Origin: Rhodococcus sp. HM1 | GTDB lineage: Bacteria; Actinomycetota; Actinomycetes; Mycobacteriales; Mycobacteriaceae | Length of the DNA: 64,000 nt | Direction of reading: 5' to 3' | NCBI RefSeq assembly: GCF_023218075.1 | Contig: NZ_JALPTB010000037.1 | Location: 1-64,000, forward strand | Shown: positions 1 to 64,000 of the stretch, one piece after another | Numbering within the stretch: position 1 is the stretch's first letter | Layout of the letters: every line of letters begins with the position of its first letter | Translations under genes and position numbers: made by a program | The notes under the pieces: model-generated | Database searches by the model: none | What the model was told of the DNA's origin: nothing | What the model saw: the letters and a program-made list of their open reading frames with translations, nothing else

Positions 1-238
1 GCTGGGGCAGTGCCCGGCCGTCGCGGTCACGGCCGGCGGCCAGGGTGTCGAAGGTGTCCGGGTGCCACAGTCGGGTGAGCAGTTCGGTTTCGGCGCCGGT
101 GATCAGGTCGAGCAGCCATGCGATGCGAATATCGAGGTCGTCGAGTCCGATCGGCTCGCCGGTGCTGTCGTCGACCGCACGATGGGGGCGGGTGGTGAAC
201 GCGAACGGGCGCCGGCCCATCGGTGCGGTGTTGCTCAT
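1..238 (-). CDS. Unknown protein, N-terminal part (runs off the window)
   Basis: Reads leftward from an ATG at 236-238 for 79 codons without a stop and leaves the window at base 1. The visible part starts MSNTAPMGRRPFAF and contains an acidic stretch (GLDDLDIRIAWLLDLITG) that is probably helical. There is no signal peptide or membrane segment. I do not recognise the family. The reading frame has normal high-GC codon bias (G or C in third positions), which is the main reason for calling it. The gene to its right on the other strand is a decayed enterochelin esterase, but nothing in the visible residues ties this protein to siderophores. Confidence 0.55.
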   Translation of the reverse strand, partial: MSNTAPMGRRPFAFTTRPHRAVDDSTGEPIGLDDLDIRIAWLLDLITGAETELLTRLWHPDTFDTLAAGRDRDGRALPQ

Positions 239-533
239 CCGTTCACCCCCCGCCCCGTGTCGTCGTCGATCGGTTCCTGCCGGGAACATCTCGTCGTGCT
301 CGACTGCGGCGTCGACCGTAGCGTCGGGCACCGACAGATTCGGTGCGGTCCGCGTCACGACCGGGTCGGGTCTGCGCCGATGCGGTGACCGGCCCTGCGG
401 TGCGTGCCGATCCCGCCCTTTCCGGGAAACGCAGCAGAACAACAGGAAGAATCGGAGAGTATTACGGAGTATCAGACTTCTCGTCGACTGTTGTGAGCCT
501 CCCGGACTCGCCGCGGCCGACCGTCCCGTCCTC

Positions 534-1160
534 GTGGTGTTCGACGGCAAGGTTGCGGCGGTGGAGATCCCGCACGCGCTGGCCTTCGACCTGCTCGCCG
601 AACGCGGCGTGCGTGTTCCGCTGGTGGTGATGATCGACAGCATCGATCCCGCGACGCGATCACGCGAACTTCCCTGCAGCGCAGAATTTCTCGAAGCGCT
701 CACCGGCGACCTCCTGCCGTGGCTGCGGGCGGAGTGGAATGCGACCGGCGCGGCGGATTCCGTCCTGGTGGGTGGATCGAGCTACGGCGGGCTCGCCGCC
801 ACCTACGCGGCGCTGCACGCTCCGCAGCATTTCGGTGGTGCGGTGAGCCTGTCCGGGTCGTTCTGGTGGCCGCGACCCGGTATGCCCGGGCAACCCGACG
901 AGACGGCGCAGTCCGTGCAGCGGCAACTCGACGACCTCGCGACGCACGGCTCGAGATTCTGGATGACCGCGGGCGAACTCGAACCGCGGCTGATCGAGGA
1001 GAATCGCGAGGCTCGGGACCTCTTGCGCGCGAAAGGATTCGACGTCGACTACCGCGAATTCTGCGGCGGCTACGACTACGCGCACCGGCGCGACGCGCTG
1101 GTGGCCGGGGCGGCGGCGCTGCTGGGCCCTGCCGCCGCCCACAGACCGTTCCGCGGTTAG
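534..1160 (+). pseudogene. Enterochelin/ferric-siderophore esterase remnant (Fes-like), truncated and active-site altered
   Basis: The frame reads like the catalytic half of the Fes/IroD alpha-beta hydrolases: VVFDG, then MIDSID..SRELPC, the nucleophile elbow GGSSYGG, SGSFWW and the C-terminal GGYDYAHRRDAL. Family members are normally about 400 residues with a separate N-terminal domain. Here only about 208 residues follow the first usable start (GTG at 534), and upstream the homology stops with no good start or ribosome site. In Fes the terminal motif is GGHDxxxWR, where the His is catalytic. Here that His is Tyr. Together these point to a decayed gene, although a short neofunctionalised hydrolase cannot be excluded. 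The stop codon overlaps the stop of the convergent thiolase gene. Confidence 0.65.
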
Positions 1161-2329
1161 AGGATCTCGTAGATGGTGGCGTTTGCGGTGCCGCCGCCCT
1201 CGCACATGGTCTGCAGACCGTAGCGACCACCGGTGCGACGCAGGTGGTGGATCAGCGTCGCGGCCAGACGGCCACCGGAGCCACCGAGCGGGTGACCGAG
1301 CGCGATCGCACCGCCGAGCGGGTTCAGCTTCTCGATCGAGGCACCCGTCTCGCGCAGCCACGCCAGCGGCACCGACGCGAACGCCTCGTTCACCTCGAAG
1401 GCGTCGATGTCGTCGATCGTCAGACCCGACTTCTTCAGCGCCAGCGCGGTCGCCGGGATGGGGCCGGTGAGCATCTTGACCGGATCGTCGCCGGTCACGA
1501 CGGCGGTGTGGACGCGCGCGAGCGGGGTGAGGCCCAGGGCCTTCGCCTTCTCCGAGGTGGTGACGAGGACGCCGGACGCGCCGTCGGAGATCTGCGAGGC
1601 GTTACCGGCGGTGACGACGCCGTTCTCTAGGAACGGAGCCTTGAGCCCGGCGAGCTTCTCGACGGTCGAACCGCGGCGCACGCCCTCGTCGGTGTCGATC
1701 ACGGTGCCGTCGGGCAGGGTGACCGGGGCGGTCTCGTCGGCGAACAGGCCCTCGTCCTGCGCGCGGGCGGCGCGCTCGTGCGACTGCACCGAGTATTCGT
1801 CGAGTTCGGTGCGGGAAAGACCCCACTGCCGGGCGATGATCTCGGCGCCGACGCCCTGGTTGAAGCGGCCGTTGAAGCCGGGAGCGGTGAGCTCCTCGGA
1901 GTAGCGGTCGCGGGCCGGGCCGCCCATCGGGCCGGTGCCCTCGGGGGAGGACGAGCCGAGCGGGATCGCGGACATGATCTCGACGCCACCGGCGACGATG
2001 AGGTCGGCCTGGCCGGAGATCACGGCGGCCGCGGCGGTCGAGATGGCCTGCTGGGAGGAGCCGCACTGCCGGTCGATGGTGAAGCCGGGGACGGATTCGG
2101 GCCAGCCGGCGCCGAGCACGGCCATGCGGCCGATGTTGCCGGACTGCATGCCCACCGACTGGACGGTGCCCCAGTGCACGTCGTCGACGAGGGCGGGGTC
2201 GATTCCGGTCCGCTCCGCGATGGTGCGGAGGATGTGGGCGGAGAGTTCGACGGCGTGGACGCCGGACAGGCCGCCGCCGCGCTTGCCGATGGGGGTACGT
2301 ACAGCCTCGACGATCACTGCATCGCGCAT
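1157..2329 (-). CDS. Acetyl-CoA C-acyltransferase (thiolase, FadA family)
   Basis: Degradative thiolase of 390 residues, the usual length. It cleaves 3-ketoacyl-CoA with CoA in beta-oxidation-type pathways. The nucleophile Cys lies near residue 89 in DRQCGSSQQA. NEAFA and GGAIALGHPLGGSGGR carry the active-site His, and the second Cys is in MCEGGGTAN. The closest sequence I recall is the M. tuberculosis FadA6 type, linked to steroid-ring CoA-ester metabolism, but the substrate cannot be fixed from sequence. An AGAGGAAGTG ribosome site precedes the ATG. A TetR-type palindrome sits 73 to 88 bases upstream of the start codon, so regulation by an acyl-CoA-responsive repressor is plausible. Confidence 0.9.
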   Translation of the reverse strand: MRDAVIVEAVRTPIGKRGGGLSGVHAVELSAHILRTIAERTGIDPALVDDVHWGTVQSVGMQSGNIGRMAVLGAGWPESVPGFTIDRQCGSSQQAISTAAAAVISGQADLIVAGGVEIMSAIPLGSSSPEGTGPMGGPARDRYSEELTAPGFNGRFNQGVGAEIIARQWGLSRTELDEYSVQSHERAARAQDEGLFADETAPVTLPDGTVIDTDEGVRRGSTVEKLAGLKAPFLENGVVTAGNASQISDGASGVLVTTSEKAKALGLTPLARVHTAVVTGDDPVKMLTGPIPATALALKKSGLTIDDIDAFEVNEAFASVPLAWLRETGASIEKLNPLGGAIALGHPLGGSGGRLAATLIHHLRRTGGRYGLQTMCEGGGTANATIYEIL

Positions 2330-2401
2330 GTCTTCGGATCACTTCCTCTGGATGGAACTGCACAGTCCCGACGAAGTCTAATCCGGTAAATGAATACCCT
2401 G

Positions 2402-2417
2402 CCAAGCGGATGCTTGG
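2402..2417. promoter_or_regulatory. Palindromic operator candidate upstream of the thiolase gene
   Basis: CCAAGC-GGAT-GCTTGG is a perfect 6+6 inverted repeat with a 4-base spacer. The flanks extend it imperfectly (CCCT on one side, AAGGG on the other). It lies between the thioesterase stop and the thiolase start. On the minus strand it would cover the -35 region if TAGACT (2375-2380) is the -10. The shape is typical of TetR-family operators, but no regulator gene is adjacent. Confidence 0.45.
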
Positions 2418-2430
2418 TAAGGGCTGCGGT

Positions 2431-2916
2431 TCAGGGTGCCGGTCGTTCCGGCGCGCCCTTGACCAGCTGCATCACGGCCTTGCGGATCTCGTCCGGAATC
2501 GGTACCGGTCTGCGTGTGCGCGCGTCGACGTAGACGTGCACGAAACGCCCGGTCGCTGCCGCTGTCAGCGCGCCGTCCGGGCCCTCGCGGAAGATCGCCA
2601 GTTGGTAGGTGATGCTGCGTTTGCCGAGGCGGTCGACGTCGATGCCCACCTGCAATCGGTCGGGGAACGAGAGTTCCGCGATGTAGCGGCAGGAGGTTTC
2701 GGCGACCACACCGATGGCGTCGAGCTCGCGGATGTCCACGCCGGTCGTCGCCATGAGCCAGCCGTTGACCGCGGAATCGAAGTACGAGTAGTAGGTGACG
2801 TTGTTGACGTGGCCGTAGTGGTCGTTGTCCGCCCAACGTGTCTGCATCGGCCACAGCGCCGGGAAGCGGGCCGGGTCGGGCTGCGCGTCGGGAGTCGTCG
2901 GCTGGCGGTTGGTCAC
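2431..2916 (-). CDS. Acyl-CoA thioesterase (4HBT hotdog fold)
   Basis: 161-residue single hotdog-domain protein of the YbgC/FcbC group, predicted to hydrolyse acyl-CoA thioesters in the cytoplasm. The signature MQTRWADNDHYGHVNNVTYYSYFD (residues about 24-47) contains the conserved Asp, followed by the GHVNN turn of this family. Length and motif order are normal. It lies 101 bases upstream of the thiolase on the same strand, and the two may act on the same CoA esters, but the palindrome between them argues for a separate thiolase promoter. The substrate is not predictable. Confidence 0.85.
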   Translation of the reverse strand: MTNRQPTTPDAQPDPARFPALWPMQTRWADNDHYGHVNNVTYYSYFDSAVNGWLMATTGVDIRELDAIGVVAETSCRYIAELSFPDRLQVGIDVDRLGKRSITYQLAIFREGPDGALTAAATGRFVHVYVDARTRRPVPIPDEIRKAVMQLVKGAPERPAP

Positions 2917-2987
2917 TAGATCATTGTGTCAGGAAGCATCGAACTTCACCTGAAGAGAGACCGTCGAGGCTTGCTCGGGCCGAATCG

Positions 2988-4202
2988 TTACCGCTCCACA
3001 ACCTTTCCTGTACCCGAATTCGACTGTTCGAACGACAGGACCGCGCGCACCGCGAGACCCGCCACCAGCGCCCAGAAGGCCGCTCCGATGCCGAAGGCGC
3101 TCAGCCCCGACGCCGCGACCAGGAACGTCACGACCGCGGCTTCACGACCGTCGGTGTCGCGCAACGAGGATGCGAGCGCGCTGCCCAGGGTGGCCAGTAG
3201 TGCAAGCCCGGCAACCGTTTCGACGACCCCGGCCGGGGCGAGCGCCACCAGTGTCGCCACCGCGGTGGACAGCAGGGCGAGTGCCAGGTACGACCAGCCG
3301 GCCGTCCACGCCGCCACCCAGCGGCGGTTCGGGTCCGGGTCGGCCTCGGGCGCCGCCGACAGGGCAGCGCTGATCGCCGCCAGGTTGATGGCGTGCCCGC
3401 CGGACGGGGCGCCGAGCACCGTGCCGAGCCCGGTCACCGTCATCGCTGCGCGCCAGGGCGTTCGGTAGCCGAACGACGACAGCACCGCGGTTCCGGGGAT
3501 GTTCTGCGAGGCCATCGTCACGATGTACAGGGGCAACGCGATGCCGAGCAGCGCCTGCCAGGTCCACGCCGGTGCGGTGAACGTTACCGAGGGCAGCAGA
3601 TCCGTCGGCGCCGGACGAGTTCCCGAGCGCGCCAGGTCGATCGCGATCACGACCGCGGCCGCGGCGAATGCGGCCGGGACCGCCCACCGCGGGCGTCGTC
3701 GCAGCACGATCAGCCAGGTCAGCGCGACCGGGGCGATCGCCGCGGGGTCGGCGGTCAGAGAGGTCACCGGGGCCAGGCACAACGGCACCAGGACACCGGC
3801 GAGCATGGCCTGCGCCAGCGACGTCGGGATCGCCGCGATCAGGCGCCCCAGGTGGGGCGAGAGTCCGGTCAGCACAACGGCCAGCCCGACCGCGACGAAC
3901 GCGCCGACCGCGGCGGGCCAGCCCCCGGCGACCGCACCGGTCCCGGCGAGCAGGGCGGCGCCCGGCGTCGACCAGGCCAGGGTGATCGGGGTGCGGTAGC
4001 GCCGTGCCAGCCACAGGATGCCGACGCCCTGTGTCACGCACAGCGTGAGCAGGCCCGATGCGGCCTCCGGCCCCGATGCGCCCACTCCGTGCAGGCCGGT
4101 GAGCACGACCGCGAACGAACTGGTGAATCCGACCAGGGCCGTGACGATTCCGGCGCCGATCGGCTGGGAGAGCGGAACCGGTGTCTGCGAGTCGGTGGTC
4201 AC
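2988..4202 (-). CDS. BenE-family benzoate:H+ symporter-like permease
   Basis: 404-residue, very hydrophobic integral membrane protein with about 11-12 predicted helices. The early segment GIVTALVGFTSSFAVVLTGLHGVGAS and the later GAPSGGHAINLAAISAAL motif are characteristic of BenE/YdcO transporters, which bring benzoate or related aromatic acids into the cell with protons. The start is GTG at 4202 (MTTDSQTP). No benzoate dioxygenase genes are in the window, so benzoate itself is an assumption. It could serve another aromatic acid. It is transcribed in the same direction as the thioesterase, 71 bases downstream. Confidence 0.85.
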   Translation of the reverse strand: MTTDSQTPVPLSQPIGAGIVTALVGFTSSFAVVLTGLHGVGASGPEAASGLLTLCVTQGVGILWLARRYRTPITLAWSTPGAALLAGTGAVAGGWPAAVGAFVAVGLAVVLTGLSPHLGRLIAAIPTSLAQAMLAGVLVPLCLAPVTSLTADPAAIAPVALTWLIVLRRRPRWAVPAAFAAAAVVIAIDLARSGTRPAPTDLLPSVTFTAPAWTWQALLGIALPLYIVTMASQNIPGTAVLSSFGYRTPWRAAMTVTGLGTVLGAPSGGHAINLAAISAALSAAPEADPDPNRRWVAAWTAGWSYLALALLSTAVATLVALAPAGVVETVAGLALLATLGSALASSLRDTDGREAAVVTFLVAASGLSAFGIGAAFWALVAGLAVRAVLSFEQSNSGTGKVVER

Positions 4203-4293
4203 CGACGGGATTCTGCCGCAGCCCGGGCCGCGGCGTCCGCTCGTGCACCGCCACGGCGGACAAATAGAGGCATTCTCGGTGCATATTTATTTT

Positions 4294-4368
4294 CTTAGGA
4301 TTTATAAATTGGTACTTGCTTAGGGTCTAAAAATTTGTATTTTTTTAGGATGCGTAAATTGACTGGAT
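4294..4368. repeat. Three tandem imperfect 25-bp AT-rich repeats across a gene start
   Basis: Units begin at 4294, 4319 and 4344, exactly 25 bases apart, each with (C/T)TTAGG, then a short spacer and an AT-rich core (TATAAATT, TAAAAATT, GTAAATT). The tract is strikingly AT-rich for this genome. The third unit contains the ATG of the secreted protein at 4350. This may be a set of binding sites or an expanded promoter. It does not match the IdeR/DtxR iron box. Confidence 0.75.
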
Positions 4369-5201
4369 TCGCGACATCGGCCGTAGTTCTCGCATTCGGT
4401 TGTGCCCTGGTTGCTCCCGCCGCAGGCGCCGCGGATACGGGTGCCCCTGTCTCGTCGCAGTGCGTGCCCGCGGCCTCCGGATTCGAACAGGCCCGCCTCG
4501 CCGAGGTCACCGATCCCGCCGGTATCGACTCGTTCGACGCCGCGCGCGACCGCATCGCGCAGCTGCGCGAGCTGCTCGTCCACAGTGGCGACTATCGCGG
4601 CACGTTCGTGCTGGCGTTCGACGAGATCCTCGAGCTGACCGGTCCGACGCTCAACGCCGGCATCTACGACGACGAGCAGTGGGCGAGCGATCTTGCCGTC
4701 GAGGTCGTGCGCCTGTACGTCGCGAACCTGCACGAGTACGTCACCGGCGGAACCCCGGCGCCGCACTGGGCCGACGCGTTCGCGCTCACCGAGCAGTGCG
4801 ATCGCAGTCCCGGCCGGGTGCTGACCGCGGCGATCGTCGCACATCTCGTCACCGACTTCCCCGAAGCGCTCGTCACCATCGGATCCGGTCCCGAACACAC
4901 CCGCGATTTCTACACTTTCGGGAACGCCCTCGTCGCCGCCGCACCGCGCATCGCCGAAGAGTTCAAGGCCGTGTACGGCACCGACCTCGGACCGTTCTTC
5001 ACCGGCTGGTTCGTCGGCGATCTGCTCGGCGCCGAGCGGACCACGACGTTGATGTTCCAATCCGCCCGGACGGTCGCGTGGGTCAACAACTTCGGTCTGC
5101 AGAATCCCACGACCCGCGACGCGACACGTGCCGAGATGCGGATCGCCACCGCCGTGGCGGGCGAGGTTCTCGATCTGCTCGAGGAGGCTCGGACGATCTG
5201 A
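4350..5201 (+). CDS. Secreted protein, DUF5995-like
   Basis: 283 residues starting MRKLTGFATSAVVLAFGCALVAP, a signal peptide with a likely cleavage after AGAA near residue 27, so the mature protein is exported. The rest is a helical domain with IAQLRELLVHSGDYRGTF, HLVTDFPEALVTIG and a C-terminal TRAEMRIATAVAGEVLDLLEEA. The pattern resembles DUF5995 proteins, whose function is unknown. A TTG at 4335 would add five residues in front of the signal peptide, but ATG 4350 gives a normal signal. No convincing ribosome site is present (TTTTTTAGG abuts the ATG), so a leaderless or very short-leader transcript is possible. It sits alone between convergent and co-directional neighbours. Confidence 0.75.
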   Translation: MRKLTGFATSAVVLAFGCALVAPAAGAADTGAPVSSQCVPAASGFEQARLAEVTDPAGIDSFDAARDRIAQLRELLVHSGDYRGTFVLAFDEILELTGPTLNAGIYDDEQWASDLAVEVVRLYVANLHEYVTGGTPAPHWADAFALTEQCDRSPGRVLTAAIVAHLVTDFPEALVTIGSGPEHTRDFYTFGNALVAAAPRIAEEFKAVYGTDLGPFFTGWFVGDLLGAERTTTLMFQSARTVAWVNNFGLQNPTTRDATRAEMRIATAVAGEVLDLLEEARTI

Positions 5202-5277
5202 ATTCGGCCCTCCTCGTCCGTGGATCCGACTACGGTCGATGCCGCCGGCCCACGGAGCCGAGAAATTCTCCGCGAAG

Positions 5278-5304
5278 TGTCGATCGCCGGCCGCGCTGCT
5301 CGAC
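5278..5304 (+). promoter_or_regulatory. Candidate ECF42-type promoter for the first YCII-sigma module
   Basis: TGTCGA (5278-5283), 17 bases, then CGAC (5301-5304). This fits the -35 TGTCGA and -10 CGA/TC pattern I recall reported for ECF42 sigma factors in Streptomyces. It lies 50 bases before the YCII start codon and would make the module autoregulatory. Confidence 0.5.
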
Positions 5305-5353
5305 GTGTACGTGAACGGACCGGAGATGCGGTCCCGTGACGGAGGAGAACCTC

Positions 5354-5785
5354 ATGAAGTACATGCTGATCCTGCGAGTCACCGACCAGGCCCTCGCAGC
5401 GTCGAAGGAAGCGGATTTCACGGAAATCGTCAACGCGATGGGCCGATACAACGAAGAGCTCATCAAGGCGGGTGTTTTGCTCGCCGGAGACGGGCTGTCC
5501 GACCCCGAGGAAGGATTCGTCGTCGACTTCGACTCCGATCCTCCGCTCGTGTCGGACGGCCCCTACGGCGAGACGAAGGAACTGTTCTCCGGCTTCTGGA
5601 TCATCCAGACCGCCTCGAAGGAAGAGGCAGCCGAATGGGCGAGACGCTGCCCGCTGGGTCCGGGCAGCAAACTCGAAGTGCGCCGGGTCAACGAACTCGA
5701 GGACTTCGACCAGAGCAACGAGTACATCCGGAAGCAAGCAGCTTGGCGCGAGCAGCTGGGCACGGACCGTCCGATCAGCGGCTGA
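5354..5785 (+). CDS. YCII/DGPF-domain protein paired with an ECF sigma factor (copy 1)
   Basis: 143-residue single-domain protein starting MKYMLILRV. It carries the DGPYGETKE version of the DGPF motif near residue 67, then GFWII, which defines the YCII-related family. Such proteins are found next to ECF42 sigma factors and are believed to belong to the same regulatory unit, but their biochemical role is not known. The start is set by GGAGGAG seven bases upstream of ATG 5354. A GTG at 5336 lies before that site and is unlikely. Only 3 bases separate it from the sigma factor gene, so the two are co-transcribed. Confidence 0.85.
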   Translation: MKYMLILRVTDQALAASKEADFTEIVNAMGRYNEELIKAGVLLAGDGLSDPEEGFVVDFDSDPPLVSDGPYGETKELFSGFWIIQTASKEEAAEWARRCPLGPGSKLEVRRVNELEDFDQSNEYIRKQAAWREQLGTDRPISG

Positions 5786-5788
5786 GCC

Positions 5789-7057
5789 GTGGGCGAAAAC
5801 GCCGACGCAGAACGCGCACGCCGGGCCGTCGAGGCGGTGTGGCGCATCGAATCGGCGAGAATCGTTGCAGCGCTGACCCGTATCGTCGGCGACCTCGATC
5901 TCGCCGAGGACCTCGCCGGCCAGGCGCTGCTCGAAGCCCTCGAGCAGTGGCCGGCCGGTGGGGTTCCCCGCAACCCCGCGGCCTGGCTGACCGCCGTCGC
6001 CAAACGCCGGGCGATCGACGGGTGGCGGCGCCGGGACCTGCTCGACGAGCGCTACGCGGCGATCGCGCGCGACCTCGACGCGTCGCGCTTCGACGACGAG
6101 GCCTGGGATCCCGATCGCATCGACGACGACGTGCTCCGGCTGATGTTCATCGCGTGCCACCCGGTGCTGGGCCGCAAAGCGCAGGTCGCGTTGACGCTCC
6201 GGGTGGTCGGCGGCCTGACCACCGAGGAGATCGCCCGCGCCTTCATGATCCCCACCGCGACGGTGCAGCAACGCATCGTGCGTGCCAAGAAGACCCTCAC
6301 CGCGGCCAAGGTCCCGTTCGAGGTGCCGCCGCGCGCGGAGTTCGCGAACCGGCTGGGCGCCGTCCTCAACGTGCTCTACCTGGTGTTCAACGAGGGATAC
6401 GCCGCGACCTCGGGATCCGAATGGATGCGGACGGATCTCGGGGCGGAGGCGTTGCGGCTGGCCCGGATCCTCGCCGAACTCGTGCCGCAGGAACCCGAAG
6501 CCCACGGGCTCGTCGCCCTGATGGAACTCACGGCGGCTCGCTTCGGCGCCCGCACCACGCCGACGGGAGAACCGATCCTGCTGGCCGACCAGGACCGCAC
6601 GCGCTGGGATCGCGCCCAGATCACCCGCGGCGTCGCGGCCCTCGCCCGCGCCGACGCGGTCGGCCGGGGTCGCGGACCGTATGCCCTGCAGGCGGCGATC
6701 GCCGAGTGTCACGCGCGCGCAGCCACTTTCGAGGACACCGATTGGGAGACGATCGTGCTTCTCTACGAGGCGCTCGGGCAGGTAGCGCCGTCGCCGGTGG
6801 TCGAACTCAACCGCGCCGCGGCCGTGTCCATGGCGTACGGCCCGGCGCCCGCGCTGGAATACGTCGACAAGCTCGTCGCCGACGGCGAACTCGCCGGCTA
6901 CCACCTGTTGCCGAGTGTGCGCGGCGAGCTGCTCCGGCAGTTGGGCCGCATCGACGAAGCCCGCGCCGAGCTGCTCGAGGCTGCGCGGCTGACCGGCAAC
7001 GAACGGGAGCGCGCGGTTCTGCTCGCGAAGGCCGAGGAACTGCGCGACCGGCCGTGA
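5789..7057 (+). CDS. ECF42-type RNA polymerase sigma factor (copy 1)
   Basis: 422 residues, about twice the length of a simple ECF sigma factor. Sigma-2 spans about residues 20-85 (GDLDLAEDLAGQALLEALEQ, then NPAAWLTAVAKRRAIDGWRR). Sigma-4 spans about 115-175 (LTLRVVGGLTTEEIARAF and VQQRIVRAKKTL). A long helical C-terminal extension of about 230 residues follows, containing the conserved FNEGYAAT and LLADQDRTRWDR blocks. That extension and the YCII partner immediately upstream place it in the ECF42 group, which has no classical anti-sigma factor. The start is GTG 5789. The extension is thought to be required for activity. Confidence 0.9.
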   Translation: MGENADAERARRAVEAVWRIESARIVAALTRIVGDLDLAEDLAGQALLEALEQWPAGGVPRNPAAWLTAVAKRRAIDGWRRRDLLDERYAAIARDLDASRFDDEAWDPDRIDDDVLRLMFIACHPVLGRKAQVALTLRVVGGLTTEEIARAFMIPTATVQQRIVRAKKTLTAAKVPFEVPPRAEFANRLGAVLNVLYLVFNEGYAATSGSEWMRTDLGAEALRLARILAELVPQEPEAHGLVALMELTAARFGARTTPTGEPILLADQDRTRWDRAQITRGVAALARADAVGRGRGPYALQAAIAECHARAATFEDTDWETIVLLYEALGQVAPSPVVELNRAAAVSMAYGPAPALEYVDKLVADGELAGYHLLPSVRGELLRQLGRIDEARAELLEAARLTGNERERAVLLAKAEELRDRP

Positions 7058-7066
7058 TCGGCAACG

Positions 7067-7885
7067 TCAGGAGCGGGAGAACTCCGACGCGCGGCGCACC
7101 TGGTCGGGTGTCGGGGTCACGCCCGTGTACAGCGCGAACTGCAGCGCCGCCTGCAGCGCTATCACCTCGGCGCCGGTGATGACCGTGTGACCGTGGGCGC
7201 GTCCCGCCCGGATCAGCGGTGTCTCGGGCGGCATCGCGACCACGTCGAAGACCACCGTCGCGGCCTCGACCGCGGCGGAGGGGAACGGCAGTGCGTCGGC
7301 TTCGGGACCGCCCGCCATCCCGATCGGGGTCGCGTTGATCAGCACGGCGGGGGAGGAGTCGCCGAGGTCGGCTCGCCACACGTATCCGTACCGGTCGGCG
7401 AGTGCGGTCCCGGCGGCCTCGTTCCGCGCGATGACGGTGACGTCGGTGAAGCCGTGTTCCCGGACCGCCGCGACCACCGCCTTGGCCATGCCGCCGCTGC
7501 CCGCGACCGCGACCGACAGAGCCGGATCGACGCCGTGGTCGCGGAGCAGGTCCAGCACCGCCTGGAAGTCGGTGTTGTAGGCGTGCAGCACCCCTTCCTC
7601 GTTGACGATGGTGTTGACCGAATCGATCGCGCGGGCCGACTCGTGCATCACGTCGACGAGCGGGATCACCTTTTCCTTGAACGGCATCGACACCCCAGCA
7701 CCCCGGATGCCGAGCCCGCGGATACCCGTGACCGCGGCCTCGATGTCGGTGGGCGCGAACGCCTTGTACACGTAGTCCAGGCCGAGTTCGTCGTACAGAT
7801 AGTTGTGGAATCGGGTGCCGATGTTGCTGGGCCGGCCCGACAGGGAGATGCACAGCCGGGTGTCCTTGTTGATCCGCGGAGCCAT
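7067..7885 (-). CDS. Shikimate 5-dehydrogenase-like oxidoreductase
   Basis: 272 residues. The N-terminal substrate domain has SLSGRPSNIGTRFHNYLYDELGLD and GAGVSMPFKEKVIPLVD, where the Lys corresponds to the catalytic Lys of AroE. NTDFQAVLDLL and the glycine-rich GSGGMAKAVV begin the NAD(P)-binding domain. This actinobacterial subgroup replaces the canonical SxSP of AroE with SGRPSN, so it may be a paralogue acting on a shikimate- or quinate-like compound rather than the housekeeping enzyme. A GTG nine codons upstream is possible. ATG 7885 is preferred because GGAGG stands directly before it and homologs begin MAPRINKDT. It is convergent with the sigma gene (9-base gap). Confidence 0.82.
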   Translation of the reverse strand: MAPRINKDTRLCISLSGRPSNIGTRFHNYLYDELGLDYVYKAFAPTDIEAAVTGIRGLGIRGAGVSMPFKEKVIPLVDVMHESARAIDSVNTIVNEEGVLHAYNTDFQAVLDLLRDHGVDPALSVAVAGSGGMAKAVVAAVREHGFTDVTVIARNEAAGTALADRYGYVWRADLGDSSPAVLINATPIGMAGGPEADALPFPSAAVEAATVVFDVVAMPPETPLIRAGRAHGHTVITGAEVIALQAALQFALYTGVTPTPDQVRRASEFSRS

Positions 7886-7969
7886 GACCTCCAACCTAAA
7901 CCCGTCGCACACCGCCAGGTACTCCGTCCGCGCCGGAGATGACGATCGGTGTACAGAAATATCGGTACA

Positions 7970-8635
7970 TCAACCGTCATAAGGGGCGCTTCCGACGCGG
8001 ACGAATCGGGCATGGGCGACGGAGGGGGACGCGACGAACTCGACGCACTCGAGATCGGTGGTGAGCACATCGTCGTCGAACACGCGCTCGCCGCGGCCGA
8101 GCAGCACCGGCACGATCGCCAGGTGCATCTCGTCGACCAGCCCCGCGCGCAGATACTGCCGGACGGTCGCGGGACCGCCCCCGACCCGCACGTCCGCGCC
8201 GCCGGCGGCCTCGACGGCCTGTGCGAGCGCGTCCTCGATGCCGCCGGTGACGAAGTGGAAGACGGTGCCGCCGCCCAGGGTGATCGGATCGCGGGGATGG
8301 TGGGTGAGCACGAAAACCGGGTGATGGAACGGCGGTTCGTCGCCCCACCAGCCCGACCACTCGTCGCTGTCCTCCCACCTTCCGCGGATGGGACCGAACA
8401 TGTTGCGGCCCATGATCGTTGCGCCGATCCCGTCGATCCCGCGGGCCATGAAGTCGTCGTCGATCCCGGTCTCTCCGCCGTCCTTCCCGAACGACCGGTG
8501 GAACGACCGGGTCTCGTGCACCCACCCGAGGATCCGTTCCCCGCCGATCCCGCCGGGGTTCTGCAGGCTCTGATCCGGCCCGGCGGAGCAACCGTCGACC
8601 GTGATCGCGAAATTCTGTACCCGAAGCCGTGCCAT
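7970..8635 (-). CDS. Dihydrofolate reductase-fold (RibD C-terminal) reductase
   Basis: 221 residues with the RibD_C/DHFR fold. It starts MARLRVQNFAITVDGCSAG, then IMGRNMFGP, VFVLTHHPRD, GGGPATVRQYLRAGLVDEMHLAIVPVLLGRGERVFDD. These are the marks of stand-alone NADPH-dependent reductases of this superfamily, whose substrates are mostly unknown. They are very often encoded beside YCII and ECF sigma genes, as here, where it separates the two sigma modules. It is transcribed leftward, divergently from the second YCII gene, with a structured 179-base region between them. Confidence 0.85.
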   Translation of the reverse strand: MARLRVQNFAITVDGCSAGPDQSLQNPGGIGGERILGWVHETRSFHRSFGKDGGETGIDDDFMARGIDGIGATIMGRNMFGPIRGRWEDSDEWSGWWGDEPPFHHPVFVLTHHPRDPITLGGGTVFHFVTGGIEDALAQAVEAAGGADVRVGGGPATVRQYLRAGLVDEMHLAIVPVLLGRGERVFDDDVLTTDLECVEFVASPSVAHARFVRVGSAPYDG

Positions 8636-8684
8636 CGTCGAACTCCTTCGAATCGTCCGGTGGAAATCGTTCCCGTGTCACAGT

Positions 8685-8772
8685 GAAGTCGGAGACCGCG
8701 ACGTCGTCCGGACATCGGCGAACAGAAATGCGCGATCCGCGATGTCCGGATCTGCTCCGCAGATCCGACTTC
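8685..8772 (+). promoter_or_regulatory. Nested inverted repeats able to form a three-way junction upstream of YCII copy 2
   Basis: An outer 9-bp stem (GAAGTCGGA 8685-8693 with TCCGACTTC 8764-8772) encloses two compatible hairpins: an 11-bp stem (TCCGGACATCG 8707-8717 with 8740-8750) and a short TCTG/CAGA stem (8751-8754 with 8760-8763). A possible ECF42-type promoter (TGTCCG at 8744, 16 bases, CGAC at 8766) overlaps it. It could therefore act as DNA operator or cruciform, or as RNA only if transcription starts further upstream. Confidence 0.5.
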
Positions 8773-8814
8773 AGGGGTGAAGCCCCATCCGGGGGCACGG
8801 CAGAGGAGACGACC

Positions 8815-9179
8815 GTGAAATACATGCTGTTGATCTACAACCGTCCCGACTTCGTCGAGGACCTGAGCGACAACGCGCGGGAGGAACTGTTCGCGGAGGT
8901 CGACGCGATCATGGCCGAACTCACCGAATCCGGTGAACTCGTCGGCGGACAGGCATTGACCGACCCGTCGACCGCCCGCACCGTGCGGCAGGGGACGACC
9001 ACCGCGCACACCGTCACCGACGGGCCGTTCATGGAGAGCAAGGAACAGTTCTGCGGCTACGTCGAGGTCGATGTCGACAGCCGGGACCGCGCCGTGGAGA
9101 TCGCCGCGCGCTGGCCCGACGTGCGCTACGGCGGGGCGATGGAGGTCCGGGCCGTGATGCACGACGGCGGGGCCGAGAT

Positions 9180-9183
<4 letters not shown>
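8815..9183 (+). CDS. YCII/DGPF-domain protein paired with an ECF sigma factor (copy 2)
   Basis: 122 residues, VKYMLLIYNRPDF at the start and the exact DGPF motif in TDGPFMESKEQFCGY near residue 65. It is a paralogue of the protein at 5354, slightly shorter, lacking the C-terminal tail of copy 1. The start is GTG 8815, preceded by AGAGGAG with good spacing. The stop overlaps the start of the sigma gene (GTGA), which indicates translational coupling. The role is presumably a partner of the sigma factor. The molecular function of the family is unknown. Confidence 0.85.
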
Positions 9184-10424
<1,241 letters not shown>

Positions 10425-10489
10425 CAGTGTCGGGCTGCAGCAGCGACGGGAGTGGTTGACGGGGCCGAACCCGTGGCCGTCACGTGAAA

Positions 10490-10530
10490 CACCGTGCGGG
10501 CCGAACCGGAGTGGTTCGGCCCGCACGGTG
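10490..10530. terminator. Strong stem-loop between convergent genes
   Basis: A perfect 18-bp stem (10490-10507 with 10513-10530, starting CACCGTGCGGGCCGAACC) closes a GGAGT loop. There is no T-run on either side. It lies in the 224-base gap after the sigma factor gene and before the end of the leftward SnoaL-like gene, so it probably stops transcription from both sides. Confidence 0.75.
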
Positions 10531-10648
10531 AATGGTGAGGCGGCACTGAGCTATCGAGCTGGCGCTGTCGACGGCCGACGTGGCACTTGCCTCCGCCTGT
10601 ACTGCCGTGACCGTCGTGGCAACGGATCCCGTCTGGGCGGCGGTGGTT

Positions 10649-11086
10649 TCACCGGTCGGGATGCACGGTACGGCGTCGGATCTTCCATCCGGCCGCGGTC
10701 ATCTCGAGTTCGTCCTCCAGCACGGTGATTCGGTGCAGTCGAACCGAATCACCTGCGGGGGTGCCGACGATCTGCAGGTATGCCCGAGAGTGCAGTGTGC
10801 CCGGGCCTGCCGGTCGAACCTCCACCGTGCCGAGCACGTGACGCAGGACTTCACCACGTGCTCGGCAGTCGGCATGGAACCGTTCGGCGAACGCGACCAG
10901 CTCGTCGGCTCCGCGGGCGGGAGCGGGATAGCTCGGCGAGAGGAATTCCCCGTCCACGGTGAACGTGGCAGCCCAATCCTCGGCCCGACCGGAGTCGATG
11001 GCGTGACTTTGGCGTCCGTAGAGCTGGTGCACGGCGACGACGTCGTCGGTCGACACCTGGGTCGGGCACGGGATCTGGGTGTTCAT
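10649..11086 (-). CDS. SnoaL-like (NTF2-fold) protein
   Basis: 145 residues of the NTF2/SnoaL-like superfamily: VSTDDVVAVHQLYGRQSHAIDSGRAEDWAATFT, then GxF-type strand pattern FTVDGEFLSPSY, and a C-terminal WKIRRRTVHPDR. Such small cone-shaped barrels act as isomerases, dehydratases or as beta subunits of aromatic dioxygenases. No alpha subunit is nearby, so a stand-alone enzyme is likelier. It is the last gene of the leftward catabolic cluster, 43 bases after the permease gene. The substrate is unknown. Confidence 0.75.
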   Translation of the reverse strand: MNTQIPCPTQVSTDDVVAVHQLYGRQSHAIDSGRAEDWAATFTVDGEFLSPSYPAPARGADELVAFAERFHADCRARGEVLRHVLGTVEVRPAGPGTLHSRAYLQIVGTPAGDSVRLHRITVLEDELEMTAAGWKIRRRTVHPDR

Positions 11087-11129
11087 CCGAATTCTCCTTG
11101 TCGGCTTTCCTGCTCGTCGGCTGTGCGGT

Positions 11130-12461
11130 TCACAGAACGGTCAGCAGCAGCCACGCCAGCGGGGGACCGAGGAGAACCATCGTGCCGGCCCACAGCAACA
11201 TCGAGCGCAGCAACTTCGGACGAGCTTCGGGCTCGGCCGTCGCCAGAGCGAGGGCTCCGATGATGCCCAGGGGGCTCGCGTCGACGATCGTGGTGGACAC
11301 GGTGACCGGGCCGACCACAGACAGGGTGCTCATGTCACCCGAGACGAGCGGGAGGGCGAGCTGCAAGGTGGCGCCGATGACGGTGATCGACGAGGCGAAC
11401 GCCGAGATGATGCCGCTGAGCCAGGACAGGGCGAGGACGGCGCCGGACGCGGAGCCGATGCTGGACAGCGAGTCGTTGATCGCGTCGATCGTGCCGATCT
11501 CGGTCAGAATGCCGATGTAGATCAGGACACCGGCGAGCATCAGCATGACGCCCCAGGGCATGGCGTTGATGAAGGTGTTCTGCTTGCGCTCGAAGAGGAG
11601 TGTCAGCAGCAGACCCAGTGCCAACGCACTGAACCCGATGTCCATGCCGAAACCGAGCGACGCGACGAGCAAGGTGGTGAGCGCGATCAGCGTGGCGATC
11701 TGGTAGGCGTTCGGCCGTCCGTGTCCTGTGCCCCGGCCTGCAGCGGAGGACGGGTCGTCGATGTCCGGAGTATCGGCGGAGCCACCTGCGGATCCGGACA
11801 CCGGCCCGCCGCCCACCGTGGCCAACGCCGGCTGCGCCACCGACATCCGGCCGGCACGCACCAGCTTCGCACCACCGAACAGGAAGTAGGCGATGACGGC
11901 GACGAGACCGTTGATCGCCACATGGCTCACGAACAGCTGGAGGGTGATCGGCTCGAGTCCGGCTTCGGTGAGTTGCTTTGCGGTGAAGACCGCGGGAGTC
12001 GCCAATGGGCCGAAATTGCCTGCAAGGATGCCGTGCACGACCATGATCGTCACGAGGAACCGGCTGATGTTGTAGTCCCTGGCCAGTCGCATCGCAACCG
12101 GGATGACGAGAGCGGCCACGGCCGGCGGATAGGCACCGATCGCGGTCGCCGCGGCCGAGAGCACGAACAGCAGTGGAGGCACCAGGGCGATCGAACCGCG
12201 CAGCAGGCGCAGTAGCCCGTCGACGATGAAGTCCATCGTCTTGCTCGACTCGACCACTGCGAAGAAGTACGTGATCCCGACGATCAGGATGAAGGTCTCA
12301 CTGGGAAACGACTCTGCGACGACATCCAGCGAGATTCCGCTGAAGTATGCGATCGCGGTGCCGCCGACCAGGAGCAGCAGTCCCATGTTGATCGTCCACA
12401 CCGATGCGACGATGAACGATCCGAGGAGTATCACCACAGAGGCGATTTGGAGAAAGGTCAT
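11130..12461 (-). CDS. MatC-type dicarboxylate/organic-acid permease
   Basis: 443-residue polytopic membrane protein, about 11-12 helices. Two half-repeats are typical of the ion-transporter superfamily: an N-terminal MatC-like part (FLQIASVVILLGSFIVASVW) and a second half after a cytoplasmic linker rich in Gly and Ser near residues 215-245. Relatives carry malonate or C4-dicarboxylates. Being inside a ligase/monooxygenase cluster it probably imports that pathway's acidic substrate. The start is ATG 12461 after an AAAG-type weak ribosome site. In-frame upstream sequence has no protein-like features. A 106-base gap separates it from the reductase gene. Confidence 0.8.
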   Translation of the reverse strand: MTFLQIASVVILLGSFIVASVWTINMGLLLLVGGTAIAYFSGISLDVVAESFPSETFILIVGITYFFAVVESSKTMDFIVDGLLRLLRGSIALVPPLLFVLSAAATAIGAYPPAVAALVIPVAMRLARDYNISRFLVTIMVVHGILAGNFGPLATPAVFTAKQLTEAGLEPITLQLFVSHVAINGLVAVIAYFLFGGAKLVRAGRMSVAQPALATVGGGPVSGSAGGSADTPDIDDPSSAAGRGTGHGRPNAYQIATLIALTTLLVASLGFGMDIGFSALALGLLLTLLFERKQNTFINAMPWGVMLMLAGVLIYIGILTEIGTIDAINDSLSSIGSASGAVLALSWLSGIISAFASSITVIGATLQLALPLVSGDMSTLSVVGPVTVSTTIVDASPLGIIGALALATAEPEARPKLLRSMLLWAGTMVLLGPPLAWLLLTVL

Positions 12462-12567
12462 GTGAAAGTCCACTTCGTTGAAAGGGGAAGGATGCGTTGG
12501 GCTTTCAAGGTGTTCGGTTCGCGTCGCGCCGTGGCGCGAAGAATTTCTGTAAGCCCCGACAGTCTGT

Positions 12568-13695
12568 TCACGTGGTGGGCTGTACCTCCTGGCGGCCGAG
12601 ATGTTGCCATGACTTCGGGGGTTCGAACGTGCTGGTTCTGGCCCGGGCGTACTGGTACGGCACATCGAGGCGATGGCCCAGAACTTCCGCCGCCGACCAG
12701 GTCCAGTGCGGATTGTGCAGGTGGCCTCGGCCGATTCCGACCAGGTCCACGCTGCCGTCCGCGATCAACTCGTCGGCGAGGACCGGGCTGCTGATCAGGC
12801 CGACGCCGATGACCGGGAGGTTCACGTGCCGGCGGATGACCCGCGCCGGCGGGATCTGATAGCCGGGGCCGAGCGGGATGTCACCGCGCGCGTTCCCGCC
12901 ACTGCTGACGTGGATGAAATCGGCCCCACGCTGTTCGAGGTCGACTGCGAAGCGGCATGCCTCGTCGGGGGTGATTCCCCCTTCTGCCCAGTCGGTTCCG
13001 TTGACGCGCACACCGAGTGCCACCGTGTGCGGTACGGCTGCGCGCACGGCGTCGAAGACCCGTAGGGGGAAGCGTGCACGGTTGTCGTAGTCACCGCCGA
13101 ACTCGTCGGTTCGCTGATTCGCCAACGGGGAAAGGAAGGAGCTGAGCAGATATCCGTGAGCACCGTGCAGTTCGATCAGGTCGAACCCGGCATCGACGGC
13201 TCGATTCGCGGCGGCGACATAGTGCTCGACCACGCGGTCCATATCGTCCACGGTCAGTGGCGTCGGAACGGGCCACCGCTCGGACACCGGAACGGCGCTC
13301 GGACCGATCGTCGGCCAGCCCTCGGTCGCTTCCAGGGGGCCCGATCCGCCGGTTCGCGGGCTGTGGCTGGAAGCCTTGCGACCGGCGTGCGACAGCTGGA
13401 TACCGAGCCGGATCGACGAGTGGGATCGTGCTGTTTTCACCAGTGCTGCAAGGGCTTCGGACTGGTCGTCGCGCCACAGGCCGAGGCAGTCCGGCGTAAT
13501 CCGTCCTTCCTCGGAGACCGCGGTCGCTTCCATGATCAGTAGTGCCGCGCCGGACAGGGCCAGGCTGCCGATGTGGATCAGGTGCCAGTCGGTGGCCAGT
13601 CCGTCGCGGGCACTGTACTGACACATGGGAGGGATGACGATTCGATTGGCAAGGGACAACGGGCCGAGGTCGATGGGATCGAACAGATTCGGCAT
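12568..13695 (-). CDS. Old yellow enzyme-type NADH:flavin oxidoreductase (YqjM-like)
   Basis: 375-residue FMN-dependent TIM barrel, normal for the YqjM class. N-terminal MPNLFDPIDLGPLSLANRIV and PPMCQYSARDGLATDWH contain the class-specific Cys that tunes the flavin. IQLSHAGRKAS carries the substrate-binding His. GAHGYLLSSFLSPLANQRTDEFGG and GIGRGHLHNPHW complete the pattern. These enzymes reduce the C=C bond of alpha,beta-unsaturated carbonyls with NAD(P)H. In this cluster it may saturate an enone or a CoA-bound dienoyl intermediate. The start is ATG 13695, two bases after the stop of the preceding gene, so it is tightly coupled. Confidence 0.9.
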   Translation of the reverse strand: MPNLFDPIDLGPLSLANRIVIPPMCQYSARDGLATDWHLIHIGSLALSGAALLIMEATAVSEEGRITPDCLGLWRDDQSEALAALVKTARSHSSIRLGIQLSHAGRKASSHSPRTGGSGPLEATEGWPTIGPSAVPVSERWPVPTPLTVDDMDRVVEHYVAAANRAVDAGFDLIELHGAHGYLLSSFLSPLANQRTDEFGGDYDNRARFPLRVFDAVRAAVPHTVALGVRVNGTDWAEGGITPDEACRFAVDLEQRGADFIHVSSGGNARGDIPLGPGYQIPPARVIRRHVNLPVIGVGLISSPVLADELIADGSVDLVGIGRGHLHNPHWTWSAAEVLGHRLDVPYQYARARTSTFEPPKSWQHLGRQEVQPTT

Positions 13696-13697
13696 CG

Positions 13698-14888
13698 TCA
13701 GTCCTCTCTCATCAGCAGTGCACAGCCGAGGCCGTAGGCGCCCATGCTTACTGCGGCGACGTCCGGCTCTCGGCCGACCTGCCGCGATCCTCCGCGTCCC
13801 CACAGTTGGACACAGGCCTCGTGGAGATGTCCCAGTCCGTGCAAGCGCCCGGCCGAGAGTTGGCCGCCACCGGTGTTCATCGGTAGTTCTCCGTTCAATC
13901 CGATATTCGTGCCACCTTCGACGAACGCCCCGACCTCGCCCTTGGCGCAGAAGCCCAGAGCCTCGAGCCAGTGCACCGTCAGGATGCTCATGCCGTCGTA
14001 GATCTGCGCCACGCGCACGTCACGACGAGAAATCCGGGACCGATCCCAGAGCATCGCAGCCGCCTTCTCGGCCCCGAACGAGGTCAGGTCGAGAGGGTCA
14101 CGCAATCCGCCGGCCCCCATCGCGGTGCCGACGGCCTCGAATCGTAGCGGTGGATTGGTCATGTGCCGGGCGTCGTCGAGTCGGGAGAGCACGAAAGCGA
14201 CCGATCCGTCGACCGGGACGTCGCAATCGTAGAGGCGTAGGGGCCAGGACACGATGCGGCTGTCGAGGTAGTCGTCGAGCGTGAGCGGTTCGCGGTAGAC
14301 GGCCGAGGGGTTGCCCGCCGCATTCGTACGGGCGTTCACGGCGATGGCACCGAGCTGTTCGTGGGTCAGCTTGTGCTCGTACATGTACCGCTGTGCGTAG
14401 GTCGCGTACCAAGGCACGGGGGATTCGACACCGTACGGTGCGGTCCATTCCCAGAAGCCGTGGATCTCCCCGGATGATCCGGCCCAACTCTGCGCCTGCT
14501 TGTCCCGCGCCCGGGACTGTGCCTCGGTCACGGTGCGGAAGACCAGGACGTGACGGGCGAGCCCTGCGGACAGTGCACCGATCGCATTGACGATCGCGCT
14601 GAACTGGCTCGGCGAGTCCAGGGCGGCGGCCGAGTACCAGTTGACGTTCAGTCCCAGCGCAAGACGCAGGTCCTGTGCGCCGACGGGAGCGAACCCGCCG
14701 CCGGTGTTCGCGGCTCCCGGATAGGTCGAGATGCCGTCGATGTCGTCGACCGTGAGCCCGGCGTCGGTGATCGCGGCCAGGGCCGCGTCCACGGTCAGGG
14801 ACAGGGCGCTCGCGGTGGTGCGGCGCCCCACCTCGGACAAACCGATACCGGTGATGGCTACGTTTCGTTCGGCATGCACCGGCGTCAC
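13698..14888 (-). CDS. SCP2-thiolase / lipid-transfer (Ltp2-like aldolase) family protein
   Basis: 396 residues of the thiolase fold (NVAITGIGLSEVGRRT start, GGGQLSAGRLHGLGHLHEA near the end). The thiolase nucleophile Cys is absent: the DxQCGSG position reads NWYSAAALDSPSQFSA. Instead it keeps the IYDGMSI Tyr region found in Ltp2, the retro-aldolase of steroid side-chain degradation. The DUF35 gene directly upstream overlaps it by four bases (GTGA). Ltp2 works as a complex with a DUF35 domain, so this pair may be a similar C-C cleaving (retro-aldol) complex on a CoA thioester. The start GTG 14888 is chosen for that overlap. Confidence 0.82.
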   Translation of the reverse strand: MTPVHAERNVAITGIGLSEVGRRTTASALSLTVDAALAAITDAGLTVDDIDGISTYPGAANTGGGFAPVGAQDLRLALGLNVNWYSAAALDSPSQFSAIVNAIGALSAGLARHVLVFRTVTEAQSRARDKQAQSWAGSSGEIHGFWEWTAPYGVESPVPWYATYAQRYMYEHKLTHEQLGAIAVNARTNAAGNPSAVYREPLTLDDYLDSRIVSWPLRLYDCDVPVDGSVAFVLSRLDDARHMTNPPLRFEAVGTAMGAGGLRDPLDLTSFGAEKAAAMLWDRSRISRRDVRVAQIYDGMSILTVHWLEALGFCAKGEVGAFVEGGTNIGLNGELPMNTGGGQLSAGRLHGLGHLHEACVQLWGRGGSRQVGREPDVAAVSMGAYGLGCALLMRED

Positions 14889-15313
14889 TCCTCGTCCGTG
14901 ATCTCGAAAACGGGCAGCCACGCCTCACCCTGCTGCTGGAAGCGGGTGACGACGGGCTTGTCGGTGGGGTCGTCGATATCGGCGCCGCCGATCAGACCTC
15001 CGAAGACGTACAGGCCGGGTTGTTCGACCAGTTCGACGTATCCGACACGAAAAGGCACCGGCTGGCCGGGAAACCAGGGCTGCTCGTTGGTGGTCCACGA
15101 TGCGACGCGGCCGTGTCCGCTGACAGCGTCGGATGCCAGATGGGTGGCCGTGCGGCACCGTCGGCAGACGGGGCTCGGCGGGTGCTGCCACTGCTCGCAC
15201 GCGGAGCAGTGCTGGATACGCAACCGGCCGGTTGCTCCGCCGGTCCAGTAGTCGGCGGTGTCCGGGGTGATGCCGGGGACACGCCGACCGTGGGTCCAGA
15301 TCGTGCTCGTCAC
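14885..15313 (-). CDS. DUF35 (zinc-ribbon plus OB-fold) CoA-binding partner protein
   Basis: 142 residues. The N-terminal helix ITPDTADYWTGGATGRLRIQ is followed by a rubredoxin-like zinc ribbon with CSAC (about residues 36-39) and CRRC (about 50-53). An OB-fold follows: GRVASWTTNEQPWFPGQP, PFRVGYVELVEQPGLYVFGGLIG. DUF35 proteins accompany thiolase-fold enzymes and bind the acyl-CoA pantetheine. The gene overlaps both neighbours by four bases (ligase stop and thiolase start), consistent with stoichiometric production with the SCP2-thiolase protein. Confidence 0.88.
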   Translation of the reverse strand: MTSTIWTHGRRVPGITPDTADYWTGGATGRLRIQHCSACEQWQHPPSPVCRRCRTATHLASDAVSGHGRVASWTTNEQPWFPGQPVPFRVGYVELVEQPGLYVFGGLIGGADIDDPTDKPVVTRFQQQGEAWLPVFEITDEE

Positions 15314-16932
15314 TGCGTCCTCCGGTGGGGCTCCAATGCGGCGGCACTCGCGTACCGGTCCCGCAGCTTGTATTTCTCGATCTTGTGGCTGGCGTTGCGT
15401 GGCAAGGTGTCGACGTGCACGTAGAACTCCGGCCGCATGTAGCGGGGCAGTGCCTCCTCACATTCCTTCTGCAGGGACGCCAGGGCCTCGGGGCTGCTGT
15501 CCTCGAGTTCGAGGAACAGCGCGATCTCGTCTTCTTCGAGTTCGGACGGAACCGCGATCGCGGCGACGTCGCGCACGCCGTCGATCTTCGAGACCATCCC
15601 TTCGAGCTCGAAGGCGGAGATGTTCTCTCCGCGCCGACGGATCACATCCTTGAGCCGGTCCTCGAACCACATGTAGCCGTCGGCATCGATGCGGCACAGG
15701 TCGCCGGTGTGGAACCATCCATTGCGCCGACTCTGCACGGTGGCTTCCGGCATCCCGTAATACCCGCTGGAGTCGTTCCACGGAACGGTGGACCGGATGA
15801 CCAGTTCCCCCTTCGTGTCCGGGGGGACCTCGAGATCGTGGGTGTCCACGATCCGGGCCTCCATCCCGGGGCGGAGCCGCCCGGCCGAGCCGAGCTTCTC
15901 CGACGGATCGGCAAGGGTGTACGCATGGCTCGGGCCGTAGTCGGTGAGACTGTAGCCGGAGGTGAAACGCAACCCGAACCGGCGTTCGAAGTCCGTGGCG
16001 TAGGCGGGGATCGGCACGGTCATCACCATGCGAAGGGAATTGTCCGCGTCCGTCGGCCGAGGGTCTTTCTTCCACAGGATCGCGGCCATGGAACCGAGCA
16101 GGTTCGTGGCGGTGATGCGAGCGGTGCGCACGTCGTCCCAGAACTTGGACGCGGAGAACCGCCGACGGAGGAAGACCTGGGAGCCCGCGCCGATCGCGCA
16201 GTGCAGTGCTCCCTGAAAAGCGTTGACGTGGAACAACGGAAGGCAGATGTATACCCGGTCGTCGGCACGATATCCGAACGACACGGCGTGGCTGAAGCCC
16301 CACAGCATCGCGCGGATGTGCGGCATCATCACGCCTTTGGACGGTCCCGTCGTGCCGGACGTGTAGTTGATGTAGCCCAGGCCGGTCGGATCGACTTCGT
16401 GCGGCGGCAGCGGCGCAGTGGAGGCGGCCTCGTCGCAGATCGCGGCGTGGGTGATCCCGTCGACTGCGGTCTCGCTCCACGGACCTGCGAACCCGACCGC
16501 CGTCAGGCCGGCCTCCTGCGCAACGCGGGCAGAGTCGGCGTTCGATGCGTCGTGGACGAGCATCGATGCATCGGAATTGCTGAGGTAGTAGGCGAGAAGG
16601 TCGCCGGCGGCCTGGGTGTTGAGGGGCACCGCGACCGCTCCGAGGCGGCTGAGTGCGATGTAGACGAGGATGTGCGTGACGCTGTTGGGCAATTGCACAG
16701 CGACGTGTGCACCCTGGGACACGCCGCGTGCGGTGAACCAGCGGGCATAGAGGTCGGCCTCCTCGACAAGCCGGGTGTAGGTGTACTCGGCGCCGGTGTC
16801 CAGATCGGTCAGGAAGACCCGGTCGGGATCGCGACGAGCCCGCGTGGAGAGGGACCCGAAGAGAGTCAACTCCTGGAAGTCGAATCCCATTCGGAGACGG
16901 TCGAAGTCGGAGACGGAGCTCGGCAGCGTCAC
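15310..16932 (-). CDS. Acyl-CoA ligase (AMP-binding, class I adenylate-forming)
   Basis: 540 residues, usual for the family. It activates a carboxylic acid to its CoA thioester via an acyl-AMP. The P-loop-like YTSGTTGPSKGVMMPH is near residues 190-205, SGYSLTDYG near 330, GWFHTGDLCRIDADGYMWFEDRLKD is the hinge region, and the catalytic C-terminal Lys sits in NASHKIEKYKLR. It resembles crotonobetaine/carnitine-CoA ligase-type and other CaiC-like proteins more than aryl-CoA ligases, but substrate calls in this family are unreliable. It overlaps the monooxygenase gene by four bases and would supply the CoA ester for the thiolase/DUF35 pair. Confidence 0.9.
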   Translation of the reverse strand: MTLPSSVSDFDRLRMGFDFQELTLFGSLSTRARRDPDRVFLTDLDTGAEYTYTRLVEEADLYARWFTARGVSQGAHVAVQLPNSVTHILVYIALSRLGAVAVPLNTQAAGDLLAYYLSNSDASMLVHDASNADSARVAQEAGLTAVGFAGPWSETAVDGITHAAICDEAASTAPLPPHEVDPTGLGYINYTSGTTGPSKGVMMPHIRAMLWGFSHAVSFGYRADDRVYICLPLFHVNAFQGALHCAIGAGSQVFLRRRFSASKFWDDVRTARITATNLLGSMAAILWKKDPRPTDADNSLRMVMTVPIPAYATDFERRFGLRFTSGYSLTDYGPSHAYTLADPSEKLGSAGRLRPGMEARIVDTHDLEVPPDTKGELVIRSTVPWNDSSGYYGMPEATVQSRRNGWFHTGDLCRIDADGYMWFEDRLKDVIRRRGENISAFELEGMVSKIDGVRDVAAIAVPSELEEDEIALFLELEDSSPEALASLQKECEEALPRYMRPEFYVHVDTLPRNASHKIEKYKLRDRYASAAALEPHRRTQ

Positions 16933-18737
16933 GAGGCTGCTCCTTCGAGGGCTGCGGCACGCAGGCTGTCTCGGGCAGCAGCGGTACGGAAGCCGTCCAC
17001 CCCGAGGGCGGACATCGAGTCGGACAGTTCGACGAACACTCGCTGCAGAGCCGAGTGCGGGCGGTCATCGACGGGAGCGACCGCGGCGCTGTCCCGGACG
17101 TACACGACCCGATCGGGTCGGCCGACCAGAGCATCACCGACGGCGGTCAGTCCCAGACGTTCGCGCACCGCGTCTTCGGACGCAATTACGACATGCGTCG
17201 CCGCCGACTCGTGGGTGTCGGCGATGGGAGACTTCGATCCCTCGTCGCGGAGCAGCAGCGTGGCGGTGCCGGCGTCGTCGCTCGAGTCGGAGAGTCGTTC
17301 GATACGGAAGTGGTGCGGGGGCAGAAGTTCGGTGAGATACCGTTCCTCGCCCGTCTGCGTGGTGACGCGAAGCTCGCTGAGCGGGCGACCGACGACGCCG
17401 CTGTCCGCAGCGTCCACGGGGAAGTCCGAGATGTGTGCGGCGGCATGGCCGTCGATGAGTTCCCGCAGGGCAGGGGCCTCGGGAAGCAGAGACATCACCT
17501 CACGACGGAGCGTGCGGGAGGCTTCGTCGGCGCTGGTCATGAACAGGGACACCGGTGTCAGGGCGTCGAGGGTGCGGCTGACGACATGGGTCCGCTCGGC
17601 GGAATACTCGTCGAGTGGGGTGTCGTCGCCGGCCAGTGCGAAAGGCAGGCGCCAGGCCAGGGCATTGACGTCGCCGAATCCCATGTTCAGGCCGCGTCCT
17701 CCGAAGATCGGGGACTGATGCGCGGCGTCCCCCGCGAACAGCACCCGGCCCTGCCGGTAGCGGGGAAGAGTGCGTCCCAGAGCCCGGTAGGTGGTGACCC
17801 ACAGAATCGTCGGTTCCGCGTCGATACCCATCATCGACAGGTGTTCGCGGACACGGGTTTCGGCTGTCTCGGGCGTGGCAGCTGCTTCGGGATCCGTGCC
17901 TTCGGGCACCTGGTAGTCGAGGCGCCAGACGTCGAACGGCTGAGAGTGCAGGATCGCCACGGAATCGGGTGCGTAATCCGGTCCGATGAAGAGCCGGCGG
18001 CCCGGCGGCAGGTCGTAGTCCATGGAGAAGTCGCAGATGATGAAACGGGCATCGGCGCTGCGGCGAGGGACTACGTCCTCGTATCGAAGGCCGAGGAGGC
18101 GTCGGGTGACGCCCCGAGCCCCGTCGGCACCGATCACGTAGCGGGCTCGAAGCTGGTAGTTGCTCCCGTGCGCGTCGACGTCGATGCGCACCTTGTCACC
18201 GAGATCGTCTATGCCCGTAACGGTGTGGCCCCACCGGATCGCGTGAGGCGCACGGGCTCGGAGGTTGTCCAACAGCACGTGCTCCAGCCAGCATTGCTGC
18301 AGGAGCGCCAGCTGGGGAAAGCGCTCGTGCAGTTCGGTTTCGTACTCGGTACGCCACAGTTCGGTGCTGCCATGGAACACGATGCTGCGGCTGCGCGGCT
18401 GTGCGAGCTTCATGAAGTCCTCGCTCACACCGATGGTGTCGAGGAAATGCAGGCTCTCTCGATTGAGGGTGAGCGCGCGGCTTCCGTCCGAGAGTTGGGT
18501 ACGGGCCTCGAGAACGACCGCGTCGATTCCCCGTCGCTGCAGTGCGATCGCCGTGGCAAGACCGACCGGTCCTCCACCGATCACGGCCACGTCGTGAACT
18601 CGACTGCTCTCGGCGGTATCGGGGACCGGTGACGGATCGAATTGCTGCCATTCGTAATACATTGCGTACTTCTTCCTCTTCGCGCGCTGGCTGGGGCGCA
18701 CCGGCTTCCCGGACGGGGACTCGGTGGTGGGCGTCAT
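16929..18737 (-). CDS. FAD-dependent aromatic monooxygenase (class A hydroxylase)
   Basis: 602 residues. The Rossmann FAD motif VIGGGPVGLATAIALQRRG is at about 52-70. The DG motif IGADGARGVTRRLLG and the GD motif LFAGDAAHQSPIFGGRGLN (about residue 335) follow, then a thioredoxin-like C-terminal domain as in MhpA, PheA and TfdB hydroxylases. It should hydroxylate a phenol-like or ring substrate using NAD(P)H and O2. The N-terminal 45 residues (KPVRPSQRAKRKKYAMYYEWQ) precede the usual start and are basic. ATG near residue 26 is an alternative start. First gene of the leftward operon, facing the MarR gene across 269 bases that hold two operator-like palindromes. Confidence 0.88.
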   Translation of the reverse strand: MTPTTESPSGKPVRPSQRAKRKKYAMYYEWQQFDPSPVPDTAESSRVHDVAVIGGGPVGLATAIALQRRGIDAVVLEARTQLSDGSRALTLNRESLHFLDTIGVSEDFMKLAQPRSRSIVFHGSTELWRTEYETELHERFPQLALLQQCWLEHVLLDNLRARAPHAIRWGHTVTGIDDLGDKVRIDVDAHGSNYQLRARYVIGADGARGVTRRLLGLRYEDVVPRRSADARFIICDFSMDYDLPPGRRLFIGPDYAPDSVAILHSQPFDVWRLDYQVPEGTDPEAAATPETAETRVREHLSMMGIDAEPTILWVTTYRALGRTLPRYRQGRVLFAGDAAHQSPIFGGRGLNMGFGDVNALAWRLPFALAGDDTPLDEYSAERTHVVSRTLDALTPVSLFMTSADEASRTLRREVMSLLPEAPALRELIDGHAAAHISDFPVDAADSGVVGRPLSELRVTTQTGEERYLTELLPPHHFRIERLSDSSDDAGTATLLLRDEGSKSPIADTHESAATHVVIASEDAVRERLGLTAVGDALVGRPDRVVYVRDSAAVAPVDDRPHSALQRVFVELSDSMSALGVDGFRTAAARDSLRAAALEGAAS

Positions 18738-18792
18738 GGCGCGACTTCACTGAGTCGCAGGTCACATAAAGTGATACGAGTCTGAATTACAT

Positions 18793-18832
18793 ACATCCGG
18801 ATGTCAAGACGACCGAATGGATGTCTACATCC
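18793..18832. promoter_or_regulatory. Two palindromic operator candidates with the same half-site
   Basis: ACATCCGGATGT (18793-18804) is a perfect palindrome, and GGATGT-CT-ACATCC (18819-18832) reuses the same half-site in the opposite arrangement. Their centres are 27 bases apart, upstream of the monooxygenase gene and 175-214 bases before the divergent MarR gene. This is the expected location for the MarR-type regulator of the cluster. The binding protein is inferred, not shown. Confidence 0.6.
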
Positions 18833-18994
18833 CCCGCTCTGCCGAGGCATAGGGAGTGATGGACTCTTTTAGCTGGTAATCGGTCCCAAATTGGCAGGTC
18901 GGCGGTCGCCGCCCAGTAGCTCATCCGGCTGGAACCGCGGCCGAATCAAGTTCGAACCCGAATCAGTTTCTGGTCATGTCGAACTACATGCGGC

Positions 18995-19000
18995 TAGTGT
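18995..19000 (+). promoter_or_regulatory. Candidate -10 element for a leaderless MarR transcript
   Basis: TAGTGT lies so that transcription starting seven bases later would begin at the GTG (19007) itself. There is no ribosome site in front of the GTG, which supports a leaderless mRNA. A CATGT-N6-ACATG inverted repeat (18975-18990) sits in the spacer, where an autoregulator could bind. No clear -35 is seen. Confidence 0.4.
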
Positions 19001-19006
19001 GTCCAC

Positions 19007-19555
19007 GTGCCCAACGACTCATCGAACGTCCCCAACAGCGATGTGGCGGACTATTGGAGCCTGGTCGACCGTGCGCAGGGGCTGATCCCCAGCCACGTCG
19101 ATGGTGTGGACATGGAGGCAAGCCGCCTCGTCATGTCGCTGAACCGGGCCACCCGGACCGTGATCTACGACCTCGAGGTCCAGACACTGCGACCGCTTCA
19201 CCAAACGGACTCGACATTCCGAGTGCTGTTCGTCCTGTGGGTGGCGGGACCGCTGAGTCCGCACATGGTGGCGAGTTTGTCCTCGATGCCCAGGCCGACG
19301 GTGTCCAGTCTGGTGGCCAGTTTGCGCAAAGCCGGCCTGATCGATCGGCAGGACGATCCTGAAGACGGGCGGGGTGCGACGCTCAGCCTGACCTCCGAAG
19401 GCACTGCGGTCATCACGAAGGCATTCGCAGATCACAATCGGCGCGAACACGAGTGGGCATCTCTGCTCACCCCGATCGAACGCCAGCTCCTGATCATGCT
19501 GTTGGAAAAGCTGATGAACGGGCGCCGGGACATCGGGGCAGTCGAGCGGCACTGA
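19007..19555 (+). CDS. MarR-family transcriptional regulator of the catabolic cluster
   Basis: 182 residues. The winged helix spans about 60-135: FRVLFVLWVAGPLSPHMVASLSSMPRPTVSSLVASLRKAGLI with the wing DRQDDPEDGRGATLSLTSEG. N-terminal residues include DVADYWSLVDRAQGLIP. MarR proteins usually repress divergent catabolic operons and release DNA on binding a phenolic or acyl-CoA ligand. The divergent position beside the monooxygenase-ligase operon and the paired palindromes between them fit that role. The start GTG 19007 appears leaderless. Confidence 0.85.
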   Translation: MPNDSSNVPNSDVADYWSLVDRAQGLIPSHVDGVDMEASRLVMSLNRATRTVIYDLEVQTLRPLHQTDSTFRVLFVLWVAGPLSPHMVASLSSMPRPTVSSLVASLRKAGLIDRQDDPEDGRGATLSLTSEGTAVITKAFADHNRREHEWASLLTPIERQLLIMLLEKLMNGRRDIGAVERH

Positions 19556-19633
19556 AGACGGACGGACACCGTACGCCGACCCTGTGGACAGCTCGGACCC
19601 GATCGCTCGGCGGCGTGTGTGTCCTTCCGGCGA

Positions 19634-20377
19634 TCACGGCGCGTTCGGCGTCATCGGCGAAAGCTGATTCGCATCGGGGCAGGTCGCGGCCGCGTCGGTG
19701 AGGGCGCGGTGGTCGGCCGCGGTCACCGGCAGTCCGTACCGCACCGCGACCGTCAGATACTTGCCCGCGAACCAGCAGCGGGTGCTCGAAGCGGGCGGCA
19801 GCCAGTCGGCGGGAGTGCGGTCGCGTTTGTCCTCGTTGGCCTCGCCGTCCACGGCGACGAGGTTGAAGTCGATGTCGTTGGCGAACTGCCGGCGCAGCTG
19901 CGGTGGCCACGTCGCGGCGCCGAGATCCCACGCCGCTGCCAAGGGAAATATGTGGTCGACGTGCACCGCCCGGGCGTCGCTGCGCCGGAACCGGATTCGT
20001 TCTCCCGTGTACGGGTCGTCGAGGGTTCCGGACAGCACGACACAATCGCCCGTGCCGGGACGGAACGTCGCCTCGCGCAGGTCGCGCGCGAGCACGTTGT
20101 TGCGGGTGTCGCAGCCGTCGTGCCCACCGCGACCGGGATGGTCGTCCGACCAGGCCGGTCCGAAGACGCACGCCTCGCCGGTGTCGCAGCCACGCTGATA
20201 TCCCGGTACGTGCGGGCGCCGGAACACCACCTCGACGCCGGCGAGCAACCGCCCGAGGTCTTCGCGGGACGGGCTGCCGGGCGCGGCCGGCCCAGGGGGT
20301 CCGGTTCGTTCCCACCCCAACGACGCGACGATCGCGACCGCCACCACCACGACCCAGACGCCCCTGCCCCCGCGCAC
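19634..20377 (-). CDS. Secreted HNH nuclease-like protein (DUF1524)
   Basis: 247 residues with a hydrophobic N-terminal segment (VWVVVVAVAIVASLGW, about 7-22), a signal peptide or anchor, followed by a Pro-rich stretch. The domain has the HNH-type VHVDHIFPLAAAWDLGA, the central Asn region RQFANDIDFNLVAVDGEANEDKRDRTPADWLPP, and two likely disulfide Cys pairs (RGCDTGEAC and DGCD...DC). DUF1524/GmrSD-type secreted HNH proteins are common in actinobacteria. They may degrade extracellular DNA, but the substrate is unproven. The start is GTG 20377, with no obvious ribosome site. Another in-frame start is possible. Confidence 0.8.
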   Translation of the reverse strand: MRGGRGVWVVVVAVAIVASLGWERTGPPGPAAPGSPSREDLGRLLAGVEVVFRRPHVPGYQRGCDTGEACVFGPAWSDDHPGRGGHDGCDTRNNVLARDLREATFRPGTGDCVVLSGTLDDPYTGERIRFRRSDARAVHVDHIFPLAAAWDLGAATWPPQLRRQFANDIDFNLVAVDGEANEDKRDRTPADWLPPASSTRCWFAGKYLTVAVRYGLPVTAADHRALTDAAATCPDANQLSPMTPNAP

Positions 20378-20430
20378 CGGCCGATCGTCGCAGCCGGCAC
20401 CGACAACCGAGATCGATCAGCCCCGGGTGC

Positions 20431-20757
20431 TCATCCGTCGACGGTCATCGGAAACCGGGCGGCGTGGATGGACGAGACCGTTCGGCCGTCGTGCCCGATG
20501 ATCCACGATCCGCCGCTCTGCTTGCACTGGGCGATCCGGTCGAACACGGTGAGCAGGAAGAAGATCGCCTGCTCGGGACTCACGGTCGCGGCCAGGCGAT
20601 GGGATTCGCCGTGTTTGGTGCCGTCGAGCCACACCCCGCACTGGCCGTCCAGCCGCAGGGTGGTGACATGACCGGAATCGACGAACGCGTACTTGACCTG
20701 TTCCCAGGGGGTGTTGGAGCTGTAGGTCTGCTCGAGGACCTGGATCAGAATCGTCAT
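20431..20757 (-). CDS. Small protein of unknown function
   Basis: 108 residues, MTILIQVLEQTYSSNTPWEQ at the start and HDGRTVSSIHAARFPM near the end. It looks like a compact alpha/beta soluble protein with a CGVWLDGTKHGESHRLAATVS middle. No signal peptide, membrane segment or motif I recognise. The start ATG 20757 has GGAGT nine bases upstream, which fixes it. It is co-directional with the secreted HNH gene (53 bases) and the quinone oxidoreductase gene (76 bases). Codon use is normal for the region, so it is a real gene. Confidence 0.7.
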   Translation of the reverse strand: MTILIQVLEQTYSSNTPWEQVKYAFVDSGHVTTLRLDGQCGVWLDGTKHGESHRLAATVSPEQAIFFLLTVFDRIAQCKQSGGSWIIGHDGRTVSSIHAARFPMTVDG

Positions 20758-20833
20758 GGCGGACTCCTGGTGAGGGACCTGGTCACCAGTGTCCCAGTGT
20801 CGTTCCCGCTGCGCGTCCGATCCGCGGGTGCGC

Positions 20834-21736
20834 TCAGCGAACCACGATGACGACCTTGCCGCGGGCGTGGCCACCTTCGACGACGGCGAGCGCCGCACCG
20901 GCCTCCCGCAGCGGGAACGTCCGCTCGATGTGCGGGTCCACGGTGCCGTCCGCGACGAGAGCCGCAACGGCCGCGAACACCTCGGTGGTGCGCCGCCGCT
21001 CCACTCCGGAACCACCCAGTTCCGCTGCTCCGGCCGGATCGGCGACGCTGACGATGCGGGCTCCGGGAGCGGCTGCGGCGAACGTCCGGAGGGTCGCGCC
21101 GCCGACCAGGTCGACGATCGCGGTGACGCCGGAGACACGGGTCGCCGTGTCGTCGCCGGATTCGATCCAGGTGGCGCCGTTGCCTTCCACCAGGTCCCGT
21201 TTGCCGGCCGACGCGACCCCGAGCACGGTCGCGCCGCGTGTCCGCGCGAGCTGGGTCGCGGCGGATCCGACGCCCCCGCCGGCGCCGATCACGAGCACGG
21301 TGTCCTCCTCCGAGATCGCGAGCGCGTCGACGATGTCGAACGCGGTGCCCAGGGCCACCGCGACGGTCGCGGCGGCGGCGAAACCCACCTGCTCAGGTTT
21401 GTGGGCGGCGCTGTGCGCGTTGAGCAGCGTGTACTCGGCGTATCCACCGAACCCGGTCGCGGTCGCGCCGAACACCGCGTCCCCGACCGCGAAGCCGTCG
21501 ACGCGGTCGCCGACAGCGGTGACGACACCGGACACCTCCCGGCCCAGCACGGCCGGCAGCGTGACCGGCACCGTGTCCTTGCGGGTGCCCGCCCGGACCT
21601 TCCAATCAGCCGGATTCACGCCCGCCGCGTGCACCGCCACCAGCAACTGCCCGGGACCCGGTACGGGGACGTCGGGGTCGAGGAACTGCTGGGTTTCGGG
21701 GCCGCCGTATTCGGCGAAACCGTAGGCGAGGGGCAT
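20834..21736 (-). CDS. NADP-dependent quinone oxidoreductase-like MDR protein
   Basis: 300-residue zinc-less medium-chain dehydrogenase/reductase. The GroES-like N-terminal half has AAGVNPADWKVRAG and PAVLGREVSGVVTAVG. The nucleotide domain carries VLVIGAGGGVGSAATQLARTRGA. Missing zinc ligands place it with QorA-like reductases, which reduce quinones or enones with NADPH. It starts at ATG 21736 and faces the helicase gene across a 107-base region filled by a long inverted repeat. The physiological substrate is unknown. Confidence 0.88.
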   Translation of the reverse strand: MPLAYGFAEYGGPETQQFLDPDVPVPGPGQLLVAVHAAGVNPADWKVRAGTRKDTVPVTLPAVLGREVSGVVTAVGDRVDGFAVGDAVFGATATGFGGYAEYTLLNAHSAAHKPEQVGFAAAATVAVALGTAFDIVDALAISEEDTVLVIGAGGGVGSAATQLARTRGATVLGVASAGKRDLVEGNGATWIESGDDTATRVSGVTAIVDLVGGATLRTFAAAAPGARIVSVADPAGAAELGGSGVERRRTTEVFAAVAALVADGTVDPHIERTFPLREAGAALAVVEGGHARGKVVIVVR

Positions 21737-21760
21737 GCGCTCAGCCTAGGGCGGCTCCGC

Positions 21761-21810
21761 CGCCGGTGTGTCTTTGTGGCGGCCCTGACCGCCACAAAGA
21801 CACACCGGCG
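21761..21810. repeat. 22-bp inverted repeat, copy 1 of a dispersed hairpin element
   Basis: A perfect 22-bp stem (21761-21782 with 21789-21810) around the loop CCCTGA, with imperfect arms reaching about 32 bp. The core GTGTGTCTTTGTGGCGG recurs with one base change in a second hairpin at 32985. This copy is in a divergent promoter region, so it is not simply a terminator. It looks like a REP- or MITE-like element. Confidence 0.75.
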
Positions 21811-21843
21811 CCGGAGGCGCACTCGCCTGGCACCATGGTGGGC

Positions 21844-24638
<2,795 letters not shown>

Positions 24639-24642
<4 letters not shown>

Positions 24643-25400
24643 CCATGGCGCGAAACAATTTCCGCAGATACGGCACACCGATCCGCGTCGACGGCGGCAT
24701 CGAGGCCCGCACCAAACGCGGTGCGATCGGGCGCAGCTGGTGGTCGAAGGAACTGATCGGTGCGATGGAGCAGGTCGCCGACAAGGGCCGGCTGACCCGC
24801 GGCCGCACCTACGCGCGCTCGGGTCAGGTGCTCTCGATGCGGCTCGAACCGGGCGCGGTCGTCGGCGACGTGCAGGGCAGCCAGCTGCGCCCGTTCACCG
24901 CGACCGTCACGGTCCGCACCCTCGACGACGAGGCGATCGCCGAACTGGTCGAGCAGGTGCGTTCGGCGCCCGGGATGCTCGCGCGGCTCGCGGCCGGGGC
25001 GCTGCCGGAGGAGCTGGGGCCGCTGCTGCTGCCGCGGCGCGCCGGAGAACTCGACTTCGACTGCACGTGCCCCGACGACGGCTGGCCCTGCAAGCACGCT
25101 GCGGCGGTGGCGTATCTGCTGGCCGAGCACGTCGACGAACACCCGCTGGCCGTGCTCACCCTCCGGGGCGTGGGTCTCGAGCGGCTGATCGGCGAGGTCG
25201 ATGCGTCGGAGCCGCCCGCCGACGACTTCTACGGCGACGACACGGAACTGCCGGAACTGCCGATGGAGCGGTTCCGCCCGGCGCTCGAGGACCTGGACCC
25301 GATGCTGCTGCGGCGTGCGCTGCGCGCGGGCGGCACGGACGAGGCCGTCGTCATCCGCGCGGTGTCCGACCTGGAGGATCTGTACCGCCGCCTGCGATGA
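24639..25400 (+). CDS. SWIM zinc-finger protein, partner of the SNF2 ATPase
   Basis: 253 residues. The SWIM motif CxCx(n)CxH is seen as DCTCPDDGWPCKHAAAVAYLLAE near residues 140-162. N-terminal segment RTKRGAIGRSWWSKELIGAMEQVAD is conserved in this family, probably helical. SWIM fingers bind DNA or protein. Its start overlaps the stop of the helicase gene (ATGA), so the two are made together and probably form a complex. A second ATG at 24645 is nearly as good a start. The biological role of the pair in actinobacteria is undetermined. Confidence 0.88.
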
Positions 25401-25478
25401 CGCGGCGTTGCCTGGGGGTGACGCGGCGTCGCGGGGGGACCGACGGGATGTGACGGTAGACATACATGGACTTCCAAC

Positions 25479-25528
25479 TATAGGATGGACACAGACTTCG
25501 AGGGGCCCGCTTTCGGCGCCCTGTGTCC
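25479..25528 (+). promoter_or_regulatory. Promoter/leader region of the valine-catabolic operon
   Basis: TATAGG (25479-25484) is a plausible -10. An inverted repeat follows at once (GGACACAG 25487-25494 with CTGTGTCC 25521-25528, with further GC pairing inside), placed where it could be an operator or a 5' leader hairpin. No good -35 is seen. The mmsA start codon is 30 bases after the repeat. Confidence 0.35.
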
Positions 25529-25558
25529 GAACCGTCGATCAGCAAAGGACTCGCGACA

Positions 25559-27091
<1,533 letters not shown>

Positions 27092-27135
27092 GCGCCTCGG
27101 ACCGGACCGGACGACAGACCCCAGACAGGATCAGC

Positions 27136-28290
27136 ATGTTCACCCTCACCGACGACGACCGGGCGATCCGCGACACCGCCCGCGACTTCGCCACCGAGTA
27201 CCTGGCACCGAACGCAGTGGAATGGGACCAGGCCAAGCATTTCCCGGTCGACGTGATGCGCAAGGCCGCGGCACTCGGCATGGGCGGCATCTACGTCCGC
27301 GAGGACGTGGGCGGCTCCGGACTGCGTCGACTCGACTCGGTGCGGATCTTCGAGGAACTCGCCAAGGGCTGCCCGTCGATCGCCGCGTACATGTCCATCC
27401 ACAACATGGTCACGTGGATGATCGACAAGTTCGGCAACGACGATCAGCGGCGCCGCTGGGTGCCGGGGCTGTGCTCGATGGAACAGTTCGGCAGCTACTG
27501 CCTCACCGAACCGGGCGCAGGCTCGGACGCGGCGGCCTTGAGCACCAAGGCCGTCCGCGACGGTGACGACTACGTGCTGACCGGCGTCAAGCAGTTCATC
27601 TCCGGCGCCGGCACGTCCGACGTGTACGTCGTGATGGCGCGGACCGGAGAACCCGGCCCGCGCGGCATCTCGGCGTTCATCGTCCCGAAGGACACGCCGG
27701 GTCTGTCGTTCGGCGCGAACGAGAAGAAGATGGGCTGGAACGCCCAGCCCACCCGCCAGGTCATCCTCGAAGGCGCGCGGGTACCGGCGGAGAACCTGCT
27801 CGGCGCCGAGGGCGGCGGCTTCCGCATCGCGATGCAGGGCCTCAACGGCGGCCGCCTCAACATCGCCGCGTGCTCGGTCGGCGGCGGCCAGACCGCCCTC
27901 GACCGCACCGTCGCCTACCTCGCCGAACGCAAGGCGTTCGGCGACCGGCTCCTCGACTCCCCGGCGCTGCAGTTCCGCCTCGCGGACATGCGCACCGAAC
28001 TCGAGGCTGCCCGGACGCTGCTGTGGCGGGCGGCGGACGCGCTCGACCGGGGCGCCGACGACGTCGTCGAACTGTGCGCGATGGCAAAGCGTTTCGCGAC
28101 CGACGCCGGTTTCGAGGCCGCGAACGAGGCGTTGCAGCTGCACGGTGGCTACGGCTATCTCGCCGAGTACGGTATCGAGAAGATCGTGCGGGATCTGCGT
28201 GTGCACCAGATCCTGGAAGGAACCAACGAGATCATGCGGGTGGTCGTCGCGCGCAGCGTGGTGGCCGCGGCGCAGACAGGAGCGGCATGA
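27136..28290 (+). CDS. Isobutyryl-CoA dehydrogenase-like acyl-CoA dehydrogenase
   Basis: 384-residue FAD enzyme of the ACAD family. QFGSYCLTEPGAGSDAAAL and KQFISGAGTSDVYVVMAR form the flavin/substrate region. The C-terminal part has LHGGYGYLAEYGIEK and HQILEGTNEIMR. The latter resembles human isobutyryl-CoA dehydrogenase (ACAD8) rather than medium-chain enzymes. It would oxidise isobutyryl-CoA to methacrylyl-CoA. It starts at ATG 27136, 44 bases after mmsA, and overlaps the next gene by four bases (ATGA). The context of mmsA, hydrolase and mmsB strongly supports the valine assignment. Confidence 0.9.
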   Translation: MFTLTDDDRAIRDTARDFATEYLAPNAVEWDQAKHFPVDVMRKAAALGMGGIYVREDVGGSGLRRLDSVRIFEELAKGCPSIAAYMSIHNMVTWMIDKFGNDDQRRRWVPGLCSMEQFGSYCLTEPGAGSDAAALSTKAVRDGDDYVLTGVKQFISGAGTSDVYVVMARTGEPGPRGISAFIVPKDTPGLSFGANEKKMGWNAQPTRQVILEGARVPAENLLGAEGGGFRIAMQGLNGGRLNIAACSVGGGQTALDRTVAYLAERKAFGDRLLDSPALQFRLADMRTELEAARTLLWRAADALDRGADDVVELCAMAKRFATDAGFEAANEALQLHGGYGYLAEYGIEKIVRDLRVHQILEGTNEIMRVVVARSVVAAAQTGAA

Positions 28291-29345
28291 CCGGGCAGGA
28301 ACCGGAAGTTCTCGTCGAGGTGTCGAACGGCGTCGGCCGTCTGACCCTCAATCGCCCCAAGGCGATCAACGCTCTCAACCACGGCATGGTCCGTACCATC
28401 GCCGAAAATCTCTCCGCATGGGCCGACGACGACTCGATCCGGGCCGTCGTCGTGTCCGGGGCGGGGGAGCGGGGGCTGTGCGCCGGCGGCGACATCGTCT
28501 CGATCTACCACGACGCCAAGGACGGCGGCACCGGATCGCAGGAGTTCTGGCGCGACGAGTACATCCTCAACGCCGCGATCGGCCGCTACCCGAAGCCCTA
28601 CGTGGCGATCATGGACGGCATCGTGATGGGCGGCGGCGTCGGCATCTCCGCCCACGGCAACGTGCGGATCGTCACCGAACGCTCCACCATCGCCATGCCC
28701 GAGGTCGGCATCGGCTTCGTCCCCGACGTCGGCGGCACCTACCTGCTCTCGCGTGCCCCCGGCGAACTCGGCACCCACATCGCGCTCACCACCGGCCGGC
28801 TGAAGGCGGGTGACGCGATCGCCCTCGGCTTCGCCGACCACTTCGTCCCGTCCGAGTCGCTCGACAAGTTCGTCGCCGCGATCGGAAGCGCCGGGCTCGA
28901 CGACGCGATCGCCGAATACTCCGGGACTGCACCGGAATCCGAACTGCTCGCACAGCAGTCGTGGATCGACGCCGCCTACTCCGCGGACACCGTCGAGGAG
29001 ATCGTCGAACGCCTGCAGGCCTCCGACCTTCCCGAAGCGCAGGCCACCGCCGAGCAGATCCTCGGCAAGTCGCCGGTCGCGCTGAAGGTCACGCTGCGCT
29101 CGCTGCGGCAGGCCCGGCAGGCCGGCAGCCTCGAGCAGGTGCTCGACGAGGAATACCGGGTGTCGCTCGCGTCGCTGAAGTCGCACGACCTCGTCGAGGG
29201 CATCCGCGCCCAGGTCGTCGACAAGGACCGCAACCCGCAGTGGTCGCCGGCAACCCTCGCCGACGTGACCTCCGTCGACGTCGATGCCTACTTCCAGCCG
29301 CTCGGCGAGCTCGAACTCGGCCTCGCCGCCTCCCAAGGAGAATGA
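28287..29345 (+). CDS. 3-Hydroxyisobutyryl-CoA hydrolase (HIBCH-like crotonase)
   Basis: 352 residues, longer than enoyl-CoA hydratases and matching HIBCH. Crotonase fold with GLCAGGDIVSIYHDAK (oxyanion-hole region), MDGIVMGGGVGISAHGN and the HIBCH-specific STIAMPEVGIGFVPDVGGTY, where Glu is the catalytic residue. A C-terminal extension has SLASLKSHDLVEGIRAQVVDKDRNPQW. It releases free 3-hydroxyisobutyrate from its CoA ester for the following dehydrogenase. The start overlaps the dehydrogenase stop (ATGA). Only one base separates its stop from the mmsB start codon. Confidence 0.9.
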   Translation: MTGQEPEVLVEVSNGVGRLTLNRPKAINALNHGMVRTIAENLSAWADDDSIRAVVVSGAGERGLCAGGDIVSIYHDAKDGGTGSQEFWRDEYILNAAIGRYPKPYVAIMDGIVMGGGVGISAHGNVRIVTERSTIAMPEVGIGFVPDVGGTYLLSRAPGELGTHIALTTGRLKAGDAIALGFADHFVPSESLDKFVAAIGSAGLDDAIAEYSGTAPESELLAQQSWIDAAYSADTVEEIVERLQASDLPEAQATAEQILGKSPVALKVTLRSLRQARQAGSLEQVLDEEYRVSLASLKSHDLVEGIRAQVVDKDRNPQWSPATLADVTSVDVDAYFQPLGELELGLAASQGE

Positions 29346-29346
29346 C

Positions 29347-30255
29347 ATGAGTGCTCTCCCCACCGTCGCGTTCCTCGGTCTCGGCCACATGGGCGGGCCG
29401 ATGGCCGCGAACCTCGTCAAGGCCGGCTACTCGGTCACCGGGTTCGACCCGGTACCCGCCGCCCAGGAACAGGCGACCAAGGACGGCGTGACCGTCGTGG
29501 CCTCCGCCGTCGAGGCCGTGCGCGACGCCGATGTCGTCATCACCATGCTGCCCAACGGCAAGCTCGTGCTCGATCTCTACGACGAGATCCTGCCCGCCGC
29601 CAAGCCGAACACCCTGTTCATCGACAGCTCCACCATCGACGTCGCCGATGCCCGCGAAGCGGCCGAACGCGCCCACAAGGCCGGACACCGCGCCATCGAC
29701 GCCCCCGTCTCCGGCGGTGTGGCGGGTGCCGCCGCCGGCACGCTGGCGTTCATGGTCGGCGGTTCCGAGGAGGACTTCGCCACCGCGCAGCCGCTGCTCG
29801 ACGTCATGGGCAAGAAGGTCGTGCACTGCGGCGGCTCCGGTGTCGGACAGGCCGCGAAGATCTGCAACAACATGATCCTCGGCGTGTCGATGATCGCGAT
29901 CAGCGAGGCGTTCGTGCTCGGCGAGAAGCTGGGCCTGAGCAACCAGGCGCTGTTCGACGTCGCGTCCAACGCATCCGGCCAGTGCTGGGCGCTGACCAGC
30001 AACTGCCCGGTCCCCGGACCGGTCCCGACGACCCCGGCGAACAACGACTACCAGCCGGGCTTCGCGGCAGCGCTCATGGACAAGGACCTCGGGCTGGCCG
30101 CGAACGCGCTGCGGGCCAACGGAGTGGAGGGCGAACTCGGGCTGCGCGCGGCCGAGCTCTACCATCGGTTCAACACCGGTGGCGGTGGCGGACTCGACTT
30201 CTCCGCCATCATCACCGACATCCGTGCCCGTTCGAATGCAGAGGACAACCAGTGA
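29347..30255 (+). CDS. mmsB: 3-Hydroxyisobutyrate dehydrogenase
   Basis: 302 residues of the beta-hydroxyacid dehydrogenase family, oxidising 3-hydroxyisobutyrate to methylmalonate semialdehyde with NAD. N-terminal [19 protein letters not shown] is the dinucleotide-binding motif, [17 protein letters not shown] the substrate-binding loop, and [13 protein letters not shown] near residue 170 holds the catalytic Lys. [10 protein letters not shown] completes the pattern. The start is ATG 29347 with AAGGAG eight bases upstream, part of which lies inside the end of the previous gene. It overlaps the next gene by four bases (GTGA). Confidence 0.94.
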
Positions 30256-31028
30256 CCGATTTCGAGACCATCCTGCTCGACCGCAAGGGTCGCGTGGGAC
30301 TCATCACGCTCAACCGGCCCAAGGCGCTCAACGCGCTCAACAGCCAGCTGATGCGCGAAGTGGTCGCGGCCGTCGAGGAACTCGACGCCGACCGCGAGAT
30401 CGGCGCGATCGTCATCACCGGCTCGGAGAAGGCGTTCGCCGCCGGCGCCGACATCAAGGAGATGGCGCCGAAGACCTACTCCGAGGCGTACGGCGAGGAC
30501 TTCTTCTCCGACTGGGACAAGATCTCGTCCGCCCGCACCCCGATCATCGCCGCGGTCTCCGGCTACGCGCTGGGCGGCGGCTGTGAGCTGGCGATGCTGT
30601 GCGACTTCATCATTGCGTCGGACACCGCGAAGTTCGGGCAGCCCGAGATCAAGCTGGGCGTCATCCCGGGCATCGGCGGTTCGCAGCGCCTGACCCGCGC
30701 CGTCGGCAAGGCGAAGGCCATGGACATGTGCCTGACCGGACGCAACATGGACGCCGAGGAAGCCGAACGCGCCGGCCTGGTTTCGCGTATCGTGCCGGCC
30801 GCCGAGCTGCTCGACGTCGCGCTCGAGACCGCCACCACCATCGCGTCGATGTCGCTGTCCGCGGCGATCATGGCGAAGGAAGCGGTCAACCGCGCGTTCG
30901 AGACGACCCTCGCCGAGGGCGTGAAGTTCGAACGGCGCCTGTTCCATTCGACGTTCGCCACCGCCGACCAGAAGGAAGGCATGGCCGCGTTCATCGAGAA
31001 GCGCGCGCCGGAATTCAAGCACGCCTGA
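30252..31028 (+). CDS. Enoyl-CoA hydratase (crotonase family)
   Basis: 258 residues, standard length. [17 protein letters not shown] provides the oxyanion hole, [19 protein letters not shown] the first catalytic Glu region, and [20 protein letters not shown] the second Glu. This is a true hydratase pattern, with both Glu residues present. It would hydrate methacrylyl-CoA to 3-hydroxyisobutyryl-CoA and so fills the missing step between the acyl-CoA dehydrogenase and hydrolase of this operon. The start GTG 30252 overlaps the mmsB stop. A clear terminator follows the gene. Confidence 0.92.
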
Positions 31029-31035
31029 GCGTGAT

Positions 31036-31080
31036 ACGACTGCAGGGCCGACCCGGAAGGGGCGGCCCTGCAGTCGTTTT
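31036..31080 (+). terminator. Intrinsic terminator of the valine operon
   Basis: A 15-bp perfect stem (31036-31050, ACGACTGCAGGGCCG, with 31063-31077) around a 12-base loop is followed by TTT. It begins seven bases after the hydratase stop and faces the convergent MarR gene. Confidence 0.85.
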
Positions 31081-31100
31081 CGTGATCGGAGGTGGCGCCG

Positions 31101-31628
31101 TCACCACTTGGTCGGCGCACCCCCGGTGTCGAAGTCCCCGGCGTCGTGCCGCATCCCGGCCAGGATGCGCAGCAGCGGCTCGAGCTGATCGTCGGGAATG
31201 CCGGGTCGCGAGAACACCTCGGTGTTGAGCTTCTCGGTCGCGGCGATCGCCAGCGCGCGACCCTCGTCGGTGAGTTCGACCAGCGTCGCGCGGCGGTCGC
31301 TCGGGTGCGGGGTCCGGCGCACCAGTCCCGCCGATTCGAGCCGGTCCACCGCGTTGGTGACGCTGGTCGGGTGCACCTGCAGCCGCGCGCTGGCCTTGGC
31401 CATCGGCAGGGCGCCCTGGCGCGTGAAGTGCAGCAACGTCAGCAGTTCGTAGCGCGCGAAGGTGAGGCCGAACGGTTTGAGCACCTCTTCGACCCGCGCC
31501 ATGAGGATCTGCTGGGCCCGCATCAGCGACGTCACCACGGCCATGCCGTCCGCGACCTCACCCCAGCCGTGGTCGATCCACTGGCGGTGGGCTTCGGCGA
31601 TGGGGTCGAGCGGTAGCGGTGCAGGCAT
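31101..31628 (-). CDS. MarR-family transcriptional regulator
   Basis: 175 residues with a winged-helix domain at about 50-125: ARYELLTLLHFTRQGALPMAKASARLQVHPTSVTNAVDRLESAGLV, then the wing RRTPHPSDRRATLVELTDEGRAL. N-terminal QWIDHGWGEVADGMAVVTSLMRAQQI forms the dimer helices. Target and ligand are unknown. It is convergent with the valine operon and 193 bases downstream of the sulfotransferase gene. Its upstream gap contains two overlapping inverted repeats that could be its own operator. Confidence 0.85.
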   Translation of the reverse strand: MPAPLPLDPIAEAHRQWIDHGWGEVADGMAVVTSLMRAQQILMARVEEVLKPFGLTFARYELLTLLHFTRQGALPMAKASARLQVHPTSVTNAVDRLESAGLVRRTPHPSDRRATLVELTDEGRALAIAATEKLNTEVFSRPGIPDDQLEPLLRILAGMRHDAGDFDTGGAPTKW

Positions 31629-31670
31629 ACGTCGATCATCCCACGACGGAACGCCTCAGCGGATAGCGGA

Positions 31671-31716
31671 CACCGTCCGAAATCGATTCCGCGGGTGTCG
31701 CGGACGGTGATTTCGG
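31671..31716. promoter_or_regulatory. Interleaved inverted repeats upstream of the MarR gene
   Basis: CACCGTCC (31671-31678) pairs with GGACGGTG (31702-31709), and CCGAAATC (31677-31684) pairs with GATTTCGG (31709-31716). The order is A-B-A'-B', so the two stems interlock and would be alternatives or a pseudoknot. They lie 43-88 bases upstream of the MarR start codon. Confidence 0.35.
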
Positions 31717-31821
31717 GGCAGTGAGGGCTCGAACGGCCGGCACCGGGACCCGAAACGACCGCTGTTCCGACGGTGATCACCAACCATGGGGTGCCACCGC
31801 ATGTTTCGTGCCCGCGGATGG

Positions 31822-32970
31822 TCAGCGGAAGGCGTAGTCGGGAAAGCGTTCGTCGACGTCTTCGACGGTGAGCCCGAACTCCGCGAGGGTGTAGCGATGC
31901 GCGGGTTTGCGGTCGCCCTGGCGGCTTTCGGTGTGCAGGGCCACCATCGCCGCTTCGGCCTCGGCGCTGAGACCGATCTCGAAGCGGTCGTAGAGGGACC
32001 CGATCGTGCCGATCGGGTCCTCGACGAAGTCGCGGTAGGCGACGTCGACGAACCGGGCCCGGTCGTGCCGGGCCCGGACCTCGGTGAACTTCTCGAAACC
32101 GCGCGCCCACAGGTCGAGCTGGCTGCGGCCGATCGTGTCGCCGACGAAGACCTCCGACCACCCCTCCGAGGCCTGCGCGGTGAGGCTGCACACCGACGGG
32201 ATGACGGTGCGCGGGTCGCGATGGGTGACGACGACGAGCGCGTCCGGGTACACGGTGAGCAACTCGTCGAGCGCGAACAGGTGACTCGGGTTCTTCAGCA
32301 CCCAGCGCTTGTCGGCGTCGGGCAGGCCGATGAGCTGCAGGTTGCGGCGGTGCCGTTCGTAGGCGCTCGTCCAGTCCTGGGTGGCGAGCCACCGGGAGTA
32401 GGTGGGCAGGTGCGCGAGGCACTCGTACGACACGGACCGGAAGGACTGACGCAGCAGCTGCCAGCATTCCTCGACCTCACCGGCGGACATGTAGTGCACA
32501 CCCATGAACTCCGGATGCTCGATGTGGTGCTGCGCGAACCCGGCCTCGATCCCGGCGAACACCGGATTGTCCGCCCACGTGTCCCGCGGCGGCCGCGGCT
32601 GGGGCATCTCCGTCAGCCACATCTCGAGCCCCTGATGGGCCGGGTCGGCGGTGAGCAGCCGGTGCAGCGCGGTGGTGCCGGTGCGGGGCAGCCCGGTGAC
32701 GAAGATCGGGCGGGTGATCTCGACGTCGGCGTGCTCGGGATGCTGCTTCCAGGCGGCCTCGGACAGCAGGCGCGCGACGAGGGCGCCGCGCAGGAACACC
32801 CGCGACATCTTGCTGCCGAGCGGCGTCAGTTTCTCGTCGCGGGCGTACGACTCGAGCAGGACGTCGAGGGCCTCGCGGTAGTCGTCGCTGCCGAAGTCGG
32901 TCAGCCCGGTGATCCGGGTTGCGGACTCGTGCAGGGATTCGGCGCTGCCGACCGTGGTGCGTTCGGACAT
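31822..32970 (-). CDS. PAPS-dependent sulfotransferase family protein (Rv3529c-like)
   Basis: 382 residues. The 5'-phosphosulfate loop is ITRPIFVTGLPRTGTTALHR near residue 80-98, and the 3'-phosphate-binding Arg/Ser region is VVVTHRDPRTVIPSVCSL near 240. These are the two PAPS-binding motifs of the family. It is predicted to move sulfate from PAPS to a hydroxyl group. Last gene of a leftward operon with an SDR and a DUF1214 protein, the same trio and order as M. tuberculosis Rv3531c-Rv3530c-Rv3529c in the KstR-controlled steroid region (recalled). ATG 32970 is chosen because the in-frame upstream sequence is the hairpin repeat. PAPS-making genes lie 3 kb to the right. Confidence 0.85.
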   Translation of the reverse strand: MSERTTVGSAESLHESATRITGLTDFGSDDYREALDVLLESYARDEKLTPLGSKMSRVFLRGALVARLLSEAAWKQHPEHADVEITRPIFVTGLPRTGTTALHRLLTADPAHQGLEMWLTEMPQPRPPRDTWADNPVFAGIEAGFAQHHIEHPEFMGVHYMSAGEVEECWQLLRQSFRSVSYECLAHLPTYSRWLATQDWTSAYERHRRNLQLIGLPDADKRWVLKNPSHLFALDELLTVYPDALVVVTHRDPRTVIPSVCSLTAQASEGWSEVFVGDTIGRSQLDLWARGFEKFTEVRARHDRARFVDVAYRDFVEDPIGTIGSLYDRFEIGLSAEAEAAMVALHTESRQGDRKPAHRYTLAEFGLTVEDVDERFPDYAFR

Positions 32971-32984
32971 GGTGGACTCCGTCC

Positions 32985-33028
32985 CCGTGTGCCTTTGTGG
33001 CGGCTCCCGCCGCCACAAAGGCACACGG
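32985..33028. repeat. 20-bp inverted repeat, copy 2 of the dispersed hairpin element
   Basis: A perfect 20-bp stem (32985-33004 with 33009-33028) around TCCC. Its core GTGTGCCTTTGTGGCGG differs from the hairpin at 21761 by a single base, compensated on the other arm. It sits in the 59-base gap between the SDR and sulfotransferase genes, just after the SDR stop, so it could attenuate transcription into the sulfotransferase gene. Confidence 0.75.
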
Positions 33029-33029
33029 C

Positions 33030-33821
33030 TCAATGGTGGAATTCGCCGCAGTTGACGTCGAGGCACTGCCCGGTGATCGCCGATGCCATCGGCGAGGCCA
33101 GGAAGATCACCGCGTCGGCGATCTCCTCGGTGGTGGGCAGGCGACGCAGGTCGCTGGCGGCTGCGGTGTGCTCGTAGATCTGCTCGACGGTGGTGCCGTA
33201 CTTACCGGCCTGGTGCTCGAAGTAGCTCCGGAGAATCGGGCCCCAGATGTAGCCGGGAGCAACAGAATTGACGCGGATTCCCTGGGGGCCGAGTTCGGTC
33301 GCCAGCGACTGCGACATCGACAGCAACGCCGACTTCGCGATCTTGTAACTGCCGTACTGTTCCTGGGAGTGCCGCACCACCATCGAATTGATGTTCACCA
33401 CTGCACCTTTCGCCTCGGCGAGGGCGGGGGTGAACAACTGGGTCAAGCGCAGCGCGCCGAGCACGGACAGTTCCACGCTGTCCCGGATGTGTTGGAAGTC
33501 GGTGCGCGCCAACGGCTTCATCGACGGGACCGAGAAGGCGTTGTTGACCAGCACGTGCACGGCGCCGAATTCCTCGGCGGCCGCGGCGACCAATGCGGCC
33601 GCGGACTCGTCGTCGGTGATGTCGGTGGGCACTCCCAAGGCGCGCCGGCCCAGCGCGGTGACCTCCGCGGCGACCTCGTCGAGCCGCTCGCGGGTGCGGG
33701 CTGCCAGCACGACGTCGGCTCCATGTTCGGCGCACCGGACCGCGAGGGTGTGCCCGAGGCCGGGCCCGACGCCGGAGATCACGACCACCCGGTCGTGCAG
33801 CAACCCCGCCGGCGCGCTCAC
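33030..33821 (-). CDS. Short-chain dehydrogenase/reductase (Rv3530c-like)
   Basis: 263 residues. Cofactor motif VVVISGVGPGLGHTLAVRCA, a variant of TGxxxGxG. LVNNAF at about 90. Catalytic Ser in NINSMVV and the Tyr-Lys pair in SYKIAKSALL. The C-terminal part has ASAITGQCLDVNCGEFHH, where classical SDRs have TGQxxxVDGG. It should oxidise or reduce a hydroxyl/keto pair with NAD(P). GTG 33821 overlaps the stop of the DUF1214 gene (GTGA), so the two are translationally coupled. The hairpin repeat follows directly. A steroid-like alcohol is a reasonable guess from context only. Confidence 0.87.
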   Translation of the reverse strand: MSAPAGLLHDRVVVISGVGPGLGHTLAVRCAEHGADVVLAARTRERLDEVAAEVTALGRRALGVPTDITDDESAAALVAAAAEEFGAVHVLVNNAFSVPSMKPLARTDFQHIRDSVELSVLGALRLTQLFTPALAEAKGAVVNINSMVVRHSQEQYGSYKIAKSALLSMSQSLATELGPQGIRVNSVAPGYIWGPILRSYFEHQAGKYGTTVEQIYEHTAAASDLRRLPTTEEIADAVIFLASPMASAITGQCLDVNCGEFHH

Positions 33822-34984
33822 GCCTGCATCCGATCGGCGATCGCGGTCTGGCGCGCCGCGATCCGCCGGGACCACGCCTCGGGGGTGATGCGGTTGGACT
33901 CGTGGAACGGCAGCGACTCGGCGATCTTGTCGAACGGAACCACCTGCGCCGTCGGACCGTCCGCGGACGTGAGCTCGCGGTCGATGCGCTGCCAGCGGAA
34001 CTGCAGGATGCCGCGGCTGCGGCCGAGCGTCTCGATCCAGTTGGTGATGCCGGGGTTGCGGTTCGAGATCACGATGCGGACCTTGCCGTCCGGATCCACC
34101 TGGGCCTGAGTGTTGTTCAGCGACGTCTGGTGGTGGATGTAGTCCAGCGAGATGTACCAGAGGCTGCCGATCTGGAACCCCAGGTAGGGGGCGTCGGACG
34201 CGGGCACGGTGAGGATCATCGCCTCGTCGTCGGCGAGTTCGTAGTGCCCGACGGACGAGTACTGCGTGTCCAGGCCTCCGGGGGTGCGGCGCGGTGCGGT
34301 CACGGTGTTGACCGGCAGCTTCAGGTAGAACCACTCGGGGAACTGCAGCCACGTCTTCACCCGCGAGACGAGCGCACGTCCGGCGCGCTCGTAGCGTTTG
34401 ACGGCGTCCTCCTGCGTCGGTTCGGCCGCGGGGGTGCCGAGCGTGTCGACCCGGTCGATGCGGACGGTGCCGCGTCGCTGCGACCAGTCGTTGTACACCT
34501 CCCGGATGACGAGCTGCGACGATCCGGGCGCGAGGGTGAAGTAGTTGCGCTCCGGATCGGCGGGGCCGGGGCCGAATCGCACCTCGAACGTGCCGTCGTC
34601 CTCGATGTGGATCGCACGGTCGTCGAAGGCGGTGACGTTGCCGGGCACGTCGGCGTCGGTGTAGTTGCCGGCGAGCACCTGGAAGCTCAGGTCGCAGGTC
34701 GTGCCGCGGCGTCCGGAGACCACGTACTCGGCGTCGTCGCGCACGGCCGCACCCCAGTACAGGGTGTCGGGGTTGTCCAGGCCCATCTTGGTGTAGGGAC
34801 CGGTGCCGGTGATGAGGACCGGGTGGGTGCTGCTGTGGGCCCAGGCGGCGTGCACGCACGCGGCGATTCCCCCGGCGAGGTAGCCGTAGCCCTCGGCGAG
34901 ATCCTGGTCGGTGCGGACGTGCGGCGCGGTGGCGACGAGTTTCTCGGCCTCGGCGATCGCCGCGGTGAGCGGATCGGTGATCAC
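33818..34984 (-). CDS. DUF1214-domain protein (Rv3531c-like)
   Basis: 388 residues from GTG 34984. The C-terminal third (FQIGSLWYISLDYIHHQTSLNN, then VRIVISNRNPGITNWIETLGRSRGILQFRWQ) is typical of DUF1214, whose members are predicted beta-rich and of unknown function. The upstream part has GTTCDLSFQVLAGNYTDADVPG. No signal peptide. AGGGAG lies six bases before GTG 34984. An ATG at 35005 would add seven residues but leaves no ribosome site. First gene of the operon with the SDR and sulfotransferase. Its promoter region shares two blocks with the cysD promoter. Role not known. It may be a non-catalytic partner or an enzyme of steroid metabolism. Confidence 0.8.
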   Translation of the reverse strand: MITDPLTAAIAEAEKLVATAPHVRTDQDLAEGYGYLAGGIAACVHAAWAHSSTHPVLITGTGPYTKMGLDNPDTLYWGAAVRDDAEYVVSGRRGTTCDLSFQVLAGNYTDADVPGNVTAFDDRAIHIEDDGTFEVRFGPGPADPERNYFTLAPGSSQLVIREVYNDWSQRRGTVRIDRVDTLGTPAAEPTQEDAVKRYERAGRALVSRVKTWLQFPEWFYLKLPVNTVTAPRRTPGGLDTQYSSVGHYELADDEAMILTVPASDAPYLGFQIGSLWYISLDYIHHQTSLNNTQAQVDPDGKVRIVISNRNPGITNWIETLGRSRGILQFRWQRIDRELTSADGPTAQVVPFDKIAESLPFHESNRITPEAWSRRIAARQTAIADRMQA

Positions 34985-34998
34985 ATCGATCTCCCTGT

Positions 34999-35015
34999 GG
35001 TCCAAATATGTACCG
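34999..35015 (-). promoter_or_regulatory. 17-bp shared block upstream of the DUF1214 gene
   Basis: Read in the direction of the gene, CGGTACATATTTGGACC ends 14 bases before the GTG at 34984. The identical 17 bases occur upstream of cysD (36089-36105) in the same relation to that gene. The GGTAC...GGACC ends make it an imperfect palindrome, so it may be an operator or a common initial transcribed segment. Confidence 0.65.
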
Positions 35016-35023
35016 CTGCGGTA
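35011..35023. promoter_or_regulatory. 13-bp palindrome, possible IclR operator
   Basis: TACCGCTGCGGTA is a perfect palindrome around a central T, in the divergent region between the DUF1214 gene and the IclR gene. IclR proteins often bind such sites next to their own gene. Assignment is by position only. Confidence 0.4.
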
Positions 35024-35043
35024 AGGTCTGGTTGGACCGACGA

Positions 35044-35057
35044 TAGAACGTGTTACA
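35044..35057. promoter_or_regulatory. KstR-type operator candidate, copy 1
   Basis: TAGAACGTGTTACA fits the consensus TnnAACnnGTTnnA reported for KstR, the TetR repressor of steroid catabolism. It is 12 bases before the IclR start codon and about 60 bases before the DUF1214 start, so it could control both directions. On the strand of the DUF1214 gene it is followed by TCGT, as is the second copy at 36046. Confidence 0.6.
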
Positions 35058-35068
35058 GGAAGTGGTCA

Positions 35069-36007
35069 ATGGTTCGTCTCAGCGATTCCACCGCGCCGAG
35101 CGGGGACGCTGCCGGGTCCGCCCGGCGCTCGCCGCCGACCGAACGGGTCGTGCAGGTCCTCGACCACCTCGTCGCGCACCCCGGCGTCCGGTTCGGCCTC
35201 TCCGAGCTCGCCCGCGAGCTGGGCCTGAGCAAACCCACCTGCCTCGGCATCCTCACCGCGCTCGCCGACGCGGGCTATCTCATGCGCGACCCGGTCGACA
35301 AGACCTACGGGCTCGGCCCCGCCCTGATCGTCGCCGGGCGCGCGGCGCAGCGCGGCTTCGCGGCCGGTCCGGTCGCGCACCGGCATCTCGCCCGGCTCAG
35401 CGCCCGGTTCGACGCCGCCTGCACCGCCTCCGCCGTGGTCGGCGACCGCATCGCGGTGCTCGACGTGGTGGGACCCCGGGGTGCGACGGCGAGCGCGCGG
35501 GTGGGGGAGGTGTACCCGTTCGCGCCGCCCGTCGGCCTGATGTACGTGCTGTGGGACACCGACCGGCGCCTCGAACAATGGCTGCGCCGCGAGCCGACCC
35601 TGCCGGTACGGCTCGACCGCCCGCATCTGCAGCGCGTGGTCGACCGGTGCCGGCGCACGGGATACCTCGTCGAATCGCTCACCCGGGGCGGGCGGCGGCT
35701 GTACGCGCTGATGGCCGGCGTGGTCGCGCACGACCTGGCGCCGGAACTGCGCGAACTGCTCGGGGAGCTGGTGTCCAGTCCGGGCGAGCGCGTCCTGTTC
35801 CCGGAGGAGGCCCCGGCCGGTGAACCGCTCGCGGTGAACCTGATCGCCGCGCCCGCCTACGACCCGGACGGACACCAATCGCTGGTCCTCGCGCTGCACG
35901 TCGAGGCCGAGATCGACGCCGCGGAGATCGCGCGGCGCGGCGCGGCGCTCGTCGAGGCGGCCGACGCGATCACCGCGGAGCTCGGCGGGCGACGTCCGGA
36001 GCGCTGA
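35069..36007 (+). CDS. IclR-family transcriptional regulator
   Basis: 312 residues. The winged helix covers about 25-85: PTERVVQVLDHLVAHPGVRFGLSELARELGLSKPTCLGILTALADAGYL. The effector domain includes FAAGPVAHRHLARLSARFDAACTASAVV. It is longer at the C-terminus than typical IclR proteins and lacks the usual conserved Cys region, so the ligand pocket may differ. The start is ATG 35069, with AGGAAGTGG upstream. It lies between two operons with matching promoter blocks and is the most likely local regulator besides a KstR-like protein. M. tuberculosis has no IclR gene in the corresponding place as far as I recall. Confidence 0.85.
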   Translation: MVRLSDSTAPSGDAAGSARRSPPTERVVQVLDHLVAHPGVRFGLSELARELGLSKPTCLGILTALADAGYLMRDPVDKTYGLGPALIVAGRAAQRGFAAGPVAHRHLARLSARFDAACTASAVVGDRIAVLDVVGPRGATASARVGEVYPFAPPVGLMYVLWDTDRRLEQWLRREPTLPVRLDRPHLQRVVDRCRRTGYLVESLTRGGRRLYALMAGVVAHDLAPELRELLGELVSSPGERVLFPEEAPAGEPLAVNLIAAPAYDPDGHQSLVLALHVEAEIDAAEIARRGAALVEAADAITAELGGRRPER

Positions 36008-36033
36008 CCGCCGCTCCGGGTCTCCCCAAACCG

Positions 36034-36063
36034 TTGACCCCGAATTGAAACTCGTTCTATCGT
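36034..36063 (+). promoter_or_regulatory. cysD: Candidate cysD promoter
   Basis: TTGACC (36034-36039), 18 bases, TATCGT (36058-36063). The KstR-type palindrome (36046-36059) lies in the spacer and touches the -10, an ideal place for repression. A second inverted repeat CTATCG-TTT-CGATAG (36057-36071) overlaps the -10 too. Confidence 0.5.
36046..36059. promoter_or_regulatory. KstR-type operator candidate, copy 2
   Basis: TGAAACTCGTTCTA fits TnnAACnnGTTnnA. Together with the next bases it shares CGTTCTATCGT, an exact 11-mer, with the copy upstream of the DUF1214 gene when both are read toward their target genes. The distance to the shared 17-bp block is 26 bases here and 25 there. Confidence 0.6.
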
Positions 36064-36088
36064 TTCGATAGTCCGACTTCGACCGAAT

Positions 36089-36105
36089 CGGTACATATTT
36101 GGACC
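36089..36105 (+). promoter_or_regulatory. 17-bp shared block upstream of cysD
   Basis: CGGTACATATTTGGACC, identical to the block before the DUF1214 gene and in the same orientation toward its gene. It ends 25 bases before the cysD ATG. It lies downstream of the predicted cysD promoter, so it would be in the 5' leader or act as a downstream operator. Confidence 0.65.
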
Positions 36106-36130
36106 GACATCCCGGGTGGGGAGTACCTCG

Positions 36131-37063
36131 ATGACCACGGCGCAGCCGTTTCGACCACCGTCCTACGAGTTGCCGCCCCTCCGCGCGCTCGAAGCCGAAT
36201 CCGTGCACATCTTCCGGGAGGTCGCGGCGACCTTCGAGCGGCCCGTGCTGCTGTTCTCGGGCGGCAAGGATTCGGCGGTGATGCTCCACCTCGCCGCCAA
36301 GGCGGTCTGGCCCGCGCCGCTGCCCTTCCCGGTCCTGCACATCGACACCGGCCACAACTTCGACGAGGTCGTCGAATTCCGCGACCGGGTCGTCGAGCGA
36401 CTCGGCCTGCGTCTGATCGTCGCGTCCGTCCAGGACGACATCGACGCCGGCCGTGCCGTCGAGGACACCGGTCCGCACGGCGGCCGCAACCGGTTGCAGA
36501 CCGGCACTCTGCTGCGTGCCCTGCGCGAAGGCGGCTTCGACGCGGTCTTCGGGGGCGCCCGCCGCGACGAGGAGAAGGCCCGCGCCAAGGAACGCATCTT
36601 CAGCTTCCGCGACCGGTTCGGCCAGTGGGATCCCAAGGCGCAGCGACCCGAACTGTGGCACCTGTACAACGGGCGGCACCGCAAGGGCGAGCACATCCGC
36701 GTCTTCCCTCTGTCGAACTGGACCGAACTCGACATCTGGTCGTACCTGCGCGACGAGAACATCGACCTGCCGGCGCTGTACTACGCGCACCGCCGGCCCG
36801 TCGTCGAACGCGACGGCATGCTCCTGGCGCACACAAGGTTTCTCGCTCTGCAGCCCGGAGAGCAGCCGCGCGAGGCGCTCGTGCGCTTCCGCACCGTCGG
36901 CGACGCCACCTGCACCGGCTGCGTCGAATCCACCGCAGCCACCGCCGAACAGGTGGTCGCCGAGGTCGCCGCCAGCCGCGTCACCGAACGCGGCGCCACC
37001 CGCGCCGACGACCGGATCTCCGAGGCGGGCATGGAAGACCGCAAGAAGGAGGGGTACTTCTGA
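36131..37063 (+). CDS. cysD: Sulfate adenylyltransferase subunit 2 (ATP sulfurylase)
   Basis: 310 residues, usual length. With the GTPase CysN it makes APS from sulfate and ATP. PP-loop SGGKDSAVMLHLAAKAVWP near residue 42, LHIDTGHNFDEV, FGGARRDEEKARAKERIFSFRD, and WTELDIWSYLRDENI are the conserved CysD blocks. The C-terminal GYF end is also typical. The start ATG 36131 has GGGTGGGGA upstream. A GTG at 36116 is part of that region and is unlikely. The last base of its stop is the first base of the cysNC start (TGATG), so the two are coupled. Confidence 0.95.
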   Translation: MTTAQPFRPPSYELPPLRALEAESVHIFREVAATFERPVLLFSGGKDSAVMLHLAAKAVWPAPLPFPVLHIDTGHNFDEVVEFRDRVVERLGLRLIVASVQDDIDAGRAVEDTGPHGGRNRLQTGTLLRALREGGFDAVFGGARRDEEKARAKERIFSFRDRFGQWDPKAQRPELWHLYNGRHRKGEHIRVFPLSNWTELDIWSYLRDENIDLPALYYAHRRPVVERDGMLLAHTRFLALQPGEQPREALVRFRTVGDATCTGCVESTAATAEQVVAEVAASRVTERGATRADDRISEAGMEDRKKEGYF

Positions 37064-38967
37064 TGTCCCGACTGCTGCGCATCGCGACCGCCGGCAGTGT
37101 CGACGACGGCAAGTCCACGCTGATCGGCCGGCTGCTGTTCGATTCCAAGGCCGTCTTCGAGGATCAACTCGAGGCCGTGGCCCGTACCAGCCGGGACCGC
37201 GGCGCCGAACAGACCGATCTGGCGCTGCTCACCGACGGCCTGCGCGCGGAACGGGAACAGGGCATCACCATCGACGTCGCGTACCGCTACTTCGCGACGC
37301 CGCACCGCAGCTTCGTCATCGCCGATACGCCGGGACACGAGCAGTACACCCGCAACATGGTCACCGGCGCCTCGACCGCCGACCTCGCGCTGATCCTGGT
37401 CGACGCCCGCAAGGGCATCCTCGAACAGACTCGGCGGCATGCCTTCCTGGCGAGTCTGCTCGGGGTGCCGCACCTGGTGCTGTGTGTGAACAAGATGGAT
37501 CTGGTGGACTGGTCGCAGGAACGGTTCGAGGAGATCTGCGACGAATTCCGGCTCTTCGCAGCCAAACTGGAGATCCACGACCTGTACTTCGTGCCGATCT
37601 CGGCGCTGCAGGGCGACAACGTCGTCAGCCGCACCGCGAACATGCGGTGGTACGAAGGGACTTCGCTGCTGCATCACCTCGAACAGGTGCACATCGGGTC
37701 CGACCACAACCTCATCGACGCGCGCCTGCCGGTGCAGTACGTCATCCGCCGCAGTGGCGAATTCCGCCGCTACGCGGGCACCGGCGACTTCCGCGGCTAC
37801 GCGGGCACCGGCGACTTCCGCGGCTACGCGGGCACCGGCGACTTCCGCGGCTACGCGGGCACCGTCGCCAGCGGCGTGTTCAAACCCGGCGACGAGGTGG
37901 TCGCACTGCCGTCCGGGTTCGGTACCCGCGTCGAGCGCATCTGGGGTCCCGGCGGAGAACCGCTCGAGCATGCGTTCGCCGACGTCGCCGTGTGCGTCGA
38001 ACTCGCGGACGAACTCGACCTCGGCCGTGGGGACATGCTGTGCCGGCCCAACAACCGGCCGCTGGTCGGCACCGACATCGATGCCATGGTCTGCTGGCTC
38101 ACCGAACGCTCGAGCCTCGATCCGGACACCCGCTACACCCTGCTGCACACCACGAAGGCGGTCCATGCCCGGCCTGTGCGGCTCGACTACCGGCTCGACG
38201 TCAACACGCTGCACCGCGACGAGACCGCAACCACGCTGAGCCTCAACGAGATCGGGCGCGTACAGCTGCGCACTCAGCAGCCGCTGCTGTCCGATCCGTA
38301 CCGGCGCAACCGCACCACCGGCAGCTTCGTCCTCGTCGACGAGGCCACCGGCAACACCGTCGCCGCCGGCATGATCACCGGACCCACCCTCGCCGAGACG
38401 GGCGCCGTGTGGCACCCCGCCGAGGTCGTCCGCGCCGACCGCGCCACCACGGGCAGGACGGTGTGGCTGACCGGGCTGTCCGCATCCGGAAAGTCCACGG
38501 TCGCAGCGGAACTCGAACGAAAGCTGCTCGCGGCGGGAATTCCCGCCTATCGCCTGGACGGCGACAATCTGCGCCACGGACTCAACTCCGACCTCGGATT
38601 CGGACCCGAGGACCGCGCCGAGAACGTGCGCCGCGTCGGGGCCGTCGCCCAGTTGATGGCCGACGCCGGCCTCGTCGCGATCTGCTCGCTGATCAGCCCC
38701 TACCGAGCCGACCGCGACCGGATCCGGCAGCAGCACGCCGACGCCGGCATCCCGTTCGTCGAGGTGTTCGTCGACACCCCGCTCGCCGACTGCGAGGCCC
38801 GCGACCCCAAGGGCATGTACGCCCGGGCCCGGGCCGGGGAGATCAGCGGCTTCACCGGCGTCGACGATCCGTACGAACCGCCACAGAACCCCGACCTGGT
38901 GCTCCGCCCCTCCGACGGCGATCCGGTCGCGCAGGCCGCCCGGATCATGGAAGTGTTGATGCCATGA
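37063..38967 (+). CDS. cysNC: Bifunctional sulfate adenylyltransferase subunit 1 / APS kinase
   Basis: 634 residues. The N-terminal GTPase (CysN) has AGSVDDGKSTLIGRLL at 10-25, DTPGHEQYTRNM near 87 and NKMDLVD near 143. EF-Tu-like barrel domains follow. The C-terminal APS kinase (CysC) has GLSASGKSTVAAELE near 472 and YRADRDRIR, so the protein makes APS activation energetically favourable and then PAPS. In the second domain a nine-residue unit GDFRGYAGT occurs four times in a row (about residues 232-267), where other CysN proteins have it once. Three of the four DNA units are identical. The gene is fused cysN-cysC as in mycobacteria and overlaps cysQ by four bases. Confidence 0.95.
   Translation: MSRLLRIATAGSVDDGKSTLIGRLLFDSKAVFEDQLEAVARTSRDRGAEQTDLALLTDGLRAEREQGITIDVAYRYFATPHRSFVIADTPGHEQYTRNMVTGASTADLALILVDARKGILEQTRRHAFLASLLGVPHLVLCVNKMDLVDWSQERFEEICDEFRLFAAKLEIHDLYFVPISALQGDNVVSRTANMRWYEGTSLLHHLEQVHIGSDHNLIDARLPVQYVIRRSGEFRRYAGTGDFRGYAGTGDFRGYAGTGDFRGYAGTVASGVFKPGDEVVALPSGFGTRVERIWGPGGEPLEHAFADVAVCVELADELDLGRGDMLCRPNNRPLVGTDIDAMVCWLTERSSLDPDTRYTLLHTTKAVHARPVRLDYRLDVNTLHRDETATTLSLNEIGRVQLRTQQPLLSDPYRRNRTTGSFVLVDEATGNTVAAGMITGPTLAETGAVWHPAEVVRADRATTGRTVWLTGLSASGKSTVAAELERKLLAAGIPAYRLDGDNLRHGLNSDLGFGPEDRAENVRRVGAVAQLMADAGLVAICSLISPYRADRDRIRQQHADAGIPFVEVFVDTPLADCEARDPKGMYARARAGEISGFTGVDDPYEPPQNPDLVLRPSDGDPVAQAARIMEVLMP
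37756..37863 (+). repeat. Four-unit 27-bp in-frame tandem repeat inside cysNC
   Basis: Units at 37756, 37783, 37810 and 37837. The last three are identical and the first differs at a few bases (GEFRRYAGT against GDFRGYAGT). The period of 27 keeps the frame, so copy-number change would lengthen or shorten the protein by nine residues without breaking it. Confidence 0.92.
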
Positions 38968-40082
38968 CAGACGATGCTGCTCTCGCCGCCGAGATCGCCA
39001 CGGCGGCAGGAGAACTGTTGCTGACCGTTCGAGCCGCCGAGGCCGACGCCCTGAGCGGGCGCGAACTCGGCCGCCGCGGTGACCACGACGCGAACGTGCT
39101 CATCCTCGAAATGCTGGCCGAGCACCGTCCCGGCGACGCCGTGCTGTCCGAGGAATCCGCGGACGATCCGGCGCGCGTCGACGCCGAGCGGGTATGGATC
39201 ATCGACCCGCTCGACGGGTCGAAGGAATACGGGATGCTCGGCCACACCGACTGGGCCGTGCACGTCGCGTTGTGGGAGGCCGGTCGCGGCCTGACCGCCG
39301 GGGCGGTCGCCCAGCCGGGCCTCGGCGCCGTGTACAGCACCGACGAGGCGCCCGTCGTCGAACGGCGTCCGCTCGGCGAGGGACGTCCCCGCATCGTGGT
39401 CAGCGGTAGCCGCCCGCCGGAGTTCGCCGGTGCGGTGGCCCGCGCCGTCGGTGCCGACCTCGTGCGCATGGGTTCGGCGGGCGCGAAGGCGATGGCGGTG
39501 CTCCGCGGCGAGGTCGACGCCTATGTTCACGCCGGTGGCCAGTGGGAGTGGGACTCGGCGGCCCCCGTCGCCGTCGCGCAGGCGGCCGGATTGTTCTGCG
39601 CGCGGATCGACGGCTCGGAACTCGAATACAACCGCCCCCACCCCTATCTGCCGGATCTGGTGATCTGCCGGCCGGACTGGGCGCCGACGCTCATGGCGGC
39701 CGTCGCCGAGCACGCGACCGCGCCGACCGACAGCCCCCGGGTCGCGATGGCTCGGGCCTACATCCGGTCGCTGATCAGCCACGATGCGTCCCACGTCCGC
39801 CTGGCCGCCGATGCCTGGCGGGTGGAGAACGGGCAGCGAACCGGCGACACCGGGGCCGAGATCCGGTACCGGCTCGAGCACGGCCCGGAGTACCGGCCGC
39901 TCCGCCGGGTGCGGAATCTGACGTTCCACGAGTGGGGCAACAACGTCGTTGCGCGCTTCCTGCTCGAGATAGATACCGGCAGTGGTGCCGATATGACGGT
40001 GTCGATCACCGAGCACTTCGACATCCCGGCGGGGGAGATCCGTTCGATTCTCGCGATCATCGAGCCCCTGTCCGAAGAATAG
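38964..40082 (+). CDS. cysQ: CysQ (PAP phosphatase) fused to a SnoaL-like domain
   Basis: 372 residues, against about 250-270 for CysQ alone. The N-terminal part is the inositol-phosphatase fold: LSEESADD, WIIDPLDGSKEYG near residue 80 (metal ligands) and GQWEWDSAAPVAVAQAAG near 190. It hydrolyses 3'-phosphoadenosine 5'-phosphate, the by-product of sulfotransfer and PAPS reduction. From about residue 255 a second domain begins (VAMARAYIRSLISHDASHVRLA, then HEWGNNVVARFLLEIDTG), resembling SnoaL/NTF2-type DUF8021 proteins of actinobacteria. The frame is continuous with no start codon signal at the join. ATG 38964 overlaps the cysNC stop. The role of the added domain is unknown. Confidence 0.85.
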   Translation: MTDDAALAAEIATAAGELLLTVRAAEADALSGRELGRRGDHDANVLILEMLAEHRPGDAVLSEESADDPARVDAERVWIIDPLDGSKEYGMLGHTDWAVHVALWEAGRGLTAGAVAQPGLGAVYSTDEAPVVERRPLGEGRPRIVVSGSRPPEFAGAVARAVGADLVRMGSAGAKAMAVLRGEVDAYVHAGGQWEWDSAAPVAVAQAAGLFCARIDGSELEYNRPHPYLPDLVICRPDWAPTLMAAVAEHATAPTDSPRVAMARAYIRSLISHDASHVRLAADAWRVENGQRTGDTGAEIRYRLEHGPEYRPLRRVRNLTFHEWGNNVVARFLLEIDTGSGADMTVSITEHFDIPAGEIRSILAIIEPLSEE

Positions 40083-40146
40083 TTGAACCTTTTGCGCTAG
40101 CTTCGAAGAAAGAAGATGCAGTAGTGCAGATTTCGGAGGCGCAAAT

Positions 40147-41145
40147 ATGGAACAGTTCAACGAGGCCCGGGACATCGGGGACGGCATCCACGCGATCCCC
40201 GTTCCCGTCGCGGACCTGCCGGTCGGCGACACCCAGGTCTACGCAGTCGAGTCCCAACGCGGCGTGATCCTCGTGGACGTGGGGTGGAACAACGACACCT
40301 CCTGGAATGCGCTGCAGGCCGGGCTCGCATCGGCCGGACTGTCGGTGACCGACGTCGAAGGGGTGGTCGTCACACACTTCCATCCCGACCACGTCGGCCT
40401 CACCGGCCGCATCCGCGAAGCGTCCGGATGCTGGGTCGGCATGCACGAAGCGGACTTCGAACAGCTCGGACACATGATGGCCGGCCACGACTGGACGAAC
40501 CGGGAACTCGACCAGTGGGTCAAGGCCGGGGCGCCCGCCGAGTACATCGAGGAATTCCTCGCCGCCGGCCGTGATCGCGACGGCGTCCCGGACGAGAAAC
40601 CGGACCGGGTGTTGAAGACCGACGAGATCATCCCGCTCGCCGGACGCACCCTGCGAACCGTGTTCACCCCCGGCCACACCCCGGGCCACGCGTGCTTCTT
40701 CATCGAGGAACACGGCATCCTCTTCAGCGGCGACCACGTGCTCGCCAAGACCACCCCGCACGTCGGCGAATTCGACTTCCCCGTGGCCGAACGCGACGCG
40801 CTGGGGGAGTTCCTCGACTCGCTGCGCGCCGTCGCGACTCTGCCCGCCCGCCGCACCCTGCCCGCGCACCGGCAGCCCATCGACGACCTCGCAGCCCGGA
40901 CGGAGGCGCTCGTCGAACACCACGAACGTCGCCTCGACGATCTCTACGAGTCGTTCGGGGACGAGGAGCTGACGCTGTGGCAGGCCACCGAACGCATGAC
41001 GTGGTACCGGCCGTGGGACGAGACACCGCCGCGCGGCAAGCAGATGGCCATGTCCGAAGGCTCGGCGCACATCCGCCACCTCATCGAGCGGGGGCGCGCC
41101 CGCCGCGTCCCCGGAACCGATCCGGCGCGGTTCGTCCGCGTGTGA
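40147..41145 (+). CDS. MBL-fold metallo-hydrolase
   Basis: 332 residues of the metallo-beta-lactamase superfamily. Zinc motif THFHPDHVGLTGRIRE near residue 76, then TPGHTPGHACFF and FSGDHVLAKTTP, and a distal His in LPAHRQPIDD. A C-terminal helical region (TLWQATERMTWYRPW) is typical of the group with broad thioester, lactone or sulfate-ester hydrolases. The substrate cannot be told from sequence. The start ATG 40147 has CGGAGG upstream. It follows cysQ by 64 bases, in a gap whose only features are a weak TTGAAC and a short palindrome, so it may be a separate transcript. Confidence 0.85.
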   Translation: MEQFNEARDIGDGIHAIPVPVADLPVGDTQVYAVESQRGVILVDVGWNNDTSWNALQAGLASAGLSVTDVEGVVVTHFHPDHVGLTGRIREASGCWVGMHEADFEQLGHMMAGHDWTNRELDQWVKAGAPAEYIEEFLAAGRDRDGVPDEKPDRVLKTDEIIPLAGRTLRTVFTPGHTPGHACFFIEEHGILFSGDHVLAKTTPHVGEFDFPVAERDALGEFLDSLRAVATLPARRTLPAHRQPIDDLAARTEALVEHHERRLDDLYESFGDEELTLWQATERMTWYRPWDETPPRGKQMAMSEGSAHIRHLIERGRARRVPGTDPARFVRV

Positions 41146-41177
41146 CACTCGATCGGACTGCAACGGAGAGGCAGGCG

Positions 41178-41543
41178 ATGACGCCCGACCAGCTCGTCAC
41201 CGAATTCTGCGCCGCCTGGGCGGAACCGGATCCGGCCGCGCTCGCTGCGTACTTCACCGACGACGCCGTGTACCACAACATTCCGCTGGAGGAGGTCCAC
41301 GGCCGTGCCGCCATCGAGGAGTACTTCGCCGGGATGGTCGCGACGTTCGGCGGTATCGACTTCCGCATCCATCGCCAGCTCGCGAGCGACAACCTCGTCC
41401 TCAACGAGCGCACCGACGTGCTGACCGTCAACGGGCGCACGGTCGAGGTCCCCGTCATGGGCTCGTTCGAGGTGGCCGACGGGAAGATCGCCGCGTGGCG
41501 GGACTACTTCGACATGGGCCCGCTCGCGGCGACCACAGGATAG
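41178..41543 (+). CDS. Limonene-1,2-epoxide hydrolase / SnoaL-like protein
   Basis: 121 residues with an NTF2-like fold: TPDQLVTEFCAAWAEPDPAALAAYFTDDAVYHNIPLEEVHG, then VPVMGSFEVADGKIAAWRDYFDMG at the C-terminus, which fits the limonene-epoxide hydrolase family pattern (Asp-Arg-Asp-like residues D..R..D in WRDYFD and upstream). It may hydrolyse an epoxide or isomerise a steroid-like substrate. The start ATG 41178 has GAGAGGCAGG upstream. It is 32 bases after the hydrolase and probably co-transcribed with it. Confidence 0.75.
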   Translation: MTPDQLVTEFCAAWAEPDPAALAAYFTDDAVYHNIPLEEVHGRAAIEEYFAGMVATFGGIDFRIHRQLASDNLVLNERTDVLTVNGRTVEVPVMGSFEVADGKIAAWRDYFDMGPLAATTG

Positions 41544-41573
41544 GGACCGGCGACCAGCCCGAAAATTACGAAA

Positions 41574-41615
41574 AGCAGTAGGCCCCGCTTCGAATTCGAA
41601 GCGGGGCCTACTGCT
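41574..41615. terminator. 42-bp perfect palindrome, terminator of tRNA-Arg (and of the rightward gene)
   Basis: A 21-bp perfect stem (41574-41594 with 41595-41615) with GCTTCGAATTCGAAGC at its centre. On the minus strand it is followed by TTTT and a second T-rich stretch, as expected for the tRNA-Arg transcript that runs leftward. It begins only two bases after the encoded CCA. Confidence 0.85.
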
Positions 41616-41617
41616 CG

Positions 41618-41693
41618 TGGTGCCCTCGGCAGGATTCGAACCTGCGACTTCTTGCTCCGGAGGCAAGCGCTCTATCCCCTGAGCTACGAGGGC
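41618..41693 (-). tRNA. tRNA-Arg (anticodon CCG)
   Basis: 76 nucleotides on the minus strand with acceptor arm GCCCTCG paired with CGAGGGC, D-arm GTAGCTCAGGGG..., anticodon loop CTCCGGA giving anticodon CCG, and GGTTCGAATCC T-arm. The discriminator A is followed by an encoded CCA. All four arms pair. M. tuberculosis has a tRNA-Arg next to argS at the equivalent place. Confidence 0.96.
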
Positions 41694-41798
41694 AATCCGG
41701 GCCCACCAGCTGACCGGCGGTGCGGAGTTAGCCTAGCGCATTGTTGCCCATACGCCACATCGCCTGGTCAGCGCGGGTTTTTCGGCCCGGATCGGGGG

Positions 41799-42479
41799 TC
41801 AGTTCATCGGCAGGGGCTGTGCGCCGCGCTCGGCGAGCATCGCCGTCATCAACTCCGACTCGCCGGTCTGCGTATCGACCATCGTCTGCGCCAGCGTCCG
41901 CACCGCGGCGACCTCGCCGTGCTCGGCGCCGTACTCCATCATCGGCAACCCGCCCTGGTGGTGCCGCAGCATCAACTGCAGGAACAGCACGTCGAGTTCC
42001 GGACCCGACGCGGCCCGCAGCGCCGCCAGTTCCTGCGAGGTCGCCATGCCCGGCATCGGGACCGCCGCGGCGGACGAACCGTGACCCGCGGCGTGACCGT
42101 CGTGCATGGTCTCGCTGTCGTCGCTCATCCACGTCATGTACTCACCGGGGGGCAACGGCGCCTGATTCCACAGCGTCAGCCAGCCCTGCATCTGCCCGAC
42201 CTGGTTCTGCTGGGTCGTGAGGATGTCGTACGCCAGGTTCTGCACCCGCTGATCCGTCGAACGGGTCAGCGCGATCGACGCCATCTCGATCGCCTGGTTG
42301 TGGTGCACGCTCATGTCCTGGGAGAAACCGACGGCCACGGAATCGGCCGCCGGAACCTCCTGCGCATCCCCGCGCGGGATCAGGAAACCGACCAGGAAAC
42401 CGATCGCGAGCGCAGCAATGATCCCGAGTGCCACGAGGATTCGGCGCTGTCCCGAACCCTGCGAGAAACCGTCGCTCAT
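41799..42479 (-). CDS. DUF305-domain exported/membrane-anchored protein
   Basis: 226 residues. The N-terminal helix (ILVALGIIAALAIGFLVGFLI, about 14-34) anchors the protein, with the rest outside. Two DUF305 motifs: FSQDMSVHHNQAIEMASIAL and FLQLMLRHHQGGLPMMEYG, each with an HH(N/Q)Q-type His pair, plus an intervening MHDGHAAGHGSS His-rich, Met-rich loop. The His/Met pattern resembles copper-binding extracytoplasmic proteins, a role that is inferred. It follows the DUF3105 gene with a 2-base gap, so it is the second gene of that operon. Confidence 0.88.
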   Translation of the reverse strand: MSDGFSQGSGQRRILVALGIIAALAIGFLVGFLIPRGDAQEVPAADSVAVGFSQDMSVHHNQAIEMASIALTRSTDQRVQNLAYDILTTQQNQVGQMQGWLTLWNQAPLPPGEYMTWMSDDSETMHDGHAAGHGSSAAAVPMPGMATSQELAALRAASGPELDVLFLQLMLRHHQGGLPMMEYGAEHGEVAAVRTLAQTMVDTQTGESELMTAMLAERGAQPLPMN

Positions 42480-42481
42480 GG

Positions 42482-43315
42482 TCAGCTACCCGCCGGAGCC
42501 TGCATGTCCGTCTGGACCTCGGCGGAGTCGACCGTTCCGCCGGTCATCGGCACGGCGTCCGGGCCGGGAGCCGACGGATCGAACGGCGGCGGGTTCGCCG
42601 GATCGTACGAGCCGGGGATCGTCGCGCAGCTCGCACCGACCTCCGGGTAGGTGTACCGGTTCTGACGCAGCGAGGCGATGAACTGGTCGATCCGCTCGTC
42701 GTCGGCGGAATCCACCGTGAGCTGGTGGCCCCACGACTGCAGCGAGATCGGCGAAGCCTGGCCCGGATACGGCGACATCATGGTGTAGGACTTGCCGTCG
42801 ACCTTCGCGCTGAGCGTCTCGACCCCCGCGGCGTCGACCAGGTCCGGGTTGTACGTGATCCACACCGCACCGTGCTCGAGCGAATGCACCGCGTTCTCCG
42901 TACGGATCGCCTCCGGGTAGACGACGCCCGTGCACGTGGCCCAGATCGAGTCGTGCGGACCGCCGAACGGCGGGGTGTGGTCGTAGGCGACCCGCTGGGT
43001 GGAATCGATGTGCTGCCCGGCGGGATAGTCGACCGTGACGATGCCCTCGAGCGCGGTCGACGGATCCTGATTCGATTCGGACGGCGTCCACGCAGCCAGC
43101 TTCTGCTGATCCTGGTACTTCGGGACGATGCTGACGGCGATCACGGCGATCAGCGCGACGACCGCGACGACGCCACCGATCACCATCCACGGGATCTGAC
43201 GCTGCTTGGGAAGTCCGCGGCCCCCGCCGCTCTTCTTCGCGGCGGCCGAAATGGCCTTCGCGGACTTGGCGCCGGACTTCTTGCCGGAACCACCGTTAAC
43301 CGAACCGCTGGGCAT
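42482..43315 (-). CDS. DUF3105-domain membrane protein
   Basis: 277 residues. A basic, Lys/Gly/Ser-rich cytoplasmic start (GGSGKKSGAKSAKAISAAAKKS) precedes one transmembrane helix (WMVIGGVVAVVALIAVIAVSI, about 43-63). The outer domain has YDHTPPFGGPHDSIWATC, HSLEHGAVWITYNP and QLTVDSADDERIDQFI, the DUF3105 pattern with conserved His and Cys residues. Actinobacteria often pair DUF3105 with DUF305, consistent with a shared metal-related extracytoplasmic function, which is not proven. ATG 43315 follows GAAAGAGC. A tandem 14-bp repeat lies upstream. Confidence 0.88.
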   Translation of the reverse strand: MPSGSVNGGSGKKSGAKSAKAISAAAKKSGGGRGLPKQRQIPWMVIGGVVAVVALIAVIAVSIVPKYQDQQKLAAWTPSESNQDPSTALEGIVTVDYPAGQHIDSTQRVAYDHTPPFGGPHDSIWATCTGVVYPEAIRTENAVHSLEHGAVWITYNPDLVDAAGVETLSAKVDGKSYTMMSPYPGQASPISLQSWGHQLTVDSADDERIDQFIASLRQNRYTYPEVGASCATIPGSYDPANPPPFDPSAPGPDAVPMTGGTVDSAEVQTDMQAPAGS

Positions 43316-43332
43316 CGCTGGTAGCTCTTTCG

Positions 43333-43360
43333 ATCGGATGGACAACATCGGATGGACAAC
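43333..43360 (-). repeat. Perfect 14-bp tandem direct repeat upstream of the DUF3105-DUF305 operon
   Basis: ATCGGATGGACAAC occurs twice without a gap (43333-43346 and 43347-43360). It starts 17 bases upstream of the DUF3105 start codon in a divergent region with argS. It may be a regulator binding site or two overlapping promoter copies. Confidence 0.75.
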
Positions 43361-43446
43361 GAGACCGCGGCCCCGGGCCGCGTGCCCCCACAACTGTACG
43401 GGCGCGCTCCTGTGGGGCACCGTCGGTGCTCGCAGGGGCCAGCCAA

Positions 43447-43452
43447 TAGGAT
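43447..43452 (+). promoter_or_regulatory. argS: Candidate -10 for leaderless argS transcript
   Basis: TAGGAT ends eight bases before the argS GTG, so transcription from it would begin at or next to the start codon. There is no ribosome site before the GTG. No clear -35 is visible. Confidence 0.4.
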
Positions 43453-43460
43453 GAACTCCT

Positions 43461-45113
43461 GTGACTCCTGCCGACCTTGCCGAATTGCTCCACGGAACCG
43501 CTGCGAGGGTGCTCGCCGAGCGTGACCTCGACGTGTCCGTCCTGCCCGAGACCCTCACCGTCGAGCGGCCCCGGAACCCGGAGCACGGCGACTATGCGAC
43601 CAACGTGGCGATGCAGGTCGCGAAGAAGGCCGGTGTGAACCCGCGCGAGCTCGCAACCTGGCTCGCCGAAGCGCTCACCGCCGCCGACGGCATCGAATCG
43701 GCCGAGGTCGCGGGACCGGGCTTCCTCAACATCCGCCTCGCGGCCGACGCGCAGGGCGCGATCGTCGCGAAGGTGCTCACCGAGCTCTCGGCGTACGGCA
43801 ACTCCGATGCGCTCGCCGGCCGCAAGATCAACCTCGAGTTCGTGTCCGCGAACCCGACCGGCCCGATCCACCTCGGTGGCACCCGCTGGGCCGCGGTCGG
43901 CGACGCGCTCGGCCGGATCCTGTCGACGCAGGGCGCCGAGGTCACCCGCGAGTACTACTTCAACGACCACGGCGCGCAGATCGACCGCTTCACGCGGTCG
44001 CTGATCGCCGCGGCCGAGGGCGAACCGGCCCCCGAGGACGGCTATGCCGGCGACTACATCGTCGACATCGCCGCCGAGGTGCAGAAGCGTGCGCCCGGCG
44101 CGCTCGACCTGCCCGAGGCCGAGCGGCACGAGACGTTCCGGTCCATCGGCGTCGACCTGATGTTCGCGCACATCAAGCGCACGCTGCACGAGTTCGGCGT
44201 CGACTTCGACGTGTACTTCCACGAGAACTCGCTGTTCGAATCCGGCGCGGTCGACAAGGCCGTCGAGACGCTCAAGGGCTCCGGCAACCTGTACAACGCC
44301 GACGGCGCGTGGTGGCTCAAGAGCACCGACTTCGGCGACGACAAGGACCGCGTCGTCATCAAGTCCGACGGCAACGCCGCCTACATCGCCGGCGACATCG
44401 CGTACTTCCAGGACAAGCGCTCGCGCGGCTTCGACCTGTGCATCTACATGCTCGGCGCCGACCACCACGGCTACATCGGCCGGCTCAAGGCCGCCGCGGC
44501 CGCATTCGGTGACGACCCCGACACCGTCGAGGTCATGATCGGCCAGATGGTCAACCTCGTGCGCGACGGCCAGGCCGTGAAGATGAGCAAGCGTGCCGGC
44601 ACCGTCATCACCCTCGACGACCTCGTCGAGGCGATCGGTGTCGACGCCGCCCGCTACGCGCTCGTGCGCTCGTCGGTCGACCAGAGCATCGACATCGACC
44701 TCGAGCTGTGGGCGTCGGCCGGCAACGAGAACCCGGTCTACTACGTGCAGTACGCGCACGCCCGCCTCTCGTCGATCGCGCGCAACGCCGCCGACCTCGG
44801 TCTCAGCGCCGAGGGCGCGAACCTCGCGCTGCTCACCCACGACCGCGAGGGCGACCTGATCCGCACCATCGGCGAGTACCCGCGCGTCGTCGCGAAGGCC
44901 GCGGAACTGCGCGAACCGCACCGGGTCGCACGCTACCTCGAAGAACTCGCCGGCGCCTACCACCGGTTCTACGACGCGTGCCGCATCCTCCCGCAGGGCG
45001 ACGAGGAGCCCGGAGACCTGCACACCGCGCGGCTCGCGCTGTGCGCAGCGGCCCGTCAGGTTCTCGCCAACGGCCTCGGCCTGCTCGGCGTCAGCGCTCC
45101 GGAGCGGATGTGA
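43461..45113 (+). CDS. argS: Arginyl-tRNA synthetase
   Basis: 550 residues, normal length. The N-terminal Add-1 domain recognises the tRNA ([17 protein letters not shown]). The class I signature HIGH appears as [18 protein letters not shown] near residue 137, and KMSKS as [12 protein letters not shown] near 374. [15 protein letters not shown] and [11 protein letters not shown] are also conserved. It charges tRNA-Arg, one of which is encoded 1.8 kb upstream. First gene of a tight operon: its stop overlaps the lysA start (GTGA). The start is GTG 43461. Confidence 0.96.
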
Positions 45114-46531
45114 ACGCGCACCCCGCCGGTCCGCGGCACGCGGAGATCCCGCACGCACCGGGCCTGCCCGAACGGCCCACCACCCACGAGGAACTGAACG
45201 CGCTGCACCGGCAGGTGTGGCCGCGCGGCACGAGCCGCGGCGACGACGGCGCCGTCCGCATCGCCGGGGTTCCCGTCACCGAACTCGCCGAGAAGTACGG
45301 CACCCCGCTGTTCGTGATCGACGAGGACGACTTCCGGTCCCGGTGTCGCGACATCGCCGCGGCGTTCGGGCCCGACACCAAGGTGCACTACGCCTCCAAG
45401 GCGTTCCTGTGCACCGAGGTCGCCCGCTGGGTGCAGCAGGAGGGCCTGTGCCTCGACGTCGCCTCCGGCGGTGAACTCGCGGTCGCACTGCACGCCGGGT
45501 TCCCCGCCGAGAAGATCGCGATGCACGGCAACAACAAGTCCGTCGCCGAACTGCGCACCGCGGTCGCGGCCGGCGTCGGGCACATCGTGCTCGACTCGAT
45601 GGCCGAGATCGACCGGCTCGACGCGATCGCCGGGGAAGCCGGGGTCGTGCAGGATGTGCTGATCCGGGTCACCGTCGGTGTCGAGGCGCACACCCATGAG
45701 TTCATCTCCACCGCGCACGAGGACCAGAAGTTCGGTCTCTCGCTCGCCGGAGGGGTTGCGATGTCCGCGGTGCGCCGGGTCTTCGAGACCGCCAACCTCC
45801 GGCTGGTCGGCCTGCACAGCCACATCGGCTCGCAGATCTTCGACGTCGACGGCTTCGAACTGGCCGCACACCGCGTGATCGGCCTGCTCCGCGACATCGT
45901 CGCCGAGTTCGGTGTGGACAAGACGTCCCAGCTGAACATCGTCGACCTCGGCGGTGGACTCGGCATCTCGTACGTGCCGAGCGACGATCCGCCGCCGGTC
46001 GAGGAACTCGCCGCGAAGCTCCTCGACATCGTGCGCACCGAATCCGCGCTGGCGGGACTGCCCACCCCGACCCTCGCGGTCGAGCCGGGCCGCGCCATCG
46101 CCGGACCGGGCACGATCACCCTCTACGAGGTCGGCACGATCAAGGACGTCGCGGTCGCCGCGGGTCACAGCCGCCGCTACATCAGCGTCGACGGCGGCAT
46201 GAGCGACAACATCCGCACCTCCCTGTACCAGGCGGAGTACGAGGCCCGGTTGGTCTCCCGCGTCAGCGACGCGGATCCGGTCGTCTCGCGAGTCGTCGGC
46301 AAGCACTGTGAGAGCGGTGACATCGTGATCCGCGACACCTGGATGCCCGAGGACGTCCAAGCCGGGGATTTGCTGGCCGTCGCCGCGACCGGTGCATACT
46401 GCTATTCGATGTCCAGCAGGTACAACCTGCTGGCCCGTCCCGCCGTCGTGGCGGTCAAGGACGGCGTTTCCCGCGTCATCCTGCGTCGGGAAACCGTGGA
46501 AGATCTGCTCAGCTTGGAGGTTACGGAGTGA
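45110..46531 (+). CDS. lysA: Diaminopimelate decarboxylase
   Basis: 473 residues. PLP-dependent fold-type III enzyme that makes lysine from meso-diaminopimelate. The PLP Lys is in [13 protein letters not shown] near residue 97. [23 protein letters not shown] and [18 protein letters not shown] bind PLP phosphate. [10 protein letters not shown] and [11 protein letters not shown] form the active site across the dimer. The N-terminal 30 residues are longer than E. coli LysA, as in mycobacteria. The start GTG overlaps the argS stop and its stop overlaps the hom start, so it is translationally coupled on both sides. Confidence 0.96.
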
Positions 46532-47849
46532 CGACCGAAACGGGGACCAGTCAGGCGCCGCGTCCCGTCGGCGTGGCGGTGCTCGGCCACGGCACCGTGG
46601 GCGCCGAGGTCGTCCGCATCATCCGGGACGACGCAGCCGATCTCGAGGCACGCATCGGTGCGCCGCTGGAGCTGCGCGGTGTCGCCGTGCGCACCGTCTC
46701 CGAGGACCGCGGCATCCCGGTCGAGCTGCTGACCACCGACGCGGAGGGACTGATCGCGCGCGACGACGTCGACATCGTCGTCGAGGTCATCGGCGGCATC
46801 GACCTGCCCCGCAAGCTCGTGCGGACCGCGCTCGACGCCGGCAAGTCCGTGGTCACGGCGAACAAGGCGCTGCTCGCCGAGTACACCGGTGAACTCGCGG
46901 AGGCCGCCGAGGCCAAGCACGTCGACCTGTACTTCGAGGCCGCCGTCGCCGGTGCGATCCCGGTGATCCGCCCGCTGACCCAGTCCCTGGCCGGCGACCG
47001 CGTCAACCGCGTCATCGGCATCGTCAACGGCACCACCAACTACATCCTGTCGGCGATGGACGAGACCGGAGCCGACTACGCCGAGGCGCTCGCCGAGGCG
47101 GGCCGGCTCGGTTACGCCGAGGCCGATCCGACCGCGGACGTCGAGGGCTTCGACGCCGCGTCCAAGGCCGCGATCCTCGCGTCCATCGCCTTCCACACCC
47201 GCGTCACCGCCGCCGACGTGTACCGCGAGGGCATCTCGAAGATCACCGCCGCCGACCTGACGTCCGCTCGCGCGCTGAACTGCACCGTCAAGCTCCTCGC
47301 GATCTGCGAGCGCATCACCACCGAGGACGGCAAGGACAAGGTTTCGGCGCGGGTCTACCCCGCGCTGGTTCCGCGGGAGCATCCCCTCGCGAGCGTGTCC
47401 GGCGCGTTCAACGCCGTCGTCGTCGAGGCGGAGGCGTCGGGCCGCCTGATGTTCTACGGCCAGGGTGCCGGCGGCGCTCCCACCGCGTCCGCGGTGATGG
47501 GCGACCTGGTGATGGCCGCGCGCAACCGCGTGCAGGGCGGTCGCGGTCCCCGCGAATCGAAGTACGCCGATCTCGAGATCGCGCCGATGAGCGAGATCAT
47601 GACCCGCTACTACGTGAACCTGCAGGTCGCGGACCGGGCAGGTGTGCTCTCCGCCGTGGCCGCCGAGTTCGCCAAGCGCGGGGTCAGCATTTCCGCCGTG
47701 CGCCAGGAAGGCGCCGGGAACGGTGCGCGCCTGGTGGTGCTCACGCACCGCGCCACCGACGAAGCGTTGTCGAGTACCGTCGCAGCACTCGATGAACTCG
47801 AATCCGTAACTGCTGTGACCAGTGTCCTGAGACTGGAGGGATCCGCCGA

Positions 47850-47853
<4 letters not shown>
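46528..47853 (+). CDS. hom: Homoserine dehydrogenase
   Basis: 441 residues. NAD(P)-binding [17 protein letters not shown] at the N-terminus, [11 protein letters not shown] and [14 protein letters not shown] near 165, then [17 protein letters not shown]. It reduces aspartate semialdehyde to homoserine, the shared precursor of threonine and methionine. The C-terminal ACT domain ([28 protein letters not shown]) is the expected site of threonine feedback inhibition. It is called thrA in mycobacteria. GTG 46528 overlaps the lysA stop. The next gene, thrC, overlaps by four bases. Confidence 0.96.
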
Positions 47854-49923
<2,070 letters not shown>

Positions 49924-49967
49924 GCCTCCTTGCGGGGCCGGGAACACGCCGGGGCGGGATCGCGTTC

Positions 49968-49996
49968 TTGCTCAACGTACAGTTCGTCGCTATCCT
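49968..49996 (+). promoter_or_regulatory. rho: Candidate rho promoter
   Basis: TTGCTC (49968-49973), 17 bases, TATCCT (49991-49996). It would give a leader of about 260 bases before the rho start codon. Confidence 0.5.
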
Positions 49997-50265
49997 GTGC
50001 TTTGTCCGCACGTCGTGCGTTTCAGCCGTCGGCTCTTCAGGATATTGTCTCCAGCTCCATCGGAGCGCCAGATCCTGACCGACCCTCACATGTCCTCGTT
50101 CCAGGGGTCAAGGGACTGTAACTGCCGGGGGATGGCGTGATAGCGGACGTGCCGACCGTTCGATCCTGTGAACAGTTAGGCAAATCCCGGATCGGTGCAC
50201 GAGCTGATCTGTGGGAACGAACCCTCGACTCTGCGTGGCGCGAGTGAGGGAAGGAAAGGATCTCC
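49997..50265 (+). other. Long rho 5' leader / intergenic region
   Basis: About 270 bases between the predicted promoter and rho. A 17-codon reading frame (50090-50140) has no ribosome site. GGAAGGAAAGGATC just before the GTG at 50266 is the rho ribosome site. Long leaders with Rho-dependent attenuation are known for rho in other bacteria, so autoregulation is likely here. I see no named riboswitch. Confidence 0.45.
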
Positions 50266-52245
50266 GTGACCGATACGGATCTGATCGCTACGCCTGTTCT
50301 CGACGTCCCGGGGTCATCCGCGGGGGAGCAGGCGGACGATTCTTCGCAGACCTCTTCGCCGCGCGCCGCTGGGCGTCGCGGCGCCGGCCTCTCGGGCATG
50401 GTGCTCGCCGAGCTGCGGGCCCTCGCGTCCGAACTCGGCATCAAGGGCACCTCCGGGATGCGTAAAGGCGACCTGATCGCCGCGATCAAGGAACGCCAGG
50501 GCGGGGGCGTGTCGAGCGCTCCGGCCGCAGACAAGGCGGCGGTGTCCGAGGCGCCCGCCGAGACCACACGACCGGCGCGGACGCGCCGGACGCGTACGGC
50601 CGCACCGGAAAGCGCCGACAACGAGCCGAAGGCCGAGCAGCCGAAGGCCGAAGCTGCCGAGCAGCCGAAGGCCGAGGCTGCCGAGCAGCCGAAGACCCAG
50701 GTCGAGGCCGGCGAGCGTCCGCAGGGTGACGGCGAGGTCGAAGCCCCCCGCCGCGGTCGTCAGCGTCGCGGTCGCCGTGGTGCCGAGCAGGCCACCGAAC
50801 AGGGTGAGCAGGATCGGAAGACCGAGGCTCCGGCCCCGGAGCAGGCCCCCGAGCAGGGTGGACGCGGCGAGGACAAGGGCGAGGGCGACGGCCGCCAGCG
50901 GCCTCAGCGCGACCAGGGCGACCGTGCCCAGCGCGAGGATCGCGGCCAGGGCCCGCGCCAGGACCGCGACAACCGCGGTGGCGAGGACGAGGAAGGCGGC
51001 CGCGGCCGCCGGGGTCGTCGCTTCCGTGAGCGCCGTCGTGGACGTGACCGCGGTGAGGCGACCGGCACCGATTCGCGCGAGCCCGAGATCCGCGAGGACG
51101 ACGTCCTGCAGCCCGTCGCAGGCATCCTCGACGTCCTCGACAACTACGCGTTCGTGCGGACCTCCGGCTACCTGGCCGGCCCCAACGACGTGTACGTGTC
51201 GATGAACATGGTGCGCAAGAACGGCCTGCGCCGCGGTGACGCGATCACCGGTGCCGTCCGGGTCCCGCGCGAGGGCGAGCAGAGCAACCAGCGGCAGAAG
51301 TTCAACCCGCTGGTGCGTCTGGACTCGGTCAACGGCGGTGAGGTCGAGGCGGCGAAGCGTCGCCCCGAGTTCAACAAGCTCACCCCGCTGTACCCGAACC
51401 AGCGGCTGCGTCTCGAGACCACGCCGAATGTGCTCACCACCCGCGTGATCGACCTGATCATGCCGATCGGCAAGGGCCAGCGTGCACTCATCGTCTCGCC
51501 GCCGAAGGCCGGTAAGACCACGGTGCTGCAGGACATCGCGAACGCGATCTCGACGAACAACCCCGAGTGCTACCTCATGGTCGTTCTCGTCGACGAGCGT
51601 CCCGAAGAGGTCACCGACATGCAGCGTTCGGTGAAGGGCGAGGTCATCGCCTCGACGTTCGACCGTCCGCCGTCAGACCACACCTCGGTCGCCGAGCTCG
51701 CCATCGAGCGGGCGAAGCGCCTGGTCGAGCAGGGCCGGGACGTCGTGGTGCTGCTCGACTCGATCACCCGTCTCGGGCGCGCGTACAACAACAGCTCGCC
51801 GGCATCGGGACGCATCCTGTCCGGTGGTGTCGACTCGACCGCGCTGTACCCGCCGAAGCGGTTCCTCGGTGCTGCCCGCAACATCGAGAACGGCGGTTCG
51901 CTCACCATCATCGCGACCGCGATGGTGGAGACCGGTTCGACCGGCGACACCGTGATCTTCGAAGAGTTCAAGGGCACCGGCAACGCCGAGCTCAAGCTCG
52001 ACCGCAAGATCGCCGAGCGCCGTGTGTTCCCGGCGGTGGATGTCAATCCGTCGGGTACCCGCAAGGACGAGCTGCTCATGAGCCCCGACGAGTTCGCGGT
52101 GGTGCACAAGCTGCGCCGCGTGCTCTCCGGACTCGATTCGCACCAGGCGATCGATCTGCTCATCGACCGGCTCAAGAAGTCCAAGAGCAACGTCGAGTTC
52201 CTCCTGCAGGTCGCCAAGACCGCGCCCGGGGCGCTCGAGGACTAG
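50266..52245 (+). CDS. rho: Transcription termination factor Rho
   Basis: 659 residues, much longer than E. coli Rho (419). After a short N-terminal helix bundle (GMVLAELRALASELGIKG and GMRKGDLIAAIKE) comes an inserted disordered domain of about 200 residues. It has an EQPKAEAA-type repeat (about 120-150) and an Arg/Gly-rich stretch with RGRRGRRFRERRRGRDRGE, as in other high-GC actinobacterial Rho proteins. The RNA-binding cold-shock-like domain begins near DNYAFVRTSGYL. Walker A PPKAGKTTVLQDIA is near residue 410. The insertion binds RNA in relatives. The start GTG 50266 has a GGAAGG ribosome site. A perfect stem-loop terminator follows. Confidence 0.96.
   Translation: MTDTDLIATPVLDVPGSSAGEQADDSSQTSSPRAAGRRGAGLSGMVLAELRALASELGIKGTSGMRKGDLIAAIKERQGGGVSSAPAADKAAVSEAPAETTRPARTRRTRTAAPESADNEPKAEQPKAEAAEQPKAEAAEQPKTQVEAGERPQGDGEVEAPRRGRQRRGRRGAEQATEQGEQDRKTEAPAPEQAPEQGGRGEDKGEGDGRQRPQRDQGDRAQREDRGQGPRQDRDNRGGEDEEGGRGRRGRRFRERRRGRDRGEATGTDSREPEIREDDVLQPVAGILDVLDNYAFVRTSGYLAGPNDVYVSMNMVRKNGLRRGDAITGAVRVPREGEQSNQRQKFNPLVRLDSVNGGEVEAAKRRPEFNKLTPLYPNQRLRLETTPNVLTTRVIDLIMPIGKGQRALIVSPPKAGKTTVLQDIANAISTNNPECYLMVVLVDERPEEVTDMQRSVKGEVIASTFDRPPSDHTSVAELAIERAKRLVEQGRDVVVLLDSITRLGRAYNNSSPASGRILSGGVDSTALYPPKRFLGAARNIENGGSLTIIATAMVETGSTGDTVIFEEFKGTGNAELKLDRKIAERRVFPAVDVNPSGTRKDELLMSPDEFAVVHKLRRVLSGLDSHQAIDLLIDRLKKSKSNVEFLLQVAKTAPGALED
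50632..50697 (+). repeat. Tandem repeat in the Rho insertion domain
   Basis: A 24-bp unit coding for about EQPKAEAA is repeated nearly three times (50635 on). It encodes a charged, disordered stretch and is a likely site of length variation between strains. Confidence 0.65.
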
Positions 52246-52252
52246 AAGCGCG

Positions 52253-52276
52253 GCCCGGGGAATTTTTTCCCCGGGC
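52253..52276 (+). terminator. rho terminator
   Basis: GCCCGGGG (52253-52260) and CCCCGGGC (52269-52276) form an 8-bp stem around AATTTTTT, eight bases after the rho stop codon. The T-run is in the loop rather than after the stem, so its strength is uncertain. Confidence 0.6.
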
Positions 52277-52286
52277 AGGCGTTTGG

Positions 52287-52292
52287 CATAAT
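52287..52292 (+). promoter_or_regulatory. rpmE: Candidate -10 of rpmE
   Basis: CATAAT at 52287-52292, just after the rho terminator and 75 bases before the rpmE ATG. The matching -35 would fall in the T-run of the hairpin loop and is not a good fit. Confidence 0.35.
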
Positions 52293-52366
52293 CGAACAGC
52301 TGAGTCCGGTCCCGGTTCACGTCTTCGAACGGCGAAGGCGACCCGGCGGCCATCGAAAGGGACACC

Positions 52367-52600
52367 ATGAAGGCAGGAATCCACCCGAACTACGTGGCGA
52401 CGACCGTCGTCTGCGGTTGCGGGAACACGTTCGAGACGCGCAGCACCGCCGAGTCCGGCCGGATCACGGTCGAAGTTTGCTCGCAGTGCCACCCGTTCTA
52501 CACGGGCAAGCAGAAGATCCTCGACACGGGCGGACGCGTTGCCCGCTTCGAGGCTCGCTACGGCAAGCGCGCCCCGAAGAAGGCCGCTGCCGACAGCTAG
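52367..52600 (+). CDS. rpmE: 50S ribosomal protein L31 (zinc-binding form)
   Basis: 77 residues starting [22 protein letters not shown]. Four Cys residues (CGC near 16-18 and CSQC near 38-41) make it the zinc-containing C+ form. No Zur box is recognised upstream, which fits a constitutive paralogue. ATG 52367 is preceded by GAAAGGGACACC. It sits between rho and prfA as in mycobacteria. A terminator follows, separating it from prfA. Confidence 0.96.
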
Positions 52601-52608
52601 CAGCCCTG

Positions 52609-52654
52609 CCGACGCCCGGTTCTGTCATCGTCACAGACCGGGCGTCGGTGTTTT
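52609..52654 (+). terminator. rpmE terminator
   Basis: An inverted repeat of about 16 bp with one bulged base (CCGACGCCCGGT...ACCGGGCGTCGG, 52609-52625 with 52633-52648) is followed by TGTTTT. It lies eight bases after the L31 stop and 66 bases before prfA. Confidence 0.8.
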
Positions 52655-52720
52655 CACAGGCTTTTCCCGTTCGCGTGCACCGACACACGAACAGCACGAC
52701 AGACAGAGTGGAGCGAACCC

Positions 52721-53800
52721 ATGGCGGGGCAGACCAAGCCGTCGGCCGTCGACGACATCCTGGCCGAACACGCGGGTCTGGAACAGCAGTTGTCCGATCC
52801 GGCACTGCACAACGACCCGGCGGCGGCGCGCCGCGTCGGCAAGCGTTTTGCCGAGCTCGCCCCGGTCATGGCGACCTACACGAAGCTGAAGACCGCCCGC
52901 GAAGATCTCGAGGCGGCCCGTGAGCTGGCGTCGGACGATTCCGCGTTCGCCGCGGAGGTCCCCGGACTCGAAGAGACCGTCGCCGAACTCGAGAAGACGC
53001 TCACCGACCTGCTCGCTCCGCGCGACCCGCACGACGGCGACGACGTCGTCCTCGAGGTGAAGTCGGGGGAGGGCGGCGAGGAATCCGCTCTGTTCGCGGC
53101 GGATCTGGCCCGCATGTACACCCGGTACGCCGAGCGTGCCGGCTGGCGTGTCGAGGTCCTCGGTGCCACCTACTCCGATCTCGGTGGCTACAAGGACGCG
53201 ACGCTGTCGATCAAGTCGAAGACCGACGTGCGCGACGGCGTGTGGTCACGCCTGAAGTTCGAAGGTGGCGTGCACCGCGTGCAGCGCGTGCCGGTCACCG
53301 AATCGCAGGGCCGGGTCCACACGTCCGCCGCGGGCGTGTTCATCTACCCCGAGCCGGACGAGGTCGAGGAAGTGCAGATCGACGAAAACGATCTGCGTAT
53401 CGACGTGTATCGCTCATCGGGCAAGGGCGGCCAGGGTGTCAACACCACCGACTCGGCCGTGCGCATCACCCACCTGCCCACCGGAATCGTCGTGACCTGC
53501 CAGAACGAGCGCTCGCAGCTGCAGAACAAGGCTCGCGCCATGCAGGTTCTCGCGGCCCGCCTGCAGGCCGCCGCCGAAGAGGCCGCCGAGGCCGAGGCGT
53601 CCGCGGACCGTGCCAGCCAGGTCCGTACCGTCGACCGGTCCGAGCGCATCCGCACCTACAACTTCCCCGAGAACCGCATCACCGATCACCGGATCGGGTT
53701 CAAGGCGCACAACCTCGACGCCGTGCTCGACGGCGACCTCGACGCTCTGCTGGACGCGCTGGGGCAGGCCGACCGCGAAGCCCGGCTCGCCGCGGAATAA
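52721..53800 (+). CDS. prfA: Peptide chain release factor 1
   Basis: 359 residues, normal length. Class I release factor that reads UAA and UAG. GGQ loop [20 protein letters not shown] near residue 230-250 carries the methylated Gln that PrmC modifies; PrmC is encoded 700 bases downstream. The codon-recognition segment is the PxT-type [16 protein letters not shown] near 187. SD GGAGCG lies before ATG 52721. It is convergent with the small secreted-protein gene that follows. Confidence 0.96.
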
Positions 53801-53854
53801 CGGTCGAAGCCGGGCTCGGATCGTCGTCTGCGGTGAGGCCGGATCGGCCACGGC

Positions 53855-54301
53855 CTATTCGGTTGCGGGACGAGGCGTGGCAGGAACGTCGCTGAGGTCG
53901 AAGCCCGGAAGCAGGAAGCAGGACTCGCCGTCGGCGTTCTCGTGGGTGCCCCACACGGCGCTCACCACGAGGCCTTCTCCCGTCTCGACGACGACGGCGG
54001 GTTCCTCGTCGTCCACCGGACCCGGGAACGCGTCTGTGCCCTGCTGCAGCGTCGACATGTTGAGCCAGGCGACCTGGCCACCGCCGCTGCCGTCCTGCTC
54101 GATCTCGTACTCGATCTCGTCGGTCGCGACATCCTCTTCGTCGACGACCGTCTCGGTGTCCACCGGCCCGATTCCCGCGGGGCATCCGATCGGGATCGGC
54201 TGGACATCGATGGGCACGGCACCCGAGAGTGCGGGTGCCGTGAGCGCGGCGGCGCCGGTAGCAGCGAGAATCGTCAATCCGCGAACAGTCCGTGTCTTCA
54301 C
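53855..54301 (-). CDS. Small acidic secreted protein of unknown function
   Basis: 148 residues. Signal peptide MKTRTVRGLTILAATGAAAL with cleavage around ALSGA near 25-28. The mature part is very acidic (VDEEDVATDEIEYEIEQDG) and has two Cys residues (IGCPAG and ESCFLL) that may form a disulfide. VVVSAVWGTHENADGESC-like region VSAVWGTHENADGESCF suggests a lipocalin- or beta-rich fold but I do not recognise the family. It is the only leftward gene between prfA and prmC, which are adjacent in mycobacteria, so it may be an insertion. GGAAAGGATTTCTCG lies before ATG 54301. Confidence 0.8.
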   Translation of the reverse strand: MKTRTVRGLTILAATGAAALTAPALSGAVPIDVQPIPIGCPAGIGPVDTETVVDEEDVATDEIEYEIEQDGSGGGQVAWLNMSTLQQGTDAFPGPVDDEEPAVVVETGEGLVVSAVWGTHENADGESCFLLPGFDLSDVPATPRPATE

Positions 54302-54505
54302 GAGAAATCCTTTCCGTCGACAGAACCGACCCGAAGGTATCGGTCACTGTTCTGTTTCCCGCCCGACACGTTCTTCAATCCGCCGCCGACCGGCCTGCTG
54401 CTACCCCTGCCCGGCGGGTCCGAGGGTCGACCCGGAACGGTTACGGTCGTGCCGACCCCGACCTGTCCGTTCTCCGATCGTGACCGGCATGGCAGTCTGT
54501 ACGCC

Positions 54506-55432
54506 GTGAATCGTCAACCTCTGCGCCTGGCCATCATCGAGGCGGTGTCGGTGCTCGAGGAAGCGGGTGTGCCGAGCCCCCGCGCGGACGCCGAACTGCT
54601 CGCCGCGCACCTGCTCGGAATCGAACGGACCAGGCTGGGCCTGGTGCCGTTGGTCGATGCTGCGATGGTCGATGCCTACCGGGCGATGATCGCCCAGCGC
54701 GCCAAGCGAATCCCGCTGCAATACATCACCGGGACCTCGGCGATGGGGGAGATCGACCTCGCCGTGGGACCCGGAGTGTTCGTGCCGCGTCCCGAGACGG
54801 AACTGCTGCTCGGCTGGGCACTGGCGTTCCTCGAGAGCTACCCGCGACGGTCCCCGGTCGTGCTCGACCTGTGTACCGGTTCCGGTGCGCTGGCACTGGC
54901 GATCGCGCACGCCCGGCCGGACGCGGTCGTCCACGCGGTCGAGCTCGAGCCGAAGGCGCTCGCGTGGGCCCGGCGGAACGCCGAGTACCGGGCGTCGCAG
55001 GGCGACACCCCGATCGTGTTGCACCAGGGTGACGTCACCGACCGCGAGCTGCTCACCGAACTCGAAGGCGGCGTCGACTTGATCGTCGCGAACCCGCCCT
55101 ACATTCCCGAAGGCGCCGAACTCGAGCCCGAGGTCATCGACCACGACCCCCACTCCGCGCTCTTCGGTGGCCCCGACGGGTTGTCGGTCATCAAGCCGAT
55201 GGTCTCCAACATCGCGCGCTGGTTGCGCATCGGAGGGGCCGTCGCCGTCGAACACGACGACACCAACGGCGCGCAGACCGCAGAGCTGTTCGCCCAGCGC
55301 CGGGTGTTCGGCGAGGTCGCCGAACACCCCGATCTGGCGGGGCGGCCGCGATTCGTCGTCGCGATGCGGGTGCCCACGGACGTCGAGGCGCAACGCTCCC
55401 GTGCAGCCAAGGGAACCGGAGCGGACGCGTGA
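54506..55432 (+). CDS. prmC: Protein-(glutamine-N5) methyltransferase, release factor-specific
   Basis: 308 residues. SAM-dependent methyltransferase that modifies the GGQ Gln of RF1 and RF2. Helical N-terminal domain (ADAELLAAHLLGIERTRL), then VLDLCTGSGALALAIAH (SAM motif I) near 120, and the catalytic LIVANPPYIPEGAELEPEV near 195. PRPETELLLGWAL is the inter-domain motif typical of PrmC. The start is GTG 54506 with no strong ribosome site. Long in-frame upstream sequence is non-coding in character. It is followed by the Sua5-family gene after 49 bases. Confidence 0.94.
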   Translation: MNRQPLRLAIIEAVSVLEEAGVPSPRADAELLAAHLLGIERTRLGLVPLVDAAMVDAYRAMIAQRAKRIPLQYITGTSAMGEIDLAVGPGVFVPRPETELLLGWALAFLESYPRRSPVVLDLCTGSGALALAIAHARPDAVVHAVELEPKALAWARRNAEYRASQGDTPIVLHQGDVTDRELLTELEGGVDLIVANPPYIPEGAELEPEVIDHDPHSALFGGPDGLSVIKPMVSNIARWLRIGGAVAVEHDDTNGAQTAELFAQRRVFGEVAEHPDLAGRPRFVVAMRVPTDVEAQRSRAAKGTGADA

Positions 55433-55481
55433 CGGAACAGGGTGACGTCGGGCACGCAATCGCGGATGGAAGGATGGTCGC

Positions 55482-56144
55482 GTGAGCACCGTCTACGACT
55501 GCAGTAAGCCGGATTCCCGATCAGCAGGCATCAACGCGGCACGTGGTGCCCTCAAGGCGGGCAGGCTCGTCGTGGTGCCGACCGACACCGTCTACGGAAT
55601 CGCCGCCGACGCCTTCGACGGCGACGCGGTGGCGAGTCTGCTGCGCGCGAAAGGTCGCGGGAGGGACATGCCGGTCCCGGTGCTCGTCGGCTCATGGAAC
55701 ACCATCGACGGCCTGGTCAGCACGGTCCGTCCCGAGGCCCGGGAACTCATCCGGGCGTTCTGGCCGGGCGGGCTCAGCCTCGTGGTGCCCCAGGCGCCGT
55801 CACTCGCCTGGGATCTCGGAAACACCCGCGGCACGGTGATGCTGCGGATGCCGCTGCACCCGGTGATCCTCGAACTGCTGCGCGATGTCGGCCCGCTCGC
55901 CGTCTCGAGCGCGAACGTCTCCGGGCAGCCGCCCGCCGCGGTCGTCGAGGACGCCCGCCGGCAGCTCGGCGCCTCGGTGAGCGTCTACCTCGACGGCGGA
56001 CCGTCGGAGCACGCGGTCGCCTCGACCATCGTCGACATGACCTCGGACCGTCCGCGCATCCTCCGCGAGGGCGCCGTGCCGATCGAGGACATCGCGGAGG
56101 TGCTGGGCGAGGACCCGGCCCGTCTGCGCCCCGGCGGGGAGTGA
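55482..56144 (+). CDS. L-threonylcarbamoyladenylate synthase (Sua5/TsaC)
   Basis: 220 residues of the YrdC/Sua5 family. It makes threonylcarbamoyl-AMP from threonine, bicarbonate and ATP for tRNA t6A37 modification. Motifs VVPTDTVYGIAADAFDG near 30-46, FWPGGLSLVV near 90, and SSANVSGQPPA near 140. The C-terminal part is TsaC-length with a short extension (REGAVPIEDIAEVLG), lacking the full Sua5 domain. GTG 55482 follows GGAAGGATGGTC. Equivalent of Rv1301. Confidence 0.92.
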   Translation: MSTVYDCSKPDSRSAGINAARGALKAGRLVVVPTDTVYGIAADAFDGDAVASLLRAKGRGRDMPVPVLVGSWNTIDGLVSTVRPEARELIRAFWPGGLSLVVPQAPSLAWDLGNTRGTVMLRMPLHPVILELLRDVGPLAVSSANVSGQPPAAVVEDARRQLGASVSVYLDGGPSEHAVASTIVDMTSDRPRILREGAVPIEDIAEVLGEDPARLRPGGE

Positions 56145-56163
56145 CGGGCAGGGACCTGCGTAG

Positions 56164-57390
56164 GTGACTTCCGTCGACACTGCCCTGGTGCTGGCCCAGT
56201 CGGGCCGCGGCGCCGGTGTGCCTCTCCGCGAACTGCTGCTGGTGCTGCTCACCGCCGCTGTCGTGACGTTCCTCGCGACCGGGCTCGTCCGGATCGCCGC
56301 GATCCGGTTCGGTGCCGTCGCGGCACCCCGCGAACGCGACGTACACGTGATTCCGACGCCCCGGCTCGGTGGCGTCGGCATGTATCTCGGGCTCGTCGCC
56401 GGTTTGGTCTTCGCACAGCAATTGCCCGCGCTGACACGGGGATTCGAATACACATCCGACATGAGCGCGGCGCTCGTGGCAGGGTCGATCATCGTCGTCG
56501 TCGGCATCATCGACGACCGCTGGGGTCTCGACGCGCTGACGAAGTTCGTCGGTCAGGTCACCGCCGCGGGGGTGCTCGCGGTGATGGGGGTGAGCTGGAT
56601 CGTCATCTTCGATCCGTTCAGCGGCAACACCCTGGTTCTCGACCAACTGCAGGGCGGTCTCGTCACGGTCGCGGTCGCGGCGGTGATGATCAACGCGATG
56701 AACTTCGTCGACGGTCTCGACGGTCTCGCCGCAGGTATCGGGCTCATCGCTGCCGTCGCGATCTGCCTGTTCTCCGTGGGGCTGCTGCACGATCAGGGCG
56801 GCGACGTCAGCGCCTACCCGCCGGCGCTGATCGCCGCGGCCCTGGCCGGTGCGTGCCTGGGCTTCCTGCCGCACAACTTCCAGCCGGCCCGGATCTTCAT
56901 GGGCGACTCGGGATCGATGCTCATCGGACTCATGCTCGCCGCGGTGTCCACGAGCGCCTCCGGCAGGATCCCGCTGGCCGCGTACGGCACCCGCGACCTG
57001 CTCGGTCTGCTGTCGCCGCTGCTCCTGGTCGGCGCCGTCATGTTCATCCCGATCCTGGACCTGCTGCTCGCCATCGTGCGGCGCACCCGGGCGGGCGTCA
57101 GCCCGTTCAGCCCGGACAAGATGCACCTGCACCACCGTCTGCTGCAGATCGGTCACTCGCATCGGCGCGTCGTGCTGCTCATCTACCTGTGGGTCGGCGT
57201 TCTCGCGTTCGGCGCGGTCGGATCCGCCCTCATCGATCGCCGCGCGGTGGTGCTGCTCACCGCGGCGGGATTGGTGTTCGCGCTCGTCGTCACCGCGGTG
57301 CCGGCACTGCGTCACAGTGACGCCGAGGCTCACGGTGACGGCCCCGATCCGGTCCACGGGGCCGGGGGAGGCGACGGCGAGGTCGGTTAG
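56164..57390 (+). CDS. wecA: WecA-like UDP-GlcNAc:polyprenyl-phosphate GlcNAc-1-phosphate transferase
   Basis: 408 residues, about 10-11 membrane helices. It is the first enzyme of the arabinogalactan linker (decaprenyl-P plus UDP-GlcNAc), the Rv1302 type. Motifs: VPTPRLGGVGMYLGL near 60, GIIDDRWGLDAL near 117 (Asp pair), NAMNFVDGLDGLAAGIGLI near 178 (third Asp), RIFMGDSGSM near 250 and the C-terminal HLHHRLLQIGHSHRR. It fits the growth-essential cell-wall role in mycolata. The start GTG 56164 is near the end of the Sua5 gene (19 bases), which suggests co-transcription. Confidence 0.92.
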   Translation: MTSVDTALVLAQSGRGAGVPLRELLLVLLTAAVVTFLATGLVRIAAIRFGAVAAPRERDVHVIPTPRLGGVGMYLGLVAGLVFAQQLPALTRGFEYTSDMSAALVAGSIIVVVGIIDDRWGLDALTKFVGQVTAAGVLAVMGVSWIVIFDPFSGNTLVLDQLQGGLVTVAVAAVMINAMNFVDGLDGLAAGIGLIAAVAICLFSVGLLHDQGGDVSAYPPALIAAALAGACLGFLPHNFQPARIFMGDSGSMLIGLMLAAVSTSASGRIPLAAYGTRDLLGLLSPLLLVGAVMFIPILDLLLAIVRRTRAGVSPFSPDKMHLHHRLLQIGHSHRRVVLLIYLWVGVLAFGAVGSALIDRRAVVLLTAAGLVFALVVTAVPALRHSDAEAHGDGPDPVHGAGGGDGEVG

Positions 57391-57401
57391 GCTTGATACC
57401 C

Positions 57402-57875
57402 GTGACCTCTTCCGATCAGCCTGCTCAGCCACTTCCCGCCCTGCCCGATCCGTCGGCGCCGATGCGCGCGGCCGTCCGGTACGGCGCGCTCGGGTTGGTC
57501 GCCCTGACGGTGGTGTCCGCCGTGATCTCCGTGCTCGTCGCGGGAATGCCGGGCCTGTGGGGTGCCTTGATCGGCGCGGCCGTCGGCGGCGGGTTCATCC
57601 TGTTCACGGCGCTCGGGGTGCTGCTCACCTCGCGCCTGCCCGCGACGACCGCCGGGGCGGTGCTGCTGGGCACGTGGCTGCTCAAGCTGATCCTGGCGAT
57701 CGTGGTGATGGCCCTGCTCAAGCCCCTGGACTTCTACAGCAAGGGTGCGCTGGTCCTGACGATCGTGTTCGCTCTGGTGATCGTGCTGGGCGCGGAAACG
57801 TACGGCGTGGTGTCGCAGCGGGCGCTGTACGTTGTGCCCGATTCGGGTAATGCGGGGAACGACGAACGGGAGTAG
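57402..57875 (+). CDS. AtpI-like membrane protein (Rv1303 type)
   Basis: 157 residues with four predicted helices (about 29-48, 53-71, 85-105, 113-132). The pattern GLWGALIGAAVGGGFILFTALG and LLGTWLLKLILAIVVMALL matches ATP synthase I-like proteins that lie before atpB and help assemble the c-ring. A proline-rich cytoplasmic start (QPAQPLPALPDPSAP) is present. GTG 57402 is preferred over TTG 57393, though no ribosome site is clear. First gene of the region preceding the ATP synthase operon. Confidence 0.82.
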   Translation: MTSSDQPAQPLPALPDPSAPMRAAVRYGALGLVALTVVSAVISVLVAGMPGLWGALIGAAVGGGFILFTALGVLLTSRLPATTAGAVLLGTWLLKLILAIVVMALLKPLDFYSKGALVLTIVFALVIVLGAETYGVVSQRALYVVPDSGNAGNDERE

Positions 57876-58185
57876 TTGCACTTGTCAATTCCCTACAGCG
57901 TCTCTACCCCCCTACGCGTTGTCGTAGATGTGTTGCTAGGGTAATGCCAAGCGAGTTGCGACCAGCCGGTAGTCCTGAGGGACCGTCGCGGTTGTATCTT
58001 TGCAGGCGGTCGTGTTCAAATGGCCGCCGAGTCGACGAGAGTCGCCGACACCGACAGACGCGGGGCCGATCCGATCGCCCACAGCAGCTGGCGAATACGC
58101 GAGCCGACCTTGTCGACTTGTTGGATCGTCAATGTCCGATCGAACCGCAGACGGCAATGCCTGCGGCCGACTACGGGAGAGAGCG
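57876..58185 (+). other. Leader/promoter region of the ATP synthase operon
   Basis: About 310 bases between the AtpI-like gene and atpB. A TGC-TAGGGT sequence (57934-57942) is a possible extended -10 with no clear -35. The region has a mixed pyrimidine run (TCTCTACCCCCCTAC at 57901) and otherwise no stable hairpin that I can see. An in-frame ATG at 58132 has no ribosome site. Confidence 0.4.
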
Positions 58186-58980
58186 CTGAGCGTCACCACC
58201 TTGGCAGCCGGAGAATTCCACGCGCCGTCACTAGCCGATTTCTTTCCACCAGCAGTCCTGTTCGAGGGCACCCCCTTCGAAATGGACCGGCTGATGCTCA
58301 TCCGCGTCGTCGTCGCCGTCCTGCTTGCGGCGTTCTTCGCGTTCGCTATGCGCAGCCCGAAGATCGTTCCGCGCGGCGTGCAGAACGTCGCCGAGATCAT
58401 GATCGACTTCGTTCGGATCAACATCGCCGAGGACATCCTCGGTAAGGAACAGGGCCGTCGCTTCCTCCCGGTTCTCGTGACGATCTTCTTCCTCGTCGCC
58501 GGGCTGAACCTGACCTCGATCATTCCGTTCCTCAACATCTCGTCGAACGCGCGCATCGGCATGCCTCTCGTGCTGGCCCTGCTCGCGTACGTCGTCTTCA
58601 ACTACGTGGGCATCAAGAAGTACGGCTTCTTCCGCTACGTCAAGAGCAGCATCGTCATCCCGAACCTGCCGCCCGCGCTCCACATCCTCGTCATCCCGAT
58701 CGAGTTCGTTTCGACCTTCCTGCTGCGGCCGTTCACGCTGACCATCCGTCTCATGGCCAACATGCTGGCCGGCCACATCATGCTGGTGCTGTTCTTCAGC
58801 GCGACCCAGTTCTTCTTCTTCTCGTCCGAGGGCGCGATGAAGCTGTTCGGTATCGGCTCGGTGATCGGTGGCGTCGCGTTCACCTTCTTCGAGTTGCTGG
58901 TCATCGTCCTGCAGGCCTACATCTTCTCGCTGCTGACCGCGGTCTACATCGACCTCGCGTTGCACGCCGAAGAGCACTAG
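58186..58980 (+). CDS. atpB: ATP synthase F0 subunit a
   Basis: 264 residues if it begins at the CTG at 58186, which stands at ideal distance after GGGAGAG and gives LSVTTLAAGEFHAPSLADFF. ATG 58132 would add 18 residues without a ribosome site, and TTG 58201 is another option. About 5-6 membrane helices. The essential Arg is in FVSTFLLRPFTLTIRLMANMLAGH near residue 177-190, where LRPF/RLMAN form the half-channel, with FELLVIVLQAYIFSLLTAVYI at the end. It forms the proton path with the c-ring. First gene of the atp operon. Confidence 0.88.
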   Translation: MSVTTLAAGEFHAPSLADFFPPAVLFEGTPFEMDRLMLIRVVVAVLLAAFFAFAMRSPKIVPRGVQNVAEIMIDFVRINIAEDILGKEQGRRFLPVLVTIFFLVAGLNLTSIIPFLNISSNARIGMPLVLALLAYVVFNYVGIKKYGFFRYVKSSIVIPNLPPALHILVIPIEFVSTFLLRPFTLTIRLMANMLAGHIMLVLFFSATQFFFFSSEGAMKLFGIGSVIGGVAFTFFELLVIVLQAYIFSLLTAVYIDLALHAEEH

Positions 58981-59047
58981 CCGAACTGCACCACCACACA
59001 ACACCACAGACTGACTCGGTTGCCGATCCCCGGGGCCGAGCCACTAG

Positions 59048-59317
<270 letters not shown>

Positions 59318-59328
59318 TCGTCGCGACC

Positions 59329-59889
59329 ATGGCTGACAGCATCCTGTTGCTCGCGGAGGAGGCGGAGACCCATAATCCGCTCCTGCCCGCGACGTACGAC
59401 ATCGTTTGGTCGCTCGTCGCCCTGATCATCGTCGGTCTCGTCTTCTGGAAGTACGTGCTTCCGCTGTTCCAGAAGGTCCTCGACGAGCGATCGGAGCAGA
59501 TCGAAGGCGGCATCAAGAAGGCGGAGGAGGCACAGGCGGAAGCCGCTGCCGCGCTCGAGCAGTACCGCGCGCAGCTCGCCGAGGCCCGTACCGAAGCGGC
59601 GCAGATCCGCGAAGAGGCCCGTGCCCAGGGCCAGCAGATCATCGCCGACATGAAGGCGCAGGCCCAGGAGGAGAGCGACCGCATCGTCGCTGCCGGCCAC
59701 GCTCAGCTGCAGGCCCAGCGTCAGCAGATCGTGACCGAACTCCGTGGCGATCTCGGCCGCACCGCCGTCGACCTGTCCGAGAAGATCATCGGTGAGGCTC
59801 TCTCCGATGACGTCAAGCGTGCCGGTTCCATCGACCGCTTCCTCAGCGAGCTCGAATCCCTCAGCGCTGACTCTGCATCCGGAAAGTGA
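59329..59889 (+). CDS. atpF: ATP synthase F0 subunit b
   Basis: 186 residues. One N-terminal membrane helix ([25 protein letters not shown], about 23-47), then a long charged coiled coil with [25 protein letters not shown]. It is the peripheral stalk linking F0 to F1. The C-terminal part ([18 protein letters not shown]) contacts delta. ATG 59329 follows atpE by 11 bases. Its stop overlaps a GTG that may start atpH. Confidence 0.95.
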
Positions 59890-59894
59890 GCACC

Positions 59895-60731
59895 ATGTAC
59901 GCAGCAAGCCGTGAGGCACTCGCTCATACGCGATCCGCGCTGCAGGACGCCTTGGCGTCGAGCACCGCATCCGCTGGTGCGGGTGCCGCGACTGCCGCTG
60001 CGGCACAGGCCGGCTCCGATCTGTTCTCGGTGGTCGAGGTGCTCGACGGCCAGCGCACCCTTCGCGGTGCGCTGGCGGACGCCTCGACCCCGGCGGCAGC
60101 TCGCCAGGCGCTGGCCGAGCAGGTCTTCGGGGGCAAGGTTTCGGCCGCGGCCCTGGCGACCGTCAAGGCCGCGGTGGGCCAGGACTGGTCGGCGCAGTCC
60201 GACCTGACCAACTCGCTCGTTCAGCTCGGCCGCGAGGCCCTGCTGAAGGCGGCGGAAGACCAGAACCAGCTGGACACGGTCGAGGACGAGCTGTTCCGGC
60301 TCGGACGGATCGTCGCCGGCAGCGGGGAACTCGAGCAGGCTCTCTCCGACCGCAGCACCCCCGTGCAGGCCAAGCGCGAGCTCCTCTCGCGCCTGCTGTA
60401 CGGCAAGTGCACGGCGGTCACCGAGGCTCTGGCAGTTCAGGCCGTCGGGCGCCTGAAGAAGGCCCCGGCCGACACGTTCGACGAGCTGTCCGCTCTCGCT
60501 GCAACTCAGCGGGACCGCGCGGTCGCCCACGTGCGCAGCGCCGCCCCCCTCAGCCAGGCTCAGACCGAGCGCCTCAGCGCGATTCTGACCCGCACCTACG
60601 GGAAGCCTGTGACGGTCCACGTCGAGGTCGATCCCGAGCTCCTCAGTGGATTGGTCGTCCGGGTGGGCGACGAGGTCATCGACGGCACAGCTGCGGGACG
60701 ACTTGCGGCCGTGCGGAAGAACCTCACGTAG
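59895..60731 (+). CDS. atpH: ATP synthase F1 subunit delta
   Basis: 278 residues if ATG 59895 ([20 protein letters not shown]) is used. A GTG at 59886 overlapping the atpF stop would add three residues (MST). Two-domain delta protein: helical N-terminal part ([19 protein letters not shown]) and C-terminal part with [19 protein letters not shown] and the small domain [25 protein letters not shown]. Unlike mycobacteria, where b and delta are fused, it is separate here. It connects the peripheral stalk to the alpha3-beta3 head. Confidence 0.94.
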
Positions 60732-60793
60732 TCCACTACCGAACACACACCTAGAGATCTTTTCGAAGACCAGATACCGAGAGCAGGAAGAAC

Positions 60794-62437
60794 ATGGCGG
60801 AGCTGACGATCTCCTCCGACGAGATCCGTAGCGCGATTGACAATTACACCGCGAGCTACTCCCCGGAGGCCTCCCGCGAGGAGGTCGGCGTGGTCGTCGA
60901 CACCAGTGACGGCATCGCGCACATCAGCGGCCTCCCGTCGGCGATGGCCAACGAGCTGCTGGAATTCCCCGGTGGCGTGCTGGGCGTGGCCCTCAACCTC
61001 GAGGCCACCGAGATCGGCGCCGTTATCCTCGGCGACTTCCAGGACATTGCTGAGGGCCAGGAAGTCACGCGGACCGGCGACGTTCTGTCGGTGCCGGTCG
61101 GCGACGGCTACCTCGGCCGCGTCGTGAACCCGCTGGGTCAGCCGATCGACGGCCTCGGCGAGATCGAGTCCACCGAGAACCGCGCCCTCGAGCTGCAGGC
61201 CGCGACCGTGCTGCAGCGCCAGCCGGTCGAGGAGCCGCTGCAGACCGGCATCAAGGCCATCGACGCGATGACCCCGATCGGCCGCGGCCAGCGTCAGCTC
61301 GTCATCGGCGACCGCAAGACCGGTAAGACCGCGGTCTGCATCGACGCGATCCTCAACCAGAAGGCCAACTGGGCGACCGGCGACCCGAAGCAGCAGGTCC
61401 GCTGCATCTACGTCGCGATCGGCCAGAAGGGTTCGACCATCGCGGGTGTCAAGCAGGCCCTCGAGGAGAACGGCGCGATGGAGTACACCACCATCGTCGC
61501 GGCTCCGGCCTCCGACTCCGCCGGCTTCAAGTGGCTGGCCCCCTACACCGGTTCGGCCATCGGCCAGCACTGGATGTACCAGGGCAAGCACGTCCTCGTC
61601 GTGTTCGACGACCTGACCAAGCAGGCCGAGGCGTACCGCGCCATCTCGCTGCTGCTGCGTCGCCCGCCGGGACGTGAGGCCTACCCCGGTGACGTGTTCT
61701 ACCTGCACTCCCGTCTGCTGGAGCGTTCGGCGAAGCTGTCCGACGAGCTCGGCGGCGGTTCGCTGACCGCGCTGCCGATCATCGAGACGAAGGCCAACGA
61801 CGTGTCGGCCTACATCCCGACGAACGTCATCTCGATCACCGACGGCCAGGTCTTCCTCGAGTCCGACCTGTTCAACAAGGGTGTCCGCCCCGCCATCAAC
61901 GTCGGTATCTCGGTTTCCCGAGTCGGTGGCGCCGCCCAGACCAAGGGCATGAAGAAGGTGTCCGGTTCGCTGCGTCTGGAGCTCGCGCAGTTCCGTGAGC
62001 TCGAAGGCTTCGCCGCCTTCGCGTCGGACCTCGATGCCGCGTCGAAGGCTCAGCTCGAGCGCGGTCAGCGTCTCGTCGAGCTGCTCAAGCAGGACCAGTA
62101 CGCGCCGATCGCCGTCGAGGACCAGATCGTCTCGATCTTCCTCGCCGGTGAGGGTGTCTTCGACTCCGTTCCGGTCGAGGACGTGCGTCGCTTCGAGACC
62201 GAGCTCCTGGAGGATCTGCACCGCAGCGCCGCAGGCGTCTACGAGCAGATCGCCGGCGGCAAGGCGCTGTCCGACGAGTCGATCGAGGCCCTGCACGCCG
62301 CGACCGCCAAGTTCAAGGAGGGCTTCATCGCCTCCGACGGCAGCCGCGTCGTGAACGAGGCCGAGGCCGCCCCGCTGGGCGCCGAAGAGGTCGAGCAGGA
62401 GCAGGTCTCCGTCAAGCGCACCACCGTTCGCAAGTGA
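60794..62437 (+). CDS. atpA: ATP synthase F1 subunit alpha
   Basis: 547 residues. Beta-barrel N-terminal domain, then Walker [17 protein letters not shown] near residue 175, the [24 protein letters not shown] region, and the arginine-finger segment [19 protein letters not shown]. The C-terminal extension of about 35 residues ([22 protein letters not shown]) is longer than in E. coli. Such an extension regulates ATP hydrolysis in mycobacteria, so it may here. GAGCAGGAAGAAC lies before ATG 60794. Confidence 0.97.
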
Positions 62438-62485
62438 GCGGGGAGACCATGACCGAGCGTCCAGTGAAGGGAGTGTGATCGACGA

Positions 62486-63469
62486 ATGGCTAGCTTGCGT
62501 GAGCTGCGCTCGCGGATCAAGTCGGTCAACTCGACCAAGAAGATCACCAAGGCGCAGGAACTGATCGCGACTTCGCGCATCACCAAGGCCCAGGCTCGGG
62601 TTGCCGCGTCGAAGCCGTACTCCGAGGAGATCACCAAGGTCCTCTCGGAGCTGGCGAGCGCGTCGGCGTCGTTGGATCACCCCCTGCTCAACGAGCGCGA
62701 GAACCCCAAGCGTGCCGCCGTGCTGGTCGTGACCAGCGACCGCGGTATGTGCGGTGGTTACAACTCCAACGTCCTCAAGGAAGCCGAAGAGCTGCGTCAG
62801 CTGCTCATCAGCGAGGGCAAGGAGCCGGTGCTGTACGTGCTGGGCGGCAAGGGCCTGGCCTACTACACCTTCCGTGAGCGCCCGGTCGCGGGTGCGTGGA
62901 CCGGCTTCTCGCAGGCTCCGCGCTACGCGGACGCCGCGAAGGCCAGCCGCCACCTGGTGGAGCTGTTCATGGCTGGGTCCGGTTCCGAGGTTCCCGACCC
63001 GAACGGTGTGGGCACCATCGAGGGCGTCGACGAACTGCACATCGTCTACACGCGTTTCGTGTCGATGCTGACGCAGACCCCCGAGGTCCGCCGTATGGCG
63101 CCGCTCGAGGTGAGCATCACCGAGGACGAGATCGACCTCGGCGAGGACATGCTGTCCGACGGCCACCGCGCGTCGGGCAACGAAGGACCGCGTGCCGGGT
63201 ACAACTTCGAGCCGGAGGCCGGGACGCTGCTCGCGGCACTGCTGCCGAAGTACATCAGCACGCGTATCTTCGCGTCGCTGCTGGACGCGGCCGCTTCCGA
63301 GTCGGCCGCTCGCCGTACCGCCATGAAGGCCGCGACGGACAACGCCACGGAACTGGTGAACACACTCAGCCGACAGGCCAACCAGGCCCGCCAGGCCCAG
63401 ATCACCCAGGAAATCAGCGAGATCGTCGGCGGTGCCGGTGCGCTCGCCTCGAGTGCAGGAAGTGACTGA
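62486..63469 (+). CDS. atpG: ATP synthase F1 subunit gamma
   Basis: 327 residues, the central shaft. N-terminal helix [24 protein letters not shown] and C-terminal helix [36 protein letters not shown] form the coiled coil that rotates within alpha3-beta3. A short extra loop ([17 protein letters not shown], about 215-235) is seen, typical of actinobacteria. ATG 62486 follows AAGGGAGTGTGATCGACG. It is 48 bases after atpA and six bases before atpD. Confidence 0.96.
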
Positions 63470-63475
63470 ACCACA

Positions 63476-64000
63476 ATGACCGCAGCAGTAACCGACAACA
63501 ACGCCGGTGCGGCGTCGGCCCTTGCCGGGCGCGTCGTCCGCGTCATCGGCGCCGTCGTCGACGTGGAATTCCCGCGTGGCGCCGTGCCCGAGCTGTTCAA
63601 CGCCCTCCACGCAGAGGTCACTCTGCCGACCGTGGCGAAGACCCTGACCCTCGAGGTCGCGCAGCACCTGGGTGACAACCTGGTCCGCACGATCTCGATG
63701 CAGCCGACCGACGGCCTGGTGCGCGGCACCTCCGTCGTCGACACCGGTCGCCCGATCTCCGTTCCCGTCGGTGACGTCGTCAAGGGCCACGTGTTCAACG
63801 CCCTCGGTGACTGCCTCGACGCGCCGGGCACCGGCCGCGACGGCGAGCAGTGGGGCATCCACCGCAAGCCCCCGGCCTTCGACCAGCTCGAGGGCAAGAC
63901 CGAGATCCTCGAGACCGGTATCAAGGTCATCGACCTGCTGACCCCGTACGTCAAGGGCGGCAAGATCGGTCTGTTCGGTGGCGCCGGTGTCGGCAAGACC
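63476..64000 (+). CDS. atpD: ATP synthase F1 subunit beta (cut off at the window end)
   Basis: The first 175 codons are inside the window and the frame is open to the last base. The start [20 protein letters not shown] is followed by [38 protein letters not shown] and the Walker A motif [11 protein letters not shown], which is reached at the very end. This is the catalytic nucleotide-binding subunit. The short N-terminal extension is as in other actinobacteria. ATG 63476 has a weak ribosome site (AGGAAGTGACTGAACC). It follows atpG by six bases. Confidence 0.96.

Follow-up and report, generated by a model that had tools for sequence, protein, structure and literature searches.

The KstR regulon has been much studied in actinobacteria, and one of the closest described systems is a part of it. 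In M. tuberculosis and M. smegmatis a KstR palindrome lies upstream of the first gene of Rv3531c-Rv3530c-Rv3529c (the cited parts of PMC1995591 and PMC6429209), and a gel shift with KstR at the Rv3531c/Rv3532 promoter of M. tuberculosis was shown in 2007 (same part of PMC1995591). KstR binding at the Rv3531c promoter is already known, and we do not present it as new. The original prediction considered the whole arrangement as not previously described; for its KstR component this does not hold. An IclR operator for this module and a PAPS link of the trio were not found in the literature searches made. The cited part of PMC6429209 predicts Rv3531c to be required on cholesterol and does not list Rv3530c and Rv3529c (the latter named Stf1 in PMC8882603) as required in M. 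tuberculosis, therefore a sulfation step need not belong to the main pathway. Neither that part nor the one of PMC1995591 mentions an IclR protein, PAPS genes or a sulfation role in connection with the trio. The searches made gave no assigned role for a trio of this kind (DUF1214-like protein, short-chain dehydrogenase/reductase and sulfotransferase). None of its genes appears in the main text of PMC3182942, and a term search found no sulfotransferase statement on it in PMC4810484, PMC3161971, PMC6498646, PMC4881515, PMC3068626 and PMC8281962.

Three other systems can be likened to the locus by description. The BT_0411-BT_0416 cluster of Bacteroides thetaiotaomicron has a sulfotransferase beside PAPS-making genes and sulfates cholesterol, which induces both a PAPS gene and the sulfotransferase, but it belongs to another phylum, and KstR or IclR boxes are not mentioned in the cited part of PMC9417993. 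Rhodococcus qingshengii IGTS8 has, in cysN2C-cysD2-stf0, a fused CysNC, a CysD and a sulfotransferase, and it also has a second, unfused CysDN for assimilation, to which a second gene set in our genome may be compared. The IGTS8 cluster differs in its sulfatase, in a sulfotransferase called Stf0 and in its response to dibenzothiophene, and the cited part of PMC8557817 mentions no steroid or IclR link. In Pimelobacter simplex, SRTF2 is an IclR-type regulator gene that is induced by sterols and lies beside a ketosteroid dehydrogenase gene, in a gene neighbourhood different from ours (PMC7062782, cited part).

The locus described here is unlike the M. tuberculosis trio in that cysD-cysNC is also preceded by a KstR-type box and a proposed IclR operator is added. 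This ties the trio to what appears to be a dedicated regulator and to PAPS-making genes of which the genome showed no second source, and we propose a concrete role for it, namely steroid sulfation. In our opinion there is a good chance, judging from the sequence comparisons below, that the locus is a dedicated PAPS-dependent sulfation module of steroid catabolism, gated by KstR together with the local IclR protein. If this is true, steroid degradation has a new branch, which is relevant to bioprocessing strains, to the fate of steroids in the environment and to the corresponding genes of mycobacterial relatives. The IclR protein would then also be a new sensor, possibly of a steroid derivative.

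Gene content of the locus

The genes lie in a stretch of 64,000 nucleotides of Rhodococcus sp. HM1 that was analysed as a whole (the window).

31822..32970, minus strand: sulfotransferase (Sulfotransfer_3; PF13469 201.6 bits, cut-off 27)
33030..33821, minus strand: short-chain dehydrogenase/reductase, SDR (NCBIfam NF005909 425.1 bits, cut-off 258)
33818..34984, minus strand: DUF1214-like gene, first in the leftward operon, most likely with a GTG start
35069..36007, plus strand: iclR-family regulator gene (PF09339 HTH_IclR 33.9 bits, cut-off 22)
36131..37063, plus strand: cysD, ATP sulfurylase small subunit (TIGR02039 462.6 bits, cut-off 396.6)
37063..38967, plus strand: cysNC, ATP sulfurylase large subunit fused to APS kinase (NF004035 934.6 bits, cut-off 715)
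38964..40082, plus strand: cysQ, PAP phosphatase-like (PF00459 100.2 bits)
40147..41145, plus strand: MBL-fold hydrolase (PF00753 99.3 bits)
41178..41543, plus strand: limonene-epoxide-hydrolase/SnoaL-fold protein (PF07858 84.9 bits)

The predicted likeness of the leftward genes to Rv3531c-Rv3530c-Rv3529c is supported: the trio is of the same kind, and the sequence likeness rests on the sulfotransferase, which matches PDB chain 2zq5_A along its length (phmmer, E 2e-160); we take this structure to be Rv3529c/STF1. With its family profile above cut-off, the protein is a predicted PAPS-dependent sulfotransferase, and it contains two loop-like stretches, GLPRTGTTALH and THRDPRTVIPSVCS, which presumably are the PAPS-binding loops. 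The nearest solved chain to the SDR is 3ucx_A (E 6.8e-115). The protein of the first gene scores 23.1 bits against PF06742, just under the gathering cut-off of 25, therefore the DUF1214 label given originally is weakened to 'DUF1214-like'. This protein matches 6ans_A (E 8.4e-30), has a counterpart with an E value of at most 1e-60 in 112 of the 151 genomes of the family and has a predicted fold with a mean pLDDT of 80; a PHROGs search with it gave no match. The start at 34984 is preferred to the longer TTG start of the ORF list because a purine-rich run precedes it and relatives agree.

The iclR product has an IclR-type winged helix-turn-helix (PF09339 above cut-off). It gave no Pfam effector-domain match at E 0.001, and its phmmer alignments to IclR chains reach residue 201-203. 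The cysQ product stays below the cut-off of the TIGR01331 equivalog (88 bits against 228.8), but it passes PF00459 and matches the PAP phosphatase 5djf_A at E 8.1e-68 over residues 3-249, therefore we call it CysQ-like. It carries a C-terminal extension of about 120 residues, conserved in relatives and weakly SnoaL-like (PF12680, E 0.055 only). The MBL-fold hydrolase gene, which adjoins cysQ in near relatives, probably belongs to the cysD operon; the limonene-epoxide-hydrolase/SnoaL-fold gene, found near cysQ in some relatives and not in all, is probably its last gene.

Proposed control sites before the two operons

Comparison supports the predicted presence of the same control sites, including KstR-type control, at both operons. 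Read toward each operon, they are as follows.

35064..35069, minus strand: proposed -35 (TTGACC) of the leftward promoter, TTGACC-like in most of 20 aligned sequences
35044..35057, minus strand: KstR-type box TGTAACACGTTCTA, within the spacer of the leftward promoter
35040..35045, minus strand: proposed -10 (TATCGT) of the leftward promoter
34999..35015, minus strand: left 17-mer with proposed IclR operator (palindrome 34999-35014)
36034..36039, plus strand: proposed -35 (TTGACC) of the cysD promoter
36046..36059, plus strand: KstR-type box TGAAACTCGTTCTA in the cysD promoter spacer
36058..36063, plus strand: proposed -10 (TATCGT) of the cysD promoter
36089..36105, plus strand: right 17-mer with proposed IclR operator (palindrome 36090-36105)

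The KstR-type pattern TnnAACnnGTTnnA has exactly these two sites in the window, with the run CGTTCTATCGT common to both control regions, and the 17-mer CGGTACATATTTGGACC is exact at both operons; these original observations are correct. With up to three mismatches allowed, the window contains no further 17-mer site, and two sites occurred in 0 of 100 shuffles for either sequence. Between the shared run and the 17-mer there are 24 bases on the left and 25 on the right, so the predicted near-equal spacing stands and the earlier figures of 25 and 26 turn out to be offsets. One 17-mer precedes the DUF1214-like/SDR/sulfotransferase operon and the other cysD-cysNC-cysQ. Far from being scattered over the 6.93-Mb genome, the 17-mer has only these two copies, each 24-25 bases past a KstR-type box; by a rough estimate, random placement would put a KstR-pattern match no more than 60 bp from both of two given sites with a probability of about 8e-7. 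The 17-mer contains the palindrome GGTnCAnATnTGnACC, whose generalised form GGTNCANATNTGNACC occurs genome-wide only at the same two places (reversed-pattern control: none).

We propose that the KstR boxes sit in the spacer of TTGACC/TAnnnT promoters. At both promoters the TnnAACnnGTTnnA palindrome overlaps or just precedes the proposed -10, as expected of members of the KstR regulon, and the motif of kstR likewise lies before and partly over the -10 in the cited part of PMC1995591. The TAnnnT is kept in 20 of 20 aligned sequences of the leftward promoter, window included, and in 14 of 14 on the cysD side. The leftward -35 overlaps the iclR start codon by one base. Transcription is predicted to begin near 35033 (minus strand) and 36070 (plus strand), which would place the left palindrome at roughly +19 to +34 of the DUF1214-side transcript.

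The genome has a gene for KstR: a TetR-type ORF (in L101) matches KstR chains with phmmer E 1e-87 to 3.5e-86, including 3mnl_A (1e-87) and 5cw8_A (2.7e-86), the latter named KstR. The KstR pattern occurs at 53 sites genome-wide against 17 for a reversed-pattern control, therefore the pattern carries a background. From 50 listed of the 53 sites, mostly those near TAGAAC or GTTCTA, 20 regions with 23 sites were viewed; inspection by eye recognised genes of steroid or lipid type next to the sites in about 8 of them, and the others could not be connected. Seven products were searched, and 3-oxosteroid dehydrogenase, HsaA, a steroid thiolase and KstR were confirmed. KstR boxes precede the curated-model matches for 3-oxosteroid 1-dehydrogenase, HsaA and the steroid thiolase; for the KshA-like, KshB-like and Cyp125-like proteins NCBIfam gave none of those names.

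Relatives keep the sites, and the R. ruber and R. zopfii records are among those with the module. In the named ones (Rhodococcus, Aldersonia, Nocardia) all 63 loci have upstream of iclR both the KstR pattern and the palindrome at 10 or more of its 12 positions; a 64th locus, a 29% Arthrobacter match, was left out of this count. On the cysD side, where 69 loci remained of 76 after dropping 7 without cysD beside iclR, AACnnGTTCTA is found in the iclR-cysD gap of 64, and the palindrome reaches at least 11 of 12 positions in 19 (reversed control 0/69). It is missing at the other 50, in Nocardia above all, therefore the duplicated two-part design is not universal. The relatives do not count as independent cases: several Nocardia loci come from strains of a single species, and among the 76 loci L045/L183 and L085/L177 are probably the same records.

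The proposed module and its substrate

CysD and CysNC would make PAPS, from which the sulfotransferase would move sulfate to a steroid-derived hydroxyl, and CysQ would clear the leftover PAP; the SDR and the DUF1214-like protein may prepare or process the substrate. Both operons would have the same kind of promoter, in which KstR would bind between -35 and -10 and the local IclR protein would occupy the 17-mer, a short way past the transcription start. Full expression would need a steroid, on which KstR leaves, and a second signal, on which IclR leaves, and the second signal would most simply be the acceptor molecule before or after its sulfation. Gene content, the sites, their conservation, the linkage and a kstR gene are observed; binding, the sign of IclR action, the two-signal logic and a steroid catabolite as acceptor are what we infer here. 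As the most likely purpose we favour overflow or protection, the intermediate concerned probably being a phenol, a catechol or an alcohol.

One can go further, and we find it plausible, while stopping short of endorsing it, that in this actinobacterial family sulfonation forms a permanent, regulated branch of steroid catabolism. The SDR would reduce an intermediate of ring degradation, which would also be sulfated, KstR and a dedicated IclR sensor of that intermediate would exert the control, and PAPS would be supplied solely for it. In the boldest form, the sulfate ester would serve as a leaving group, or as a tag, in a subsequent step of the DUF1214-like protein, one missing from current pathway maps. 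Since the wiring recurs in many related bacteria, sulfation may be an aspect of bacterial steroid metabolism that has been overlooked.

It is possible, but in our opinion rather doubtful, that the sulfated product is instead a cell-envelope lipid, a quinone or a xenobiotic, made during growth on steroids or lipids, with KstR merely as a nutritional cue. Indeed, acceptors of Sulfotransfer_3 enzymes are varied or unknown, and the IGTS8 cluster mentioned above responds to dibenzothiophene. In addition, G030, G057, G075 and G091 have the IclR palindrome without a KstR box, therefore IclR control can exist without KstR; three of them (G030, G057 and G091, all of one genus) keep IclR as well and have no nearby APS kinase among the matches listed. 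Gene context in other relatives speaks for a steroid. Curated models place the trio immediately after steroid A/B-ring genes in L186 (behind hsaA-hsaC-hsaB), similarity suggests the same for three more loci (L184, where no SDR was seen, L185 and L188), and the trio adjoins a KshA-like gene in L181, a Mycobacterium-like locus according to our reading of its neighbours. Gene names in L184, L185, L188 and L196 other than those from the family and structure searches were assigned by similarity or eye.

The 17-mer and the PAPS supply

The original prediction left the 17-mer unassigned, as the second part of a KstR-type control region, and named the IclR gene as a possible second regulator. The site is shared, as it said, and its distribution points to that regulator. 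Among family matches iclR is divergent from the DUF1214-like gene and less than 400 bp away in 67 of 68. For each of the 118 DUF1214-like matches the preceding 300 bases were scanned. The palindrome reaches at least 11 of its 12 positions in 60 of the 67 loci that have iclR versus 1 of the 51 that do not (reversed-pattern control: 0/67 and 0/51), and the exact KstR pattern is absent in 9 of the 67. Of the remaining iclR-bearing loci, three reach only 9 and four only 10 positions. The single exception without iclR, G071, and the iclR-less G011, which reaches 10/12, both keep a 45-base offset to a KstR box, as if iclR had been lost from them. Because the palindrome tracks the adjacent iclR, we regard it as the probable operator at which the product of this gene, which lies between the two operons, would act. 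IclR probably controls its own gene too, since the left site also lies before iclR.

The same counts make it unlikely that we are dealing with a normal member of the KstR regulon, as the M. tuberculosis work would already imply, in which the 17-mer would serve another protein or control at the RNA level and IclR would act on other genes. The KstR boxes at both promoters and the published binding at the Rv3531c promoter would suit that explanation, as would the orientation of the 17-mers, which read in the same direction toward their operons within the proposed leaders, the left copy close to the start codon. However, the palindrome is found nowhere else in the genome, and the cysD copy is a perfect palindrome, GGTACACATGTGTACC, in several relatives. 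A wide regulon was considered and rejected. Genome sites with up to two mismatches to the 17-mer number 161, in excess of the 72 in the control; by our ORF calls the eight with one mismatch lie inside ORFs (five), at an ORF edge (one) or without an ORF start within 300 bp (two).

Regarding PAPS, comparison supports the prediction that its supply at the locus is set apart for the sulfotransferase. The single PF01583 match (APS kinase) of the genome is cysNC of the locus, and its only PF13469 match and only PF00685 match are the sulfotransferase. In at least 83 of 118 family loci the distance from the DUF1214-like gene to an APS kinase is no more than 20 kb, and in at least 59 of these no more than 6 kb. 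These counts are lower bounds, with distances measured to that gene and not to the whole trio; among the 150 APS kinase matches listed, 35 of the 118 have no kinase within 20 kb. The linkage recurs in several layouts, and in at least three loci a gap of 120 bp separates the end of the kinase match from the DUF1214-like match that follows it on the same strand. ATP sulfurylase is common to sulfate assimilation and to PAPS supply for sulfation, and cysD-cysNC-cysQ could in principle be a plain assimilation operon that neighbours the sulfotransferase incidentally. Given this linkage and a second set on contig C192, we judge that highly improbable. The C192 set has a pair of PAPS_reduct-family genes and an unfused CysN-like ORF without a kinase, and we read it as cysH-cysD-cysN; the 16-kb stretch that holds these genes contains no KstR pattern.

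Finally, two copies in one window resemble a duplication, but chance or a recent duplication without function has practically no standing as the source of the likeness, being ruled out by conservation of the sites in three named genera and in a leftward promoter alignment with a mean column identity of 47%.

The two operons and their control regions

The genome holding the window contig comprises 6.93 Mb, and the locus is laid out as follows.

31822-32970, leftward operon: sulfotransferase gene
33030-33821, leftward operon: SDR gene
33818-34984, leftward operon: DUF1214-like gene
34999-35015 (-): 17-mer, left copy
35044-35057: KstR-type box, left copy
35069-36007, rightward set: iclR
36046-36059: KstR-type box, right copy
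36089-36105 (+): 17-mer, right copy
36131-37063, rightward set: cysD
37063-38967, rightward set: cysNC
38964-40082, rightward set: cysQ
after cysQ, rightward set: MBL-fold hydrolase gene, then the gene of a small LEH/SnoaL-fold protein

Both operons are preceded by TTGACC and TATCGT separated by 18 bases, with the KstR-type box inside this spacer and sharing the TA of the proposed -10; the 17-mer lies 24 or 25 bases beyond the box. An alignment of the left region (20 sequences, the window and 19 relatives; mean column identity 47%) retains two conserved islands, an AAC..GTTCTA core with TAnnnT and GGTACA.AT.TG, together with a -35 that is TTGACC-like with few exceptions, and the same order of elements holds in the cysD region across 14 aligned sequences. 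In both alignments TACC or ACC is kept a few bases 5' of GGTNCA, which may represent a third half-site. The proposed left -35 and the start codon of iclR share a single base, so that one small control region serves both divergent genes.

Among the named matches listed, which may not include this genome, the IclR protein has its closest relative in Rhodococcus zopfii (92%). In cysNC, the CysN part carries an in-frame 27-bp unit repeated 4.0-fold (37756-37864; GDFRGYAGT repeated) that is single-copy in all 13 relatives compared, and is either a real expansion or an assembly artefact. CysQ is extended at its C-terminus by some 120 residues (39714-40082) that are weakly SnoaL-like (E 0.055). The extension recurs in 15 named Rhodococcus loci and, among 20 further loci of the family, in 5, of which one is probably a repeat record.

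A candidate IclR operator beside a KstR box

By comparison across genomes, the 17-mer is most likely the operator of the IclR protein. The original prediction had called for a genome search for the 17-mer; the palindrome within it, GGTNCANATNTGNACC, occurs at two sites in the whole genome. Within the genus, 15 of the 18 genomes sampled, our own included, hold an IclR orthologue at 73-100% identity; two of the others have distant matches only (29-30%) and one has none. The exact palindrome stands upstream of the DUF1214-like gene in 15/15 of the loci with the orthologue, and a second, on the cysD side, is absent from two of them, L029 and L032 (L032 and L043 are the same short R. yananensis contig, on which cysD was not found, nor any cysD or cysNC between iclR and cysQ).

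The family sample yields 68 IclR matches spread over 65 of 151 genomes, all but one (67/68) divergent from a DUF1214-like gene at a distance of 83-397 bp. Of the 118 DUF1214-like genes, 60/67 with iclR against 1/51 without have the palindrome upstream with at least 11 of its 12 positions matching, and 58/67 and 8/51, respectively, have the exact KstR pattern there; reversed controls give 0/67 and 0/51 for both. Given that iclR-less loci in which the DUF1214-like gene apparently starts a transcript keep the KstR box alone (e.g. G081, G083, G134, G145), the two boxes appear to behave as sites of two proteins.

We propose that KstR, bound between -35 and -10, would block polymerase, and that IclR at about +19 to +35 would block escape or elongation, its left site also covering the iclR promoter region. 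KstR is released by steroid CoA thioesters. The output would be the sulfotransferase, its donor and its waste handling, made together.

Several further loci deserve mention. At L228 (G011) and L225 (G071) iclR is apparently lost, and a decayed or intact palindrome sits at the usual offset from the KstR box. Loci of one genus (L173, and L259 and L263 of genomes G057 and G091) have iclR and the palindrome without a KstR box, and no APS kinase nearby among the matches listed; these may show an ancestral or rewired IclR function. One internal stop codon is reported in each of the iclR matches L021, L164 and L276 (genomes G013, G061, G068). With up to two mismatches allowed, the palindrome gives 161 sites in the whole genome and the reversed control 72.

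Steroid context

A search for KstR was also part of the original prediction, and the genome encodes a TetR-type ORF whose matches include KstR chains of solved structure (E 1e-87 to 3.5e-86). A palindromic TAGAACACGTTCTA adjoins it, and boxes of the same pattern precede genes named by curated models 3-oxosteroid 1-dehydrogenase, HsaA and steroid 3-ketoacyl-CoA thiolase. According to PMC1995591, a 29-bp Rv3531c/Rv3532 probe containing TAGAACGTGTTCCT was bound by KstR in M. tuberculosis. The window's left box reads TAGAACGTGTTACA in + orientation, exactly as does the positively tested Rv3503c/Rv3504 box published there.

At L186 (genus g11) the row HsaA-HsaC-HsaB-DUF1214-like-SDR-sulfotransferase is divergent from KshA, and cysD-cysNC-cysQ comes some 3 kb later. 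Scores of HsaA, HsaC and HsaB lie above curated cut-offs; KshA has no NCBIfam match and is similar to chains of 3-ketosteroid 9-alpha-hydroxylase (E 3.7e-166 and 2.6e-164). By similarity, L184, L185 and L188 have the same order. L184 (genus g4) shows no SDR between its DUF1214-like and sulfotransferase genes; on the opposite strand, a CysQ-like gene (41-42%) comes next. The Mycobacterium-like locus L181 holds KshA-like, sulfotransferase, SDR, DUF1214-like and iclR (52% identity) genes and a variant palindrome, GTTCCATATACGGACC.

Mycobacteria are already known to have the trio under KstR control, and Bacteroides to have a cholesterol sulfotransferase linked to PAPS (PMC9417993). The open-licence PubMed Central literature, as far as our search extended, returned no IclR operator, no KstR box at cysDNC and no role of sulfation in actinobacterial steroid catabolism. 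PMC6429209 lists Rv3531c, and not Rv3530c or Rv3529c, among the genes predicted to be needed on cholesterol. In our opinion, this would fit sulfation as a side branch, built around a DUF1214-like protein of importance to the main route.

PAPS supply and the cysD side

One APS kinase domain was found in the genome, and the two sulfotransferase families searched, PF13469 and PF00685, match once each, in the same gene. PF01507 matches three times: the window cysD and two adjacent genes on C192, another contig. We interpret this pair as cysH and cysD; behind it lies a CysN-like ORF 433 residues long. No KstR pattern was found in the 16-kb C192 stretch with this second set. Since the reductive branch begins from APS and not PAPS in M. 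tuberculosis (PMC3141025), as is likewise argued for a Rhodococcus CysH (PMC8557817), the APS kinase should be dispensable for assimilation. We infer from gene content that the PAPS supply is probably dedicated to the sulfotransferase, not to assimilation.

Most named Nocardia and Rhodococcus loci combine the trio with cysD and cysNC; the Aldersonia loci L048 and L092 have no SDR, cysD or cysNC within the stretch compared. In the family sample, the DUF1214-like gene has an APS kinase no more than 6 kb away in at least 53/67 loci with iclR and at least 6/51 without; among the matches listed, 2 more and 22 more, respectively, are at 6-20 kb, and 35/118 loci have it farther than 20 kb or none on the contig. 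In at least three genomes (G080, G132, G143) the kinase match precedes the DUF1214-like match by 120 bp, both being on the same strand. The DUF1214-like protein was found at E 1e-80 in only 7 of 296 genomes drawn across the phylum, and since all 7 are of the same family, this sample suggests that the module is a trait of that family.

Of 69 loci having cysD beside iclR, 64 carry AACnnGTTCTA in the gap, 19 the palindrome with at least 11 of 12 positions matching (reversed control 0) and 18 both. The exact palindrome is present in 13/14 named Rhodococcus loci with cysD and matches at 10/12 positions in the remaining one; in Nocardia it is absent on the cysD side, and AACnnGTTCTA lies within 60 bp of cysD in 44/46 loci. 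By these counts, other genera also have cysD in the same predicted circuit, which comes in two designs, and a KstR-type link of PAPS genes is seen in two named genera. Among the Nocardia sequences listed, eight keep the layout. These have TTGACC upstream, and their -10, resembling TAGTTT or TAATTT, stands so near the start codon that the cysD transcript may be leaderless.
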